A stretch of 64,000 nucleotides of DNA. It comes from Ruegeria meonggei. GTDB lineage: Bacteria; Pseudomonadota; Alphaproteobacteria; Rhodobacterales; Rhodobacteraceae. The DNA lies in contig NZ_FWFP01000015.1 in assembly GCF_900172215.1 (NCBI RefSeq), positions 62,001 through 126,000 of the forward strand, written 5' to 3'. How positions within the stretch are numbered: the first letter of the stretch is position 1; each line of letters starts with the position of its first letter. Positions 1 to 64,000 of the stretch are shown piece by piece. The notes beneath the pieces were generated by a model. That model was not told the origin of the DNA and made no database searches. It saw only the letters and a program-made list of their open reading frames with translations. The translations under genes were made by a program, and so were the position numbers.

Positions 1-2164
1 TGATGCGCTCGCGGGACAGTTTCAGCACGCCGCCAATCGCCGCCATCGAGGCGTTGGTAAAGCGCAGCGCGTCGGCGCCAAACTCGTCCACGATCTCCAG
101 CGGGTCGATGACATTGCCGGTAGTCTTGGACATCTTCTTGCCCTTCTCGTCGCGGACGAGGCTGTGCAGGTAGACGGTGTGGAACGGGATTTCGTTCACC
201 ACGGCCAGTTGCATCATCATCATCCGGGCGACCCAGAAGAACAGGATATCCGCGCCAGTGATCAGAACATCGGTCGGGAAGTAGCGTTCCAGCTCATCGG
301 TCTGCTCGGGCCAGCCCAGTGTGCCGATTGGCCAGAGGCCGGAGGAGAACCATGTGTCGAGGACGTCCGGGTCTCTTTTGAGCAAAACGAAGTCACGACC
401 CCCTTCAACTGCCGTTGCAAACGCTTCATCTTGCCAAGCGTTGCTGTTGACGTTCGGGTCGACCTCAGACGGATCAAGTGAAGTCGTTTGATCTTCGAAA
501 AACTCCCGCGCACTGGAAACACCGTAGTATTCCCGAGCGACGCTTGCTGCCTCTTCGAAAGTCGCTCCACAGAAAGGAACCAGTTCACCAGACGCATAGT
601 CAACGCCTAGAGAGTTCGAAGCATCTTTCTTTGGCCCATACCAAACCGGAATCTGATGCCCCCACCACAACTGGCGCGAGATGCACCAGGGCTCGATGTT
701 TTCCAGCCAGTGGTAATAGGTCTTCTCGCCTGACTCGGGGATGATCTTGACCGTGCCGTCCTTTACTGCGTCCAGCGCGGGGCCGACGATCTTTTCGGCG
801 TCCACGAACCACTGGTCGGTGAACATCGGCTCGATCACAACTTTCGAGCGGTCGCCGAAGGGTTGCATGATCGGCTTGCTCTCGACCAGCGGGACCAGAG
901 CCGCCGGATCGTCATCTTCAGCCAGCTTGGTGCCCAGGACCGGGTTGTCGGTGCGGGTCATCACAGCCAGACCGTCGGCGGTGATCTCTTCGACCACTTT
1001 CGCGCGCGCCTCGAACCGGTCGAGGCCGCGCAGGTGATCGGGGATCAGGTTGATCGCGTCGATCTCACTCTCGGTGAAGGCACGCCCACGCGCGTATTCC
1101 TGCGCCTTGCCGGCCTCTTCGGCATAGGGCGCACCATCGGCCCGCATTGCGCCGCGCGTATCCATCAAGCGGTACATCGGAATGCCGCCGCGCTTGGCCA
1201 CCATGTTATCGTTGAAATCATGCGCGCCGGTGATCTTCACCGCGCCGGATCCGAAATCTGGATCGGGGTAATCATCGGTGATGATCGGAATCTGACGGCG
1301 ATGTTCCTTTGGCCCAACCGGGATTTCGCAGAGTTTCCCAATGATTGGAGCGTAACGTTCATCTGATGGGTGAACCGCAACCGCGCCGTCGCCCAGCATT
1401 GTTTCGGGCCGTGTCGTGGCGATTGAGATATAGTCGCGCTGTTCCTCAAGCACGATATTCCCGTCCTCATCCTTTTCGACATACGTATAGGTCTCACCAC
1501 CCGCCAGCGGGTACTTGAAGTGCCACATATGGCCCGCGACTTCGATATTCTCGACCTCAAGATCCGAGATTGCGGTCTCAAAATGCGGGTCCCAGTTGAC
1601 CAGACGCTTGCCGCGATAGATCAGGCCCTTTTCGTACATTTCTACGAAGACCTTGATGACGGCATCGTGGAAATTTGCAGAATTCTCATGCCCTGTGCGC
1701 GGGTCACCCGGTGCACCGGCCATGGTAAACGCGTTGCGCGACCAATCGCAGCTGGAGCCCAGGCGCTTGAGCTGTTCAATGATCGTGCCGCCGTATTCGC
1801 CTTTCCATTCCCAGACCTTTTCCAGGAACTTTTCACGCCCCAGTTCACGCCGCCCTTCGTTGCCCTGCGCCGCCAGCATTTTTTCAACCTGCATCTGCGT
1901 GGCGATGCCCGCGTGGTCCTGACCGGGTTGCCAAAGCGTGTCGAACCCGCGCATCCGGTGCCAGCGGGTCAGGATATCCTGCAGCGTGTTGTTGAACGCA
2001 TGTCCCACATGCAGCGCCCCCGTCACGTTGGGCGGTGGGATCATGATGGTAAAGCTTTCATCGCGCGATCTGTTCGCGCCCGCCTTGAAGGCTCCGGCCT
2101 GTTCCCAGGCCTCGTAAATGCGGGCCTCGGCCTCAGCCGCGTTGAATGTCTTTTCCATCGCCAT
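1..2164 (-). CDS. valS: Valine--tRNA ligase, 3' end cut off by the window edge
   Basis: Class I aminoacyl-tRNA synthetase that charges tRNA-Val in the cytoplasm. About 721 codons are visible in one open frame from ATG 2164 to the left edge. The signature [15 protein letters not shown] lies near residue 45, and the KMSK motif (KMSKTTGN) is at residues 677-684 in the same frame, so no frameshift lies between. The remainder of the anticodon-binding domain and the C-terminal coiled coil lie outside the window. A second ATG six bases in (2158) is an alternative start. The stretch at about 400-620 encodes an acidic insertion in the catalytic/editing region whose codon use is more AT-rich than its flanks. 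It is divergent from the CoxL-like gene. Confidence 0.95.
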
Positions 2165-2312
2165 GGGTGCGTCCTGCGTCATCAATTCTGGGTCAGCGCC
2201 TGCAATAGCGAATGGATGAGGGAAGGGGAAGGGCCAAGGGGCCGCAGACGGGCTCTGGACAATGAACGGACGCAGCCTAATGTCGCCCCTAAGGCACAGA
2301 TAGGGGCAAAGA

Positions 2313-4604
2313 ATGGAAAAGTTTGGAAAAAGCCAGCCGGTCAAGCGGACCGAGGATCAGCGCTTTTTGACCGGGCATGGGCGGTACATGGATGATGATA
2401 TTCCCGACAACGCGCTTTTTGCTGCCTTTTTCCGCAGTTCTGTCGCGCACGGGTGGATTACCGCGCTGGATCTGGACGCCGCGCGCGAGGCCGACGGCGT
2501 GCGCTTGGTCATAGCGTTGGACGATCTGGCCAACGCTGGGATCGACACGGTGTTGAATGCTGCCACGGTGTCGAACCGGGATGGCTCGCAAGCAGCCGCG
2601 CCGGACCGGCATATGCTGGCGAAGGACCGGGTGCGCTTTGTGGGTGAGCCGGTGGCCGTGGTGATAGCTGAAAGCCTGACTCAGGCCCGCGACGCGGTCG
2701 AACTGATCTGGATGGAGATCGACGACTTGCCCGCCAAGATGAGTGTTGATGCGGGCGGAGAGGTGCTGCACCCCGAGGCCCCGGACAATCGCGCCTTTGA
2801 CTGGGGGTTGGGCGATGAGGCCGCGACCGAAGCGGCGTTTCAATGTGCCGCACATACCGTCTCGTTGAATGTGCACGACAATCGGGTGATCATCGCCTCG
2901 ATCGAGCCGCGTGGCTGTCAGGCCAGTTGGAACGACGGGCGGCTGCACTTTGCCTATGGCGGGCAGGGGGTTTGGGCGATGCGCGCGCAACTGGCCCAAA
3001 AGCTGAAGTTGGAGCCTGAAACCATTCGCGTCACCACACCGGATGTGGGGGGTGGGTTTGGCATGAAGGTGATGCCGTACCCTGAGTATTTTTGTGCGGC
3101 CGTTGCTGCGATGAAACTGGGCCAGCCGGTGCACTGGATGTCTGACCGGTCGGAGGCGATGTTGTCGGATCATCATGGCCGCGATTTGACCTCGCTGGCT
3201 GAACTGGCTTTTGACGCCAATCACAAGATCACCGCCTATCGCGTCCATAGCAAGGTGAACCTTGGGGCCTATAACAGCCATTTTGGGCAGGCGATTCAAA
3301 CAGACCTGTTCAGCAAGGTGTTGATGGGCGTCTATGATGTGCAGACCACCTATATGCGGGTCGAGGGGTTCTATACCAACACCACACAGGTTGACGCCTA
3401 TCGCGGCGCAGGTCGGCCCGAGGCGATCTATGTTCTGGAACGCGTCATTGACCGCGCCGCACGCGAACTGGGTATCGATCCGTGGGAGCTGCGGCGCAAC
3501 AACTTCATCCAGCCCCAAAACTTCCCCTATCAAACCGCCACTGATGAAACCTATGACGTGGGCGATTTCGATATGGTCCTGTCCCGTGCAGGCGAGCAGA
3601 CCAAAGGATTTACCGCCCGCAAAGCCGCAGATGCGGAACGTGGTCTGATCCGGGGGCAGGGGCTGTGTTACTATATCGAAAGTATTTTGGGTGACCCTTC
3701 CGAGAACGCAAAGGTTACGTTCAGCGAGGATGGCACAGTGACGCTCTATGTCGGCACCCAATCGAACGGACAAGGCCATGAGACGGTGTATGCCCAGTTC
3801 CTGTCGGATCAGACCGGGGTTCCGATGGACCGGATCAATATCGTTCAGGGCGACAGCGATCAACTGCCCCATGGCGGCGGAACCGGCGGATCTCGGTCGG
3901 TCACGGTGCAAAGCACGGCAACTTTGGCAACGATTGATGTCATGATCGCCGCATTCACGCCCTATCTGGCCGATAAGATGGGGGTCGAGGAAAACGATGT
4001 GACATTTGACCATGAAACCTTTCGCGCGTCCGGATCGAACCTGACACCGACCCTGACCGAGGCCGCCGATATGGCGCGCGCTGATGGGCGCAGGGATTTG
4101 TTGCAGCATGAGGCACGTGCCAACCTGGATGCCCGTAGCTATCCTAACGGCGCACATGTTGCCGAAGTCGTTATCGATTATTACACCGGCGAGACATGGG
4201 TAGACCGCTATACCGTCGTTGATGATTTCGGCAACCTTATCAACCCTATGCTGGCCGAAGGGCAGGTACATGGCGGCGTAGTGCAGGGCATTGGTCAGGC
4301 TCTGTCCGAGCGGGTTGTGCATGATGCGCAGGGGCAACTGCTCACGGCTTCGTTGATGGACTACGCCTTGCCCCGTGCAGCTGAGATACCCATGATTAAG
4401 TTTACCTCGGTTCCGGTCCCGTCAACCTCCAACCCGATGGGGATGAAAGGATGTGGCGAGGCAGGCACCGTGGGCGCGCTGGCTGCTGTGGCAAATGCGG
4501 TTCAGGATGCGCTCTGGGATCACGGGGTGCGGCAGGCAGATATGCCTTTCACACCCCATAAAGTATGGGAATTGTTGAACGATGGGCCTGTCGCGGCTAA
4601 GTAG
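2313..4604 (+). CDS. Xanthine dehydrogenase/CO dehydrogenase-family molybdopterin-binding large subunit (form II CoxL-like)
   Basis: 763 residues, the usual length for large subunits of the molybdenum hydroxylase family, which bind Mo-molybdopterin cytosine dinucleotide and hydroxylate a substrate while passing electrons to FeS and FAD subunits. The active-site loop is AYRGAGR (residues 362-368). That is the form II signature, not the AYxCSFR of true CO dehydrogenase, so CO oxidation should not be assumed. The general-base glutamate sits in GCGEAG (E716). No FeS small subunit or FAD medium subunit is next to it, so the electron partners must be elsewhere or it works alone. It overlaps the following DUF2235 gene by 23 bp, suggesting coupled translation. 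The true substrate is unknown. Confidence 0.9.
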
Positions 4605-5658
4605 AAAGGTACTGGGATGGCTCGGGCGGCCTTTGCGGTCCGAGCATTCCGCCGAGTCGCGCCACCGCGAACCCATCAGCCATGTCATTATCCTGGACGG
4701 GACCATGTCGACGCTGGAACCGGGCCTGGAAACCCATGCAGGTAAAACTCTGCAACTGTGCAATGAAATGGGCAGTAAGGTCTCGGTCTTTTACGAATCC
4801 GGAGTGCAGTGGGAAAGCTGGAAGTCGTCGCTGGATGTGATGATGGGGCGCGGCATCAATCGGCAAATCCGTCGGGCCTATGGGTATTTGGCGTCCCGCT
4901 ACAAGCCAGGCGACCGGATTTACTTTATCGGCTATTCACGCGGCGCTTACGGCGTGCGCAGCCTGGCGGGTGTGATCGACATGATCGGTTTGCTCAAGGC
5001 CGAGCATGCCACAGTCCGCAACATCAAACAGGCCTATCGCCATTATGAGTGCAACGCCAATGGTGCCGCCGCCGCCGCCTTTCGAAGCCAGTTTTGCCAT
5101 GAGGGCGTCGCGATTGAGATGGTCGGCGTCTGGGACACGGTCAAGGCGCTGGGCCTGCGATTGCCACTGCTGTGGCGCTGGGCCGAAGAGCGGCACGCCT
5201 TCCACAACCACCAGCTTGGCCCGGCTACCCGCCACGGCTATCATGCCATGGCGCTGGATGAGACCCGCGAAGTGTATGACCCGGTGCTGTGGACCTGTAG
5301 GCCTGACTTCAATGGCCATGTCGAGCAGGTTTGGTTCCGTGGAACCCACGGAGATGTTGGCGGTCAGTTGAATGGGTTCGAGGAGGCGCGACCGCTCAGC
5401 AATATCTCTTTGATCTGGATGTTGGATAAGGCCGAAATGCACGGTCTGCCGTTGCCCGAGGGCTGGCGCGATCGGTTTCCCACAAGCACCTCGGCGCGCT
5501 CGGTTGGGACGTGGCGGGGGTGGGGCAAGATCTTTCTGCTGCGCAAGCATCGCAAGATCGGACGCGACCGGTCCGAGCGCCTGCATGTATCTGTGTCGCC
5601 GGATGACCTGCCGGGCTGGGTACCCCTGCCAGGATTGCCGTCACATCCAGCGCAGTAG
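4582..5658 (+). CDS. DUF2235 domain protein, predicted alpha/beta hydrolase
   Basis: 358 residues. The fold is that of DUF2235 hydrolases, a family that includes Tle1-type phospholipases. The nucleophile elbow is GYSRGAY with S119. Downstream segments VGVWDTVKALG and WFRGTHGDVGG match the usual conserved blocks, the latter carrying the likely catalytic His/Asp. There is no signal peptide, and no type VI secretion genes are nearby, so a role as a secreted effector is not supported. The start codon lies inside the end of the CoxL-like gene, so the two are probably co-transcribed. The link between a molybdenum hydroxylase and this hydrolase is unexplained. Confidence 0.8.
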   Translation: MGLSRLSRKVLGWLGRPLRSEHSAESRHREPISHVIILDGTMSTLEPGLETHAGKTLQLCNEMGSKVSVFYESGVQWESWKSSLDVMMGRGINRQIRRAYGYLASRYKPGDRIYFIGYSRGAYGVRSLAGVIDMIGLLKAEHATVRNIKQAYRHYECNANGAAAAAFRSQFCHEGVAIEMVGVWDTVKALGLRLPLLWRWAEERHAFHNHQLGPATRHGYHAMALDETREVYDPVLWTCRPDFNGHVEQVWFRGTHGDVGGQLNGFEEARPLSNISLIWMLDKAEMHGLPLPEGWRDRFPTSTSARSVGTWRGWGKIFLLRKHRKIGRDRSERLHVSVSPDDLPGWVPLPGLPSHPAQ

Positions 5659-5669
5659 AATTTCAGATA

Positions 5670-6314
5670 TTAGTCAAAAACCGTGTAATCCTGATCCGCG
5701 TAGTGTGCCTTGAACGCCTCAAGGATGTCCTGCAAGATGATGCGACTGGGTGATAGCTCCGGCAGATCGTCCGAAGGGAAAAAACCGGCGCCGCTCGTTT
5801 CTAACCCTATTGTGGGGTCCGCGTTGTCGATCTGTCTGCACAGGAAGAACAGTTTGTAAAAATCTTTGGGGTCCTGCGGGTAAGGGTGGCGCGCTTTGTG
5901 GCGCACTGCAAACAGCCGTTCGGCGCGGACGTTCAGGCCGGCTTCTTCCAACACCTCGCGTTCGATGTTTTCTGCGGGTGAGCTGCCGATATCAGCAAAT
6001 CCGCCCGGCATTGCCCATAGCCCGTCGCTGCGTTCACGCACCAGCAGAATGCGACCATCCCGGAAAACAGCCCCGCGAATGTCAAGGCTGGGTGTGGCGT
6101 AACCACCCTGATGGTCATGAAACAGCCCTTGGATCTGCGATACAGGTACACCGCCCAGATCGGCCAACATGGCGCGCGCTATCTCAGCGATTTCGTCATA
6201 GCGTTCGCGATCAAACGGATCTTTGGTAAAATGCTGGCCCGTCTCGGACAGGGCCAGCAGACGTTTTATCCGAGCCAGCCAGATATCCTCCTGTGCGGTC
6301 GAATCCTGGCGCAT
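5670..6314 (-). CDS. NUDIX hydrolase with N-terminal NUDIX_N domain (ADP-ribose pyrophosphatase-like)
   Basis: 214 residues from ATG 6314. The open frame extends further upstream but would overlap gcrA, so I chose the ATG 5 bp after the gcrA stop. The first ~60 residues (LARIKRLLALSETG...) resemble the small N-terminal domain found on some ADP-sugar pyrophosphatases. The NUDIX box begins GGFADIGSSPAENIEREVLEE and binds Mg2+ for cleavage of a nucleoside diphosphate linked to another group. Substrate not predictable. It is probably co-transcribed with gcrA. It ends 11 bp from the convergent DUF2235 gene. Confidence 0.85.
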   Translation of the reverse strand: MRQDSTAQEDIWLARIKRLLALSETGQHFTKDPFDRERYDEIAEIARAMLADLGGVPVSQIQGLFHDHQGGYATPSLDIRGAVFRDGRILLVRERSDGLWAMPGGFADIGSSPAENIEREVLEEAGLNVRAERLFAVRHKARHPYPQDPKDFYKLFFLCRQIDNADPTIGLETSGAGFFPSDDLPELSPSRIILQDILEAFKAHYADQDYTVFD

Positions 6315-6319
6315 CGCTC

Positions 6320-6895
6320 TTACCGGCGACGGTCGCGGCGCGAGCTCATCGGTTGGAACGCGACACCTACATGCGCCTCGCAATAGGGCTTGCCTGCTTC
6401 GACCGGCAGGCCGCAGAACCAGAAATCCTCGGTCGCGGGGTCGCCAACGGGCCATTTACAGGTTTTCTCGGTCAGCTCCATCAAAGACAGCTTCTTGGCC
6501 TTCTTTTCGATCTCGTTGACCTTGGCCAGCGCCTCGGGGCTGATTTCATTGGCCGAAGGCTGCGGTGGCAGCGGTTGGCCGGCCGGGATGATCTGGCGGC
6601 GTGCGGGAATAGCAGGCTTGGCCTCGGCCGTAGGGGCAGGGGTTGGGCGTGCCGGTTCGGTCTTGGGCGCTGGCTTTGGCTTGGCCTCGGCCTTGGGCGC
6701 GGGGGCCGGTTTTTCCTTGGGTTCTGATTTTGCCGGGGATGCGCCGGTTGCCCGGTTCGACAGGCCCAGACGGTGCACTTTGCCGATCACCGCGTTGCGG
6801 GTCACGCCGCCCAGCTCTTTGGCGATCTGGCTGGCCGACTGGCCTTCGCCCCACATTTTCTTCAGCAGTTCTACGCGCTCGTCAGTCCAGGACAT
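6320..6895 (-). CDS. gcrA: GcrA-family cell cycle regulator
   Basis: 191 residues. The N-terminus (MSWTDERVELLKKMW, then ASQIAKELGGVTRNAVIGKVHRLGL) is the conserved GcrA DNA-binding domain, which in Caulobacter recognises methylated GANTC sites and acts with sigma-70 on cell-cycle promoters. A Pro/Ala/Lys-rich linker (about residues 52-110) leads to a conserved C-terminal part with KTCKWPVGDP and FCGLPVEAGKPYCEAH, which contacts RNA polymerase. The NUDIX gene follows 5 bp downstream. Start ATG 6895 is the only reasonable one. Confidence 0.93.
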   Translation of the reverse strand: MSWTDERVELLKKMWGEGQSASQIAKELGGVTRNAVIGKVHRLGLSNRATGASPAKSEPKEKPAPAPKAEAKPKPAPKTEPARPTPAPTAEAKPAIPARRQIIPAGQPLPPQPSANEISPEALAKVNEIEKKAKKLSLMELTEKTCKWPVGDPATEDFWFCGLPVEAGKPYCEAHVGVAFQPMSSRRDRRR

Positions 6896-7020
6896 GATTT
6901 GCCTTTCAAAAGCGGAAAGCGGCCCCGGATTCGGGCCGCCTTGGGAATTCGTTTCAGCGCCCTATTCTAATCACTGCGGGCCGAGTTACAAGCGGTCTTC
7001 GAATCAGGTAAGAGGCAGGG

Positions 7021-7824
7021 ATGCAGAATCTTATGGATCAGGGTGCGCGCCGTTTCGGTGCGGTCAATTGGATGGGTCTTTATACGCTGGCCCAACGCGA
7101 AACCCTTCGGTTTATGGCGGTCTGGACACAAACCCTGCTGGCCCCTCTGGCCACGGCGGGATTGTTCCTGTTGATCTTCAATATCGCCATAGGTCCAAGT
7201 CGGTCTGATGTGATGGGCGTTTCGTTTCTGACCTTTCTGGCGCCGGGCATAATGATGATGACGGTGATCCAGAACGCGTTTGCTAATACCTCGTCCTCGA
7301 TCATCATCGCAAAGGTTCAGGGCAATATCGTCGACACACTTATGCCGCCGTTGTCGGCGCTGGAAATTCTGCTGGGATATCTGGCCGGAGGCGTTACGCG
7401 TGGTGTCCTGATCGCTTTCGTCGTGGCAACGGCGCTGGCGATCGTGCTGGGGATCGTGCCGCAAAACCCGCTGATCGCGCTGATCTTTGTCATCCTGGGG
7501 GGGGCATTCATGGGCGCGTTGGGGTTGTTTGCAGGGATTTATGCAAACAAGTTTGACCAGATGGCGGCGATCACCAATTTCATCGTGACGCCGCTGGCCT
7601 TTCTGTCAGGAACTTTCTATTCGGTCGAGGCGCTGCCGCCTGCGCTGAATTACCTGAGCCATGTGAACCCTGTATTCTACCTGATCGACGGATTGCGCTA
7701 TGGCATGATCGGAGTGTCGGATAGCTCGCCCTGGTTGGGAATGGTGGTTTGCAGCGGAGCAACCTTGCTGGTTGGCACCGGGGCTTGGCAGATGCTGCGG
7801 ACCGGCTATCGCCTCAAGGCCTGA
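7021..7824 (+). CDS. ABC-2 type transporter permease
   Basis: 267 residues with six predicted membrane segments and the ABC-2 signature region near the C-terminus (FLSGTFYSVEALP...NYLSHVNPVFYLIDGLRYG), typical of exporters such as YadH/NodJ. It would form a channel with an ATPase subunit, but none is adjacent, so the ATP-binding partner is elsewhere. An upstream GAGGCAGGG supports ATG 7021; ATG 7033 is possible. The last 19 bp overlap the convergent DMT-transporter gene. Substrate unknown. Confidence 0.85.
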   Translation: MQNLMDQGARRFGAVNWMGLYTLAQRETLRFMAVWTQTLLAPLATAGLFLLIFNIAIGPSRSDVMGVSFLTFLAPGIMMMTVIQNAFANTSSSIIIAKVQGNIVDTLMPPLSALEILLGYLAGGVTRGVLIAFVVATALAIVLGIVPQNPLIALIFVILGGAFMGALGLFAGIYANKFDQMAAITNFIVTPLAFLSGTFYSVEALPPALNYLSHVNPVFYLIDGLRYGMIGVSDSSPWLGMVVCSGATLLVGTGAWQMLRTGYRLKA

Positions 7825-8696
7825 CGGTGCAGTGCCTCGCGCCAGACAAGGATCAATCCGCCCATCAGAATGATCGCTGATCCGATCTGGCTGATGACGT
7901 CCGGTGTCACGTCGAAAACGGCAAAGTCGTAAATGGCAGCAAAGATCAGCGTGGCATAACTGATCGGGGCAACGAACGACGCATCAGCCCGCGCCATACC
8001 ATTGACGAAACAGGTTTGAGCGCAGGCCATCAACATTCCGATCCCGGCCAGTGCCGCCCATTGCTGGGGTGTTGGCATCTGAAACACAAAGCTGACCGCG
8101 ACCGAGGCGATGGTCAGACCCATCGCGTTGTTGATCAGCAGAATCTGGATCGGAATTTCCCGACCCGAGAGTTTCTTTATGAAAATCAGCTCCATCCCGA
8201 TCATGGCGGCTGCGGTCAAGGCCAGCAACGCTGCGGGCTGAAAGCTTTCGGGTGTTGGTCGCAGCAGAATCAAGGCCCCAATCAACGCCACACCTGCAGC
8301 CAACCAGCGCCACGGGCCAACGCCCTCTTTCAGCAGCGGTATCGCCAGAACCATAGCAAAAACCGGATTCAGGAATGAAATCGCCGTGGCATCCGCAATA
8401 GGGATAAAAGCCACCGAGGCGAACATCAGCGTAATTCCGACCCAGCCAAAGCTTGTTCGCCCGATATGTAGCCCCCAATGCGGGCGGCGCAGCTTTGGGC
8501 GCAAAATGCCCACCGCACTGGCGATCACCAGAAACGCAAACAGAAACCGCCCGTGGCTGATCTGCATCGGATGCAGCGCTGGGCCCAGGGTATCGGTTCC
8601 CAACGCTTTGGCCAGCAGCGTGGTGCCGGCGATAAAGGCGCTGGCGGCGACAATAAGTAGGGCCGCAAGGGGAGGGTTCTGGCGTGCAGGTGTCAT
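7806..8696 (-). CDS. DMT (EamA) family transporter
   Basis: About 296 residues from ATG 8696 (MTPARQN...). The frame stays open to a start 16 codons earlier, but those residues look like leader, not protein. Ten hydrophobic segments in two EamA repeats, with the repeat joints around FLNPVFAMVLAIPLLKE and SYATLIFAAIYDF, mark it as an inner-membrane drug/metabolite transporter. Substrate unknown. Its 3' end overlaps the ABC permease gene tail-to-tail. Confidence 0.85.
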   Translation of the reverse strand: MTPARQNPPLAALLIVAASAFIAGTTLLAKALGTDTLGPALHPMQISHGRFLFAFLVIASAVGILRPKLRRPHWGLHIGRTSFGWVGITLMFASVAFIPIADATAISFLNPVFAMVLAIPLLKEGVGPWRWLAAGVALIGALILLRPTPESFQPAALLALTAAAMIGMELIFIKKLSGREIPIQILLINNAMGLTIASVAVSFVFQMPTPQQWAALAGIGMLMACAQTCFVNGMARADASFVAPISYATLIFAAIYDFAVFDVTPDVISQIGSAIILMGGLILVWREALHRQALRR

Positions 8697-8929
8697 GAGC
8701 CAGCGGTGCGCCTGCGCGCGGCAAATGGCAAGCGGTAAATGCATCGTTTCAGGGTGAATTTTTCCGGATTGTGATTTTCAGGGTTTTCAGGGCGTTCGCG
8801 CCCCGCTATACGGCCTCGCATGATCAAACCTGCACATATCCTGCGTCTCCGACGCCGACGCTTTATCGCGTAACCCGCCGTTTGATCCAATTGCGCTGTC
8901 CAAATCTGCGCAATCCCCCCGTAAATCAG

Positions 8930-8956
8930 TTGACGAACATGGCCCTAGTGTATCAC
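8930..8956 (+). promoter_or_regulatory. Possible sigma-70-like promoter of argD
   Basis: TTGACG at 8930-8935 and TATCAC at 8951-8956 lie about 35 bp upstream of argD. The spacing is only 15 bp, shorter than the usual 16-18, so this is a weak call. Confidence 0.3.
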
Positions 8957-8991
8957 TCACGGGGCTCAACCTATCTGAAAAGGATGATCCG

Positions 8992-10179
8992 ATGATCCCG
9001 TCCGTTCTGCCGACCTACAATCGCGCGCCCCTTACCTTTGTAAAAGGTGAAGGCGCATGGCTGACCGAGGCGGATGGCCGACGTTTTCTGGATCTGGGCG
9101 CAGGCATCGCGGTAAACGCGCTGGGCCATGCGCATCCTGCACTGGTGGCGGCGCTGACAGAGCAGGCGCATGCGCTGTGGCATGTCTCGAACCTGTACCA
9201 CATCCCGCAACAGCAGGCGCTGGCTGATAAGCTGGTCGAGCACACCTTTGCTGATACGGTTTTCTTTACGAACTCGGGCACGGAAACCTGCGAGCTGGCC
9301 GTGAAAATGGCACGCAAGTATTTCTATGACAAAGATCAACCCGAGCGGGTCGAGATCATCACCTTTGACGGATCCTTTCACGGGCGCTCCTCGGCGGGCA
9401 TCGCGGCTGCCGGGTCCGAGAAGATGACCAAAGGCTTTGGCCCTTTGCTGCCCGGTTTCGTGCATTTGACCTTCGGAGATCTCGACGGGGTCACCAATGC
9501 CATCACCGACAAGACCGCCGCCATTCTAATCGAACCGGTTCAGGGCGAGGGCGGTATCCGCCCGGTTCCGGATGCCGAACTTAAGGCCCTGCGCCAGATC
9601 TGCGACGAGCATGGTTTGCTGTTGATCCTGGACGAAGTGCAATGCGGTGTTGGCCGGACCGGAAAGCTGTTTGCCCATGAATGGGCAGGCATTACGCCGG
9701 ATATCATGATGGTCGCCAAAGGCATCGGCGGGGGCTTCCCGCTGGGTGCCGTGCTTGCCACCGAAAACGCAGCCTCGGGCATGACGGCAGGCACGCACGG
9801 GTCCACCTATGGGGGCAATCCGCTGGGTTGTGCCGTAGGCTGTGCGGTGATCGACCAGGTGGCGACGCCGGCTTTTCTGGAAAGCGTCAACCGTAAGGCA
9901 GGCCTGTTGCGCCAAAAGCTTGAAGGGTTGATCGCCGAGCATCCCGAGGTCTTTGAACAGGTGCGCGGGTCCGGCCTGATGTTGGGTTTGAAATGCAAGG
10001 CGCCCAACATCGACGTGGTCAACGCAGGGTATGATAACGAAGTCATCACCGTACCCGCCGCCGACAATGTCATCCGCCTGTTACCGCCCCTGACCCTGAC
10101 CGAGGACGATATTGCGCAAGCTGTTATCCGTCTCGACAAGGCTGCGGCCCAGGTCGAAAGCACTCTGGCCACGGCCTGA
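8992..10179 (+). CDS. argD: Acetylornithine aminotransferase
   Basis: 395 residues, class III PLP-dependent aminotransferase. It converts N-acetylglutamate semialdehyde to N-acetylornithine in arginine synthesis and may also act on succinyl-diaminopimelate. Motifs: FTNSGTETCE for phosphate binding, LILDEVQCGVGRTG with the PLP-nitrogen Asp, and K243 in MMVAKGIGGGFP as the Schiff-base lysine. A purine-rich AAAAGGATG precedes the start. argF follows 51 bp downstream in the same direction, a common argD-argF pair, which supports this over a generic omega-aminotransferase. Confidence 0.93.
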   Translation: MIPSVLPTYNRAPLTFVKGEGAWLTEADGRRFLDLGAGIAVNALGHAHPALVAALTEQAHALWHVSNLYHIPQQQALADKLVEHTFADTVFFTNSGTETCELAVKMARKYFYDKDQPERVEIITFDGSFHGRSSAGIAAAGSEKMTKGFGPLLPGFVHLTFGDLDGVTNAITDKTAAILIEPVQGEGGIRPVPDAELKALRQICDEHGLLLILDEVQCGVGRTGKLFAHEWAGITPDIMMVAKGIGGGFPLGAVLATENAASGMTAGTHGSTYGGNPLGCAVGCAVIDQVATPAFLESVNRKAGLLRQKLEGLIAEHPEVFEQVRGSGLMLGLKCKAPNIDVVNAGYDNEVITVPAADNVIRLLPPLTLTEDDIAQAVIRLDKAAAQVESTLATA

Positions 10180-10230
10180 TCTATTCCCCGGGGTGCTGCA
10201 GATGCCCCGAATAGCCAAAAGTGAAACAAA

Positions 10231-11157
10231 ATGAACCACTTCCTTGACATCCACAAAACCGACGCGGCCGAGCTGCGGACCATGATCGACCAAGCCAGCG
10301 CGATGAAACAGGCCCGGATGGGCCGCCCCAAGGCAGCGCTTGACGAAGATCAGGCACTGGCGGGGCGCATGGTCGCGCTGATCTTTGAAAAACCTTCGAC
10401 CCGGACGCGGGTGTCCTTTGACGTGGGCGTGCGCCAAATGGGCGGGCAGACCATGGTGTTGTCGGGCAAGGACATGCAGCTGGGCCATGGTGAGACTATT
10501 GCCGACACCGCGCGCGTTCTGTCGCGCTATGTCGACATGATCATGATCCGGACTTTTGATGAAACCATCCTGACCGAGATGGCCGAGTACTCGGACGTAC
10601 CTGTCATCAACGGTCTGACCGATCGCACTCACCCCTGTCAGATCATGGCCGACGTCCTGACCTTTGAAGAGCATCGCGGGCCTATTGCAGGCAAAAAGGT
10701 GGTCTGGACCGGTGACGGCAACAATGTCTGCGCCTCATTCCTGCACGCCGCGGGCCAGTTCGGGTTTGATCTGACCTTCACGGGTCCCGCTCAGTTCGAC
10801 CCCGAAGAAGAGTTCATGGGGTTTGCCCGGAAAAAGGGATCAAAAATCGTGGTTGAGCGTGATCCGTATAAGGCTGTCGAGGGGGCGGATCTTGTGGTTG
10901 CGGATACCTGGGTCTCGATGCACGATTCCCAGTCAGCAAAGGAACGGCGACACAATCTGCTGCGTCCCTATCAGGTCAACCCCGAGCTGATGTCACACGC
11001 CAAACCGGACGCGCTGTTCATGCACTGCCTGCCCGCACACCGCGAGGAGGAAGCGACATCGGACGTGATGGACGGGCCAAACTCGGTCATTTTTGACGAG
11101 GCCGAGAACCGCCTGCATGCACAAAAAGCAGTGATGCGCTGGTGTCTGGGCGCCTAA
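10231..11157 (+). CDS. argF: Ornithine carbamoyltransferase
   Basis: 308 residues. It transfers the carbamoyl group from carbamoyl phosphate to ornithine to make citrulline. Carbamoyl-phosphate loop STRTR at residues 56-60, DRTHPCQ further on, and the ornithine-binding [12 protein letters not shown] near the C-terminus are all intact. Biosynthetic type by context, as it follows argD with no arginine-deiminase genes. The stop overlaps by 4 bp the end of the convergent ferric-reductase-like gene. Confidence 0.96.
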
Positions 11158-11753
11158 GCGCGACGCCGAACATCCCATACCCGCAATTTGGCGAGCGTCC
11201 CGGCGCTCGCCAATAAGACCAACATGCACAGCGCGGTTTTGGTCATGATTTCCATCGTGCCTTCGATCAGCATCGCATGAACCACGCTGCCCAGGATCGT
11301 CACAAGCGCCAGTGTGACATGCCCCAATCGCCACACACGAAACCTCAGCGCAAGGCGGTGCCGCAGCAGGCCCAGAAAGGCAGCTGCAAACACAGCCCAC
11401 ATCGCAACCACGCCCCAGGCTGAAAAGGGTGTGGGGGACATGAATAACAATGCGTCGACAACATCCGGCGGGCTGGTGATCCACAGGCCTACCACGTGGA
11501 CAAGTACGACCCCGATCAAGGCCATCCCACACCAACGGTGCCAGAGACGGCTTGCCATCGGTGACAACCCCGGCAGCCAACGCCCTGCCAATAGCGGTTG
11601 CATCAACAACAGGCACATGCCGACCACGCCCGCAAAGCCTGCTGCGATGTATACCGGCTGGCGCCAGGCCAATAGCGGGCTTGCTGCCGCTGCGATGATC
11701 GGCACCAGCAGGGCGGCGATCAGTGCCGCCCAAATGAAAATCGATCGGATCAC
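11154..11753 (-). CDS. Ferric reductase-like transmembrane protein
   Basis: 199 residues with about six membrane segments. Histidines placed in helices ([19 protein letters not shown] and [22 protein letters not shown]) are in the right positions to bind two b-type hemes, as in the ferric-reductase/NOX transmembrane domain. There is no FAD/NAD domain, so if redox-active it needs a separate electron donor. It follows the Tat-signal gene by 5 bp and is probably co-transcribed with it. Confidence 0.75.
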
Positions 11754-11758
11754 GGGTG

Positions 11759-12247
11759 TCAGGCGGGTTGCAGTACGAAATGCGCCGTCAGCGTTTTGTC
11801 GCTGGAGCGTGACATGATCGGGCGCAGGAACACAGTTTCAAACGCGCCGCTGTCATAGGCCAGATGGCCGTGCGGTTGACCAAAGGCGGGCACGATTTGT
11901 GGCATCTCCAACCGGAACTCTCCGTTGGCATCAGTCAGCGTGGCGCCGTGGCTTTGGGGATCGCGTTCGTGGCCTTCGGTCGTGTGGGCCCATATCTGGA
12001 TGCGCTGACCGGGCAGGGGGGCACCGTCACCTGCGCGCCGCACAGTTCCGGCCATCCAGAACCCGCCACCACCAATGCGGTCGACCATGGCCGCGCCGGG
12101 GCGATAATTGTTGGACCCACCGCGCATCGAAGGCGTCGGCGCAAGCCCGGCCGCGCGCGCTGGTACCATCAGGCCAGAGGCTCCGGCGGCCATAAATGCC
12201 CCACCAGTTGCCATCAGGGAACGACGGGTGAAGGGTGCTTTTGTCAT
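11759..12247 (-). CDS. Tat-exported protein with intradiol dioxygenase-like fold
   Basis: 162 residues from ATG 12247. The N-terminus carries the twin-arginine motif TRRSLMATGG followed by a hydrophobic stretch ending in ARA-A, so it should be exported folded. The mature part (GTVRRAGDGAPLPGQRIQIW, then ANGEFRLEMP, then PHGHLAYDS) resembles the beta-sandwich of protocatechuate-type dioxygenases, including an H-x-H pair. The usual second Tyr iron ligand appears to be replaced (AFGQ), so activity is doubtful. Partner of the downstream ferric-reductase-like membrane protein. Confidence 0.65.
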   Translation of the reverse strand: MTKAPFTRRSLMATGGAFMAAGASGLMVPARAAGLAPTPSMRGGSNNYRPGAAMVDRIGGGGFWMAGTVRRAGDGAPLPGQRIQIWAHTTEGHERDPQSHGATLTDANGEFRLEMPQIVPAFGQPHGHLAYDSGAFETVFLRPIMSRSSDKTLTAHFVLQPA

Positions 12248-12465
12248 GCAACGACCTCCTGCAAAGCGCAATCCACACAGGCCGCAGTGCGGCGGCCTCG
12301 ACGCAAAGATAGCACGGTTTTGATTGATTCCGAGGAGGTGCGGGCACAGAAATACGCCCCCTCACAGAGCTGTGAGCAACAGGCTAAGCGTTGGGGCGTG
12401 CGAATTTCTTTGACGCTGCGCCAGGTGGGGTGCCATCCTCTGGTGACCCATCTGAGAGGTGATAC

Positions 12466-13320
12466 ATGGATCAGGCGGATAGCGTCTCAGCGGATGAAAT
12501 CGCTGCGTTCAAACGGGACGGAGCGGTTGTTCTTCGGTCCAAGTTTTCTTCCGATTGGCTGACCAAGTTGCGCGACGGTATCGATACCGATCTTGCCGAC
12601 CCGACGGACAATTTCACCCGTCACACAAAAGATCCAAGCGCCCCCGCCTATTTTGAGGATTTCTGGGCATGGAGCAAAATCCCTCAATTCACTGATTTCG
12701 TCCACAACTCACCGTGCGCGCCTCTGGCCGCGGGGCTGCTAGGTGCGCCATCGATCAATCTGGTCATGGATAACTGGTTCCTGCGCGAGGCCGGATCGAC
12801 CTCTCGTCCACCGTTTCATCAGGACCTGTCTTACTTTGATTTCGAAGGAACGATGTGCGTGCTCTGGCTGCCACTGGAACCAGTCAGCAAGGACAACGGC
12901 ATCGCTTTCGTCAAGGGCTCTCACCTATGGGACAAGCTGTTCATGCGTGTGCGCTTTGCCGACGGGCATCCAAGTTTCGAACCGACCGAGGTTGCAGGCC
13001 AAACCTATCATCCGCCACCTGACATCAACGCCGACCCCGATGCCTATGAGTTGTTGCAATGGGATATGGAGCTGGGGGACTGCATCTTTTTCGATATGCG
13101 GACCCTGCATGGCGGATTGTCGTCCACCACGCCGACCGAAACCGTGCGCCGCTTTACACTTAGGATGACCGCGCCGGATGGGGTTATCCGGTATCGCGGG
13201 GATTGGGCCAAGGATGAGCGGGCGCAATTTGAAGCCGAAGGCTATTGTGAAGGCGACCGATTGGACGGCGCTTTTTTCCCTCGGCTGTGGCCGCGCAAGG
13301 ATGTTGCAGGGCAACGTTAA
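12466..13320 (+). CDS. Phytanoyl-CoA dioxygenase family protein (Fe(II)/2-oxoglutarate oxygenase)
   Basis: 284 residues. The iron-binding triad is visible: H118-x-D120 in FHQDLSYF and H215 in MRTLHGG, with R229 in TVRRFTLR suited to bind 2-oxoglutarate. The family hydroxylates varied small molecules; the substrate here cannot be told. GAGAGGTG just before ATG 12466 is a good ribosome site. Pirin follows about 120 bp downstream on the same strand. Confidence 0.85.
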   Translation: MDQADSVSADEIAAFKRDGAVVLRSKFSSDWLTKLRDGIDTDLADPTDNFTRHTKDPSAPAYFEDFWAWSKIPQFTDFVHNSPCAPLAAGLLGAPSINLVMDNWFLREAGSTSRPPFHQDLSYFDFEGTMCVLWLPLEPVSKDNGIAFVKGSHLWDKLFMRVRFADGHPSFEPTEVAGQTYHPPPDINADPDAYELLQWDMELGDCIFFDMRTLHGGLSSTTPTETVRRFTLRMTAPDGVIRYRGDWAKDERAQFEAEGYCEGDRLDGAFFPRLWPRKDVAGQR

Positions 13321-13439
13321 TGAGGCAGCATATCGCAAAGCTCGCACATATTGTGTGTGGCGATGCGAATGGAATTGCGTGGGCTTGGCCTATATCCTGC
13401 AGAAGTGAACGTTAGTCGTCAGATTGCAGGAGAGCGGAA

Positions 13440-14402
13440 ATGAGCTGGAACCCCACTCACAACCCTGAATGCGTTTCCGAAAGCTCGGCGCTAGAGACAT
13501 TGATCATCCCTCGCGCTCGGGATCTGGGCGGGTTTGAGGTGCGCCGGGCGCTGCCCTCGGTCAAGCGTCAGCTTGTTGGGCCGTTCATCTTTTTCGATCA
13601 GATGGGCCCGGCCGAGTTTATCACCGATGGCGGCATTGACGTCCGACCCCACCCCCATATCGGCCTTGGCACCGTGACCTATCTGTACCAGGGAGAGTTC
13701 GAGCACCGCGACAGTCTGGGCACCCATCAGATGATTTATCCCGGCGAGGTGAACTGGATGGTCGCCGGGCGCGGCGTGACCCATTCCGAACGGACCAGCG
13801 CAGATACGCGCGGCACCAAACACAGCCTGTTCGGCATTCAGACCTGGATCGCACTGCCTGAAGCGCATGAAGACATGGCGCCGGATTTCGAACACCACAA
13901 GCAGGGCGCGCTGCCGCATATTCAGGATGCAGGCGTCAGTGCCCGCCTGATCCTCGGTTCGGCCTATGGCGAGACCAGCCCGGTGACGCTGTTGTCAGAG
14001 ACCTTTTATCTGGATGTTCAGCTTGACCCCGGCGCATCTTTCCCACTGCCTGATGATCATGAAGATCGTGGCGTTTACGTCACGCAAGGCCAGGTTGAGA
14101 TTGCGGGGGATATATTCCAAGAGGGGCGCATGATGGTGTTTCGCCCCAGAGACCAACTTTCGGTGACAGCGGGACCATTGGGCGCGCGACTGATGCTGCT
14201 GGGCGGCGCGACGCTGAACGAAGATCGCTATATCTGGTGGAACTTTGTATCGTCTTCGAAAGAAAAGATTGAAGCTGCCACGCGGGAGTGGAAAGCCGCA
14301 GATTGGGCCAACGGAGCCTTCCATTTACCTCCGGGGGACGATCGGGAATTCATCCCAATCTCGGAAGAGTTAGAGCGCACCCGCCCCAGACGAGCCCGCT
14401 GA
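13440..14402 (+). CDS. Pirin family protein
   Basis: 320 residues, bicupin. The N-terminal metal site is recognisable in RPHPHIGLGTVTYLYQGEFEHRDS, with H-x-H, a later His and Glu in the usual spacing. The C-terminal cupin covers about residues 190-265. Pirins can act as quercetinases or redox-dependent regulators; which applies here is open. AGGAGAG precedes the start. Followed 66 bp later by the panE-like gene. Confidence 0.88.
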   Translation: MSWNPTHNPECVSESSALETLIIPRARDLGGFEVRRALPSVKRQLVGPFIFFDQMGPAEFITDGGIDVRPHPHIGLGTVTYLYQGEFEHRDSLGTHQMIYPGEVNWMVAGRGVTHSERTSADTRGTKHSLFGIQTWIALPEAHEDMAPDFEHHKQGALPHIQDAGVSARLILGSAYGETSPVTLLSETFYLDVQLDPGASFPLPDDHEDRGVYVTQGQVEIAGDIFQEGRMMVFRPRDQLSVTAGPLGARLMLLGGATLNEDRYIWWNFVSSSKEKIEAATREWKAADWANGAFHLPPGDDREFIPISEELERTRPRRAR

Positions 14403-14468
14403 CCAAGCGTCACAGGACCTTGCCTGTGCCCCCGATCCCGGCAATCCTTTGGTCGCAAGGGAGATGCC

Positions 14469-15491
14469 ATGAAGATCGTGATCGCAGGTGCAGGCAGTAT
14501 CGGGTGTTATTGCGGCGCTTTGCTGGCGGATGCAGGGCATGATGTAACCCTGCTGGGTCGTGCGCGCGTCTTGGATTCGGTCCGCGCGCAGGGGCTGACG
14601 GTCACTGATTTTTCAGGCCTTCACCGCCACTTTTCGGCGGACGCTTTGACACTGGCCGAGGACCCTGCTTGCCTGAGCCAAGCCGAACTGGTCATCGTAA
14701 CCGTCAAGTCGGGCGCAACGCGGGATATGGCAGACGCCATCGCCCAATTTGCGCCACCTTCCATTCCGGTGCTGTCGTGGCAGAACGGTATGGAGAACGC
14801 CCGAATTCTGCGTGCCGCATTGTCGGATCACGACGTTCGGGCGGGAATGGTGCCGTTTAACGTAGTGCCCTCGGAACCGGCCGCTTTTCACCGCGCCACG
14901 TCCGGAGAGGTTGTCATTCAGGGCGGGCCAGGTGCGCTGGGCCAGCGCCTCAGCAGCTCTGACCTGCCTGTTGTTGAAAGCGATGACATGGACGCCGTTC
15001 AATGGGGCAAGTTGGTGATCAACCTCAACAACGCGTTGAATGCGCTGTCGGGCCTGACACTGAAAGATCAGTTGCTGAACCGCGATTGGCGGCGCCTGAT
15101 GGCCGATCAGATGGATGAGGCTCTGACCGTTTTGAAGGCGGCCGGACATTCTGTTGCCTCAACCACGCCGCTGCCTGCCTGGATGACGCCGCATATCCTG
15201 CGCCTGCCGACGCCTTTGTTTACCAGGATAGCGGCACGGATGCTGACCATTGATCCAAGCGCCCGTACGTCGATGGCCTATGATCTGATGGCGGGCCGTC
15301 CGACCGAGATCGACAGCCTGCAGGGCGAGATCATTCGACTGGGTGCACAGTCTGGCGTGCCGACGCCGATATGTGCCAGGGTTCGTGCACTGGTAGAAAA
15401 GGCCCCCAAAACTGCCCTATCGCCAGCCAAGATCAGGCTGCGACGGCCTACTGAAAAGCCGTCAAAATCCAGAAAATCACCGCTGACATAG
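14469..15491 (+). CDS. panE: 2-dehydropantoate 2-reductase (ApbA/PanE family)
   Basis: 340 residues. NADPH-binding GAGSIG at residues 7-12, VTVKSGAT motif, and the catalytic lysine in WGKLVINLNNALNALSG. It would reduce ketopantoate to pantoate in coenzyme A synthesis, although the family has paralogues with other 2-oxo acid substrates. The C-terminal ~30 residues (LRRPTEKPSKSRKSPLT) are basic, atypical, and lie in the overlap with the convergent PiT gene, so the end may have drifted. Confidence 0.82.
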   Translation: MKIVIAGAGSIGCYCGALLADAGHDVTLLGRARVLDSVRAQGLTVTDFSGLHRHFSADALTLAEDPACLSQAELVIVTVKSGATRDMADAIAQFAPPSIPVLSWQNGMENARILRAALSDHDVRAGMVPFNVVPSEPAAFHRATSGEVVIQGGPGALGQRLSSSDLPVVESDDMDAVQWGKLVINLNNALNALSGLTLKDQLLNRDWRRLMADQMDEALTVLKAAGHSVASTTPLPAWMTPHILRLPTPLFTRIAARMLTIDPSARTSMAYDLMAGRPTEIDSLQGEIIRLGAQSGVPTPICARVRALVEKAPKTALSPAKIRLRRPTEKPSKSRKSPLT

Positions 15492-16926
15492 TGGCAGCAG
15501 CAGGGACCGTTATGATCCAGGCCGCTACGATTGTCATGAAATGCGACCGGCGCACCAATTTGCGCCGCTGACGCTCTTCACGGGGCAGGCGGCGTTCAGC
15601 GGGGCGTTGACGGTTTGACTGTTTCCAACGGCGGTCCGAGTGCCACTCACGGTAAAACCCTACGCCAAAGACAGCGCCCACTGCTATGTGGGTCGAACTG
15701 ACCGGAAGGCCCAGCCAGCTTGCGACAATCACTGTAATCGCCGCAGAAAGCGCCACGCAGAACGCGCGCATCGGGTTCAGTTTGGTGATCTGGCTGCCCA
15801 CCATTCGGATCAACTTTGGCCCGAAAAGGAACAGCCCAAAGGAAATCCCAAAGGCTCCGATCACCATGACCCAGGTCGGGATCGACACTTTTGAGGCGAA
15901 GTCACCAAACTCGGCCGCATGCACAATTGCCGCCAGCGGACCAACCGCATTGGCCACGTCATTGGCGCCATGGGCAAAGCTGAGGAATGTCGCGGAAATG
16001 ACCAGAGGCAGGCCGAATAGTGTTTTCAGTGATTTGGTGCGGTTCTCAAGCCCTTCGGACTTGCGACGAACCCAGGGCACCGTCGCGGACCAGACTAGCA
16101 GACCCGATGCCAGGCCGATCAACAGAGCTATCTCTAGATCAATCTTTACGATCCGCTTCAGTCCCTTAACAGAAAGATACGTCGCAAACGCGCCTGCCAT
16201 TACGGCAACGAGGATCGGAACCCAGTGCCGTGCGGCGGCAATTTTGTCGTCCTGATACTGGATTTTGTGTTTGATCAGCGCCAAAAACCCGGCGGCGATC
16301 ACGCCGCCCAAGAAGGGCGAGATGACCCAGCTGGCGGCAATTGCGCTCATCGTGCCCCAGCTGACGGCGCTCAACCCTGCCGCGGCGATGCCTGCGCCCA
16401 TTACGCCCCCAACGACTGAATGCGTCGTGGATACCGGTGCACCGACCCATGTGGCCAGGTTGACCCACATCGCTGAGGAAATCAGCGCCGCCATCATCGC
16501 CCAGATAAATACGTTGCTGTTCTGGACCGAAGCGGGGTCGATGATCCCTTTGGATATGGTCGACACCACATCGCCACCCGCCAGCAATGCCCCTGCGCTT
16601 TCGGCGATGGCGGCAATGACGATGGCCCCGCCCATGGTCAGCGCGTTGGCCCCAACGGCCGGGCCCATGTTGTTGGCTACGTCATTGGCACCGATATTGA
16701 CTGCCATATAGGCACCAAAGGCTGCTGCTGCGGCAACGATCAGCCCACCATCCGCCCGCCCAAAGAAGATCGCGGCAGACAACCCGGCCAGCACGATAAA
16801 CGCCAGCGCTATTCCGGGTGCAAGCAGGGGGCGTGCCACGTGGACATTTGCGTTTTCAAGCCGCGAAATGCGGTGCAGATCGCTGTCGAGCGCTTGCCAG
16901 CGGTTTTTGGTGTTCAAGTCAGACAT
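15448..16926 (-). CDS. pit: Inorganic phosphate transporter, PiT family
   Basis: 492 residues with about eleven membrane segments and the two inverted-repeat signatures of PiT carriers (NIGANDVANNMGP and AHGANDVANAVGP). Imports metal-phosphate with protons or sodium. It overlaps the end of panE by 44 bp, tail to tail. No phoU-like Pit accessory gene is next to it. Confidence 0.93.
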   Translation of the reverse strand: MSDLNTKNRWQALDSDLHRISRLENANVHVARPLLAPGIALAFIVLAGLSAAIFFGRADGGLIVAAAAAFGAYMAVNIGANDVANNMGPAVGANALTMGGAIVIAAIAESAGALLAGGDVVSTISKGIIDPASVQNSNVFIWAMMAALISSAMWVNLATWVGAPVSTTHSVVGGVMGAGIAAAGLSAVSWGTMSAIAASWVISPFLGGVIAAGFLALIKHKIQYQDDKIAAARHWVPILVAVMAGAFATYLSVKGLKRIVKIDLEIALLIGLASGLLVWSATVPWVRRKSEGLENRTKSLKTLFGLPLVISATFLSFAHGANDVANAVGPLAAIVHAAEFGDFASKVSIPTWVMVIGAFGISFGLFLFGPKLIRMVGSQITKLNPMRAFCVALSAAITVIVASWLGLPVSSTHIAVGAVFGVGFYREWHSDRRWKQSNRQRPAERRLPREERQRRKLVRRSHFMTIVAAWIITVPAAATMSAVIFWILTAFQ

Positions 16927-17018
16927 CAGATTACACAGGGTTCATGGATTTGACGCCCGCCGCTATCCGGTTTGCACCTAACGGGCAACCGCTCTGTCAT
17001 CAAAATTTCGTAAATCTG

Positions 17019-17477
17019 CTACATTTGGAGCAGTAAGTCACGTAACTCGGGTTCCCGAACCTGTTTTGCCGCGTCTTTCGGCAAAAACCAATGCCGCTCG
17101 CGTTGCCCAACCTCGGGGTAGGTGTCGGCAAGTTCTTTCACGTCGATACGGAATACGCTGGTGCGCACCGGCATGGCGGACCCGTCATCGAGTATTTTGT
17201 CATAGGTGAAATATCCGACAGGCTTGCGGTTCAGATGATCTGCGTGAACGCCAGCCTCTTCCCACGCTTCTAGCCGCGCGGTTTCCGCGCCATCGGTGTT
17301 GTCCATAGGCCAGCCTTTGGGGATGATCCAACGCCCGGTGTCGCGGCTGGTAATCAGCAAAACCTCTTCGCCGCGTTCTGAATTGCGCACGCACAGAGCT
17401 GCAAACTGCACCCGTTGGGGGCGCAGGAAAAGCGGTCGGGCGACCTCTTCCCATACGTTTCGTAGCCATTTTCTCAT
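17019..17477 (-). CDS. NUDIX hydrolase, diphosphoinositol-polyphosphate-hydrolase-like
   Basis: 152 residues. WIIPKGWPM followed by ARLEAWEEAGV gives a NUDIX helix of the subgroup that includes DIPP enzymes and bacterial relatives acting on diadenosine or inositol polyphosphates. The substrate in bacteria is uncertain. Monocistronic by spacing; it lies downstream of the PiT gene start on the same strand but in a separate unit. Confidence 0.85.
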   Translation of the reverse strand: MRKWLRNVWEEVARPLFLRPQRVQFAALCVRNSERGEEVLLITSRDTGRWIIPKGWPMDNTDGAETARLEAWEEAGVHADHLNRKPVGYFTYDKILDDGSAMPVRTSVFRIDVKELADTYPEVGQRERHWFLPKDAAKQVREPELRDLLLQM

Positions 17478-17640
17478 GTCTTGTTCACTTGTGCGCGCGT
17501 TACTTCAAAGAAGACGTGACATAACAACGTAACGCAACTTGTTCAATGATCCTGTCTGTATTTGCATGTTGTGCGCTCTCCGTCGTTTTAGTTGGAGCGG
17601 ACTATTTGGCCAAAATACTGAACAAAGGGTCAATGGAGGG

Positions 17641-20076
17641 TTAATTCCGCCGTTTGGCCCGCAGAGTCGGATCGGCCTGTGTCGGATCTTCGGGCCAAGG
17701 ATGCTTGGGATATTGCGCACGCATGTCTTTGCGAACGTCGGCATAAGACCCGGCCCAGAACCCGGGCAAATCGCGTGTAATCTGGATGGGGCGCTGGGCA
17801 GGGGACAGCAGTGTAATTTTCAGTGCCTCGCCACCAATGACCGGATGGCGACTAACGCCGAACATCTCTTGCAAACGGACCGAGATTTCGGGCACCGCGC
17901 CGCTATAGTCAATCGGCACTTTGCGCCCCAGCGGGGTCACGAATGCACCGGGTGCACGGCGGTCCAACTCTTGTGTCTGGGACCAGTTCAGGCGTGCCCG
18001 AAGCGCGGGCAGCAGGTCAAAGCGTTTCCAGTCATCTGCGTTGCGCACGCCTGAGAGCATGGGCAGCAGCCAATCCTCCAGCGTCTTAGTCAAACCGTCC
18101 ACCGAGAAATTCGGCAGGTCGGCGCCTTCTGCCCGGACCAGCTCGACCCGGGCCGCCAGACGTGCGGAGGCCCCGTCCAGCCGCAGGCCCAGATCGCGCA
18201 CCCCGTCCAACATGGCCTGCGCAACGGCATCTTCGGGCACGTCCTTCCAGATGCGGTCTTCCAGAGTGATCGCTCCGAACCTCTCTTGACGCCGGGCCAC
18301 AACGCGCCGGTCCCGTTTCGACCAGCTGCAGGTCTCGGTCCAGTTGATCTGATCTGCAAACAGATCGCGGATTTCGTGTTCAGAGATTTGCGCGGCCATC
18401 CTGACGCGCGCCTCACGCGGGTTTCCGTCTGTGTCCGTGACCACCAGAAAAGGCGCAGCGGCCAGCGTGTCGCTGCTGTCCAGAACAACCCCTTTGCCAC
18501 CCGACAGAACATAACGCGGCACATCGCCCTTGCGGCGTTGACCGACGCGGTCGGGGTAGGCGAAGGCGGCCATGGCAGCAGGGCTCAGGTCATTGGTCTT
18601 GCCTTGTTTTCGCAAGCGCTTTGTTTCAGCTTTGATCCGGTCCAAGGCACTGGTATTCACCTGCCACACCCGGTTTTGCTGAAATCTGCGCAGATCGCGC
18701 AATGCTTCAAGCCGCAGCAGCACGTCCGCCGGAGCTCCCCTCAGCGGGTCACGCTCGGCCATCAGCGCCGCCAGGGGTGCCGCGTCTGGTCCGGCCTGCA
18801 CCAGCATATGACCCAGACGCGGATGCAACGGCAGTGCAACCAGCGCGCGGCCATGGTCGGTCATTCTGCGATTGCTGTCCAACGCGCCGAGCATCGTCAG
18901 CAAAGACCGTGCTTCGGCCATCGTGCCCTCGGGCGGGGGGGTTAGAAACGCCAGATCACCGGGCTCGGCCCCCCAAAGTGCCAGTTCCAGCGCCAGCCCG
19001 GTCAGGTCCGCAGCCTCGATTTCCGCAGGCGGATAGGCAGCCAATGCGCCTTCTTCGCCCTTGGCCCACAATCGATAGCATATACCTTCGGCCACGCGGC
19101 CGGCGCGACCCGCGCGCTGGGTTGCCTCGGCGCGGGTGACCCGTTCGGTGACCAGCCGCGACATGCCCGAACCCGGATCGAACCGCGCCCGCCTGGCCTG
19201 CCCCATATCTACGACAACGCGAATATCGGGGATGGTCAGCGAGGTTTCGGCAATCGATGTGGCCAGAACCACTTTGCGCCCGGTATCAGCCGGCGCAATT
19301 GCGGCGCGCTGGGCGGCGAAGGGCATCGCGCCGAATAATGGGCGCACCGCACATCGGTCAGGCAGTCGTTTGGACAAAGCAGCCTCGGCGCGCCGGATCT
19401 CACCCTCACCAGGCAGGAACACCAGCATGCCACCTTGGGTATCTCGTTCAGCTTGAACCACCAGATCGATCAGCGCGTCCAGACGCCGGGCCTGCGCACC
19501 CAAAGGTCGGTCCAACCAGCGGGTTTCAACCGCAAAGCTGCGCCCTTCCGAGGTGATCAGAGGCGCGCCCATCAGGCGGCTGACCGGATCAGCATCCAGC
19601 GTTGCAGACATGGCCAGCAGGATCAGATCATCCCGGAGCGCGCCGGTGACCTCAAGACAAAGCGCCAATCCCAGATCGGCGTTCAAAGAGCGTTCGTGGA
19701 ATTCGTCGAAAATCACCGCGCCAACGCCGGGCAGGTCGGGTTCTGATTGCAGCATCCGGGTCAGGATGCCCTCGGTTACAACCTCGATCCGGGTTGACTT
19801 GGACACCTTCGCCTCACCCCGCACCCGGTAACCCACGGTTTCGCCAACGTGTTGTCCCAGCGTCTGGGCCATGCGTTCGGCTGCCGCGCGCGCGGCCAGA
19901 CGTCGGGGTTCCAGCACTATGATCTTGCCGTCGCACAGGCCTGCTTCGAGCATCGCCAGAGGCACCCGCGTGGTCTTACCCGCACCCGGTGGAGCCTGCA
20001 AAACGGCCCGACCCGATCCCCGAAGGGCTGCAAGCAGATCGGGAATGGCGTCGTCGATGGGTAAGTGCGTAGTCAT
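17641..20076 (-). CDS. hrpB: ATP-dependent helicase HrpB
   Basis: 811 residues, the full length for HrpB, a DEAH-type superfamily 2 helicase of unclear cellular role. Walker A APPGAGKTT near residues 28-36, DEFH at 124-127, SAT (MSATLDA), QRAGRAGR motif VI, then HA2 and the C-terminal HrpB-specific region (FVTPLGRKVPIDYSG). All helicase motifs look intact. Divergent from meaB with a short shared upstream region. Confidence 0.95.
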   Translation of the reverse strand: MTTHLPIDDAIPDLLAALRGSGRAVLQAPPGAGKTTRVPLAMLEAGLCDGKIIVLEPRRLAARAAAERMAQTLGQHVGETVGYRVRGEAKVSKSTRIEVVTEGILTRMLQSEPDLPGVGAVIFDEFHERSLNADLGLALCLEVTGALRDDLILLAMSATLDADPVSRLMGAPLITSEGRSFAVETRWLDRPLGAQARRLDALIDLVVQAERDTQGGMLVFLPGEGEIRRAEAALSKRLPDRCAVRPLFGAMPFAAQRAAIAPADTGRKVVLATSIAETSLTIPDIRVVVDMGQARRARFDPGSGMSRLVTERVTRAEATQRAGRAGRVAEGICYRLWAKGEEGALAAYPPAEIEAADLTGLALELALWGAEPGDLAFLTPPPEGTMAEARSLLTMLGALDSNRRMTDHGRALVALPLHPRLGHMLVQAGPDAAPLAALMAERDPLRGAPADVLLRLEALRDLRRFQQNRVWQVNTSALDRIKAETKRLRKQGKTNDLSPAAMAAFAYPDRVGQRRKGDVPRYVLSGGKGVVLDSSDTLAAAPFLVVTDTDGNPREARVRMAAQISEHEIRDLFADQINWTETCSWSKRDRRVVARRQERFGAITLEDRIWKDVPEDAVAQAMLDGVRDLGLRLDGASARLAARVELVRAEGADLPNFSVDGLTKTLEDWLLPMLSGVRNADDWKRFDLLPALRARLNWSQTQELDRRAPGAFVTPLGRKVPIDYSGAVPEISVRLQEMFGVSRHPVIGGEALKITLLSPAQRPIQITRDLPGFWAGSYADVRKDMRAQYPKHPWPEDPTQADPTLRAKRRN

Positions 20077-20207
20077 TCAGGCTTTATCCGCCAAGACCTG
20101 ACCGAGGTCCAGTTCCGACGCGCTTTGGCTTACCCTTGCGCGCTTGGGTCTGGACAAACGCCGTACCGCGCCTTCATCTAGGGCGAAATTCAGATGAGGG
20201 GCCGCGC

Positions 20208-21185
20208 ATGAACACCGCTGAGCTGGGCGACAGGATTTTGAACGGGGACCGGCGTGCGCTGGCCCGGGCGATTACGCTGGTTGAAAGCGGTCGTTCTGAT
20301 CATCGGTCGCAAGCGAGCGATCTTCTGGCCCATGTCGGCAAATCCGGGCGGCAATCGCTGCGTGTCGGCCTGTCGGGCACGCCGGGGGTGGGTAAATCCA
20401 CCTTTATTGAGAGCTTTGGCATGATGCTGACTGCGCAGGGGCTGCGGGTTGCGGTTCTGGCGGTTGATCCCAGTTCAGCCAGGTCGGGCGGTTCCATTCT
20501 AGGGGACAAGACGCGGATGGAGCGGCTGAGTCGCGACAGAAACGCGTTTATCCGCCCATCCCCCAGCCAGACGCATTTGGGTGGTGTCGCCCGCCGTACC
20601 CGTGAAGCGATTGCGCTATGTGAGGCCGCCGGGTTCGACGTGGTGCTGATCGAAACCGTCGGCGTCGGGCAATCCGAAACCGTAGTGTCCGAGATGTCGG
20701 ACCTGTTTCTGTTACTGCTGGCCCCGGCCGGTGGTGATGAATTGCAGGGTGTCAAACGCGGCATCATGGAAATGGCCGACATGATTCTGGTGAACAAGGC
20801 GGATGGCGATCTGAAAGCCACCGCCACGCGTACCTGCGCCGATTATGCCGGTGCGCTGCGCCTGTTGCGCAAACGCCCTCAGGATCCGGAAGGGTTTCCA
20901 AAGGCGATGACAGTCTCGGCCGTTGAAGAACACGGTTTGGAAGAGGCCTGGGGGCAAATGCAATCACTGAGCCAATCGCGCCGGGACAGTGGTTATTGGA
21001 ACGCAAACCGGTCGGCACAAGCGCAATACTGGTTCGAGCAAGAGGTCCGCGCTGCGCTACTGGCCCGCCTCGCAACATCCCAGGCCCGGTCCGAGATGGA
21101 ACGCTTGGGCGAAGAAGTGCGCAAGGGAAATCTGAGCCCCTCTGCCGCGGCGGACACTATGTTGGACACTCTGGTCGCCGGATAG
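20208..21185 (+). CDS. meaB: Methylmalonyl-CoA mutase-associated GTPase
   Basis: 325 residues from ATG 20208, chosen because GAGGGG precedes it and the longer frame adds residues unlike the family. G1 loop GTPGVGKST at 57-65, VDPSSARSGGSILGDKTRM, ETVGVGQSE and NKAD G4 motif. The G3E-type GTPase protects and reloads adenosylcobalamin in methylmalonyl-CoA mutase. The mutase gene itself is not in the window. Confidence 0.93.
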   Translation: MNTAELGDRILNGDRRALARAITLVESGRSDHRSQASDLLAHVGKSGRQSLRVGLSGTPGVGKSTFIESFGMMLTAQGLRVAVLAVDPSSARSGGSILGDKTRMERLSRDRNAFIRPSPSQTHLGGVARRTREAIALCEAAGFDVVLIETVGVGQSETVVSEMSDLFLLLLAPAGGDELQGVKRGIMEMADMILVNKADGDLKATATRTCADYAGALRLLRKRPQDPEGFPKAMTVSAVEEHGLEEAWGQMQSLSQSRRDSGYWNANRSAQAQYWFEQEVRAALLARLATSQARSEMERLGEEVRKGNLSPSAAADTMLDTLVAG

Positions 21186-21295
21186 GCAAATACACTGCGG
21201 TGTGGCGGCCCGTCATTCGGTCATCGGAAATCATGGACTGTCCGACCTTGCTTTTGATGGTATGCTGAAAAGGCAGACACGCAGGGGTTGTTCGA

Positions 21296-22477
21296 ATGCC
21301 CAATATCAATGGGACAAATAACAACGACAACATTGATGTCACAAACAATAGCGGCACCCTTAATGGGGCGCCGCAGGGCTCACCCATCGATAACATCCGG
21401 GGCCGGGGCGGCGATGACGATATAAATGTCACCGACAGCACCGTCATTGGCAATGTGGTCGGTAATGCTGGAACGGACACTATCACCATCTCCGGCAGCA
21501 CCGTCGGCGGGCGGGTAGCGAGCGGGTCAGATGCTGATGTTTTGGATATCAGCGGCTCGACCATCGGGGCCATTCGACTGGGCGGCGGCAACGACACCCT
21601 GAATTTCAGCAGCACGTCGGTCGGTCAGGATATCCGCGGCGGTGGCGGCACGGATACGCTGAACCTGCCATCCGGTACGGTCGTGAACGACAGTATTTTT
21701 GGTACCTTCACGGTTTCGGACGGGGTTGGATATTCCGTCTCCAACGGGACGTTCACCTTACCGTCTGGTATCACGGTGACCTATTCGGCATTCGAAAACG
21801 GCTCGGGCGTTCCCTGTTTTACCCGAGATACCAGCATCCTGTCGAAAATCGGAGCACGCCCTATTCAGAGCTTGCGGGCAGGTGACCTGATCGCAACCAT
21901 GAGCCATGGGATGCAACCCGTACGCTGGATCGGTCGACGCCGGTTTGATCGCACTGCGCTGGAGGGCAATGCCCGGCTGTTGCCAGTGCGAATATTGGCC
22001 GGCGCGTTGGGGAGTGGAATGCCGCAGCGCGACCTTCTTGTGTCGCGGCAGCACAGGATGCTGGTGCAGTCCAGGATCGCCGAGAGGATGTTTGGTACAA
22101 CTCAGGTGCTGATCCCGGCCATCAAGCTGACCGTCCTGCCCGGGATTTACGTCGACGATTCCGTGTCAGAGGTCGAGTATTTTCACCTGCTTTTTGATCG
22201 CCATCAGGTGATTTTTGCCGAGAAAGCCCCGACAGAAAGCCTGTTCACCGGCATCGAGGCGTTAAAGTCGGTGGGGCCAGAGGCGCGGCGCGAGATCTTT
22301 GAGATTTTCCCGGAACTGGCCGAGAATACGCCCGCGCATGAACCCGCAAGATTGATTCCGGCGGGGCGTCAACAGGCCCGCCTGCTTGAACGGCACCGCA
22401 GGAATAACAAGCCCTTGTTGCAGGTCCAGACCGGCAGCGTTTCAGCGCAGCATCTTTCGCACAAAGATTTCCGTTGA
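21296..22477 (+). CDS. Hint-domain protein with N-terminal RTX-like repeats
   Basis: 393 residues. The first ~165 residues are acidic and Gly/Asp/Asn-rich with loosely repeated GGGxDTLN units, resembling calcium-binding RTX or beta-helical repeats. From C174 (CFTRDTSI) runs a Hedgehog/intein (Hint) module, with SRQHRMLV as its characteristic internal block. Such two-part proteins are frequent in Rhodobacterales and may self-cleave, but no C-extein partner follows and processing is untested. No N-terminal signal peptide; RTX-like content would suit type I secretion. Confidence 0.82.
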   Translation: MPNINGTNNNDNIDVTNNSGTLNGAPQGSPIDNIRGRGGDDDINVTDSTVIGNVVGNAGTDTITISGSTVGGRVASGSDADVLDISGSTIGAIRLGGGNDTLNFSSTSVGQDIRGGGGTDTLNLPSGTVVNDSIFGTFTVSDGVGYSVSNGTFTLPSGITVTYSAFENGSGVPCFTRDTSILSKIGARPIQSLRAGDLIATMSHGMQPVRWIGRRRFDRTALEGNARLLPVRILAGALGSGMPQRDLLVSRQHRMLVQSRIAERMFGTTQVLIPAIKLTVLPGIYVDDSVSEVEYFHLLFDRHQVIFAEKAPTESLFTGIEALKSVGPEARREIFEIFPELAENTPAHEPARLIPAGRQQARLLERHRRNNKPLLQVQTGSVSAQHLSHKDFR

Positions 22478-22606
22478 TCCGTCTTGACCCTTCCGGTGAT
22501 TCCCACTAAACGCATCCAACCAGTTTTCGGGCGCGACTTCGGGTTGTGCCCCTTGTGATTTGGCCGAGGGCGATATGCCTGGCCTCCAGAAACAAAGGAA
22601 GAAACC

Positions 22607-22894
22607 ATGTCGCGCCGTTGCGAACTGACCGGAAAAGGCCCGATGACTGGCAACAATGTCAGCCACGCCAAAAACAGAACTCGTCGTCGGTTCCTGCCGA
22701 ATCTGAACGACGTCACCCTGCAATCGGAAACCCTGGGTCGTGGCGTCAAGCTGCGCATCTCGGCGGCTGCCCTGCGCTCGGTTGATCATCGCGGTGGTCT
22801 GGACGCGTTCCTGGCAAAAGCCAAGGACGACGAACTTTCCGCTGCCGCACTGAAAGTAAAAAAAGAAATCGCCAAGGCTCAAGCCGCGGCCTAA
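22607..22894 (+). CDS. rpmB: 50S ribosomal protein L28
   Basis: 95 residues with the standard L28 start ([20 protein letters not shown]) and the basic [11 protein letters not shown] segment. Component of the large ribosomal subunit. Monocistronic, ending in a strong hairpin terminator 25 bp after the stop. Confidence 0.97.
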
Positions 22895-22918
22895 GTCCTT
22901 ACTTTCAGATTTGAATTC

Positions 22919-22948
22919 GACCCTGTACCCTTTGGTGCAGGGTCTTTT
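22919..22948 (+). terminator. Rho-independent terminator of rpmB
   Basis: GACCCTGTACC (22919-22929), loop CTTT, GGTGCAGGGTC (22934-22944) then TTTT. The 11-bp stem has one G-U pair. Confidence 0.88.
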
Positions 22949-23297
22949 CATTTGTGGACTGTTCCCAGAGCGGAAATAAATTTGCGACAAAGGTGAAATT
23001 GTTCACATACGCTGCGCTTCGACTGCCATATGTTTGTTCATATTCATCTGGCGGAGTTCAGTCTCATGTCTTTCAAATCATCTGGTTTTCTCTCCCTGTT
23101 GGCTGCTTTTTTTGGCAAAACTTTTGGGGCATGCGTTCGAATGCAACGCCAGGTTAACAGGTTGCATACCAGCCTGACCAAAGGGTCCGTCAAACGTCCT
23201 GAACTGGACAGTTGACACATATCTCCTGACCCCGGGCTTCGGGCGTTTTCGATTGCGCTTGAAGCCCGCTTTATGTCCGGCCTATACCGACGCCAGG
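22949..23297. other. Intergenic region between rpmB and the copper pair
   Basis: About 350 bp after the rpmB terminator. Apart from the small candidate reading frame listed separately (23066-23215) I see no gene. A promoter for the downstream DUF2946-like/PCuAC pair should lie here, but no clear -35/-10 pair stood out. Confidence 0.5.
23066..23215 (+). CDS. Possible 49-residue small protein
   Basis: Begins MSFKSSGFLSLLAAFFGKTF and ends basic (GSVKRPELDS). GGCGGAG lies about 10 bp upstream of ATG 23066. A hydrophobic stretch near residues 6-16 is followed by a positively charged tail, which would suit a small membrane-associated peptide. I recognise no family, and the reading frame may be fortuitous. 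Confidence 0.35.
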   Translation: MSFKSSGFLSLLAAFFGKTFGACVRMQRQVNRLHTSLTKGSVKRPELDS

Positions 23298-23648
23298 ATG
23301 AAACCCGTTCTAAACAGAATTCTACCATTGGTGCTGTCTCTGCTGGTTGTTTTGACCGGACAGGGGGTGGCCGCGTCGCGCGGAATGGACCGAGCGGTGG
23401 GTCATATGGTGCTGTGCACAGGTACCGGGCCAGTGGTTGTTTACGTGGATGCCGAAGGGCAGCCGACACAGGCCCCCCATTTCTGCCCCGACTATGCGCT
23501 GACATTGCTGGGCGCGATTGCGTTGGCAGACCCGGTATTGCCCACAGCGCCAGAACACACGCATCCGGCCCCTTTACGTGGGGCAGGCAGTCTTATTGCA
23601 TTGCCGCTTCCGTTCAGGCCGGCGCGGGCACCTCCGGTGATGATCTGA
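23298..23648 (+). CDS. DUF2946-like exported protein
   Basis: 116 residues from ATG 23298 (MKPVLNRILPLVLSLLVVL...), chosen because it opens with a clean signal peptide; upstream codons in frame do not look like protein. The mature part has HMVLCTGTGPV and HFCPDYA, the Cys/His pattern of DUF2946 proteins, which are often found with copper genes. It precedes the PCu(A)C chaperone by 44 bp, and the pair probably handles periplasmic copper. Confidence 0.65.
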   Translation: MKPVLNRILPLVLSLLVVLTGQGVAASRGMDRAVGHMVLCTGTGPVVVYVDAEGQPTQAPHFCPDYALTLLGAIALADPVLPTAPEHTHPAPLRGAGSLIALPLPFRPARAPPVMI

Positions 23649-23692
23649 TCCGTTTTTATACTTTTCAGACACTTGAATACAGGAGAGGTGCT

Positions 23693-24166
23693 ATGTCCCT
23701 CACATCCAAACTGCTTGCTTCCCTTACAGCTGCAACTCTGGCCACTGCTGCTTTTGCACAGGATACAATAACCATCGAAGACGCTTATGCCCGGTCGTCC
23801 GGCAAAACTGCCAAGGCGGGGGCTGCATTCATGATGATTCAGAACTCTGGTGATGCTGACGATCGCCTGATCAGTGTCGAATCCGATGCAGCGGCCCGGG
23901 TCGAGCTTCATACCCATGTGATCGACGCCAACGGCGTGGCCAAGATGATGGAAGTTGAGGAAGGCTTTGTCATTCCTGCCGGGGACATGCACATGCTGAA
24001 ACGTGGTGGAGACCATGTGATGTTCATGGGGCTGACCGGCCCGTTTGAGCAGGGCGCGACTGTTCCTGTCACGCTGGTGTTCGAGAATGCTGGTGAAGTA
24101 GTGGTGGAAGTTCCGGTTGATCTGGAGCGGAAAGACGCAGGTGGTCACGGGTCACATTCGAACTGA
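23693..24166 (+). CDS. PCu(A)C family copper chaperone
   Basis: 157 residues from ATG 23693, preceded by AGGAGAGG. Signal peptide ending ATAAFAQ. The copper(I) motif H-x10-M...H-x-M is recognisable in LHTHVIDANGVAKMMEVEEG and GGDHVMFMGL. Family members deliver Cu(I) to the CuA site of cytochrome oxidase in the periplasm. His-rich C-terminus (GGHGSHSN). Likely co-transcribed with the preceding DUF2946-like gene. Confidence 0.88.
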   Translation: MSLTSKLLASLTAATLATAAFAQDTITIEDAYARSSGKTAKAGAAFMMIQNSGDADDRLISVESDAAARVELHTHVIDANGVAKMMEVEEGFVIPAGDMHMLKRGGDHVMFMGLTGPFEQGATVPVTLVFENAGEVVVEVPVDLERKDAGGHGSHSN

Positions 24167-24210
24167 TCTACGTCTGTTTTCGGGCCCCTTCGCGGCCGTC
24201 ATCCATCCGT

Positions 24211-24233
24211 CAGGCCGGGCTTCGCCCGGCCTG
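24211..24233. terminator. GC hairpin between convergent genes
   Basis: CAGGCCGGGC, loop TTC, GCCCGGCCTG: a 10-bp perfect stem between the ends of the copper chaperone and the HdeD-like gene. No T-run follows on either strand, so termination is only suggested by position. Confidence 0.45.
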
Positions 24234-24253
24234 CTTGCGTTGCGGCATGGAAA

Positions 24254-24862
24254 TCAGCGGTTTACAACCTTCATTGCAACCCGGTCATGCGCGCGTTTAA
24301 AGCGGGCAGTCAGCCAGAACATGACCACAGCAAATGCAAGGGCCGAGAATGCGATGGCCCAGCCCAGCGCTACCATCCCGGTGCCGGGCCAGAAGATTAG
24401 TGCCAGGCCGATGATCAGGGCCAGAATTCCTGAGTTCCGCACCGTCGGCGCATCCGGACTTCGGTCGGGCATTTGACGCCATGCCATTATCGATCCGATG
24501 CCTACAATCAGAGCCCAGGCACCCAACAAGAAGAAGGTCAGCTTTGCCACACCCTCGGGCCAGACCAGCAGAACCAGCCCGATCAAAAGAGCCCCGATAC
24601 CAACACCACCAATCAAGCCCCGGCGCCCAAAGCCCAGCAATGTCAGGCCACCGTCCAAGATGAGCAGCAACCCGACCAAACGCAACAGCAAGGATATGCT
24701 GCTGGTCGGCCAAAACAGAGCCGCGATCCCCAGTAAACCGGCCAGAATCCCGCGCAGCAGGAAAGTCCACCACAGGTTGGTCAGCTGATCACCCAGCGCG
24801 TCACGATCGCGCAGCACGGCGTCATCAAGGATTTCTTCGTGTGGGGGTTGGGGGTCTGTCAT
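24254..24862 (-). CDS. HdeD-like (DUF308) membrane protein
   Basis: About 202 residues from ATG 24862 (MTDPQPPHEE), chosen for GGAG six bases upstream; ATG 24883 is the alternative. Six hydrophobic segments arranged as three DUF308 pairs, with repeated GLALIFWP/IAALFWP turns as in HdeD, an inner-membrane protein linked to acid resistance in enterobacteria. Function here unknown. Confidence 0.82.
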   Translation of the reverse strand: MTDPQPPHEEILDDAVLRDRDALGDQLTNLWWTFLLRGILAGLLGIAALFWPTSSISLLLRLVGLLLILDGGLTLLGFGRRGLIGGVGIGALLIGLVLLVWPEGVAKLTFFLLGAWALIVGIGSIMAWRQMPDRSPDAPTVRNSGILALIIGLALIFWPGTGMVALGWAIAFSALAFAVVMFWLTARFKRAHDRVAMKVVNR

Positions 24863-24922
24863 TGGGGTCTCCGCGATTGTCATGCCTTCAGTATAAACGA
24901 CAAAAAAGGCGTGTGTCTGTGG

Positions 24923-25618
24923 TTAGTAACGGCCCAGCAACCCATCCACCCAGCGCGGGACGGTTTCGGTGGCTGGGCCAAGAATGACCTCGTCAAAGCT
25001 CGACACGCCGGTCGAGGGGTCGAGATTCAGTTCAACCGTTCGCGCGCCTGACATGCTGGCGTCGTGCACGAAGGCGGCGGCGGGGTAGACCTGACCCGAT
25101 GTACCAATCGCAGCAAAGATCGCGGCACCGCTCAGATGATCATAAATGGCGTCCATGTGATATGGCATCTCGCCAAACCATACTACGTCGGGCCGCGCTG
25201 TAGGGGCCGCGCATGCTGGGCAGGGTTCGTCCACGGACATTTCCGGCGGGGCGGTCCAGCGATGGGCGCAGGCACCGCATAAAGCGCCGGAAAGTGTGCC
25301 GTGCATATGAATGACGTTTTCGGCTCCGCCAGCCTCGTGCAGGCTGTCCACGTTTTGGGTGACGATCACAACCTCTCTGGGCCAGTGGCGCTGCAACCGG
25401 GCCAGCGCCTTGTGCGCTGCATTTGGCTGTGCCTTAGCGGCCTGAGCGCGGCGAGCGTTGTAGAAGCCGTGCACCAGGGCGGGATCGCGGGCAAAGCCTT
25501 CGGGTGTGGCGACATCTTCGATCCTGTGCTGTGCCCACAAACCACCTTCGTCGCGGAACGTGCCCAGCCCGCTTTCGGCAGAAATCCCAGCCCCTGTCAG
25601 AATGACGATCTTTTCCAT
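24923..25618 (-). CDS. cobB: NAD-dependent protein deacylase of the Sir2/CobB family
   Basis: 231 residues from ATG 25618 (MEKIVILTGAGISAESG), with GGAGAGG upstream; the longer frame crosses the divergent neighbour. NAD-binding GAGISAESG, TQNVDSLH, catalytic His in IHMHG, and two CxxC pairs for zinc. The Y-x-x-R in FYNARRAQ is the class III signature tied to removal of succinyl/malonyl groups. The start is only 28 bp from the divergent phosphatase gene. Confidence 0.9.
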   Translation of the reverse strand: MEKIVILTGAGISAESGLGTFRDEGGLWAQHRIEDVATPEGFARDPALVHGFYNARRAQAAKAQPNAAHKALARLQRHWPREVVIVTQNVDSLHEAGGAENVIHMHGTLSGALCGACAHRWTAPPEMSVDEPCPACAAPTARPDVVWFGEMPYHMDAIYDHLSGAAIFAAIGTSGQVYPAAAFVHDASMSGARTVELNLDPSTGVSSFDEVILGPATETVPRWVDGLLGRY

Positions 25619-25646
25619 ATCCTCTCCGCACGTTACACCTTGACCC

Positions 25647-26090
25647 ATGAGCCACCGTATCTTGTTTGTCTGCCTGGGCAATATCTGCCGTTCTCCCGCC
25701 GCTGAGGGCGTCTTTCGCGCCCGCACACCGCAACACACCACCGACAGCGCCGGGACATCCGGCTGGCATATCGGTGATCCGCCCTATGGACCGATGCAAA
25801 ATGCGGCTAGGGCCCGCGGGATCGTGATAGGTGATCTGCAGGCGCGGCAGTTTGTGGCCGACGATTTTGACAGGTTCGATCTGATCATCGGTATGGATGC
25901 CAACAATATCGCCGATATCGAGAGTATGCGGCCCGCGGGCAACGACACCCCGGTTCGCCTGCTAACGGACTTTGCATTCAGTTCCGATGCCGACCACGTG
26001 CCTGACCCGTACTATTCGCGCGACTTCGACGGCGCGCTGGATTTGATCGAAGCTGCGGTCGAGGGTCTGGACGCGCATCTGCGCACTTAA
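25647..26090 (+). CDS. Low-molecular-weight protein-tyrosine phosphatase
   Basis: 147 residues. Active-site loop CLGNICRS at residues 9-16 (nucleophile C9, phosphate-binding R15) and the general acid in DPYY near residue 115. Found as a housekeeping phosphatase or in arsenate/exopolysaccharide contexts; no such genes are adjacent. The last 4 bp overlap the convergent LysR gene. Confidence 0.92.
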   Translation: MSHRILFVCLGNICRSPAAEGVFRARTPQHTTDSAGTSGWHIGDPPYGPMQNAARARGIVIGDLQARQFVADDFDRFDLIIGMDANNIADIESMRPAGNDTPVRLLTDFAFSSDADHVPDPYYSRDFDGALDLIEAAVEGLDAHLRT

Positions 26091-27028
26091 CTCATCACCT
26101 TTAACTGGCCGTTCAACCAGGGCAGTTGCATCAATGCCGGATCGATGATCTGACTGCGCATCAGGCGGCGCATCATTTGTGCCACCTCTTGCGGAACCTG
26201 ATCGGACCAATCGGTGCGGGTAAACAGGGAAATCGTCCGCGCGAATTCGCCAAACGGGGCAGGGTGCACCTCGAGGCTGTCGTGGAACCGTGTTGCGCGC
26301 ATGTATCCCAGCGGCGTCGTGATCGCCCAACCCAGCCCACGTGCCACCATCGCCATCAGCGCCAGATGCGAACCGATCTCGAATCGCTCCTCGAAATCCA
26401 GTTGCTGACGGGCCAGATGGTTTTCGATCTGGCGGCTGATCAGCTGTTCGCGTGCATAGCGCAAAAAGGGCAGGTCCTGGGTGGCCTTACCGAAGCCCTT
26501 GGGTGTGACCAGAATGAACGGGTCCTGAACCAGAGGGTGCTCGACCACGCCCTCCAGTACTTCACCAGAATGGGCCGAGACCACCATATGCAGGCGTTGC
26601 GCCTCGAGCTCGGCGAACAGGTCCAGGCTGGACAGCGTGATCAATTTGAATTTCGACCGGGTCAGGCTGTCGGCCAGCAGCGTGGCAAGCCGAGGGGTCA
26701 GGTCATTGTCGAAATCGTCGATCAGCCCGATTGAGAGCGTAGCAAGATGGCCCAGATCCATCACGCTCAGCTCGCTCTGGGCGATTTGCAATTCGGCAAG
26801 AACGGCCTCGGTCCGGGCCAGAAAGCTGCGCCCGGCTTGTGTCAACCGCATTGGACGGCGCCCGTGATCCACCAGATCGGTGCCCAAGGCTTTTTCCAGG
26901 TTTCGCAATTGTTGCGACACCGAGGGCTGGCTGAGCCCGGTGATATCCGCAGCCTGTGCCACCGATCCTGTCCGCGCCAAGGCTTCGAACACCTCGAGCC
27001 CGCGCAGGGTCAGCCCTTTCATCACCAT
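26087..27028 (-). CDS. LysR-family transcriptional regulator
   Basis: 313 residues. Winged-helix domain in residues 5-64 (LEVFEALARTGSVAQAADITGLSQPSVSQQLRNLEKALG), then a periplasmic-binding-like effector domain. An alternative start lies two codons in (MKGLTL). No divergent target gene: upstream is a short gap before the small secreted protein gene, so the regulated genes are unknown. Confidence 0.92.
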   Translation of the reverse strand: MVMKGLTLRGLEVFEALARTGSVAQAADITGLSQPSVSQQLRNLEKALGTDLVDHGRRPMRLTQAGRSFLARTEAVLAELQIAQSELSVMDLGHLATLSIGLIDDFDNDLTPRLATLLADSLTRSKFKLITLSSLDLFAELEAQRLHMVVSAHSGEVLEGVVEHPLVQDPFILVTPKGFGKATQDLPFLRYAREQLISRQIENHLARQQLDFEERFEIGSHLALMAMVARGLGWAITTPLGYMRATRFHDSLEVHPAPFGEFARTISLFTRTDWSDQVPQEVAQMMRRLMRSQIIDPALMQLPWLNGQLKVMS

Positions 27029-27093
27029 CAGACATACCTTTCGCTGCGCCTTTTTTGCGGTGCGGCGAGTGTCAGGTCAAGGATTGAAAGGGG

Positions 27094-27405
27094 TTAGCTG
27101 CAAACAGCTTGCGCCATCTGACCGAAGTTCTGATAGCGATCCCACAACGCATCATCACGCGCGGTTTGCGACATCTTCAGCTCTTGCGCCTGATGCGGGT
27201 CGCTGAACCATTTGGCGACGGTTTTCTGATCGCTGTTGGTCAGCGCCTGATTGGCCACCTGCTGGATACAGTTGCAGCGTGCCCGCGTCGCAGCCGACCT
27301 GTCCGATGCCAGACATGCCCGCTTGATCGCCGCCGCCTCGACCGTTGCCGGAGCGACCGCTGAAATCGACGTGGCGCAAAGTGCAATTAAAAGGAACTGT
27401 TTCAT
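27094..27405 (-). CDS. Small exported protein, unknown function
   Basis: 103 residues. Signal peptide (MKQFLLIALCATSISAVAPATVEAA), mature ~78 residues with four cysteines (KRACLASD, RCNCIQ, AVCS) that could form two disulfides in the periplasm. Not recognised beyond being of a type common in Rhodobacterales. Lies upstream of the LysR gene on the same strand. Confidence 0.7.
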   Translation of the reverse strand: MKQFLLIALCATSISAVAPATVEAAAIKRACLASDRSAATRARCNCIQQVANQALTNSDQKTVAKWFSDPHQAQELKMSQTARDDALWDRYQNFGQMAQAVCS

Positions 27406-27546
27406 GCTCTTGCCTCGTGTTTGCCTGCCCGGACGGGTCTGATGCCCCTCTCGGTCTGCGGCGGAGTATGAATCAAAGTGGTTAACGGATCAATCATGTG
27501 GTTCGAAAAAGTGATTGAGTGCTTACGAACCGCTGCGATAAGCTGG

Positions 27547-28716
27547 TTATTCTGCCTTCGCTTGCATGTAATGAGCCAAATCGACCATGTTCTTCCGAAT
27601 GATGCCTCCATGAAAGGTCTTCGCTTCTTCAGAGAGACCAGCGTTTTCAATCGGATTGAATAGATCGCCTTTCTCCACACAAGAAACCAACTCTTCGAAC
27701 AAAAGATAGTTCTCTTCTGGCGTTTTTCCGGCTTCACCCATTTGCAGGCCAATTGCGTATGTTATGTAAGCGGCTTCTATGAGTATCATCCGAGCCTTGT
27801 TCGATTGTTTTTCAAGATTCGCGTCGTTTTTCGTAGTGTCAGGATGAAGCGACTCCCAGAAATTTAGGAATTGCTCAGCTAGTTGGTTAGCAGTTGCGTT
27901 ACAGTCCCTTCCTTCGGAGACCACTGCCGAAGCTGGCAAGAGCCTAGGACATTCAGGACCAAGTTCGATGCAAGAGCGGAAGAATAGCTCTCGGCTTTTC
28001 TGATCACTTGGCTTGCTCAAAACCGCAATTTTCAAAACGTCAGCAGCGGCTTTGGGTTGATCAAGCGCAAGTCTCAACCTGCCCAGTTGCTGCGGCATCC
28101 AGAAATTTCGTTGGTTTTCAGAGGTTGGGTACTGCGCCATCAATTGGGTGTAGTAAGCATCGGCTTCGTCATACTGTTCAAGTTTGGTGAGGATGCGAAA
28201 CTTCTTTCGTGCGCTGTACTTCTTTGTCGGTTCAATAGCTAAAGACATTTCGATAGCTTCCAGAGCGGCAATATCTTCATCTAGTCCGTCAAGTGCGAAG
28301 CTCTTGCCCTGCCAAGCCTGAAAGTTGTTCGGGTTCAGCTCGATAGCCCGGTCAAAGTCGACTATGGCCTCAGTCCATTTACCCATGCGATCCAACGCAT
28401 ATCCGCGACGCACATGCAGGGCGGCGAGCGTTTCCGAAGATGAAACTCCGGCATCAATCAACGGCGTGCAGATATCGATGATTACGTTCGGGTCTTGCTT
28501 GCGGTTCATGCACGCTTCAATGGCTCGATCGTTTTTGGCAACCAGTGCCCGCTCACGTTTGTCATGCACCACCCAGACAACCGCCGAGACCATAAAAATT
28601 AGAGCAATCGTGCGTACAAGAATCCGGGAATTGCCTAAATTCAATATTTCAACTTCCTGTTTCCACTGTCTAGTCGCCAAGCAACGAGCGCTTGCGACGG
28701 CTAAAACTGCTATCAC
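27547..28716 (-). CDS. Tetratricopeptide-repeat protein with N-terminal membrane anchor
   Basis: Up to 389 residues. A single hydrophobic helix (TIALIFMVSAVVWVV, about residues 36-50) is followed by TPR units; the clearest is ALHVRRGYALDRMGKWTEAIVDFDRAIELNPNN. The C-terminal ~200 residues are unfamiliar. The indicated start is GTG, and the real one may be further in. GC is visibly lower than in the neighbours, suggesting horizontal acquisition. No partner gene identifies its role. Confidence 0.7.
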   Translation of the reverse strand: MIAVLAVASARCLATRQWKQEVEILNLGNSRILVRTIALIFMVSAVVWVVHDKRERALVAKNDRAIEACMNRKQDPNVIIDICTPLIDAGVSSSETLAALHVRRGYALDRMGKWTEAIVDFDRAIELNPNNFQAWQGKSFALDGLDEDIAALEAIEMSLAIEPTKKYSARKKFRILTKLEQYDEADAYYTQLMAQYPTSENQRNFWMPQQLGRLRLALDQPKAAADVLKIAVLSKPSDQKSRELFFRSCIELGPECPRLLPASAVVSEGRDCNATANQLAEQFLNFWESLHPDTTKNDANLEKQSNKARMILIEAAYITYAIGLQMGEAGKTPEENYLLFEELVSCVEKGDLFNPIENAGLSEEAKTFHGGIIRKNMVDLAHYMQAKAE

Positions 28717-28923
28717 TTTTGGGCAGAGTGCATGTCATGGATTTCTCGTCAAGGCTGATCGAGGACGATTGATGCGATCAGATCCGCGAACATTTCACTT
28801 GCAGGGGGGCTTACACGTTTCACAATGGAATGGTGCCGATTGGTGTTTGGGTCGCAACGAGAGCTAGCGCCGTGTACTTTCATCCATTGACCAAACCTCA
28901 AAATCTATACATATCCCAAAGCC

Positions 28924-30723
28924 ATGACAGACCTCGCTCACATCCGCAATTTCTCCATCGTCGCGCATATCGACCATGGCAAATCCACCCTTGCTGACCG
29001 GCTCATCCAGGAGACCGGGACAGTCAAGGATCGCGACATGAAGGAACAGCTGCTCGACAGCATGGATATCGAGCGCGAGCGTGGCATCACCATCAAGGCC
29101 AACACGGTCCGCATCGACTATACCGCTGACAATGGCGAGCAGTACGTGCTGAACCTGATCGACACCCCGGGCCACGTGGACTTTGCCTATGAGGTCAGCC
29201 GCTCCATGCGCGCGGTCGAGGGCTCGCTGCTGGTCGTGGATAGCACCCAAGGGGTCGAGGCGCAGACGTTGGCCAACGTGTACCAAGCCATCGAAGCCGA
29301 TCATGACATCGTGCCAGTGCTCAACAAGATCGACCTGCCCGCGTCCGATTGTGACCGCGTGGCCGAACAGATCGAGGATGTGATCGGCATCGACGCGTCT
29401 GAGGCGATTCAGGTCAGCGCCAAGACCGGGCAGGGCATCCACGAGACGCTGGAATCCATCATCACCCATCTGCCCGCGCCGCAGGGCAATCTCGACGCGC
29501 CGCTCAAGGCGATGCTGGTGGATTCGTGGTACGACGCCTATCTCGGCGTCATCGTTCTGGTCCGCATCATGGACGGCACGCTGAAAAAGGGCATGCGGGT
29601 CAAGTTCATGTCGAACAACACCCTGCACCATGTCGACCGCGTCGGCGTCTTCCGCCCCGAGATGGAGATGGTCGACAGCCTCGGCCCCGGTGAGATCGGC
29701 TTTCTCACCGCCTCGATCAAACAGGTTCGCGACACCCGCGTCGGCGACACCATCACCAATGACCGCAACGGCACCGAAGTGGCGCTGGACGGCTTCAAAC
29801 CCGCGCAGCCGGTGGTGTTCTGTGGCCTCTTCCCCGTCGACAGTTCCGAATTCGAAGACCTGCGCGATGCGATCGACAAACTGGCGCTCAACGATGCCAG
29901 CTTCAGCTTTGAAATGGAGACCTCGGCCGCGCTTGGCTTTGGCTTCCGCTGCGGTTTTCTGGGCCTGCTGCACCTTGAGGTCATCCGCGACCGGATCGAG
30001 CGCGAATATGACATCGAGCTGATCACGACTGCTCCCTCGGTGATCTATCACGTCTATATGAAAGACGGCGAGATGATCGAGCTGCACAACCCCGCCGACA
30101 TGCCTGATCCGTCGAAGGTCGACCATATCGAGGAACCGCGCATCAAGGCGACCATTCTGGTGCCGGATGAATACCTGGGCGACGTGCTGAAACTGTGCCA
30201 GGACCGCCGCGGCATCCAGCAGGACCTGACCTATGCGGGCTCGCGCGCGATGGTCGTCTATGACCTGCCACTGAATGAGATCGTCTTTGACTTCTACGAC
30301 CGCCTGAAATCGGTGACCAAGGGCTATGCCTCGTTTGATTACCAGATGACCGGCTATACCGAGGACGCGCTGGTCAAGATGTCGGTGCTGGTGAATGATG
30401 AGCCGGTGGATGCGTTGTCCACCATGGTTCACCGTGACCGGGCCGAGATGCGGGGCCGGGCGATGTGCGAAAAGCTCAAGGACCTGATCCCGCGCCACAT
30501 GTTCAAAATCCCGATCCAGGCCGCCATCGGAGGCAAGGTCATCGCCCGCGAGACCCTCTCGGCGCTGCGCAAGGACGTGACCGCCAAATGCTACGGAGGC
30601 GACGCCACCCGGAAACGCAAACTGCTGGACAAGCAGAAGGCGGGGAAAAAGAAGATGCGTCAGTTCGGGAAAGTGGATATTCCGCAGGAGGCGTTTATTT
30701 CGGCACTTAAAATGGATTCTTAA
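28924..30723 (+). CDS. lepA: Translation elongation factor 4 (LepA)
   Basis: 599 residues, standard length. GTPase motifs AHIDHGKST (14-22), DTPGHVDF and NKIDLPASD, followed by EF-G-like domains and the LepA-specific C-terminus ([23 protein letters not shown]). Acts on ribosomes, affecting initiation and stalled elongation. The stop codon is embedded in a 16-bp inverted repeat (see separate entry). Confidence 0.97.
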
Positions 30724-30737
30724 TCCATTTTAAGTGC
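30703..30737 (+). terminator. Perfect 16-bp hairpin spanning the lepA stop codon
   Basis: GCACTTAAAATGGATT (30703-30718), loop CTT, AATCCATTTTAAGTGC (30722-30737). The TAA stop of lepA (30721-30723) starts in the loop. No T-run follows, so it may be a processing or protective 3' structure or a recombination scar, not a classic terminator. Confidence 0.55.
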
Positions 30738-30869
30738 AAGTGCGCGAAAGCGTTTGGCAAAGCCAACTGCGTGCCCACACGGTAGAAAATCTACTTGCGG
30801 TGGTTATTGTGACGCATTGACAGCCACTGGTTGTTTCAAAAATGGTGCTCAAAACAAAGGAGTATCAAT

Positions 30870-31760
30870 TTGAAGTCTGACTTGGAATTAGAGTTTATTT
30901 TCAAAGGTAACGACGCAGATGAAGCTAGGTTGTCATTTTAAGATGCGGCTCAAGCGCTTGTTGGATTTGAACGCACCGTAGCATTGACGAACCACTTGCT
31001 GATAAATGGTGAAGTATTAACGCAGTCGCCGTCAGCCAAGGGCTTCCACCAGTTCATCCTCCCTCCAGAAGAAGGTAGTTGGAAAGCTGGAATCGGGATT
31101 TTCTTTGGTACAGCTCTCACCATTGGTGTCGCTAGCAAAGACAGCGCTTTGGGATACTTGGCTGTCTCGGCACTCGATTATGTTTTGCAACAATCATTGG
31201 GTTTTGAAGTCGACTTTGACGAAACGTTTGGCCCGCAAATTGAACGTGCGAGGGAGCAACAGCAGATACCCCAGAAGATTGATGCTGAGAGATTTGACTC
31301 CCTGATCGAAAAAGTTGAGCCGGGTCTTAGACAATGCCATCGACCTATCGTCTTCTCTGAGACAGCAACCAATGCTCAAGTTACTTGGCGACTGCCAAGG
31401 CAAGCGGGAATATTGGATGGTTTCTTTGATAGCGAAACTTACGAATATGTTTCCCAAACACTTAGACAGGAAGATCTTGAGGATTTTCAGGGAAATATCT
31501 CCAGCTATAACGTCAATACCTTTAAAGGCCGAGTTTATATTAAATCAATGCAAAGAACTCTTCCGTTTGAAATTGCGCCAGAGGCTCGTTCGCCTAGTGC
31601 CTTACGAGCTATCGTAGGAAGCCTATATGAAAACAGCTCAAACGAACACTTGTTCTCAGCAGATGTCGTTTTACGAGGATTTAGGAACGAGAGTGTTAAC
31701 GGGCGATTGAAGAGCATCTATGCTGTTCTGATAAATCCTGAGGATGCGCTGTTGGCTTGA
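30870..31760 (+). pseudogene. Unrecognised gene interrupted by an early in-frame stop
   Basis: A TTG start at 30870 behind AAAGGAG opens a frame reading MKSDLELEFIFKGNDADEAR..., stops at TAA 30939-30941 after 23 codons, then continues in the same frame as DAAQALVGFERTVALTNHLLINGEV to 31760. Conserved-looking sequence on both sides and a single-base route from TAT/TAC to TAA suggest a nonsense mutation. An internal TTG at 30984 could still start a 258-residue product. One hydrophobic stretch (GIGIFFGTALTIGVAS) lies near residue 38 of that product. The segment is more AT-rich than its neighbours. Function unknown. Confidence 0.6.
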
Positions 31761-32131
31761 TCGCTTGGAGGCGATTGTGAACCAACCCACCCGCCCGGCG
31801 GAGCCGCCGGGCCGCGCCGACCCGCCCCTGTCAAACCAAAGGTTTGCCTCCGGCAAAACGGGCGGCGCGTTTGCGCCACCCCTCGGGTTGGCGCTGCCCT
31901 CCGTTCTGCTGATCATCCGTTACGCTGCCCGTGACGCCGCAAGACTCCGCCCGTTCGGCCCTGAGGGCTCCGCCCGTTCGAAAGCGAAACCAGCCCCCGG
32001 ATGGTTTCCGGAGAGCTTTCTCACTCCACCGGACCGTTTCCAAGACGCGTCTCACTCTGACCCAGATCAAAGACCGCATGCGCTCTCACTCCTAGGATCC
32101 GCGAAAGTTGAACCCCTGAAATGAGGCCCCC
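31761..32131. other. Hairpin-rich intergenic region
   Basis: About 370 bp with no convincing gene. The first 120 bp hold four inverted repeats: 31793-31812 (GCCCGGCGG/CCGCCGGGC), 31833-31845 (AAACC-AAA-GGTTT), 31843-31857 (TTTGCC-TCC-GGCAAA, mutually exclusive with the previous one) and 31864-31877 (GGCGC-GTTT-GCGCC). They look like dispersed intergenic repeat material. Confidence 0.5.
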
Positions 32132-32311
32132 ATGCTTCCCCTGATGTTGATCGTCCATATCTTCCTTGGCTCCACCCTTGCCGGGTCCGCTGTCATTGCG
32201 GTTCTGTCCATGGGCTACACCACGCTGACCCCCATCCTGATCGCTGCGGGCGCAGGGTTTGTGGCGGCCTTCCCGGCCTCGTATCTGGTGGCCCGTAAAA
32301 TGGCGGGCTGA
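32132..32311 (+). CDS. Small 59-residue membrane protein
   Basis: Starts MLPLMLIVHIFLGSTLAGSA and ends LVARKMAG. Two predicted membrane helices separated by a short turn (MGYTTLTP). GAGG lies upstream of ATG 32132. Small proteins of this look are conserved in Rhodobacterales and are sometimes mislabelled as CTP synthetase; I see no enzymatic motif. Confidence 0.7.
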   Translation: MLPLMLIVHIFLGSTLAGSAVIAVLSMGYTTLTPILIAAGAGFVAAFPASYLVARKMAG

Positions 32312-32454
32312 CCCCTAGGCGAGGTCAATGGGTTGGGTCACGCTGTGCGGCGTTCTAGACTGCCCAGCTCGAACCCCACTGTGACCAACCTCACAGCCTC
32401 CGCTTGGCCCACCTGCTATTGTTGACGTTGCGGAAACACTGGCAGGAGGCCCAA

Positions 32455-32769
32455 ATGTCCATGATCCCCATCATCGCGCTTGGATCGGCGGGGCTGTATT
32501 CCGTTGCCATGATCTCGATGAAGTTCTGGTGGAAGATACCGGGGCTTGGGTTGGGCTTGCTGATTGTCGCGACCCTGCTGGCCGGGGCCACACTTGAGTT
32601 GGCCGCGCTGCGCGAGGAACGGTTGGGCATTATCTACACCGGCATTCTGGGGGCCGAAGTAATCCTGATCGCCATAGCCTCGTATTTCCTGTTTGGTGAA
32701 AACTTCTCGCATCGCGAGGTATTTGGCATCGGTCTTGTCCTGATCGGCACCGCATTGGCCTGGGCCTGA
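32455..32769 (+). CDS. Small four-helix membrane protein, SMR/DMT-like
   Basis: 104 residues from ATG 32455, with GGCAGGAGG upstream. Four hydrophobic segments (IPIIALGSAGLYSVAMISMKF; LGLGLLIVATLLAGATLELAAL; TGILGAEVILIAIASYFLFGE; GIGLVLIGTALAWA) with a glutamate in helix 2 and another at the end of helix 3. The end (FLFGENFSHREVFGIGLVLIG) matches the last helix pair of small multidrug resistance proteins. Substrate unknown. Confidence 0.65.
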   Translation: MSMIPIIALGSAGLYSVAMISMKFWWKIPGLGLGLLIVATLLAGATLELAALREERLGIIYTGILGAEVILIAIASYFLFGENFSHREVFGIGLVLIGTALAWA

Positions 32770-32881
32770 GCGTCAGATTAACCGATTATGAACAATCATT
32801 TAGGAAAGTTGTAACCAGCGCTCTCCCTCCCAATCTTTGTAACAGGCCAGAAACGGCCCGGACAAAAACGGAGAAGAGACC

Positions 32882-33334
32882 ATGACCAGATATATGACTG
32901 CCGGAGCAGCCGCTCTGGCCACGACCCTCAGCTTTGGAACCGCCGCTTTGGCCGATACTACGCCCGATCTGCGTGGCATCTGGACCGGCAGCTATACCAC
33001 TGTGGGGCCGAACCGCACCACAACCGGTGATGCGCCGCGGTTCAACTCAGCCGAATGGGTGCTGGACATCCAAAAGCAACAGGACAACGTGTTCTGGGGG
33101 CCCAGCAAGTGGCGTTCGAGTGGCACCTCGGACTGGCGGAAGTTGGATGCCACCGGCACCATCAGCCTGGATGATCCCAACCGGATCAGCATCGTCGAAA
33201 GCTCGGCCAACCCAGAGATCGGCGTGAATGCCCTGATCGATGCCCGTTACCAGGACGGCAAGATTTATGCAGATTTCCGTAGCCTGCGTCGTGGAACGAC
33301 CTACAGCACCGTTCTGGAACGTCAGGTGAACTGA
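32882..33334 (+). CDS. Exported protein of unknown function
   Basis: 150 residues. Signal peptide cleaved after TAALA-D. The mature part begins TPDLRGIWTGSYTTVG and contains alternating strands (SAEWVLDIQKQQDNVFWG, TGTISLDDPNRISIVE, YQDGKIYADFRS), suggesting a small beta-barrel or lipocalin-like fold. Preceded by GGAGAAGAG. No family recognised. Confidence 0.72.
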   Translation: MTRYMTAGAAALATTLSFGTAALADTTPDLRGIWTGSYTTVGPNRTTTGDAPRFNSAEWVLDIQKQQDNVFWGPSKWRSSGTSDWRKLDATGTISLDDPNRISIVESSANPEIGVNALIDARYQDGKIYADFRSLRRGTTYSTVLERQVN

Positions 33335-34142
33335 AGCGTCTCTGGCCCGATCGGTTTGTAGGGGGTACAGGCTGCGACTTGTTGCAGCGCGTAGTAGGTA
33401 ATTCCCGGTCGGGTCGGAGCGCTTCTCAGAAACGGATTCAATGTCTCCTCGGGGAGGGGACGGGTCGGGCGGCACCATCGCCTGCGACAGGGCCAGATTG
33501 CACCCGCGCCAGACTGCGGCGTTCCTGGATGCGGGTCATCTGGCTTTTACGGTCCTTCAGCGTATGTCGTGAGTGGTGAATCAAGAGTCGCCCGACCCCG
33601 ATTCCGGCCCAATCGATTCGTCGCGTTTGTAGCGACAACGCTACTCTATTTGGGCTCATTCTACGGATTGGGACTTTGCAGCCGCAGAAATCCGGTAGAT
33701 TCTGGCAGAAGCCCGAGATTGCAACTTCTCCGCCTTTAAGCCTGCCTTCTGTCGCGTTTTCTGGACTTGTCCACAAAATTCTCCCGCCGGATATCAACAT
33801 TTTTATCCCCGGCTAATTTCCATGCTGCAGTGCTAATTTCTTGTCCGGTGCGCTTGGCGATGTAACAGTCAATTCATCGCCACGGTTCTTCGGACCCAAG
33901 GCGGGACGCACAGGCCAAGGGGGTCGGCGCGATGAGGAGAGATTTTAGGATTTGTCCTGATCTGCAAAGGCTTACCGGTGTTTGGCTGGCTGAATTGGGT
34001 GTCACCATCCGGATCAGGTAGCCAGCTCTCAGAAAGTCAGTGCGTGCTGTGAGGTGCCCTCGGGTGCTGCATGGCGGCTGAGGTTCTTTCAGAGCCAGAG
34101 CCAACTGGATCGGGACGTCCCTCGGACGTGTCGGACCAGCAA

Positions 34143-34210
34143 GGCGTCAGGAGTGTCCGCAAGGGCACGTGCAAAGACCGCGTCTGCGCACCTGACGCCT
34201 TTTCCTTTTT
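34143..34210 (+). ncRNA. Candidate small RNA with three-way junction and terminator
   Basis: A closing stem GGCGTCAGG (34143-34151) / CCTGACGCC (34191-34199) encloses two hairpins: GTGTCC-GCAA-GGGCAC (34153-34168, GNRA loop) and GTGC-AA-AGAC...GTCT-GC-GCAC (34169-34191). It is followed at once by TTTTCCTTTTT. There is no gene on this strand immediately upstream to terminate, so an independent short transcript is plausible. The 5' end could lie further left. No known RNA family recognised. Confidence 0.5.
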
Positions 34211-34249
34211 CAGAAAACGCGTTCCAAAGGGCTGCCACTACCCCTTGCC

Positions 34250-34291
34250 AAAACAGAGACGGGGTTCTTGTGTGTGCACAAGAACCCCGTC
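34250..34291 (-). terminator. Terminator downstream of the entericidin gene
   Basis: GACGGGGTTCTTGTG / CACAAGAACCCCGTC (34258-34272 with 34277-34291), 15-bp perfect stem with a TGTG loop. Read on the minus strand it is followed by TCTGTTTT, as expected for a terminator of the entericidin transcript. Confidence 0.65.
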
Positions 34292-34412
34292 GTCGTGTCA
34301 GAAATGCAGTACCGCGTCTATGCACCTGTACCCTCGACCATATCCCATATATGCGCAAGGTTCAACTATATGTTGAGTTTCGGTGCCTTTGCTGCGCTAT
34401 ATTCAGTCCAAG

Positions 34413-34550
34413 TCAGAGCTGTTGCTGAACATCGGTTGCTGCGCCCTGAATGGCGTCGCCTGCATTTTCGATATCTTTTCCGGCGCCCTTGGCCGTCTCG
34501 CAGGCGGTAAGGGTAAACAGGGCCAGTCCAATCAGAGTTGCGCGGATCAT
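34413..34550 (-). CDS. Entericidin A/B family small lipoprotein
   Basis: 45 residues from ATG 34550 (MIRATLIGLALFTLTAC). GGAG lies 7 bp upstream; a longer frame to 34652 is not needed. Lipobox LTAC with the acylated Cys at residue 17, then the amphipathic ETAKGAGKDIENAGDAIQGA stretch typical of entericidins, small envelope lipoproteins paired as antidote/toxin in E. coli. Only one copy is present here. Confidence 0.85.
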   Translation of the reverse strand: MIRATLIGLALFTLTACETAKGAGKDIENAGDAIQGAATDVQQQL

Positions 34551-34810
34551 CGGTGTCTCCATTTGTGTCAATTTTTTTTGCCTAGCAGTTTTCGGAACGT
34601 GGAACCAGTATTTTGCGACGTCGCCTGGAGTTGCCGAATTGAGGGCTGACAATGGCCGTGGCAGTAAAGGTCTGCATCCTTTGGTCCGGGCAGGCCAGAT
34701 GGCGTGTTATCCCCCAGACCAGCGTCGATACCGTGCCAAATTACCTCAAACATTTCGACCGCTTGCCGGGGTTGGCTGCCAGCTATCAAGACTGCGCCAC
34801 GGCCTTCAAA

Positions 34811-35152
34811 TCAGCTGTCTTCATCTCCGCAAAACAGCTCGTACACGACTTCGAGCATGCGGCGGGGGCGATCGTCGGCCAGGCGGTAGTAGATCGCCTT
34901 GCCCTCGCGGCGCGGCGTCACCAGACCTTCCAGACGCAGGCGTGACAACTGTTGGGACACGGCGGCCTGACGGGCAGACAGCAACTCTTCCAACTCTGTC
35001 ACGGACTTTTCCCCGGAGACCAAATGGCACAGGATCATCAGACGGCCCTCGTGGCTGATGGCCTTCAGGAAATTGGACGCACGTGTCGCGTTCTCTACCA
35101 TTTTGTCAAATTGCTCGGGTGTTGCGTCTTGCGAAAGCTGGGGCAATGCCAT
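34811..35152 (-). CDS. ArsR-family regulator, SqrR/BigR-like persulfide sensor candidate
   Basis: 113 residues, winged helix with recognition segment SARQAAVSQQLSRLRLEGLV. Only two cysteines, C42 (MILCHLVSG) and C108 (YELFCGDE), are placed as in Rhodobacter SqrR and BigR, where a tetrasulfide bridge between them relieves repression of sulfide-oxidation genes. No metal-site signature of ArsR/SmtB was seen. The nearest sulfur genes in the window are about 14 kb away (48558-49972). Confidence 0.8.
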   Translation of the reverse strand: MALPQLSQDATPEQFDKMVENATRASNFLKAISHEGRLMILCHLVSGEKSVTELEELLSARQAAVSQQLSRLRLEGLVTPRREGKAIYYRLADDRPRRMLEVVYELFCGDEDS

Positions 35153-35491
35153 CGTTATATTCCTCGTTTGCCCGGAATCGGGCGCGTTTGCGCGTTTTCT
35201 GGTCTGTTATTCGATCTGATCGGGTACCTAAATTGAACATGTATTGCCATATGCATGGATCAAAATGATGTGATGTGAAAAGGGGAACTTCTGACAATTC
35301 GAAACCAGACCTTTTAGGGAGTAGCAGAAGCCGACGCCGACGGCGGTGTCCGCGTCGCGATCTGCCACAAATGGGTCCAGCAGCACACGAAGTATCCGGC
35401 CCCCCTTGCAGCCCCCCGGTGGCAACACTAAGACTTGGGTAACGTTTCTTCGGCTAATGTCCCGATCCATCGCAAAACAGGCAGGTTTCCA
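35153..35491. other. Divergent regulatory region between the SqrR-like gene and clpP
   Basis: 339 bp serving both promoters. Contains an ATTC...GAAT pair near 35159-35178 with 12-bp spacing and an AT-rich stretch around 35225-35280. I could not fix -35/-10 elements or a heat-shock promoter for clpP with confidence. Confidence 0.4.
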
Positions 35492-36124
35492 ATGTTCGAC
35501 CCCGTTGATACTTATATGAATACACTCGTTCCCATGGTCGTCGAACAGACCAGCCGGGGCGAGCGGGCTTACGACATTTTCTCGCGTCTTCTGAAAGAGC
35601 GGATCATTTTCATCAATGGCCCGATCCACGATGGGATGAGTCATCTGATCGTCGCCCAGCTGCTGCATCTTGAAGCGGAAAATCCGAACAAAGAGATCTC
35701 GATTTACATCAATTCGCCCGGCGGCGTGGTAACCAGCGGTTTGTCGATTTACGATACAATGCAGTATATCAAGCCGAAATGTTCAACATTGGTAATCGGT
35801 CAGGCGGCCTCGATGGGGTCGGTTTTGCTGGCCGGTGGCGAAAAGGGAATGCGGTTCTCGCTGCCCAACAGCCGGATCATGGTGCACCAGCCCAGCGGTG
35901 GCTATCAGGGTCAGGCCAGCGATATCATGATCCACGCGGCGGAAACGCAAAAGCTTAAGGATCGCTTGTATGACATCTACGTACGCCATACAGGCCAGAC
36001 GAAAAAGTCGGTTGAAAAGGCGCTGGACCGCGACAATTTCATGAGCCCCGAAGAAGCAAAAGACTGGGGGCACATCGACGAAATCGTCGAAAACCGCGCA
36101 AAAATGGATGGCGAGGACGCCTGA
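35492..36124 (+). CDS. clpP: ATP-dependent Clp protease proteolytic subunit
   Basis: 210 residues from ATG 35492 ([10 protein letters not shown]), preceded by GCAGG; the longer frame is not supported. Catalytic triad S107 (GQAASMGS), H132 (MVHQPSGG) and D181. Forms the tetradecameric chamber that degrades substrates unfolded by ClpX, which follows 132 bp downstream behind its own terminator-like hairpin. Confidence 0.97.
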
Positions 36125-36130
36125 TCACAC

Positions 36131-36161
36131 AGCCCTGCGTCACGCATGCAGGGCTTATTTT
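36131..36161 (+). terminator. Terminator after clpP
   Basis: AGCCCTGC (36131-36138) / GCAGGGCT (36148-36155) followed by TATTTT. clpX therefore probably has its own promoter or receives read-through. Confidence 0.75.
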
Positions 36162-36256
36162 GAGATTGTAGCCGTCTCGGCGGTGGCCTAAGCTGCAGCA
36201 GACGACGGCAATCGCGGCCCGGTGGGGCCGCAGGGACGAAGCCCGAAAGGTAGAAC

Positions 36257-37522
36257 ATGGCGACGAATTCAGGCGGTGATGGCAAGAACACGCTCTACTG
36301 TAGCTTCTGCGGTAAGAGCCAGCACGAGGTGCGTAAGTTGATTGCCGGACCTACCGTTTTCATCTGTGATGAATGCGTTGAGTTGTGCATGGACATCATC
36401 CGCGAAGAAACCAAGGCAAGTGGCCTGAAATCTTCGGATGGGGTGCCGACGCCCAAAGACATTTGCGAGGTTCTGGACGACTACGTCATCGGTCAGGCCA
36501 CCGCCAAGCGGGTGCTGTCAGTTGCGGTTCACAACCACTACAAACGTCTGAACCACGCACAAAAAGCGGGCGGTGATATTGAGTTGGCCAAGTCCAACAT
36601 CCTGCTGATCGGCCCGACGGGTTGTGGCAAGACCTTGCTGGCGCAGACCTTGGCACGGATTTTGGATGTGCCGTTCACCATGGCAGATGCGACCACGCTG
36701 ACCGAAGCGGGTTATGTGGGTGAAGATGTCGAGAACATCATCCTCAAGCTGCTGCAGTCCTCTGAATACAATGTCGAGCGTGCGCAACGCGGCATCGTTT
36801 ATATCGACGAAGTCGACAAGATCACACGCAAATCCGAGAACCCGTCGATCACGCGTGACGTTTCGGGCGAGGGCGTGCAACAGGCTCTGCTGAAGCTGAT
36901 GGAAGGCACTGTGGCCAGTGTGCCGCCACAAGGTGGGCGCAAACATCCGCAGCAGGAATTCCTGCAAGTGGACACGACCAACATCCTGTTCATCTGCGGC
37001 GGTGCTTTTGCCGGGCTGGACAAGATCATCGCGCAGCGCGGCAAGGGCTCGGCCATGGGTTTTGGGGCCGATGTGCGTGACAACGACGATCGCGGCGTGG
37101 GAGAGATCTTCAAGGAGCTCGAACCCGAGGATTTGTTAAAATTTGGGTTGATCCCGGAATTTGTCGGCCGTCTGCCGGTTCTGGCAACGCTGGAAGACTT
37201 GGATGAGGACGCCCTGGTTACAATCCTGACCAAGCCCAAGAACGCTTTGGTCAAGCAATACCAGCGTCTGTTCGAGCTGGAAGATTCTGAGCTGGCCTTT
37301 ACCGACGATGCGCTCAAGGCGATTGCCAAGAAAGCCATCCAACGTAAAACCGGTGCACGTGGTTTGCGTTCGATCCTCGAAGATATCTTGTTGGACACGA
37401 TGTTCGAACTGCCTGGATTGAAAAACGTGACCGAAGTCGTTGTGAATGAAGAGGCGGTTACATCAGAGTCGCAACCACTGATCATCTATGCGGACGCGGC
37501 TGAATCTGCTTCGGCAGGTTAA
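36257..37522 (+). CDS. clpX: ATP-dependent Clp protease ATP-binding subunit ClpX
   Basis: 421 residues. N-terminal zinc-binding domain with C15, C18, C37, C40; Walker A GPTGCGKT (119-126); Walker [14 protein letters not shown]-like sensor region GARGLRS near the end. AAA+ unfoldase for ClpP, and in alphaproteobacteria part of cell-cycle proteolysis. Complete and typical. Confidence 0.97.
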
Positions 37523-37545
37523 GACCAGATAGGTTTCACGAACAC

Positions 37546-37570
37546 GGCGCGGCATTGTCCGCGCCATTTT
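37546..37570 (+). terminator. Terminator after clpX
   Basis: GGCGCGG (37546-37552), loop CATTGT, CCGCGCC (37559-37565), then ATTTT. Confidence 0.7.
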
Positions 37571-37585
37571 CATGTGAGGGGTAGT

Positions 37586-37960
37586 ATGGCAATCAGACGT
37601 ATTTCATCAGGCGGCGAATACGAGGCCAAAGTGGGCTATTGCCGGGCCGTGGTTGCAAATGGGTTCGTCTTTGTCGCCGGTACCTGCGCCCAGGGTGATG
37701 ACATTCCGGATGATATCGTGGGTCAGTGCAGATCAGCCCTGGATGCGATTGGAAAAGCTCTGGTTGAGGCGGGGGCGGGTTTCGCTGATGTGGTCCGGGT
37801 AAACTACTACTTGCCTGACATGAGCGAGTTCGAGCAATGTTGGCCCCTGTTGGTCGAGGCGTTTGGAGCCAATCCGCCTGCAGCGACGGTAACTGAATGC
37901 AACCTGATAACACCCAAAGATCGTATCGAGATCGAAGTCACCGCAGTGCTGCCGGAATAA
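37586..37960 (+). CDS. RidA family protein
   Basis: 124 residues from ATG 37586, with GAGGGG upstream; a GTG four codons earlier is possible. YjgF/YER057c/UK114 fold: FVFVAGTCAQ, VVRVNYYLPDMSEF, PPAATVTECNLITPKDRIEIEVTAVL. Typical members hydrolyse reactive enamines and imines. The catalytic Arg expected in the R-x-A-[V/S] position appears replaced, since the motif reads PAATVTE, so it may belong to a subgroup with other activity. Confidence 0.82.
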   Translation: MAIRRISSGGEYEAKVGYCRAVVANGFVFVAGTCAQGDDIPDDIVGQCRSALDAIGKALVEAGAGFADVVRVNYYLPDMSEFEQCWPLLVEAFGANPPAATVTECNLITPKDRIEIEVTAVLPE

Positions 37961-38039
37961 GAAGTGCGGTCCTTGTGGCACTGGACCTTGGCGTGCCTTT
38001 GGTCCATATCTGCGGGAATAGAAATGCCGGAGGCAGCCG

Positions 38040-38423
38040 ATGGGAATCCTGAACAGTCTATTGCGGGCCGTAACCTGGTGGAACGGTGCCACTTTGAACA
38101 CGCAGTTCTACACTGCGCGCAAAGGGGTCAAAGTCGGTGAAGACAACGAAGGCAACGTGTTTTATCGCAACGCTGATGACAGTAAGCGCTGGGTGATTTT
38201 CAACGGCGAGGCCGAGGCCAGCAGGGTCGATCCCGACTGGCATGGCTGGCTGCACCGGACTTGGGATGAGCCGCCGACAGAAAAGCCGATGCAGCATAAA
38301 TCCTGGGAAAAACCCCATCAGGAAAACCTGACAGGCACTGCGCTGGCCTATGCGCCAGCGGGATCCTTGCGCCGCCCGGAACCGGTCGAGCGTGCGGATT
38401 ACGAAGCCTGGAGCCCGGAATAA
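38040..38423 (+). CDS. NADH:ubiquinone oxidoreductase NDUFA12-type accessory subunit
   Basis: 127 residues. [29 protein letters not shown] is the hallmark of the NDUFA12/B17.2 family, an accessory subunit of complex I shared by mitochondria and alphaproteobacteria. Followed by mlaD after 12 bp and DUF2155, a grouping commonly seen in Rhodobacterales. Confidence 0.92.
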
Positions 38424-38435
38424 ACGAGGCAAACA

Positions 38436-38888
38436 ATGTCGACCCACAATGTAACCGAAGTACTTGTCGGCGGTGCCGTTCTTGCATGCGCCATCGCGTT
38501 TGGCGTTTACGCCAGCCAATCCACGGGCCTGTCACAGGGCGGCGCGGGGTACGAGCTGAGCGCGTCTTTCCGCTCGCTCGAGGGTGTTGGCGTAGGCACG
38601 GATGTGCGGCTGGCCGGCGTCAAAATCGGCACCGTAACCGGCGTAAATTTGAACGCTGATACCTATCGTGCAGATACCACCTTTACAATTTCAGACGGCA
38701 TTCTGGTGCCAGATGACAGCGCGATCATAATCTCGTCCGAGGGCCTGCTGGGCGGGAACTTTGTTGAAGTGATGCCGGGCGGTTCGCCCTTCTACTTTGA
38801 GGCCGGAGATCAGGTTGAAGACACACAAGGTGCGGTCAGTCTGATTTCGCTGCTGGTCAAATTTGTGGCCGGGGACGGCGGCGAATGA
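38436..38888 (+). CDS. mlaD: MlaD-like lipid-binding protein
   Basis: 150 residues. One N-terminal membrane anchor (VLVGGAVLACAIAFGVYA) and an MCE domain (LSASFRSLEGVGVGTDVRLAGVKIGTVTGV). In the Mla system this periplasmic hexamer moves phospholipids between membranes with MlaE/F/B, but none of those genes is adjacent. It ends in an ATGA overlap with the DUF2155 gene. Confidence 0.9.
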   Translation: MSTHNVTEVLVGGAVLACAIAFGVYASQSTGLSQGGAGYELSASFRSLEGVGVGTDVRLAGVKIGTVTGVNLNADTYRADTTFTISDGILVPDDSAIIISSEGLLGGNFVEVMPGGSPFYFEAGDQVEDTQGAVSLISLLVKFVAGDGGE

Positions 38889-39253
38889 AATACCTCGCCC
38901 TGATGGCAGCGCTGCTGGCCGCGACGGGCGCAGCGGCCCAGCAAAAGGCCCAGTCCGGTCCCGGCGCAATGCTGCGGGGGCTGGACAAGGTCAACGGCCA
39001 AACGGTTGATGTCGAGATGCAGAATGGCCAGACCGGGGCGATCTTTGGTCTGGATGTCGCCTTGGGCGATTGCCGGTATCCGGTTGACAACCCGACGGGG
39101 GATGCCTTTGCTTACCTGACGATCTGGGAAAAAGGTGAGCCAGAGCAATTGTTTGATGGGTGGATGATCGCCACGTCACCCGCACTGAATGCGCTGGATC
39201 ATGCCCGCTATGACGTCTGGGTGATCCGCTGTATCACGCCCTCGGGGGATTGA
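38885..39253 (+). CDS. DUF2155 domain exported protein
   Basis: 122 residues with signal peptide (MKYLALMAALLAATGAAAQ). The conserved part (MLRGLDKVNGQTVDVEMQNGQTGAIFGLDVALGDCRYP...) is DUF2155, which often sits beside mlaD or complex I accessory genes. Two cysteines may pair. Function unknown. The 3' end overlaps aat by 46 bp on the opposite strand. Confidence 0.85.
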   Translation: MKYLALMAALLAATGAAAQQKAQSGPGAMLRGLDKVNGQTVDVEMQNGQTGAIFGLDVALGDCRYPVDNPTGDAFAYLTIWEKGEPEQLFDGWMIATSPALNALDHARYDVWVIRCITPSGD

Positions 39254-39840
39254 TCCAACACCGCGGTAAAATCCGCACTGGCATCGATCGCGTCTTCTAG
39301 CGCTAGTCGGTATTGCGCACGCGGGATTTCGATCGCCCCCAAAGTAGCCAAGTGTGCTGTCAGGAACTGGGTGTCAAACAGCTGAAACCCGGTCTCGCGC
39401 AAACGGTCCACCAAGTAAGCCAAAGCGATTTTCGAGGCGTCCTTCCGGCGAGAGAACATGCTTTCACCAAAAAACGCAGCCCCCAGCGTTACACCGTAAA
39501 CACCGCCGGCCAAGACATCACCGTCCCAGACCTCAAGCGAATGCGCGTGGCCCGAGCGGTGAATTTTTTGGTACAGATCGCGAAGCTCTGCATTTATCCA
39601 GGTTTCAGAACGGTCCGCACAACCCCCGACGACGCCGTCAAAATCGCGGTTGATGGTGACGGAAAACCCGCAGTTTCGAATGCGCCGAGCCAGGCTGCGG
39701 GACAGGTGAAACCCGTCCAGAGGCACAACGCCCCGAAATTTGGGATCGACCCAGAACAGCTCTGGGTCATTGCGGTGCTCTGCCATCGGGAAGATGCCGA
39801 TTGAGTAGCCGTGCAGCAATAGTTCAGGGGTCAGGCTCAT
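39208..39840 (-). CDS. aat: Leucyl/phenylalanyl-tRNA--protein transferase
   Basis: 210 residues. GYSIGIFPMAE, FWVDPKFRGVVPLDGFH, HAHSLEVWDGDVLAGGVYGV and GESMFSRRKDASKIAL are the conserved blocks. It adds Leu or Phe to N-terminal Arg/Lys of proteins, marking them for ClpS/ClpAP degradation (N-end rule). Downstream of accC, separated by a hairpin. Confidence 0.95.
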   Translation of the reverse strand: MSLTPELLLHGYSIGIFPMAEHRNDPELFWVDPKFRGVVPLDGFHLSRSLARRIRNCGFSVTINRDFDGVVGGCADRSETWINAELRDLYQKIHRSGHAHSLEVWDGDVLAGGVYGVTLGAAFFGESMFSRRKDASKIALAYLVDRLRETGFQLFDTQFLTAHLATLGAIEIPRAQYRLALEDAIDASADFTAVLDQSPEGVIQRITQTS

Positions 39841-39854
39841 GTTGTGTGCGCGTT

Positions 39855-39880
39855 GACCAGAGGGCGTGAACCCTCTGGTC
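39855..39880. terminator. Hairpin between accC and aat
   Basis: GACCAGAGGG, loop CGTGAA, CCCTCTGGTC: 10-bp perfect stem. It lies between accC and aat, both minus strand. No T-run on that strand, so it may attenuate or stabilise transcripts instead of ending them. Confidence 0.45.
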
Positions 39881-39888
39881 TTAAGGGC

Positions 39889-41238
39889 TTATTGTTCCAT
39901 GTTCTCCGCAAGCCAGTGCTCCAGCCAGTGGATGTTGTAATCGCCGCTGTGGATGTCATCTTCTTGCAGCAAAGCATGGAACAAGGGAACGGTTGTGTCG
40001 ATGCCATCTACGATCAATTCACCCAGGGCACGGTTCAATCGAGCAAGTGCCTCATCCCGGTCGCGGCCTTGCACGATCAACTTGCCAATAAGCGAGTCGT
40101 AATAGGGTGGGATGGAGTACCCGTCATACAGCGCCGAATCCATTCGCACACCCAGACCGCCCGGCGCGTGAAAGGCCGTGATCTTGCCCGGGCAGGGCGA
40201 GAAGTTGGGTAACTTTTCAGCGTTGATCCTGACTTCGATAGAGTGGCCGTTGATCCGTAGGTCATCCTGACCAAACGACATCTGTTCACCCGCTGCCACA
40301 AGAATCTGTTCACGCACTAGATCGACACCGAAAATGCCCTCGGTCACCGGGTGTTCCACCTGTAGGCGGGTGTTCATCTCGATGAAATAGAACTCACCGT
40401 TCTCATAAAGGAACTCGATGGTGCCTGCGCCGATATAGTTGATTTTTGCGACCGCATCCGCGCAAACCTTGCCAATTTTGGCGCGCTCTTGCGGAGTGAT
40501 GGTGGGGCCGGGGGCCTCTTCAAAGACCTTCTGGTGGCGGCGCTGCAGCGAACAGTCACGCTCGCCCAGATGGACCGCCTTGCCCTTGCCGTCGCCAAAA
40601 ACCTGAATCTCGATATGGCGCGGCGTGGTCAGGTATTTTTCGATATAGACTTCGTCATTGCCAAAGTTGGACTTGCCTTCGGCGCGGGCGGTCATAAAGG
40701 CGCTTTCCATTTCATCAGCGTTCATCGCGACTTTCATGCCGCGTCCGCCGCCACCGGCCGTGGCTTTGATGATGACGGGATAGCCAAACTCTTCACCGAT
40801 TTTCCTGGCTGAGGCCAGATCAGGCACACCGCCATCCGATCCAGGAACGCAAGGAACACCCAGTTCTTTCATCGTATCTTTGGCGGTAATCTTGTCCCCC
40901 ATGACGCGGATGTGTTCTGCAGTGGGGCCGATGAAAGTGATGCCGTGATCTTCGACGATCTGCACGAACTCGGCATTCTCGGACAGAAAACCGTAACCGG
41001 GGTGGATCGCTTGCGCGCCAGTGATTTCACAGGCCGAGATGATCGCGGGTACGGACAGATAGCTTTGCGGGCTGGGCGGGGGGCCGATACAGACCGATTC
41101 GTCAGCCATGCGCACATGCATCGCGTCACTGTCGGCGGTGGAGTGGACGGCAACCGTCTTTATCCCCATCTCGCGCGCGGCGCGGATGACGCGCAGGGCG
41201 ATCTCGCCTCGGTTGGCAATCAGGATCTTGTCGAACAT
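39889..41238 (-). CDS. accC: Acetyl-CoA carboxylase biotin carboxylase subunit
   Basis: 449 residues, standard length. Begins [28 protein letters not shown]-grasp loop GGGGRGM, catalytic [14 protein letters not shown]. Carboxylates biotin on AccB as the first step of fatty acid synthesis. Co-transcribed with accB (9 bp gap). Confidence 0.97.
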
Positions 41239-41247
41239 GGGCCCGCC

Positions 41248-41754
41248 TTACTCGATGATGACCAAAGGAGTGCCGAATTCCACAGCGTCGCCATCACCCA
41301 CCAGAATACGTTTGATGGTGCCCGACTTGGGGGCGTGGATGTGGTTCATGGTTTTCATTGCTTCGACGATCAGCAACGTGTCGCCTTCGGACACTGTTGC
41401 GCCGACCGTAATGAACGCAGGTGCGCCAGGTTCGGCCTGCATATAGACCGAGCCAACCATGGGCGAAGTCACGGCGCCCGGATGGCTCGCCGGATCCTCA
41501 CCCGCGGCGGGGGCTTCTGCGGCTGCCGGGGCGGCGGCTGGTGCAGCAAGCGGCGTAGCCATCGGGGCTGCGGCCGGAACGGCCACCTGAACCGGAGCGG
41601 GCGCGGTCTTTGACAAGCGGCTGACGCGGACGTTCAGGCTGTCCTCTTCGCCATATTCGCGTTTGACCTGCAACTCGGTTAGATCGTTTTCACGCAGCAG
41701 TTCAGCCAATGCCTTGATGAACGCCACATCCGCTTCGTGTTTGGTGTCTGTCAT
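41248..41754 (-). CDS. accB: Acetyl-CoA carboxylase biotin carboxyl carrier protein
   Basis: 168 residues. N-terminal helical part, an Ala/Pro-rich flexible linker (about 52-90), and a biotinyl domain whose lysine is K134 in EAMKTM, the form usual for alphaproteobacteria. Carries biotin between AccC and the AccAD carboxyltransferase. First gene of the accBC unit. Confidence 0.96.
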
Positions 41755-41904
41755 GAGTGTCCTCGACGGTTCCCCTTTGCCCGTCTGTGTCCTGCGGGCT
41801 TTGGTCTGATTACGCAGCGTTATAAGCTATGCGCCCGGCCATGAAAAGCGCAGTCTGGGCCTGTTATGAAAGGGTTTGTTTAGGATTTCCAAAGCCAGAG
41901 GATG

Positions 41905-42441
41905 TTACAGCGGCATTCCCGAGAGTTTGGCCACGAGTTCAGGCAGTTTTCGGGCCCCGAATTTGTCCAGAAGGCGGGCGCGGTAGGCCTCGATCGTGCG
42001 ATAGCTCAGGCCAAGTTCCACGCCAATTTCCTTTGCGGACAAGCCGCGGCAGGACATGATGGCCACCTCGCGTTCACGGGTTGTCAGCTCAACAAGGGGG
42101 CGTTCTTCCGAGATGTCCGAAAAGCTCCAAATCCCGTGGCGGAAGGGGTCGTCCGGGGTCAGGGACCTTCCGCGTGCCCGGCACCAGAACAGGTCGCTGT
42201 TGCGCCGCCGCATGACGCGCTCGTCCGTGTAATAGCCGGTGTCGCGCATCACCTGTAGGCTGCGCGCGCCGATCCGCTCCCAGTCGGCCACAGACGGGTA
42301 GAGGTGCAAAAGGGGCATATTGCGATAATCCGCAGCCTCGCCGCCAAAGGTACGCGCAAACTGCAGATTGCAGCGCCGGATGATCCGGTTTTCCAATTCG
42401 ACGAGTCCGATTGGCGCATATTCAAACGCGGGGTCGCTCAT
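41905..42441 (-). CDS. PAS-LuxR transcriptional regulator
   Basis: 178 residues from ATG 42441 (MSDPAFEYAPIGLVELENR); the longer frame adds an unlikely N-terminus. PAS-like sensor in residues ~5-105 (FARTFGGEAADYRNMPLLHLYPS..., FWCRARGRSLTP) and a LuxR helix-turn-helix at ~113-170 (LTTREREVAIMSCRGLSAKEIGVELGLSYRTIEAYRARLLDKF). Signal unknown. Transcribed toward accB but separated by 150 bp. Confidence 0.87.
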   Translation of the reverse strand: MSDPAFEYAPIGLVELENRIIRRCNLQFARTFGGEAADYRNMPLLHLYPSVADWERIGARSLQVMRDTGYYTDERVMRRRNSDLFWCRARGRSLTPDDPFRHGIWSFSDISEERPLVELTTREREVAIMSCRGLSAKEIGVELGLSYRTIEAYRARLLDKFGARKLPELVAKLSGMPL

Positions 42442-42645
42442 CTGCGCATGGTGCCGGGATTTCGGAGAAATGAGAAGGGGGCGCGCGCAGTTTCTGAGAC
42501 ACGCGGTCAACAGCGGCTGAGGCGGGGTTGTTAAATCTGTAAAGTCACTATGAAAACTGGCAGGTAACTATTAGAAATAAAATGAAAGTCCTGAAAACTA
42601 GTGTGATTTCGCAGGGCGGCAGGTTGAATTGGAAAGGGCAAAGCC

Positions 42646-43941
42646 ATGCGTGACACGCTGACCGGCAGCCGCATTCGAGAACGGCGCCAGATCGCAGGTC
42701 TGCGACAGGCTGAGCTTGCGCGGAAGGTTGGGATTTCAGCGTCTTACCTGAATCTGATCGAGCACAATCGCCGACGTATCGGGGGCAAGCTGCTTGTGGA
42801 TATTGCGGCAGTGCTGATGGTCGAGCCGTCGCTTCTGACACAAGGTATCGAAGCCACATTGATATCCGCCTTGCGCGAGGCGGCCGCGGATGCCGTCGGT
42901 CAGCAGGCCGAAGTGGACGCTCTGGAAGAATTCGCAGGTCGATTTCCCGGGTGGGCAGGTGTGCTGGCGCAAATGCACCGCCGCGTTGTGTCCCTTGAGC
43001 GAACGGTTGAGACATTGTCTGACCGCTTGACCCACGATCCGCATCTGGCCTCGTCCGTACACGAGGTTTTGTCGACGGCTGCCGCGATTCGGTCAACGGC
43101 GGCGATCCTTGCTGACACCCAAGAGATTGAGCCCGAGTGGCAGGATCGGTTCCATCGCAACCTGCATCAGGACGCCGAGCGTTTGGCGGACAGTTCCAAA
43201 TCGCTGGTGGCCTATCTGGATGACAGCGACTCCGCCGAGGATCGCAGGGGTGTCCCGCTGGAGGATGTCGAAGCGTTCTTTGACGCCAGCGAGCACCATT
43301 TTCCCGAGATCGAAGACGGCAAAACTGCAGACGAGGTCGACCTTGCCGAGTTGGATTCAGCGACCGCCCGGACGCTGGCACTGAGCTTTCTGAAAACCTA
43401 TACCGCAGATGCCCGCGCGATTCCTCTGACGCAGATCAAAGCGGCCGTTTCCGTGGCAGAGCCGGACCCGGCGCAACTGGCAGCGCAGTTTTCGGTCGAT
43501 ATGGCCACTATTCTCAGGCGGCTTGCGGCGCTTCCCAAAGAGTATCTGTCGCGACCAGCAGGACTGGTGATGTGCGACGCGTCCGGCAGTGTTTTGTTCA
43601 CCAAACCCGTTCCCGGATTTGCCATGCCGCGCTTTGGGGAAACCTGCCCGCTTTGGCCAGTGTTTCAGGCATTGAACAGGCCCTTGGTGCCCATTCGCAA
43701 ACGTGTCGTGCAACTGGGCCGGGCGGCGGCTGTGTTTGACTGTTATGCTTATGCCTGGCCACAGTTTGTCGGGGGTTATGACGAGGGGCCGGCCTATCGC
43801 TCGGTCATGCTGATTCAGCCTGTAGAGGACGTTCAGACGGACGATAAGGCCGTGTCCAGAGTAGGGCCAAGTTGCCGGGTGTGTCCCAACAACAGCTGCG
43901 AGGCCCGCCGCGAACCCTCGATCCTGCGGGAAGGTTTTTGA
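42646..43941 (+). CDS. XRE-family regulator with DUF2083-type C-terminus (short-chain acyl-CoA regulator-like)
   Basis: 431 residues. HTH at ~9-62 (IRERRQIAGLRQAELARKVGISASYLNLIEHNRRRIGG). The central part lacks the HEXXH zinc motif of IrrE-type peptidases. The C-terminal region ends with clustered cysteines (GPSCRVCPNNSCEARREPSIL), as in ScfR/RamB/PrpC regulators of acyl-CoA metabolism; those cysteines could hold an FeS cluster or zinc. Followed by signalling genes on the same strand. Confidence 0.8.
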   Translation: MRDTLTGSRIRERRQIAGLRQAELARKVGISASYLNLIEHNRRRIGGKLLVDIAAVLMVEPSLLTQGIEATLISALREAAADAVGQQAEVDALEEFAGRFPGWAGVLAQMHRRVVSLERTVETLSDRLTHDPHLASSVHEVLSTAAAIRSTAAILADTQEIEPEWQDRFHRNLHQDAERLADSSKSLVAYLDDSDSAEDRRGVPLEDVEAFFDASEHHFPEIEDGKTADEVDLAELDSATARTLALSFLKTYTADARAIPLTQIKAAVSVAEPDPAQLAAQFSVDMATILRRLAALPKEYLSRPAGLVMCDASGSVLFTKPVPGFAMPRFGETCPLWPVFQALNRPLVPIRKRVVQLGRAAAVFDCYAYAWPQFVGGYDEGPAYRSVMLIQPVEDVQTDDKAVSRVGPSCRVCPNNSCEARREPSILREGF

Positions 43942-44019
43942 CAGTTTCCTGACTGTGCGCGTAAGCTGGCCCGGACGGGTCGACCAATACATGACCCGTC
44001 ACGGGGAGGACAGATAGGT

Positions 44020-44400
44020 ATGAGCCGCAGGGTTCTGTTGATTGAGGATGAGCCGAACATAGCCGAGGCCATTCGGTTTCTGCTGACGCGCGAGGGTTGG
44101 CAGGTGGAAACGCATGCCGATGGGGCCGATGCGCTGCAAGTTATTCAGGGGGCCAGCCCGGATCTGGTCATTCTGGATGTGATGTTGCCGGGCAAAAACG
44201 GCATGGAGATTTTGCGTGAATTGCGCACTCTGGAAGACATGCAAGGGTTGCCGGTTCTGATGCTGACCGCGCGGGGCCAATCCCGTGACCGGGAAATGGC
44301 GGAAAATGCCGGGGTCAGCCGGTTCATGACCAAGCCGTTTTCAAACACTGAGATGCTGACCGCCGTGCGGGATCTGCACGCGCAGGCTACTCAGTCATGA
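44020..44400 (+). CDS. Single-domain response regulator
   Basis: 126 residues comprising only a receiver domain: acidic pocket EDE (9-11), phosphoacceptor D53 in LVILDVMLPG, T83 and K105 (MTKPF). No output domain, so it likely acts by protein contact or phosphotransfer. ATGA overlap with the next gene and closeness to the SSS-histidine kinase suggest that kinase as partner. Confidence 0.9.
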   Translation: MSRRVLLIEDEPNIAEAIRFLLTREGWQVETHADGADALQVIQGASPDLVILDVMLPGKNGMEILRELRTLEDMQGLPVLMLTARGQSRDREMAENAGVSRFMTKPFSNTEMLTAVRDLHAQATQS

Positions 44401-44711
44401 GCAAGGGCGAAGACCGTCAGACGCAAGGCGTCCGGCCTTCGCTGTTCCTGGAGCGACAAAGCTATCGTCGACGCAGGTTGACTGATGCCGCCCGGCTGTT
44501 GCCGGTGCTGGGCGCTGCGCTGATCGCAATTCCCTTGCTGTGGCCCAGCGGCGATGCGGTGCAGGATGGAATCCCACTGTCATCGGCGATTTTGTACATT
44601 TTTTCCTGCTGGGTGGTCTTGATCGCCGCCAGCCTGATTTTTGGGTTTGCCTCCAGACACAAGACGGCAAATGACGATTCCGAACCCGAGTCGGACCGAT
44701 GGCAACCCTGA
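44397..44711 (+). CDS. Small two-helix membrane protein, unknown
   Basis: 104 residues. Basic N-terminus (RQSYRRRRLTDAARLL), two membrane helices (VLGAALIAIPLLWPS and AILYIFSCWVVLIAASLIFGFA), acidic tail. Overlaps the receiver gene by 4 bp and the kinase gene by 13 bp, so it is translated with them. Such small proteins are found beside SSS-type histidine kinases and may help assemble or regulate the transporter part. Confidence 0.75.
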   Translation: MSKGEDRQTQGVRPSLFLERQSYRRRRLTDAARLLPVLGAALIAIPLLWPSGDAVQDGIPLSSAILYIFSCWVVLIAASLIFGFASRHKTANDDSEPESDRWQP

Positions 44712-47377
44712 ACGTCCTGATCCTTGTCTGCCTTGGCTATGTGGTGCTGTTGTTTGGCGTCGCTTTTGCGGCGGACCGAATGGCCGCCGCCGGCAAGGGG
44801 GCGTGGCTGCGATCACCCCTGATCTATACGCTTTCCTTGTCCATCTACTGTACGGCCTGGACGTTCTACGGCGCGGTCGGCAATGCGGCGCGGTCAGGGC
44901 TGGAATTCGTGACGATCTATCTGGGGCCGACGCTGGTGATGATCAGCTGGTGGTGGGGCCTGCGCAAACTGGTTCGGGTCGCGCGCAGTCAGAGGGTGAC
45001 GTCGATCGCCGACCTGATCTCATCCCGGTACGGCAAATCCAATACATTGGCGATTGGCGTGACCATTCTGGCCGTGCTGGGCGGGACGCCGTACATAGCG
45101 CTGCAACTTCAATCCATTACCCTGTCATTTTCCATCTTTGCCGAGGCCGACCCCTCGGGTCTTTATCGCCAGGGGGCAAGTGTGTTCTGGGTGGCTGCGG
45201 GGCTTGCAGTGTTTGCCATCCTGTTCGGGACGCGAAACCTGGACGCCAATGAACGTCACCATGGAGTGGTGACCGCCATTGCTCTGGAATCCGTGGTCAA
45301 GCTTTTTGCCTTGCTGGCGGTCGGGATCTTTGTGGTTTGGGGCGTCGCTGGCGGCATTGGTCCGATGATGGAGCGCATCGATGCGTCGGAAATTGGCCAG
45401 TGGAACGTAGATGCCGGGCGCTGGACGACATTTATTTTCCTGTCTGCCGCTGCCTTTGTCTGCCTGCCGCGCATGTTTCAGGTCATGGTCGTCGAAAACG
45501 CCGATGAAGGTCATCTGAGAACCGCCGCCTGGGCTTTTCCACTATACCTACTTTTGATGAGCCTTTTTGTGGTGCCCATCGCCGTGGTTGGTCTGGACCT
45601 GTTGCCAGAAGGATCGAACCCGGACCTCTTCGTTCTGACCGTGCCCCTGTCGCAGGGCAATGACTGGCTGGCGATGTTGTCCTTTATTGGCGGGTTCTCC
45701 TCGGCCACGTCCATGGTCATTGTGACAGCGATGGCGCTTTCTACCATGGTGTCAAACCATGTGGTCATGCCGATCTGGCTGAACACGCAAGAGGGCGCTG
45801 GCTGGGTGTCCGGTGACGTGCGCAGTGTCATTTTGATTTCACGCAGGGTGTCTATCGCGGTCGTTATGGCACTGGGGTACTACTACTACCGTTTGTCCGG
45901 TGGGGGTGCGGCCCTGGCGTCGATAGGTCTGGTCGCCTTTGCCGGGATCTCTCAGATCCTGCCCGCATTGGTTGGCGGGTTGTTCTGGCGTGGCGCAACC
46001 CGTACTGGCGCGCTGGTCGGGCTGTCGGTCGGGTTCCTTTTGTGGATCTACACGCTGTTACTACCGGGAATGGGCGGTGTGTTAATGACCGAAACTGTTC
46101 TGCAAAACGGCCCATTTGGCATCGGTTGGCTGCGACCGCAGGCGCTGTTCGGGATCGCGGGCATGGACCCGATCGTCCACACCGTCATGTGGTCACTGTC
46201 CCTGAACACGGTGGCTTTCTGTGTGGCTTCGCTGCTGAGTTTTCCCAGCCCGTTGGAGCGTCTGCAGGGCGCGCAATTTGTCCACGTCTTTGATCATTCC
46301 GTGGCCTTGCGCGGCTGGACCGGTTCCGTTGCGCAAAGCGAAGACCTGATGATCATGACCCAGCGCATAATGGGCGCGGGCCCCGCACAGGAGTTCTTTC
46401 AGGCCGAGGCTGAAAAACAAGGGGGCCGGTCCAGCCTGCCTGAACCCACACCGGCCTTTCTTGAACGTCTTGAACGGGAACTCAGCGGCTCGGTCGGGGC
46501 GGCCACGGCGCACGCAATGATCGGGCAGATTGTCGGTGGCTCATCCGTATCGGTCGAGGATTTGTTGGCCGTCGCTGACGAGTCCGCGCAGTTGCTGGAG
46601 TATTCCAGCCAGCTGGAGGCCAAATCAACCGAGCTTTCCCGAACGGCGCGGCAATTGCGCGAAGCCAACACCAAGCTGACGCAGATTTCAGAGCAAAAGG
46701 ACAGTTTCCTCAGCCAGGTCAGCCACGAATTGCGCACGCCTATGACGTCGATCCGCGCGTTCTCTGAGATCATGCGCGACAGCGACGGTCTAAGCGGCGA
46801 AGAGCAGACCAGGTACGCCGCAATCATCCATGACGAAGCCCTTAGATTGACACGATTGCTGGACGATCTTCTGGACCTCAGCGTTCTGGAAAGCGGCCGC
46901 GTTAACTTGAACATGGGCGGCGATACGTTGCGCTCGGTTCTGGACCGCGCTGTGTCCAGTGCCCTGGCCGGATCAAACCAAACGCTCGCGGTCCGCCGAT
47001 CAAAGGCATCCGAGCGGATTTCTCTGCACACCGATCTGGATCGTCTGGGGCAGGTGTTCATCAATCTGATCTCGAACGCCCGGAAATACTGCGACGCGGA
47101 CGATCCTGTGCTGACAATCTCGGCCCATGATGTGGGTGGGCAGCTGGTCGTTGATTTTGCCGATAACGGTAGCGGCATTCCACCCGAGGCCCGGTCGATG
47201 GTGTTCGAGAAATTCGCCCGTGTGGGGGGTGACAAAGCAGGGGGTGCCGGGTTGGGGCTGGCGATTTGCCGGGAAATCATGCAGCGCCTGGGCGGTGAGA
47301 TCACGTATCTGCCTGGCCAGGGTGGTGCCGCGTTTCGCGTTCGCCTGCCGCTTGCTTATCAGCAGGCAGCGCAATGA
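44699..47377 (+). CDS. Sodium/solute symporter-sensor histidine kinase fusion
   Basis: 892 residues. Residues ~1-520 form an SSS-family transporter with about 13 helices (SIADLISSRYGKSNTLAIGV, FSSATSMVIVTAMALSTMVSNHV). A linker and coiled coil (~600-670) lead to HisKA with the phosphorylated His at about 676 (SQVSHELRTPMTS) and a catalytic ATPase domain (N box ~782, DNGSGIP ~822, GGAGLGLAICREIM ~850). It resembles CbrA-type kinases, which tie transport to signalling. No DNA-binding response regulator is adjacent, only the single receiver upstream. Confidence 0.92.
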   Translation: MATLNVLILVCLGYVVLLFGVAFAADRMAAAGKGAWLRSPLIYTLSLSIYCTAWTFYGAVGNAARSGLEFVTIYLGPTLVMISWWWGLRKLVRVARSQRVTSIADLISSRYGKSNTLAIGVTILAVLGGTPYIALQLQSITLSFSIFAEADPSGLYRQGASVFWVAAGLAVFAILFGTRNLDANERHHGVVTAIALESVVKLFALLAVGIFVVWGVAGGIGPMMERIDASEIGQWNVDAGRWTTFIFLSAAAFVCLPRMFQVMVVENADEGHLRTAAWAFPLYLLLMSLFVVPIAVVGLDLLPEGSNPDLFVLTVPLSQGNDWLAMLSFIGGFSSATSMVIVTAMALSTMVSNHVVMPIWLNTQEGAGWVSGDVRSVILISRRVSIAVVMALGYYYYRLSGGGAALASIGLVAFAGISQILPALVGGLFWRGATRTGALVGLSVGFLLWIYTLLLPGMGGVLMTETVLQNGPFGIGWLRPQALFGIAGMDPIVHTVMWSLSLNTVAFCVASLLSFPSPLERLQGAQFVHVFDHSVALRGWTGSVAQSEDLMIMTQRIMGAGPAQEFFQAEAEKQGGRSSLPEPTPAFLERLERELSGSVGAATAHAMIGQIVGGSSVSVEDLLAVADESAQLLEYSSQLEAKSTELSRTARQLREANTKLTQISEQKDSFLSQVSHELRTPMTSIRAFSEIMRDSDGLSGEEQTRYAAIIHDEALRLTRLLDDLLDLSVLESGRVNLNMGGDTLRSVLDRAVSSALAGSNQTLAVRRSKASERISLHTDLDRLGQVFINLISNARKYCDADDPVLTISAHDVGGQLVVDFADNGSGIPPEARSMVFEKFARVGGDKAGGAGLGLAICREIMQRLGGEITYLPGQGGAAFRVRLPLAYQQAAQ

Positions 47378-47455
47378 GTTGGATGTAAAGACATTCGTAA
47401 CCCGCGCTGGGTTAGACCGGATATCAGACATATCAACGGATAGCGGTTTTGAGGC

Positions 47456-48556
47456 ATGACGCAAACGGTCAGCGCAGCTTTGGCACGCAAGATTTCAGCG
47501 GGGCAGGAAGAGCAGGGCGATAAACCCCGATCGGTTCTGCGCGCCATGCGGCTGGCATTTGCCCGGGCAGCCGGGGATCGGTTGCACTTGCCCTTATCCG
47601 TAATCGGCGCAAGGCAATCCAGCCGAACGTCCGAGGCATTGACGGATACCATTGGCGGAGACTGGTTGTTGCTGCAGCTGGTTAATGCGCAAGGGCTGTC
47701 CGCCGCTGTCTGTATGGATCTGGGTGCTGTCTCGGCGATCGTTCAGGTGCAAACGATCGGAGAAGTGATGCCCGGTGCGCCTGCGCCCCGGGCGTTCACC
47801 CATACCGATGCCGCCATGGTCGCGCCTTTGGTTGAAGACGCCTTGTCGCGGGCCGTTACGCTGGTGGATGCGGTAAAGGATCAGTCCGCTTTGTCAGGGT
47901 TTGAATTTGCTTCTCGTCTCGCGGATTTGCGGACATTGTCTTTGGCGATGGTTGAAGATGCCTATCGTGTGTATGACCTGACCATCGAACTGGGCGGTGG
48001 TTTGCGGCAGGGGCAGCTGTCCGTTGTTCTGCCGGACAGCCTGGATGAGGTCGGCGAACAGGGCGAACACCCAGTAGAGACCGGCCCAAATCTGGATCAG
48101 GCATCAGGTGTGCTGCGGGCCGAACTGAATACGGTGATTTGCCGAATGACCCTGCCGCTGGCTTCTTTGTCGAGCTTTGGGGTCGGAGACCTTCTGCCCT
48201 TGAATGGCTCAAGGTTGGACCGCGCCGAGATTTTGACGATTGAGCGTACCCGCGCGGCCATTGGGCGTTTGGGGCAATGCGGGGGCATGCGCGCGGTGCG
48301 GCTGAACGAATATGCGTCGCTGCAGGTTTTGAGCCCGGCAGACGCACAGGAGTTTCTGGAGGCGCGTTCACCCGCCGCGCCGCACAACCCGACAGCGTTG
48401 ACAGAAGATCCACCAGAGGTTTCGATGTATGATCCGAATGTGCTGGCCGATCAGGAGCCGTCCCTTAACTTCACCGATTCGGATCAGATGGTGGCCGAGA
48501 TTTCACAACTGGCTGGTCTGACGCCGCCGGATAAAGACACGGGCGGCGTCGGATAG
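47456..48556 (+). CDS. FliM/FliN-type SpoA-domain protein
   Basis: 366 residues. The SpoA (FliN C-terminal) domain spans ~220-300: LRAELNTVICRMTLPLASLSSFGVGDLLPL...ERTRAAIGRLGQCGGMRAVRLNE. The N-terminal ~200 residues look like a divergent FliM middle domain (DAAMVAPLVEDALSRAV). Such proteins build the flagellar motor switch, but no flagellar gene lies in the window. The acidic C-terminal tail is unusual. Starts 78 bp after the kinase gene, so may be co-transcribed. Confidence 0.78.
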   Translation: MTQTVSAALARKISAGQEEQGDKPRSVLRAMRLAFARAAGDRLHLPLSVIGARQSSRTSEALTDTIGGDWLLLQLVNAQGLSAAVCMDLGAVSAIVQVQTIGEVMPGAPAPRAFTHTDAAMVAPLVEDALSRAVTLVDAVKDQSALSGFEFASRLADLRTLSLAMVEDAYRVYDLTIELGGGLRQGQLSVVLPDSLDEVGEQGEHPVETGPNLDQASGVLRAELNTVICRMTLPLASLSSFGVGDLLPLNGSRLDRAEILTIERTRAAIGRLGQCGGMRAVRLNEYASLQVLSPADAQEFLEARSPAAPHNPTALTEDPPEVSMYDPNVLADQEPSLNFTDSDQMVAEISQLAGLTPPDKDTGGVG

Positions 48557-48557
48557 T

Positions 48558-48989
48558 TCAGTCTCGGCTGCTTCGCATCTGGTCCAGGGCCGGGCGCAGG
48601 GTGTCTAGCGCGTAGCCGGCTTTGGTCGTGGCCTGCAGAATGTCGTCGGTACTCATCCTGTCGCACTGACCCAATGCCCAAACCACGGAACAACGTGTAC
48701 CAGAAGCGCAATAGGCCAATACCGGGCCGCTGCAGCTTTCGGCCAGATCACGCTGAATCGCCACGTTTTCGGGAGTCATTGTCTGGTGCGTCAGCTCCAG
48801 AACTTCATATTGCAGCCCCGCGGCGCGCACAGCCTCGCCGATTGCTTCGTACTGCATGTCTGCCGGAACCTCGGTGTTTGGGCGATTGCAGATGACTTTC
48901 ACGAAACCTGCGGCAGCGATGGCTGGGACATCATCGACCGTGATTTGGGGCGAGACGGCGTAGCGGGGGGTAATTTGTCGAATCTCCAT
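48558..48989 (-). CDS. TIGR01244-type phosphatase/sulfurtransferase (DUF442)
   Basis: 143 residues. Active-site-like loop YCASGTRCSVVWAL (C-x5-R) in a dual-specificity-phosphatase fold; MEIRQITPRYAVSPQI is typical of the N-terminal domain of Blh (beta-lactamase-like hydrolase) fusions. Here it is separate from, but downstream of, the metallo-hydrolase gene it is fused to in other bacteria. That places it in persulfide metabolism by association. Confidence 0.85.
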   Translation of the reverse strand: MEIRQITPRYAVSPQITVDDVPAIAAAGFVKVICNRPNTEVPADMQYEAIGEAVRAAGLQYEVLELTHQTMTPENVAIQRDLAESCSGPVLAYCASGTRCSVVWALGQCDRMSTDDILQATTKAGYALDTLRPALDQMRSSRD

Positions 48990-49108
48990 GGCAATTGCTT
49001 AGGCCGCGTTCGCAGTGCTGTCCAGTTAAGCGCACCGTATCGGTTCGATCATCCGGTTCTAACCTAAAACAATGCACCCGATTCAGTGTCGGTTACCCGA
49101 CTGGCATT

Positions 49109-49972
49109 TCAGATTTTATTGATTGGAACCTTCAGAAAGACGTCGCCCTTTTCGTCCGCCGGAGGCATCTGACCCGCGCGCATGTTGATCTGTAAAGAGG
49201 GCAGAATCAGACGGGGCATGGACAGTGTCGCATCCCGGGCATCGCGCATTTCAACAAATTCCTGGATCGAGCACCCTTGTCCAATATGGACGTTAAGCGC
49301 CTTTTGCTCACCCACCGTTGTTTCCCAGGCGTACTCATCGCGCCCCGGTGCTTTATAGTCGTGCCCCACAAAAATACGCGTCTCATCCGGCAGCGATAGG
49401 ATCTTTTGAATTGACCCGTAAAGCATCTCGGACGATCCGCCCGGAAAGTCACAGCGGGCCGTACCAAAATCGGGCATGAACAATGTGTCTCCGACAAAGG
49501 CCGCGTCCCCGATTACATAGGTCAGACAGGCCGGGGTGTGGCCGGGCGTATGCAAAACGTCGCCTCTTAACTGGCCGACATGGAAACTGTCGCCTTCGCG
49601 AAACAGCGCGTCGAACTGGCTGCCGTCGCGTTGAAATTCAGTGCCTTCATTGAAGATTTTCCCAAAGGTTTCCTGAATGCTGACAATCTGATCACCGATC
49701 CCGATTTTGCCACCTAGTTTCTGTTGCAGGTAAGGCGCCGCCGACAGGTGATCGGCATGCACATGGCTTTCCAGAATCCACTCAACCCGCAGATCGTTTT
49801 CGCGCACATAGTCCACAATCCGATCCGCTGAGTTGGTGTTCGTGCGCCCCGAGGCGTGATCGAAATCCAGAACACTATCGATGATCGCGCATGCCAGGCC
49901 TTCGGGTTCCTGTAGAACATAGGAAACCGTAAAGGTCTCTTGATCGAAAAACGCTTTGACTTGCGGTGCCAT
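49109..49972 (-). CDS. MBL-fold hydrolase, persulfide dioxygenase-like (ETHE1/Blh)
   Basis: 287 residues from ATG 49972, with GGAGGG 6 bp upstream. Metal ligands H70-x-H72-x-D74-H75, H145 (HTPGHTPACL), D170 region (FVGDTLFMPDFG) and a late His (VGHDYKAPGR). This is the ETHE1-like form that oxidises glutathione persulfide to sulfite. The DUF442 gene follows 119 bp downstream on the same strand. An FNR-type site lies 70 bp upstream. Confidence 0.88.
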   Translation of the reverse strand: MAPQVKAFFDQETFTVSYVLQEPEGLACAIIDSVLDFDHASGRTNTNSADRIVDYVRENDLRVEWILESHVHADHLSAAPYLQQKLGGKIGIGDQIVSIQETFGKIFNEGTEFQRDGSQFDALFREGDSFHVGQLRGDVLHTPGHTPACLTYVIGDAAFVGDTLFMPDFGTARCDFPGGSSEMLYGSIQKILSLPDETRIFVGHDYKAPGRDEYAWETTVGEQKALNVHIGQGCSIQEFVEMRDARDATLSMPRLILPSLQINMRAGQMPPADEKGDVFLKVPINKI

Positions 49973-50041
49973 TGGGCCCTCCTCAGGTGCAATCAACTCA
50001 AATAAATGGTACAGGTTGTAAGCGACTCAGACCTGCACGAT

Positions 50042-50055
50042 TTGATGCGGGTCAA
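50042..50055. promoter_or_regulatory. FNR/FnrL-type binding site
   Basis: TTGAT-GCGG-GTCAA fits the TTGAY-N4-RTCAA pattern of FnrL-type sites in Rhodobacterales. It lies 70 bp from the metallo-hydrolase start and 163 bp from the plus-strand gene at 50218, so oxygen control of either is possible. Confidence 0.5.
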
Positions 50056-50217
50056 GGCAAGTTAATCGTAAACAGTGTAAAATTTAAACAATCTGCGTCC
50101 AGCCGCTGATTTTGCGCCAAGCGCAAGCGGGTTTCCGCGAGATCGCAGGTTAATCTAAGCAGGTCTTAAAACGGTTACTTATATCTGTCTAAATTCAAGA
50201 TGTCTGGGAGGATGAAT

Positions 50218-50433
50218 ATGTCAGCAGTCAATTTGTATTCCGAAGCAGAGCAGTTGGAGAGAAAGATTCAAGGTGCCTGCCTTGATACGCGACTGGCCCT
50301 GCAGCCGAGCTTTACCAAAGTGATTGATCGAATGCGGCAGCAAGGCGTGCGCGTGCCTTCTCGCCTGCGTCGGCTGGATGCGGCATTGTGCGAGGACGCG
50401 ATGGAAGCGCGGTTCGACAACCTGCCGATCTAA
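50218..50433 (+). CDS. Small hypothetical protein
   Basis: 71 residues from ATG 50218; GGGAGG six bases upstream decides this start over ATG 50200 and 50212. Helical and basic (SEAEQLERKIQGACLDTRLAL, RMRQQGVRVPSRLRRLDAAL). No family recognised. Ends 9 bp from a convergent membrane protein gene. Confidence 0.65.
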   Translation: MSAVNLYSEAEQLERKIQGACLDTRLALQPSFTKVIDRMRQQGVRVPSRLRRLDAALCEDAMEARFDNLPI

Positions 50434-50442
50434 GTCGGATTG

Positions 50443-50673
50443 CTAGCCGAAGGAAATTCCGACAATTACCACCATAAGGCCAAGCACCGACAAAAACAGC
50501 GATGCCAGATTCCACGGCAGAACGCTTTGTACAACAGCGCGCAGGTCGTCATCTGACAGACCGGACTTGCGCGCCTTCATCACACGCAGAATACACCAGA
50601 CCAGCCCGACAAGCCCGGCAATCGAAAGGGCGGCACCGCCCCAGGTGATGACTTCGAACATGGTTCCCCACAT
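50443..50673 (-). CDS. Small two-helix membrane protein
   Basis: 76 residues from ATG 50673 or 72 from ATG 50661 (MFEVITWGG), the latter preceded by GGGGA. Two helices (WGGAALSIAGLVGLVWCILRV and LASLFLSVLGLMVVIVGISF) flank a soluble loop (KARKSGLSDDDLRAVVQS). Conserved-looking but not recognised. A longer upstream frame exists but reads through non-coding sequence. Confidence 0.68.
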   Translation of the reverse strand: MWGTMFEVITWGGAALSIAGLVGLVWCILRVMKARKSGLSDDDLRAVVQSVLPWNLASLFLSVLGLMVVIVGISFG

Positions 50674-50823
50674 AAGGTTGAGATTTCCCGTTGCGCTTAG
50701 CCGATAGCCCCCGCTCACACAAGTCTGACCGGGAATGGATGCTTGCGGCCCGTGCGGTGGCGATGTATCCGGCATATCGCCCGCTGTGACAGCATCAGAA
50801 ATCCACCTCTGGGAGAGACATAC

Positions 50824-51093
50824 ATGGATGACATCACCGAAGATCAGGCCGCTGCCAACTATCGCGTAACTGCCGGCGAACTGCGCCAGTTTGTCGAACG
50901 GTTCGAGCGTTTGGACGCAGAAAAGAAAGATCTGGCCGAGCAGCAAAAAGAGGTGATGGCCGAAGCCAAAGCGCGAGGATATGACACCAAAGTTCTGCGC
51001 AAGGTTGTGGCGCTGAGAAAGCGTGACAAGGACGACATCGCCGAAGAAGAAGCGGTGTTGGAAATGTACAAAGAAGCCTTGGGGATGACCTGA
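50824..51093 (+). CDS. gapR: DUF2312/GapR-like nucleoid protein
   Basis: 89 residues from ATG 50824, with GGGAGAG upstream. Sequence matches DUF2312: YRVTAGELRQFVERFERLDAEKK, AKARGYDTKVLRKVVALRK, AVLEMYKEALG. In Caulobacter, GapR forms a clamp on overtwisted DNA ahead of replication and transcription and is needed for chromosome and cell-cycle control. Length equals that of GapR. A coiled coil runs through residues ~18-50. Confidence 0.88.
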   Translation: MDDITEDQAAANYRVTAGELRQFVERFERLDAEKKDLAEQQKEVMAEAKARGYDTKVLRKVVALRKRDKDDIAEEEAVLEMYKEALGMT

Positions 51094-51289
51094 ATAGGGT
51101 CCCCGACTGTCTGGCTGTCCAAGACCAGATTCAGGAAGGGCTCGACCGCGCATCTGTCGCAACAAGTGCGCCTTCAGCGGCGCCGCGACTTGATCCAAAC
51201 CAGCCCTTCCTGAGAATACCATTTTTTACGGTAGGGCGTTGGTTTTGGGTGCGGTTTGATGCTTCTTTGTAGCTGACGGCGCGAGTGGT
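51094..51289. other. Convergent intergenic region with long inverted repeat
   Basis: TCAGGAAGGGCT (51131-51142) and its complement AGCCCTTCCTGA (51202-51213) enclose 59 bp that can fold further (GCGCA...TGCGC). A T6 run starts 8 bp after on the plus strand. It could serve as a terminator for gapR or be a small structured repeat. Confidence 0.45.
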
Positions 51290-52165
51290 CTAAGGTTTCA
51301 GCACGCGAACTCCGGGCATTGTCTCAAGCTTTGCCACGTCCTGCTCGTATAATTCTGAAAACGCGTCGACGATCTCGGATGTCCAACCGGGCAGGTCAAC
51401 GTCCTCTTCGACTTTGTCCTGCTGTGCGTGATCCTCAAGAATTCGGGCAAGTTTACTACGCAGAACTGACTTCTCTTGCGCGGGTTCCTGTTCAATCAAC
51501 GCCTGTGCCGCGGCCCGCCCGGTGTCGTCCAGCAATGACAAAAGCAACTCGTGCTCGTCACTCAGCGCAGTGTCCTCATCCAGATCCCCGACAGCCCGAA
51601 TTAAATCGCCCCAGATTAGCGGGGTGTCCTCGTAGCACCATAGGGTGATCTGAACGTTTGGGGCGAGGTCCCGGATGTCCTCGATCATGCCGATCCAGCT
51701 TAGACAGCTCAGGTCGGTGCCCCGAATGATGCCTTCGCGCGACGCTTCCGGCAGAGACACTAGGAGTTTCGGGATAAAGCTCCCCGGGTTTCTGAGCGCT
51801 AGAAACAGTTCGATTTGGTGATCGGGAAACGCCTGTTCCAACAGCTCCATTCGGCGACCTGCCAGCGGATACAATTGTCCCTCTTGAAGAGTGATGGCCG
51901 GGTCACCGGCAAAGCTGTCACTTGAAAAGACCACGCGCCGCGTGGTTTCAGGAGAGGGCAGGATGCTCTTCAGCCGTTGATAGGCTTCAACCTCGACCGG
52001 TCCTTTTCCCAACCCTTCAAAAACGGGTCTGAAGACCTGCCGATACCGCCTCGGGCCAACATACCCAACTTTTCCTTGTGTCAGAACTTTTATGTTTTTC
52101 TGCAGCGACCGCAACAGTCGATCTGCCTCGGTAAAAGCCGCACCTGCGTGGATAGCAACCTGCAT
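51290..52165 (-). CDS. Hypothetical protein, possibly degenerate sulfotransferase-like
   Basis: 291 residues. The start (MQVAIHAGAAFTEADRLLRSLQKN) and RRVVFSSDSFAG, then FLALRNPGSFIPKLL, are arranged like sulfotransferase-type proteins where a P-loop and PSB loop bind PAPS, but the P-loop is not intact. I do not recognise a characterised family. Lies between gapR and tRNA-Thr, convergent with gapR. Confidence 0.65.
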   Translation of the reverse strand: MQVAIHAGAAFTEADRLLRSLQKNIKVLTQGKVGYVGPRRYRQVFRPVFEGLGKGPVEVEAYQRLKSILPSPETTRRVVFSSDSFAGDPAITLQEGQLYPLAGRRMELLEQAFPDHQIELFLALRNPGSFIPKLLVSLPEASREGIIRGTDLSCLSWIGMIEDIRDLAPNVQITLWCYEDTPLIWGDLIRAVGDLDEDTALSDEHELLLSLLDDTGRAAAQALIEQEPAQEKSVLRSKLARILEDHAQQDKVEEDVDLPGWTSEIVDAFSELYEQDVAKLETMPGVRVLKP

Positions 52166-52348
52166 TTTCGGCTCTCGTCCTTGCTTTCTTCTCCATCAGT
52201 TGGGTTACAACCTGCGTGCGTTGCAGTCAAATCTCAGTCTTGCGCGCTAAGTCAGTTCTCTTCTCCAGCAGGAAAACTGAAAAACACTAAGTTAAGATAA
52301 AAATATGGACTTGCAGTCCCGAACAAGAAAAAGTAATCGACACAAAGT

Positions 52349-52424
52349 GCCCCTATAGCTCAGCTGGTAGAGCAACTGATTTGTAATCAGTAGGTCCGCG
52401 GTTCGAGTCCGTGTGGGGGCACCA
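52349..52424 (+). tRNA. tRNA-Thr (TGT)
   Basis: Acceptor GCCCCTA pairs with TGGGGGC, D arm GCTC/GAGC, anticodon stem ACTGA/TCAGT with loop TTTGTAA giving anticodon TGT, T arm CGCGG-TTCGAGT-CCGTG, encoded CCA. Its 3' end is the left attachment site of the mini-element that follows. Confidence 0.97.
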
Positions 52425-52426
52425 TA
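52408..52426 (+). repeat. attL: 19-bp direct repeat in tRNA-Thr 3' end
   Basis: TCCGTGTGGGGGCACCATA, covering part of the T arm, acceptor strand and CCA, plus two following bases. Confidence 0.85.
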
Positions 52427-52461
52427 AATCATTTAAAATCAAGCACTTACGAGAAAATTAC

Positions 52462-52481
52462 TGACGTATGGTGACGTATGG
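52462..52481 (+). repeat. Two tandem TGACGTATGG copies (left arm sites)
   Basis: TGACGTATGG occurs twice head-to-tail, 36 bp inside attL. The same 10-mer recurs near attR, as expected for integrase arm-type binding sites. Confidence 0.6.
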
Positions 52482-52874
52482 CGCGAAGCTACCTTGCGGA
52501 TTCGAACCGGCGCACCATTGTTTTTGAATCTGCCATAATATCTATCCACAAGTTCAGCCGGGGTCTCGTCGCCTTCTTTGGAACAAGAGTTTCTGACAAC
52601 TCAATCGGCGTCTCGCAAAGTTGTGGTGAGAGGCCACAGAGCTGCCGTTCGCTGCAAGTGCGACATTGTAAGCCACTAACGGCAGGTGTGTGCAAACAAT
52701 GACCATTGCAAAGCCTAAGGGAACTTCCCACGCCTGCCGTCCGCTCACGCTCTTGATGCTTCGGGGCGTTCCATTATTCCTGCCGTTCATGCATCGTGCA
52801 GCAACTAGTTCGGGTGTGCTCCGCGAGGCGACGGATTTGGGGTTTCAAGCCGCGAAGCTGCATGGCCGCATTCG
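52482..52874. other. Non-coding left part of the mini-element
   Basis: About 390 bp without a credible gene. A minus-strand stretch at 52496-52516 (GGTTCGAATCC core) looks like a tRNA T-arm remnant. The rest is unassigned; the AIPR gene ends at its right side. Confidence 0.5.
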
Positions 52875-54608
52875 TCATACGCTGGCAGTTGTTGTTCTAC
52901 GGCTCACCGAAAGCCGCTTCACTTCTTCGACCAAAGGTCGCGATTTAGCGCTGTCTCTTTCAAGCTCTAGTCCAAGATTATTTAGCGCCTCTTTAACGAT
53001 TGTGACGCACTCATCGAAAACATCTTTTGAGTTTTGCTGATCGGCGAGTTGTTCAAGGAGCTTGTTGCAGTATGCTTCGCACTTTTTGCTCTTTGCACCT
53101 GGAAAACTTTGATCTTCGTAGCGACAGCGAAAGGCTAGCAGAATATAAAACTTAAAAGGGCGAATTCCACGCTCTGCAATGTCTAAGCGACGAATGGCGA
53201 TCTCGAACCTGTAAGCCGCAAATGCCGCAGTGTAGTATGCATCTGGGCGGTGATCATTTTGGAACACCCGCTCCGAATTGTTTTTCAGTAGTGTGCCTTG
53301 GTAGCGACCTGCTTGGTTCGGAACGTCACAAAACATGGATGCATAGTTCTTCAACTGCATGCCTTTTGTTACGATTCTGCCTTTCTCAATACCATCGGAT
53401 CGCGCAAACTGTTTGCCTCTACGTTCATAGAACAACCGAAAGTCGCCATTTTTGGCAGCGTAGAAGTCTTCTAGATCGTGTTGGAATGGCGTGAATGCGA
53501 GCAGATCATTTTCGTCGACTTGTGTTTGCTTATTGGTAGACTTGATAATGGCTTGCGCCACATCTTCATCTTCTGTGTGAATGAGCTTGATTGGCACATG
53601 TAAATCGCCAGTAACTACGGAACGGTTTTCAAAAATCACGTGACTAGTTTGGCAGCCATTCACAATCTGATAATCTTCCAGTAGGTATTGGCTCGAGGTC
53701 GGCCTGATACTTTTTGCGACAATCGTAATGCCATTGTTCCTTAGGACGAATTGATCCAGGTCGCCATCTTGGATTGTTTTTGCAATGTCTGTATTCACAG
53801 GGTTGACGCCTTGAAAATCACGTACGTTGTCCACGAACACCGTGCGCAACATGTCTCCGTCCTCGTCTTCTAGCAACTTCAAAAACTCGGAAGCTGGCAA
53901 GATACCCAAATACGCAGCCTCAACTCCCCGTATTACGGGCAAGGTGACTAAACTATCGATTTTGACAGTTCGGGAGATGCTGGTCTTGGTCTGCCGATAC
54001 AGTTTTTGCAATTCTCGAGCACCAAGAGGTTCAAAGGAAACTTCGGAAAAAAGGTTAGTGTCTTCGAGCTCTTCCTGCTTTCTCGCAATAATACTTGTAA
54101 TGTAAGGGTCACTTTTCCAAGTGCCCGTACAGGCATAGAAAACACGGCAAACCGGGTTGTCCTTAAGTTTCGCGGCGTTTTGGTACACTCTGTTTTTAAT
54201 TTCGATAAAGCGCTTAATGTCGTCATTTGATGGCAAGCTTTGACAATCTGCAAAGACTTCCTTGACCAGGTTGTCTCCGAGCGCCAGTACAGCCGCACCA
54301 TCAAAGCTACCTGAAGTCTTTGCTTGAAGGATTAGGAACTCGACGTCCATTGCTCCACTCATTGAAAGGATGTCATCTACTACGTCCGCATCAACTACAA
54401 ACCGGCCGTTAATCTTCACAGCAAACGCGTCAACGTTCAAATCGCCGCCATCTCCGCAAACAGTATCAGACGTTTCGATTTCTTCTGGAAATCGTGAGGA
54501 GAAGACGCTGTATGAAGCAAAGTGCTCAAATTGTTTGGATGAATCGCGATTTGTCAGAGAATTACTTTCACAAAAATCTGTAACTAGTGATTGTGTAACT
54601 GGGTCCAT
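52875..54608 (-). CDS. AIPR-family (abortive infection phage resistance) protein with nuclease-like N-terminus
   Basis: 577 residues. The N-terminal ~200 residues contain GDGGDLNVDAFAV (D60) and FLILQAK (Q95-x-K97), the spacing of a PD-(D/E)xK nuclease of the Mrr type. The AIPR domain follows, with FVLRNNGITIVAKSI, YQIVNGCQTSHVIFEN, IIKSTNKQTQVDENDLLAFTPFQ and LFYERRGKQF. AIPR proteins come from phage-exclusion loci of lactococci and other bacteria. Here it is the main cargo of the tRNA-Thr mini-element, oriented toward the tRNA. Codon use is more AT-rich than the chromosome. Confidence 0.85.
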   Translation of the reverse strand: MDPVTQSLVTDFCESNSLTNRDSSKQFEHFASYSVFSSRFPEEIETSDTVCGDGGDLNVDAFAVKINGRFVVDADVVDDILSMSGAMDVEFLILQAKTSGSFDGAAVLALGDNLVKEVFADCQSLPSNDDIKRFIEIKNRVYQNAAKLKDNPVCRVFYACTGTWKSDPYITSIIARKQEELEDTNLFSEVSFEPLGARELQKLYRQTKTSISRTVKIDSLVTLPVIRGVEAAYLGILPASEFLKLLEDEDGDMLRTVFVDNVRDFQGVNPVNTDIAKTIQDGDLDQFVLRNNGITIVAKSIRPTSSQYLLEDYQIVNGCQTSHVIFENRSVVTGDLHVPIKLIHTEDEDVAQAIIKSTNKQTQVDENDLLAFTPFQHDLEDFYAAKNGDFRLFYERRGKQFARSDGIEKGRIVTKGMQLKNYASMFCDVPNQAGRYQGTLLKNNSERVFQNDHRPDAYYTAAFAAYRFEIAIRRLDIAERGIRPFKFYILLAFRCRYEDQSFPGAKSKKCEAYCNKLLEQLADQQNSKDVFDECVTIVKEALNNLGLELERDSAKSRPLVEEVKRLSVSRRTTTASV

Positions 54609-55045
54609 AGACTATTGCTTTCAGCTTTTAGTTGTATGGGGTGTTCGTAGCACCACTGTGGTTTGGTTGGCTAGAGATTCGTCGTAGTTCAAAGGATCCA
54701 AGTTCGGCTTCAGAACAGCAGTGCAACGCAATCGCACCCGCAGCGAACTTCTGGTTCCCTCCCGAAGTGCGGGAACGCCAAGGTCGGCAATCTGCTGTTA
54801 CGCGGCCTAATGCACCCGCAGCTACCAGACCAGTCGGGAATGGCGGCTAAGGGCTCAAACCACCTGTCCGAACTTACCGCAGAGAAAGTCGGCAGCGAGC
54901 CCAGACTACCGCTTGCTGCTTGGGGCTCCAACGGCAGCTATGGAGAAAAAAGCTACCACTGGTCTCATCGGAAACTGCCTCAAACTATGTCTACCAACTT
55001 TATCGAAGACTCCGTTCAACTTCTCCATAGCTGAGGACATTTCCT
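54609..55045. other. Non-coding gap between the two mini-element genes
   Basis: 437 bp containing only short unconvincing frames. It must hold the promoter of the AIPR gene on the minus strand; no clear elements were identified. Segments such as GCGGGAACGCCAAGGTCGGC resemble intergenic repeat debris. Confidence 0.45.
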
Positions 55046-55624
55046 CTAATATGAAATGGGCACTCCCGCAGACTTCAGTTCCACAGTCCATACATCAATT
55101 GCCTCTTCACAAATCTTGTGAAAATGGCCCAGCTTGTTACCAGCTTCATCGACCACGTCAGCCATTAGCACTACGCCGCCACCTCTGATCGTAGTTCCAT
55201 CCTTTTCAACGTCGGTGGTGATATTGCCTCCCATTTGGAACGCATTTCCAATGATTTCAATATGCGGCGTCACTCCGGATCGAGGGGGGCGGTTTAGAGT
55301 TTCATGCTTATCTATATTCCAAAGGTCATGGATCAACGCGACGCTTTGATTATTGTTGATTACGTCTTCAACAAGGCTTTCTTTCTGTCCGTTCGACTTA
55401 CACCAAGATTTAAAATAATCTTTGATCGAAGCGACATTCGAAACAGCTCGCTGCAGTGTGTCCATTTGCTCCACCTCATTTGCATTCCTGTTAAAGTCAA
55501 CACCAAATGAGAATGGGGTTTTAACAACATAGTCATCGATGTTGTCGGGAGTCACATCCTTCGGGGCGACAACGCCTAGGGCGATGTACAGTCTCTTTAT
55601 TTTTAGATCGAACTGAGGGGTCAT
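55046..55624 (-). CDS. Unrecognised 192-residue protein, cargo of the mini-element
   Basis: 192 residues from ATG 55624 (MTPQFDLKIKRLYIALG); a TTG 18 bases upstream is less likely. Mostly helical N-terminus, then LIHDLWNIDKHETLNRPPRSG, a D/N-x-K-H pattern seen in some HEPN-like or DUF proteins of defence loci, and a beta-rich C-terminus (IRGGGVVLMADVVDEAGNKLG). Same strand as the AIPR gene and upstream of it, so it may be its partner. No family assigned. Confidence 0.65.
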   Translation of the reverse strand: MTPQFDLKIKRLYIALGVVAPKDVTPDNIDDYVVKTPFSFGVDFNRNANEVEQMDTLQRAVSNVASIKDYFKSWCKSNGQKESLVEDVINNNQSVALIHDLWNIDKHETLNRPPRSGVTPHIEIIGNAFQMGGNITTDVEKDGTTIRGGGVVLMADVVDEAGNKLGHFHKICEEAIDVWTVELKSAGVPISY

Positions 55625-56103
55625 GGCAACGACGAGTTCCAAAAATCCTGTTTAAACTGTGCACTATGCAATAGTAAACGATCAGGCAAAGCAACTCTCG
55701 CCTTCAGTGCACAACACATGCCCGCGTCGTGTTCAAAGCGGTCATCGGCTCTCATGCAGTCGGCGGCAGTTTTGTCCGCTCACCTGCCATTTGGCCCTGG
55801 TTCTGAGGGTTCGGAATGTGCGGTTCGCGGCCTGCTGCGTGAGCGAAAGACAGGAGCGTGATCAACGGCTGCTCAGGGCTCTTAGCTGACTCCTTGTATC
55901 CAAGTTACATTGATGCCGTGTTGGATCAGTTTGATTAAATTCTTGCCACAGCATTCCATGTGAATTGCTGACCAACGGTCCAGGTTTTAACTCAGATTGA
56001 TATTTTCTAGGAATGACTGAACTTATGTCATACTCTGGTTCCGCAGAGAAAAATTGGAGGAGAATGTTCACGTAGAAACCAGTGTTTTCTAGGAGCAAAA
56101 ATT

Positions 56104-56167
56104 CCATACGTCATGTGAAAAGGAGGGTTCTACCTTTCGGGTGAAAAGACGTATGGATGACGTATGA
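56104..56167. repeat. Right arm-type sites: three TGACGTATGG-like copies
   Basis: Inverted CCATACGTCA at 56104-56113, AGACGTATGG at 56147-56156 and TGACGTATGA at 56158-56167, all within 110 bp of attR. Same 10-mer as the tandem pair beside attL. Confidence 0.6.
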
Positions 56168-56212
56168 GGCGATCAATAGACTAATAAGATATTGATTTTG
56201 TTGCATTTTGAT

Positions 56213-56231
56213 TCCGTGTGGGGGCACCATA
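56213..56231 (+). repeat. attR: second copy of the 19-bp tRNA-Thr end
   Basis: TCCGTGTGGGGGCACCATA, identical to 52408-52426, outside any tRNA. Confidence 0.85.
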
Positions 56232-56682
56232 CTCCTAAGTAGATTCAAAATCCTGATGCGAGCTATGATTTCGGACACAACCTCCTGTTTTTTGACATTT
56301 ACAAACTGCTTCATGCGCATCGCCGCCGTCGCTGAGGCCTAGCGCTGCACCAGCAGCGAAGGTCTTGGTGGTCCTCTTTCAATTTGATTCCTACTTCTGT
56401 TTGTCCTGGAAATCGTGCCAAATTGTCCGGAAGCTTTCGCCGCGCTACATTTTTCAATGCCGCAGTCGCCAAGGCTTACCGGCGGCAAACAGACAGTGGC
56501 TCCGTTCTACCTGAGACATTTTTCTTTGTTCTGCTCAGAAACACGTGGAGTTGGCGTTCAGGCCAGTACAACCGGCCTCTTCCTGAAATTTTATTTCACC
56601 TGGGCGCCATAAATCGAAATATAATGACAGGATTGGCGCGATCGTCTAAATGTTCACTTTATAAAAAGTAGACAACGTCTCG

Positions 56683-58575
56683 GTGAATTCTGTGGAACAA
56701 GTGGCCTTTACCTTCGAGATGGGAGTGGTTTGCGCTCTGTTGGCCTTCACCGTTTTTCTCTTTGTCTCGGAAATTGTAAGAATTGATCTGTCTGCCATTT
56801 TGGTTCTGGTTATTGTCGGTCTTCTCAGCTACGCGCCGGGGCTTGAGAACCTTGCAGATGTTACGAAACTCTTCGATGGTTTTGCGTCAAACGCCGTGAT
56901 TTCCATCATTGCTGTCATGATCGTCGGTGCAGGTTTGGACAAAACCGGCATCATGAACAAGGTCGCGGCAGTCATTTTGAAATATGGTGGCACAGCCGAA
57001 AGCCGGGTGTTGCCAATCGTTTCGGGGACAGTCGGGGTTATCTCCTCCTTCATGCAGAATGTGGGGGCCGCCGCTTTGTTTCTTCCGGTCGTTAGCCGCA
57101 TCTCTTCAAGGTCTGGAATTCCACTGTCGCGATTGCTGATGCCAATGGGGTTTTGTGCCATCCTGGGCGGAACAATGACAATGGTGGGGTCATCGCCCCT
57201 GATACTGCTGAATGACTTGATTCTAACGGCAAACGATGGCCTGCCCGAAGGTCAAAAAATTCCACCGTTTGGTCTGTTCTCGGTGACGCCAATCGGGGCC
57301 GCCTTGATCCTGACCGGGATCGCGTATTTCCTTCTGCTTGGCCGTTGGGTGCTGCCGGGCGGCATCGGGTCAGACAATACCGGTACCGGGCACGGCACCC
57401 AAGACTACCTGAAGCGGGTGTATGGGCTAAAGGCCGATGTATTTGAGGTGATCGTGCCAGCCGAAAGCCCGCTGGTTGGGCAGGTCCTGGCCGATATCAA
57501 CCACGAAAACCATCTGTACATCATCTCGACATTCTATCGCGGGAAAACCTCGATGGTTCAGGTCTTGACGGCCGAGATTGCCGCACCCTGTCGGCTTGCG
57601 ATCATCGGGCGGCGCTGGGTTGTTGAAGAATTCGCTCAGAAATTCGGGCTGACGGTTCTTCCAGAGCTGGATATCTTTGTCGAAGAGTTCGCCCCCACAA
57701 ATGCCGGAATTGCCGAGGTTGTTGTGACACCCGATAGTAAGCTGATCGGAAAGTGCCCTCGCGAGCTTTTGTTTCGCAAGACATATGGGATGTCATTGCT
57801 TGCCATTCACCGAGGCGAAGAAACGCTCAGCCACGTGGAATCCGATACACATGAGTCTACCCAGATCGGGCTCGAAAAATTCAACGCTGGTGACATGCTG
57901 GTTGCCCATACCAGATGGGACAACCTGATGCGGATCAAACGGGATCCGGACTTTGTTGTCGTTACAACGGATTTTCCGCAGGATGAGTTGCGGCCGCAAA
58001 AAGTCGGGTGGGCGCTAGGCTTTTTCGCAATTTCCTTGTCGCTGATTTTGTTCACAGACGTGCGCTTGTCACTTTGCCTTTTGACCGGAGCGGCTGGAAT
58101 GATGCTTGCCCGTGTACTCAGCGTGGATGAGGCCTACCGCGCCGTTGGGTGGAACACTGTTTTCCTGCTTGCTTGCCTCATACCGCTGGGACAAGCCGTG
58201 CAGAACACTGGAACAGCGGCGTGGATTGCCCAACAGATTATGGTCATTCTGGACGGTTGGCCGATTTGGGCGCTTCAGGCTGGCGTCGCGATACTTGCCA
58301 CCGCTTTTTCATTGGTGATGTCAAATGTCGGCGCCACTGTATTGCTTGTGCCACTTGCCGTATCGATTGCGGTTGCGGCGGGCGGAAGCCCTGCGGTCTT
58401 TGCACTCACCGTGGCCATTTCAACCTCAAACAGCTTCATCATTCCAACACATCAGGTGAATGCACTGATCATGGGCCCTGCGGGCTATAAGGTTATGGAC
58501 TTTGTGCGGTCGGGTGGGGTCATGACAATTCTGTTTTTGGTGGTCTCGCTTGGGATGCTCAACTTGATTTACTGA
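56683..58575 (+). CDS. SLC13-family sodium/anion permease with TrkA-C domains
   Basis: 630 residues from GTG 56683; no strong ribosome site, and internal starts are possible. N- and C-terminal membrane halves (about 6+6 helices, with SSFMQNVGAAALFLPVV and SNVGATVLLVPLAVSIA as the paired motifs) flank two cytosolic TrkA-C/RCK_C domains at about residues 245-430 (FEVIVPAESPLVGQVLADIN; IAEVVVTPDSKLIGKCPREL). The family carries sulfate, dicarboxylates or related anions; substrate not predictable. First gene right of the mini-element. Confidence 0.88.
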   Translation: MNSVEQVAFTFEMGVVCALLAFTVFLFVSEIVRIDLSAILVLVIVGLLSYAPGLENLADVTKLFDGFASNAVISIIAVMIVGAGLDKTGIMNKVAAVILKYGGTAESRVLPIVSGTVGVISSFMQNVGAAALFLPVVSRISSRSGIPLSRLLMPMGFCAILGGTMTMVGSSPLILLNDLILTANDGLPEGQKIPPFGLFSVTPIGAALILTGIAYFLLLGRWVLPGGIGSDNTGTGHGTQDYLKRVYGLKADVFEVIVPAESPLVGQVLADINHENHLYIISTFYRGKTSMVQVLTAEIAAPCRLAIIGRRWVVEEFAQKFGLTVLPELDIFVEEFAPTNAGIAEVVVTPDSKLIGKCPRELLFRKTYGMSLLAIHRGEETLSHVESDTHESTQIGLEKFNAGDMLVAHTRWDNLMRIKRDPDFVVVTTDFPQDELRPQKVGWALGFFAISLSLILFTDVRLSLCLLTGAAGMMLARVLSVDEAYRAVGWNTVFLLACLIPLGQAVQNTGTAAWIAQQIMVILDGWPIWALQAGVAILATAFSLVMSNVGATVLLVPLAVSIAVAAGGSPAVFALTVAISTSNSFIIPTHQVNALIMGPAGYKVMDFVRSGGVMTILFLVVSLGMLNLIY

Positions 58576-58907
58576 GCCGCGTGTATCCAGCAAATACTGG
58601 ATTCCTAAAAACCCGTTGTCATCGTGAGTTTCTTGATTTGGGGCGAAGACAGTTTCAATTGGCCGCGATCCACGCTGCATGTGCTTTACTGCGTGCATCG
58701 GTGCAAAGCGAGGCTACCGAATTGCGGGTTCCTTGATGGTTGAATGATCCGACGTTTCGACCGAAGCCTAACTTCCTGAACGAGGAGAATTGCAAGGGTT
58801 ACAGCCCCGTGCTCTGGTCTGCACACAGCCATCCTTGCGAAGGTCAACATACAGCCTTTTCAATCAGTTTCGTTGGCATTAAGAGTTTCAGACATCACCA
58901 GAGAAAT
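58576..58907. other. Intergenic region between SLC13 gene and tRNA-Leu
   Basis: 332 bp. I see no gene and no clear terminator; the tRNA promoter should lie in the last ~60 bp. Confidence 0.5.
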
Positions 58908-58992
58908 GCGGATGTGGCGAAACTGGTAAACGCAAGGGACTTAAAATCCCTCGCCCTAGGGCTTGCGGGTTCGATCCCCGCCATCCGCACCA
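58908..58992 (+). tRNA. tRNA-Leu (TAA)
   Basis: Acceptor GCGGATG/CATCCGC, anticodon stem AGGGA/TCCCT with loop CTTAAAA (anticodon TAA), long variable arm (CGCCCTAGGGCTT), T arm GCGGG-TTCGATC-CCCGC, encoded CCA. 85 nt, class II. Confidence 0.96.
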
Positions 58993-59000
58993 TCTGGCGT

Positions 59001-59498
59001 TCAAATCGGAAAACCCAGCTGTTTGATCAATTTCCAGATGTCGCGGTTTGCAGCCGATAGCTGATCAACGATATCTTCGATTTCTTTTATGGCCTTGTCA
59101 TCGACGGTATCTTCGCGCCCAAGCTTTATATCAGTCTTTCGATCCGAGATGCGCATCAGAATCGTTTTGGGATTTCCGCTTTCGGCATCAAAGGAATAGA
59201 TGCAGTGATTGTATCTGTTCCGAATGGACGAGAGTTTGCTCAGCCGTTGGGTGCGCTCCAGGATCGGATCACGGATATCGGCCGGCCGGCCTTCCATTTT
59301 AGCCAGCCTTTCAACCAGGTCTACCCGGGCGCGTGTAGTGTTCAGCGTCAGAAAGATGATGACCGCAACATCTTTGTTTGTCCCGCTCAGCCCGGCGATC
59401 AGGTGGATCAGAAGGCTTTCCGTATTCGTCCACATGTAGTTCAGCCTGCCGACCAGCAGGATCAGACGGTCAAAGCGGGATTGGTGGTCTTCACTCAA
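59001..59498 (-). CDS. HEPN-like small protein, unknown function
   Basis: 165 residues, almost all helical. R93-N-R-Y-N-H98 in SIRNRYNHCIYSF fits the R-x4-6-H motif of HEPN ribonuclease-type domains, and the preceding ARVDLVERLAKMEG...ILERTQRLSKLSSI is helical as expected. No nucleotidyltransferase (MNT) partner is present. It overlaps the LuxR gene by 8 bp, so the two are co-transcribed, and ends 8 bp from tRNA-Leu. Confidence 0.65.
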   Translation of the reverse strand: MSEDHQSRFDRLILLVGRLNYMWTNTESLLIHLIAGLSGTNKDVAVIIFLTLNTTRARVDLVERLAKMEGRPADIRDPILERTQRLSKLSSIRNRYNHCIYSFDAESGNPKTILMRISDRKTDIKLGREDTVDDKAIKEIEDIVDQLSAANRDIWKLIKQLGFPI

Positions 59499-60252
59499 CG
59501 GCTTGGCCGCGAACTTCGTCCGGCGCTACCTCGAAAAAGAACTGCGCGGCAGCGGTTCGGTTACTTACCCCGATCTTGCCCGCGACATTGTGCATATGCA
59601 GTTTCACCGTGTGTTCGGTAATACCAAGGTTCGAGGCGATGATCTTGTTGCTTTGCCCCTTGGAGACCAGGCGTAGCACCTCTTTTTCCCGCCGTGTCAG
59701 TTTTGAATAAACAGGGTGGGGGTCCTTTGGCTTCACAGTGCTGCTGCTCAGAATGCACGGTTTGGCTTGAGACTGGTTCTGCCCATTGGAAACGCAATCG
59801 GCAAAGAAGCTGGGCAGATAAAGCTCTTCATGCATCAGCAGGCGCAGAATCGAACGCCACACATCGGGTGCGACATTCATCGGCAGGTAACCGATATCTC
59901 CGTACTGGCTGCGATCCCAGTTTTCGAACAGAGTACGCGCGGCGTCGTCCTTGCGATAGGCAAAGGCGACACACCCTGATCCAGCGGCTTTGGTGTAGGT
60001 CTCAGGCCGTGACAGAAAGTCGTCCAGCATGATCTGATCAATAACGATGACCTTGTCGGAAACCGAAGCCGGATCGCTGATCGCAATCAGGTCGTCGATG
60101 GTCTCGTGTCTATGAGCGGCAACACCGAATTCGGTTTGAACGCTTCGTAAGGATTGATTTGAGTAGAAGAGTTCTTTGCCGACAAAATTGATCGAGAAAT
60201 CTTCGGGACAAAAACCAATTTTGGCAACAGTATCCTGTAACGGATTGTTCAT
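59491..60252 (-). CDS. LuxR-type transcriptional regulator (CsgD-like layout)
   Basis: 253 residues. The N-terminal ~150 residues resemble a degenerate receiver (VIVIDQIMLDDFLSRPE) without an obvious acidic triad. The C-terminal LuxR HTH is at ~183-240 (LTRREKEVLRLVSKGQSNKIIASNLGITEHTVKLHMHNVAGKIGVSNRTAAAQFFFE). Divergent from the repeat-protein locus across 562 bp, it is a natural candidate to control it. The short HEPN-like gene is its downstream partner. Confidence 0.85.
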   Translation of the reverse strand: MNNPLQDTVAKIGFCPEDFSINFVGKELFYSNQSLRSVQTEFGVAAHRHETIDDLIAISDPASVSDKVIVIDQIMLDDFLSRPETYTKAAGSGCVAFAYRKDDAARTLFENWDRSQYGDIGYLPMNVAPDVWRSILRLLMHEELYLPSFFADCVSNGQNQSQAKPCILSSSTVKPKDPHPVYSKLTRREKEVLRLVSKGQSNKIIASNLGITEHTVKLHMHNVAGKIGVSNRTAAAQFFFEVAPDEVRGQAVE

Positions 60253-60315
60253 AAATTCCCCCTTTTAACCACGCCACGAAATTTGTGGCGAAATCGTAAA
60301 CAACACACGGAACGT

Positions 60316-60330
60316 AACTTAACGTAAGTT
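60316..60330. promoter_or_regulatory. Dyad AACTTA-ACG-TAAGTT upstream of the LuxR gene
   Basis: Perfect 6-bp arms with a 3-bp spacer, 64 bp upstream of the LuxR start codon. Possible operator, perhaps autoregulatory. Confidence 0.4.
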
Positions 60331-60697
60331 TAACCAATATTCATCTTGGACCATACCCGAAAGAGTGATTTGCATCAATATTCCGTGTGCTCCTACCGAA
60401 TTGATCTAGAACTTTAGTTTAGGTATTTCCAAAGGTCTCTCGCAAAAGTTGTGGTAAATTAAGGATTTACACGATACGCGGTTTTTTCTTGTCCCCCAGC
60501 GCCCAAAAATCGCCATTTTTCGAATTCTTTGAAAAAATAGTGTTTAAAAGCAGTTCACTATAAAAACTACTGCTTTGGTTTAGCTATTTATTCAACTCTC
60601 CTGCTGCGACCATGGCTGTGCTTCATTTGAGGAGCACGAGTTCCTGATGTGACCGCGAATCGCGCATTTACGCGAGCTTCAAACAGCGGTCACAAAG

Positions 60698-60710
60698 TCG
60701 GCTAAGCCGA
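60698..60710. promoter_or_regulatory. Palindrome TCGGCT-A-AGCCGA upstream of the repeat-protein gene
   Basis: 13-bp perfect dyad, 105 bp before ATG 60815. Could be an operator or a transcript hairpin. Confidence 0.35.
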
Positions 60711-60814
60711 GAAAGGAGGGTGGGAGAAAATCACTGATCAAGACCGCATGCGGGCGTGTTTTTGCGCTTGGATGTTTAAAATTTGTTTCAACCGCGCAAG
60801 TAGCCGTTTTGTAG

Positions 60815-63256
60815 ATGAATGACGGCCGGGCGCTTAAAAAGTGGAATATTGAAATGGATAGACGCCAACAACCGTACAATGATGTAACTGCCATCGGCGA
60901 AGTGAATGTCGAAGAGGCCCACGTTGATGTCGAAGCGAACGTTACTATCGAAGAAGCTGAAATCGACGCCAACCTGAATGAGCAGGACCAGTCTAACGAC
61001 AACAGCGTCGACAATGAAAACGGCCAGGAACAGGGCCAGGATCAGGGCCAAGAACAGGGCCAGGATCAGGGTCAGGACCAGGGTCAGGACCAGGGCCAAG
61101 ATCAGGGTCAGGATCAGGGTCAGGGGCAAGATCAGGGCCAGGGTCAGGATCAGTCGCAGACCAATGGCAACAATGACAACTCCAATGCTGTAAACATTGA
61201 CTTCGGCGGCGGCGAATGGATTCCCCGCGACGACGATCTGGTTGACGTTGACGTGTCGGAAGGTGGCTCGGTCGAAGACGTCATCACTGTTGGAAATGAC
61301 TTTGACTACGATCCGGGTGACGATCTGAATCTGGATGTGTCGCTAAATGGCGCTGGCAACGACATGGCGTCGTTCAACAGCCAGATTGCCGATTTGGAAG
61401 ATAATGACCATCTGGGGTCGGCAAACCTGTCCAACGACGGTGAGTTCACGCAAAACGGCGATGCCCACGGTGGTTCAGCTGAAGCACATGAAGGCATCGG
61501 ATCAAGTTCAGTTGGTGGAGATTCCGGTAACGGTGGATCGACCAGCGGCGGAGATGCAGGTGCGTACACTCATGGTAGCGTTGCTGCCGCTGGTGGCGGG
61601 CACACTGGTGATGCTGGCGCTGACGCTGATGCCGGAGACGGCGGAGACTCGGGTGACGCATATAACGCAAGCTTGGGTGTTGGTAAATCAGACGCCTCGG
61701 CTGACGGCGACAGCGACGGTGGCGACAGCGGTGACGCAGACAGCCATTCGGATGCCGATAACGACAGTGATGGCGACTCGGATGCTGACGGTGACGGTGC
61801 CGATGGTGGCAACGCCGGTTCGATCGGCCTAGGCCTTGGGCTTGGGTTGTCTGGCGCTGGCAACGACGGTGACTCGACTGGCGGAGCCAACGATTCTGCA
61901 GCTGGCGCCCTTGGTGCTGGTCTGGGAGCCAATGACTCATCGACCGGTGACGCAGATGGTGGCAGCGGACTTGCTGGCAACCTAGGCGGTGCTGACAACG
62001 ACAGTGACGCTAATACCGACGCCAACGACGCGACATCCGGTGGCAACATTGGCCTAGGTCTTGCCGGCAGCCTTGCTGGTAGTGATGCCAGCGGTGATGG
62101 CGGCAACGGTGACGGCGGCAACGGTGACGGCGGCAACGGTGACGGCGGCAACGGTGACGGCGGCAACGGTGACGGCGGCAACGGTGACGGCGGCAACGGA
62201 ACCGGTGGAGACGGCGGTAACGGCGGCGACGGCGGCAACGGTGGCGACGGCGGTGCTGGCGGTCCTGAGTTGTTTGAGGAACTGGCAGCAGCCGGCGGTG
62301 CTGGTGGTGCTGGTGGTGCTGGCGGTGAAGGCGGTGAAGGCGGTGAAGGAACCGGTGGAACAGGAACTGGTGGCACCGGAACTGGTGGTGTTGGTACTGG
62401 TGGTGTTGGTACTGGTGGTGTTGGTACTGGCGGCGTTGGCACTGGCGGCTCGGGTGACGGCGGTGACGCTGACGCAGACTCTGACGCTCAAGGCGTTGGT
62501 GACCAAACTGCAAGTGGCCCGGTGATCACACAGTCCCCAGGCGACGTTAACGGAACGGCCAGCAATGACCAGTCTGCGGATGTCGATGCCGGTGACGGCG
62601 GAACCAACACGACTGACGGTAGTGCCGATGGCACCGGAACCGGTACAGCAACGGCTGACGGTGTCGGTGGCGGCGGTGGCGCAATCGATCTGGATGCGAC
62701 CTCGGACGGTTCTGGAACAGGTTCTGCTGATGCAACCAACACTGCCGGTGCTGGTGGTGCAGTGGATGTCTTCTCACAGGCCGATGTTGACGGTTCTGCA
62801 GACAGCCTTGCACATGCCATCTCTGGCTATGGCGGAGCGGCAGACACCGACAACGATGCGACGTCCACCGGAATGGGCAGCGCAACCGGTATGTCCGAAT
62901 CGGGCATCGGCGGTGGCGGCGGTGCAGCCATGGCAACCGGTGGCGAAAGCGGCAACGCGAACGGCCATGCGGACGCCGGTAACACGAACGGTGGTACCCA
63001 AACTGCTGGTAACGCATCGGGTGCCAACTCGGGCGATGGTGGCAATGGTGGCAATGCCGGAATGTGGGGTTCGAACAATGCTGGTGACGGCATCGTGACC
63101 GGAGAATCCTACGCCTCGGCTGCTGCGGTTGTTGATACGTCGGCCTTCAACCAGTCGATCGTCATGGGTGCCAACGTTCTGGGCAACTCGGTCGATACGA
63201 CAATGGTTGGTGGTTCGATGACTTCGACCTACTCCAGCGACGACACCGACGCGTAA
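60815..63256 (+). CDS. Large Gly/Asp/Gln-rich tandem-repeat protein
   Basis: 813 residues (800 if started at ATG 60854, MDRRQQPYND). Acidic N-terminus (VNVEEAHVDVEANVTIEEAE), then QGQD repeats (about 66-112), an acidic stretch (DFGGGEWIPRDDDLVDVDVSEGG), long Gly/Asp/Asn/Ser tracts, seven GDGGN units (15-bp repeats at 62101-62199), GTGGV units (62384-62450), and a conserved-looking tail (FNQSIVMGANVLGNSVDTTMVGGSM). No signal peptide. Composition suggests a disordered, calcium-binding, secreted or surface matrix protein. I do not recognise a characterised family. Ends in a terminator before the next gene. Confidence 0.8.
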   Translation: MNDGRALKKWNIEMDRRQQPYNDVTAIGEVNVEEAHVDVEANVTIEEAEIDANLNEQDQSNDNSVDNENGQEQGQDQGQEQGQDQGQDQGQDQGQDQGQDQGQGQDQGQGQDQSQTNGNNDNSNAVNIDFGGGEWIPRDDDLVDVDVSEGGSVEDVITVGNDFDYDPGDDLNLDVSLNGAGNDMASFNSQIADLEDNDHLGSANLSNDGEFTQNGDAHGGSAEAHEGIGSSSVGGDSGNGGSTSGGDAGAYTHGSVAAAGGGHTGDAGADADAGDGGDSGDAYNASLGVGKSDASADGDSDGGDSGDADSHSDADNDSDGDSDADGDGADGGNAGSIGLGLGLGLSGAGNDGDSTGGANDSAAGALGAGLGANDSSTGDADGGSGLAGNLGGADNDSDANTDANDATSGGNIGLGLAGSLAGSDASGDGGNGDGGNGDGGNGDGGNGDGGNGDGGNGDGGNGTGGDGGNGGDGGNGGDGGAGGPELFEELAAAGGAGGAGGAGGEGGEGGEGTGGTGTGGTGTGGVGTGGVGTGGVGTGGVGTGGSGDGGDADADSDAQGVGDQTASGPVITQSPGDVNGTASNDQSADVDAGDGGTNTTDGSADGTGTGTATADGVGGGGGAIDLDATSDGSGTGSADATNTAGAGGAVDVFSQADVDGSADSLAHAISGYGGAADTDNDATSTGMGSATGMSESGIGGGGGAAMATGGESGNANGHADAGNTNGGTQTAGNASGANSGDGGNGGNAGMWGSNNAGDGIVTGESYASAAAVVDTSAFNQSIVMGANVLGNSVDTTMVGGSMTSTYSSDDTDA
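62101..62199 (+). repeat. 15-bp tandem repeat, six perfect units plus a partial
   Basis: Unit CGGCAACGGTGACGG repeated head-to-tail with no base changes, encoding GDGGN. Perfect identity implies recent expansion or active slippage and possible length variation between strains. Confidence 0.85.
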
Positions 63257-63263
63257 ATTTGAT

Positions 63264-63296
63264 CAGAGCCTGCATTTGCGGGCTCTGACGCTTTTT
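63264..63296 (+). terminator. Terminator after the repeat-protein gene
   Basis: CAGAGCCTGC (63264-63273), loop ATTT, GCGGGCTCTG (63278-63287), then T5 at 63292-63296. Confidence 0.75.
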
Positions 63297-63303
63297 CAAA
63301 AAT

Positions 63304-63330
63304 GCCGGGGCCGCTATCGGCGGCCTCGGC
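63304..63330 (+). promoter_or_regulatory. Second hairpin ahead of the last gene
   Basis: GCCGGGGCCGC (63304-63314), loop TATCG, GCGGCCTCGGC (63320-63330): 11-bp stem with one G-U pair, directly after the terminator and 53 bp before ATG 63384. May shape read-through or mRNA processing. Confidence 0.45.
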
Positions 63331-63383
63331 CCAACTTAACCTAAACCGGAGTTATTAAGCCGGGGCAGGGAAAGGAAATAGAA

Positions 63384-64000
63384 ATGGCACTCGACAGTAT
63401 TTCAGAACAAATTGCACATTTCGTTGGAGCATTTGAACTAACGACAGAACAGGCACGGCTGCGTGATCAATACCAAGAGTTCACGGCCATGCGGAAGAAA
63501 GCTGAATTAGAGGAACTGGAAGATCCAACTCAAATTCGGGTCAAGGCGGATTTGAAACTTGATCCCGGTGAGTTTGACCCGACGCCTTACAAGTTTGCGT
63601 CTCCGGTTGTTAACATTCCGGCACCATCAGAGGTTTTTGGATCGAATTCAGAAGCATCAGCTTTCACCGGCCCGGGTGCCAGCCCGGTATCCTATGGGTC
63701 TGAGATCTTGGCAGACGGGAATGCCGCTACAACGACCCAGACGACTACTATTACTTACTTGGATCCTGAGTTTGTAACTGAACTTGCTGGGTCCGCTGTG
63801 ACCTACACCTTCCAGACCATTGAATTGAACGACAACGACACAATCGGTCAGGGTGATTTTCGCGACGCTGACGCGCTGATGGCGCATGGCGAAGAGGTTC
63901 TGGATACAGCCCTTTCCATGCACGCGGTTTCAGCCCCTTCAATCAACATCTCCGACTATCTTTCGATCGAGAAGATCGAGGCAATCGCCGAAGAAATGCA
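63384..64000 (+). CDS. Acidic protein of the repeat-protein locus, cut by the right edge
   Basis: At least 205 residues from ATG 63384, with AAAGGAAA upstream. Begins MALDSISEQIAHFVGAFELT; helical start (EQARLRDQYQEFTAMRKKAELEEL), then FDPTPYKFASPVVNIPAPSEVFG, TYLDPEFVTELAGSAVTYTFQTIELNDNDTIGQGDF. Acidic and without a signal peptide, like the repeat protein upstream. No stop in the window. Family not recognised; a role in the same surface or secretion locus is inferred from position. Confidence 0.75.
   Translation, partial: MALDSISEQIAHFVGAFELTTEQARLRDQYQEFTAMRKKAELEELEDPTQIRVKADLKLDPGEFDPTPYKFASPVVNIPAPSEVFGSNSEASAFTGPGASPVSYGSEILADGNAATTTQTTTITYLDPEFVTELAGSAVTYTFQTIELNDNDTIGQGDFRDADALMAHGEEVLDTALSMHAVSAPSINISDYLSIEKIEAIAEEM

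Follow-up and report, generated by a model that had tools for sequence, protein, structure and literature searches.

An integrase-less islet at a tRNA-Thr gene of Ruegeria meonggei, its shared ends and its possible mobilisation in trans

The islet at tRNA-Thr and its cargo

The window analysed here, a 64-kb stretch of the R. meonggei genome, carries a low-GC islet of 3805 bp, located between an intact tRNA-Thr(TGT) gene that serves as integration target (ARAGORN; 52349..52424, plus strand) and a second copy of the 3' end of this tRNA. The left attachment core (52402..52426, plus strand) extends from the T-loop to the 3' end of the tRNA plus TA, and is directly repeated over 25 bp as the right core (56207..56231, plus strand), with 23 of 25 positions identical. 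The initial annotation had reported an exact recurrence of the tRNA end at 56213-56231, and this 19-mer, made of 17 tRNA bases and TA, is indeed exact. When up to two mismatches were allowed, the core was found in the 4.54-Mb assembly only as the two copies of the islet, and a reversed-pattern control gave one match. The GC content of the islet is 47.5%, while most 1-kb bins of the window range from 0.55 to 0.62, which agrees with the lower GC described earlier. However, other bins dip as well, at about 27-32 kb and 49-61 kb, so that low GC alone is not peculiar to the islet.

Two recognisable genes are present in the islet, both on the minus strand. The first (52875..54608) encodes a 577-aa AIPR/AbiU-type protein matching PF10592 (Pfam, E 7e-45, residues 259-542), phrog_1841 (E 2.6e-74) and, near the full length of the profile, PADLOC AbiU (E 2.7e-124, residues 3-565 of 577). 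From this fit to the profile of AbiU/AIPR defence proteins, it is likely a phage-defence gene. In Thalassococcus profundi, the AIPR gene lies at another locus without the attachment core, the gene alone being common to both. The second ORF (55046..55642) encodes a 198-aa protein of no known family: nothing above cut-off was obtained in Pfam, PADLOC, NCBIfam or PHROGs, no match was found in plasmids, and its fold model was unusable (pLDDT 37.5). A match to M-HEAT_ATR in the Pfam scan (E 0.0094) was under cut-off and was disregarded.

The content of two recognisable genes and no recombinase, as first proposed, was borne out on closer reading. No recombinase was detected by Pfam among 11 of the ORFs inside the islet (61-577 aa), phmmer searches with 52 integrase queries against stop-to-stop ORFs of at least 60 aa returned nothing at E<0.5, and neither a relaxase nor a phage structural gene was found among the annotated ORFs. 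An earlier phmmer search with 39 queries had overlooked two real integrases (L051 and L070), showing that very divergent integrases can escape detection.

Recombination-site anatomy of the ends

Both ends of the islet display a lambda-type layout, with the core followed by an IHF-consensus site and by repeated 8-bp arm sites. Sites matching exactly WATCAANNNNTTR, which we take to be the IHF consensus, are predicted between the left core and arms (52437..52449, plus strand) and between the right arms and core (56185..56197, minus strand), and these two are the only exact matches in the window. The arm-type site GACGTATG occurs as two exact direct copies at the left end (52463..52480, i.e., 52463-52470 and 52473-52480, plus strand), two at the right end (56148..56166, i.e., 56148-56155 and 56159-56166, plus strand), and one exact inverted copy at 56105..56112 (minus strand). 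All five matches in the window lie inside the islet, while 1.04 were expected and none of 100 shuffles reached five. Among 54 genomes of the genus, the GACGTATG arm pair is confined to this islet. The core, IHF sites and arm-type repeats that make up a lambda-type att site are all present.

The idea that an integrase gene starts within the left end was discarded on inspection by eye. The inverted repeat at the right end is likelier a putative protein-binding site than a hairpin or oriT, being perfect, by eye, only in the related islet of genome G023.

Site-specific integration at tRNA-Thr, as suggested initially, is well supported by the intact tRNA, its displaced 3' end, and the presence at either end of IHF-like and matching arm sites. 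Search for the corresponding empty site was partly successful: three relatives (G032, G009 and G069) carry no element at this position, but they all differ from the window at the right flank, and the exact pre-insertion sequence was therefore not found among them.

A family of islets with related ends

Among the 54 genus genomes, three further integrase-less islets (G020, G023 and G030) were found at the same tRNA-Thr, with non-coding ends homologous to those of the window's islet and unrelated interiors. The alignable left terminus (52420..52520, plus strand; alignment A2) is 62-67% identical to these islets over 92-298 bp, and the right terminus (56086..56231, plus strand; alignment A1, model R1) 68-69% over 149-176 bp (blastn). 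Beyond the ends, no likeness was detected among the four islets (blastn, E<=0.01), and no gene is common to the four cargo sets (blastn and family scans). The family thus has four members, all at one locus and in one genus. Occurrence of the same segment without att repeats or at a different locus, which would have spoken against integration, was not observed, the three islets sharing its ends all lying at tRNA-Thr with att repeats.

No integrase trace was found in any of the four islets (phmmer, 52 queries, E<0.5). Seven weak or misleading matches in G020 and G030 came from a query set that included non-integrase ORFs, the strongest (E 1.8e-12) being HupE to HupE, and none remained at E<0.5 when the search was repeated with a cleaner set.

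Conservation within the ends is concentrated on the recombination sites. Positions belonging to these sites in the window are conserved in 48 of 54 cases vs. 75 of 119 elsewhere (p=2.7e-4), or with p 0.08 for the left end alone, the sites having been picked after alignment in both comparisons. In G020 and G030, an exact IHF match is present at the right end and none at the left. For G023, the test on shared 8-mers gives a weak result (p 0.096). An integrase-less element of G076 (L068) was excluded from the family as it shares no arm 8-mers; these are also missing in two of ten integrase-bearing elements (L048 and L073), and hence the 8-mer test misses some elements.

The ends of G020 and G030 are 95% identical on the right and 90% on the left, whereas two chromosomal xer-like genes of these genomes are 77.3% and 81.6% identical. 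Such a difference between the right ends and the xer-like genes indicates that the ends have spread between species. For the window and G020 the relation is reversed (60% and 76% for the ends, 81.3% and 81.9% for the xer-like genes). Besides, G020 and G030 have 297 + 429 bp of ends in common, in which no integrase-like sequence was found. Their common ancestor therefore probably lacked an integrase gene next to either att site, and the cargo would have been replaced since.

Defence-like cargo is present in two of the four members, the window's islet and that of G023, while no PADLOC match was obtained for G020 (three of four proteins scanned) or G030 (one of two). The earlier idea of a minimal satellite carrying defence cargo thus holds for half of the islets as regards cargo, and nothing pointing to packaging or transfer was noticed. 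G026 carries another integrase-less islet with an AIPR gene, whose own arm pair was found exactly twice in the 54 genomes, once at each end of that islet.

Mobility and origin of the islets

Initially, the islet had been viewed as either mobilised in trans or a deletion remnant. The existence of a family in which ends are shared and cargo is swapped tips the analysis toward the first: the islets are somewhat more probably non-autonomous integrative cassettes, moved in trans by an unsampled integrase. Indeed, the occurrence of the same ends around unrelated cargo in three other species suggests that the islet probably moves with a borrowed enzyme. On this sequence-based reading, each islet would have retained, of a lambda-type tyrosine-integrase system, nothing but the sequences acting in cis (the tRNA-Thr core, the IHF bend sites and the arm sites), which enclose cargo that can be swapped. 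The arms would be bound by an integrase supplied from another source in the same cell, be it a plasmid, a phage or an island, that shares this arm specificity; the islet would then be excised as a circle and inserted at the tRNA-Thr of a new host, the tRNA being left intact.

The initial annotation had proposed looking for the same att and arm repeats beside integrases, and this search yielded nothing: with narrow patterns, no integrase with the window's arm sites was found in the 54 genus genomes, 394 family genomes or IMG/VR. Arm-pair patterns run against the own genome, the genus and the family revealed no helper, nor did the end models (R1 and R2) used as probes, the right end of G030 against phage and plasmid collections, or the G067 integrase against IMG/VR, and no parent element (ICE or IME) was found. 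The five arm-pair matches outside islets equal those of the reversed-pattern control (five), with no integrase or tRNA-Thr core within each 3-kb locus. Three IMG/VR matches (L145, L146 and L148) were rejected as att sites, being runs of short repeats. Three integrases were likewise rejected as helpers: that of G067 (471 aa), whose arms differ (AGGTGAC); a P4-like one behind the G030 islet, with other arms by eye (GGGGGTAC); and one of the own genome (G000:C20:459807), whose relatives at tRNA-Thr in G003, G034 and G073 have other arms.

A serious rival, although a rather unlikely one in our estimate, is that the islets are CIME-like relics, i.e., independent deletion remnants of unsampled autonomous tRNA-Thr islands, which lost their integrase gene so recently that the ends still persist, and which move, if at all, only by accretion with an island that comes in. 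According to PMC5704250, CIMEs keep attL and attR, lack integration and transfer genes, and occur in tandem with other elements. The window's islet resembles them in that either end bears a core repeat with IHF and arm sites, and in having no integrase and, among annotated ORFs, no relaxase or phage structural gene; the tandem arrangement of that account is also seen in G020 and G030, whose islets adjoin integrase or integrase-fragment DNA. Such decay does occur at this locus, as in three of 19 delimited elements at tRNA-Thr the integrase is reduced to a fragment, and five element ends carry N-terminal pieces of the G067-type integrase. Speaking against relics are the four members without integrase trace, the integrase-free ends common to G020 and G030 around unrelated cargo, and the sites conserved above their spacers in the window's islet, the most diverged member. 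Unlike CIMEs, the islets form a family of four with shared ends, unrelated cargo and signs of interspecies spread.

Alternatively, homologous recombination between ends or flanks could have swapped cargo after one ancient insertion, without integrase activity. The location of four islets at one locus and the 429 bp that G020 and G030 share at 88% are compatible with such exchange, which we nevertheless consider improbable: in the window's islet, the ends are short and have diverged from the others (62-69% over 92-298 bp), and the conserved parts are the core, IHF and arm sites. Moreover, the left end of model R2 is absent from 54 other stretches, 48 of which are tRNA-Thr regions of other species, so that the ends are not ancestral flank. 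Lastly, autonomous islets encoding an unfamiliar or very divergent recombinase, e.g., the 198-aa protein, are highly improbable, since despite the lack of a known family for this protein and the two integrases overlooked by the 39-query search, the four cargo sets have no gene in common and lambda-type integrases are as a rule longer than 198 aa.

Among known systems, MITE and CALIN hitchers are described in PMC11389934 as non-autonomous, with recombination sites only, and moved by the enzyme of another element, as proposed for the islets; theirs are transposon repeats or integron attC sites, whereas the islets have lambda-type att sites at a tRNA gene. PICMI phage satellites, which encode an integrase, AlpA and a primase (PMC10803314), and intY islands, which a jumbo phage mobilises and which encode an integrase and AlpA (PMC12595487), are like the islet in being small, with defence cargo and a location at conserved sites (in their case tmRNA and fis), and need transfer helpers; both encode an integrase, whereas none was detected in the window's islet. 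More generally, the integrase and regulator or primase of phage satellites (PICI, P4, PICMI) are absent from the islet, and the recombinase proper to IMEs was not detected.

It is possible, though less likely than not, that beyond mobilisation in trans itself the islets represent a class of their own, made of cassettes that parasitise integrases and correspond, at tRNA sites, to MITEs and CALINs. The arm sites of such cassettes would coevolve with a helper integrase, and the cassettes would spread between species without encoding a recombinase. They would consist of conserved recombination ends of about 100 + 150 bp around interchangeable cargo (defence, export-like or metabolic). If this class is real, a further lineage of it would be represented by the islet of G026, whose arms differ and which has an AIPR gene distinct from that of the window. 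Integrase-based island finders would miss such islets, and small defence or metabolic cassettes at tRNA genes may therefore be under-counted. With its short, well-bounded ends, the family lends itself to cloning as a mini-islet that is offered directly to candidate integrases, and makes it testable whether islands lacking an integrase are dead relics or move on borrowed enzymes.

Borders and attachment sites of the tRNA-Thr islet

The tRNA-Thr(TGT) gene (52349-52424) is intact, and a repeat of its 3' end lies at 56207-56231; 23 of 25 bases agree, including the exact 19-mer reported in the initial annotation. Within two mismatches, this core occurs at only two places in the 4.54-Mb assembly (one for a reversed-pattern control). 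The 3805-bp segment between the copies, referred to here as the islet, has a GC content of 47.5% while most of the window lies at 55-62%; the low GC noticed earlier is thus real, but other stretches of the window dip as well. Its recognisable gene products are a 577-aa AIPR/AbiU protein and a protein of 198 aa of no recognised family. The claim that it holds two recognisable genes and no recombinase was borne out: a Pfam search on 11 of its ORFs returned no integrase, and phmmer with 52 integrase queries found none in it either.

The arm-type repeat GACGTATG is present in five copies in the 64-kb window (1.04 expected), every one of them at an end of the islet, with two copies in direct repeat on the left and two direct-repeat copies plus an inverted one on the right. 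The IHF consensus WATCAANNNNTTR is matched exactly at two positions of the window, one per side, between core and arms, where about 0.003 would be expected per 60 bp. This arrangement of core, IHF site and arms is the one expected when integration divides a lambda-type attachment site in two. When the ends of the window's islet were compared with those of the aligned islets described below, 48 of 54 site positions were kept, against 75 of 119 other positions (p = 2.7e-4; right end alone, p = 0.0017; left end alone, p = 0.08), the sites having been defined on one of these islets, G030, after the alignment had been seen.

The sole named homologue of the AIPR gene found in GTDB contigs belongs to Thalassococcus profundi (Roseobacteraceae). 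It stops early and was recovered as two tblastn pieces; against it, purifying selection is seen in the AIPR gene, with a dN of 0.10 and saturated synonymous sites over 537 codons. This homologue (L017, 10001-11727) is 80% identical, apparently frameshifted near its end, and stands alone among housekeeping-type genes (fatty-acid synthesis by eye), with no att core or arms nearby.

A family of islets with shared ends and different cargo

A tRNA-Thr flank search matched all 54 genomes of the genus, and the tRNA with up to 18 kb downstream was taken from the 53 others, several contigs stopping early. Three islets have ends that align with those of the window's islet, namely those of genomes G020 (6036 bp), G023 (2422 bp) and G030 (2844 bp). 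According to blastn among the four (E<=0.01), likeness is found at the ends only, over 92-298 bp on the left and 149-429 bp on the right. The IHF consensus is matched on both sides in G023 and on the right side only in G020 and G030. The cargo of the window's islet consists of the AIPR and unknown proteins, and that of G023 is an AAA ATPase of 588 aa whose PADLOC matches are OLD-, GajA- and AriA-like. G030 carries a 121-aa protein and one of 408 aa that is HlyD-like by eye and has a biotin-lipoyl-like match falling just short of the cut-off. G020 encodes a TetR regulator, a protein of metallo-beta-lactamase fold, an unknown protein of 621 aa and a HupE/UreJ-like protein. Besides, a HupE-like gene related to the latter (E 1.8e-12) adjoins a P4-like integrase elsewhere in the window's own genome (L008, G000:C20:458307-461735).

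Models of the right (R1) and left (R2) ends were built from the four islets. In the 54 genomes (E<=10), R1 matched all four islets at E<=5.5e-32, the distal end of an array of islands in G067 (4.5e-12) and a locus other than tRNA-Thr in G016 (0.0027), remaining matches being at E 0.13 or worse. In 295 family genomes under stricter filters it matched nothing beyond its own copy, and R2, run at E<=5 on 54 other stretches, matched none of them. The ends are therefore a property of the islets and not of the ancestral flank. The G067 array (L130, L131) follows tRNA-Thr with att-like cores at ~8.8, 11.2 and 26.4 kb, and the last has the right end matching R1.

The tRNA-Thr hotspot in the genus

A second tRNA 3'-end copy bounds an element in 19 of 54 tRNA-Thr loci (stretch examined, window counted). 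This census left out a doubtful match (L077), a second weak match (L099), intron-split halves (L098-L100), G004 (3'-end copy on a different contig) and the further copies of G067, whose first element was counted. An integrase of full length is present in ten elements; three keep a fragment only and six have none. Recognition was by eye for the integrases of L051 and L070 and for the L099 fragment, the L051 Pfam match (E 2.2e-5) being under cut-off. Arm-like 8-mers are common to both ends in five of the six integrase-less elements (p = 0.004 for the window, 0.004 for G020, 0.002 for G030, 0.036 for G026 and 0.096 for G023), and none is shared in G076. G026 represents a second integrase-less islet lineage: its islet (L062) spans 2787 bp from tRNA-Thr to the 3' copy, has a 46-bp core differing in length from the window's, and carries another AIPR protein and a 128-aa HTH-like ORF. 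Its arms, CTGTGTCC, are unlike the window's, and the pair occurs exactly twice in the 54 genomes, at its two ends.

In L098 (G028, 535-864), tRNA-Thr is interrupted near the anticodon by a 254-bp insert, also found with identical length in L099 (G007) and L100 (G061). It resembles a group I intron, matching RF00028 at E 5e-7 with 33.6 bits, short of the gathering score of 50; on these split loci, Rfam at gathering threshold gave no match and ARAGORN reported no tRNA-Thr.

Empty sites, which the initial annotation proposed to seek in relatives, exist in G032, G009 and G069, where conserved chromosomal genes or tRNA-Leu follow tRNA-Thr within ~0.4 kb, but none has the window's right flank. Since blastn matched this flank (56232-58830) to none of the loci searched, the sequence exactly as it stood before insertion in the window could not be located. 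The flank, right neighbour of the islet, comprises a CitMHS-type transporter gene with its surroundings, matched nothing at tRNA-Thr of the other genomes examined, and may be a further acquired segment.

Decay or mobilization in trans

The initial annotation had envisaged an integrase beside the same arm motifs. Exact or near-exact scans of the window's own genome, the 54 genus genomes, 394 genomes of the family (almost all from different genera) and IMG/VR found none, although a helper may have escaped them. Integrases of the genus do occur at the same tRNA-Thr, but with other arms. The G030 right end had no match in phage and plasmid collections, and the stretches common to the G020 and G030 islets contain no integrase-like sequence. 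In the literature searched, with subscription journals little covered, no such islet family was found.

Repeated decay into CIME-like relics, which keep attL and attR after losing integration and transfer genes, is a serious though less likely alternative. The hotspot certainly generates such products: the left ends of five elements (L073, L050, L056, L100 and L052, which is the second element of G067) carry N-terminal fragments (~29-84 aa) of a G067-type integrase, so integrase truncation recurs at tRNA-Thr. Pure decay is, however, at odds with shared ends around swapped cargo, with the conserved recombination sites and with the disagreement between ends and chromosomes. Indeed, two chromosomal integrase-family genes, taken by eye as xerC and xerD, share 77.3% and 81.6% nucleotide identity between G020 and G030, whereas the islets are 95% (right) and 90% (left) identical at their ends. 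Conversely, the window and G020 have closer chromosomes (81.3% and 81.9% for the xer-like genes, 78.6% over ~11 kb upstream) and islet ends only 60% and 76% identical. The 12 kb upstream in G030 gave no DNA-level alignment (blastn), so that the two xer-like genes are the sole clock for this genome. We favor, with moderate confidence, non-autonomous cassettes as the best reading of the islets, which would be moved by an integrase supplied in trans.
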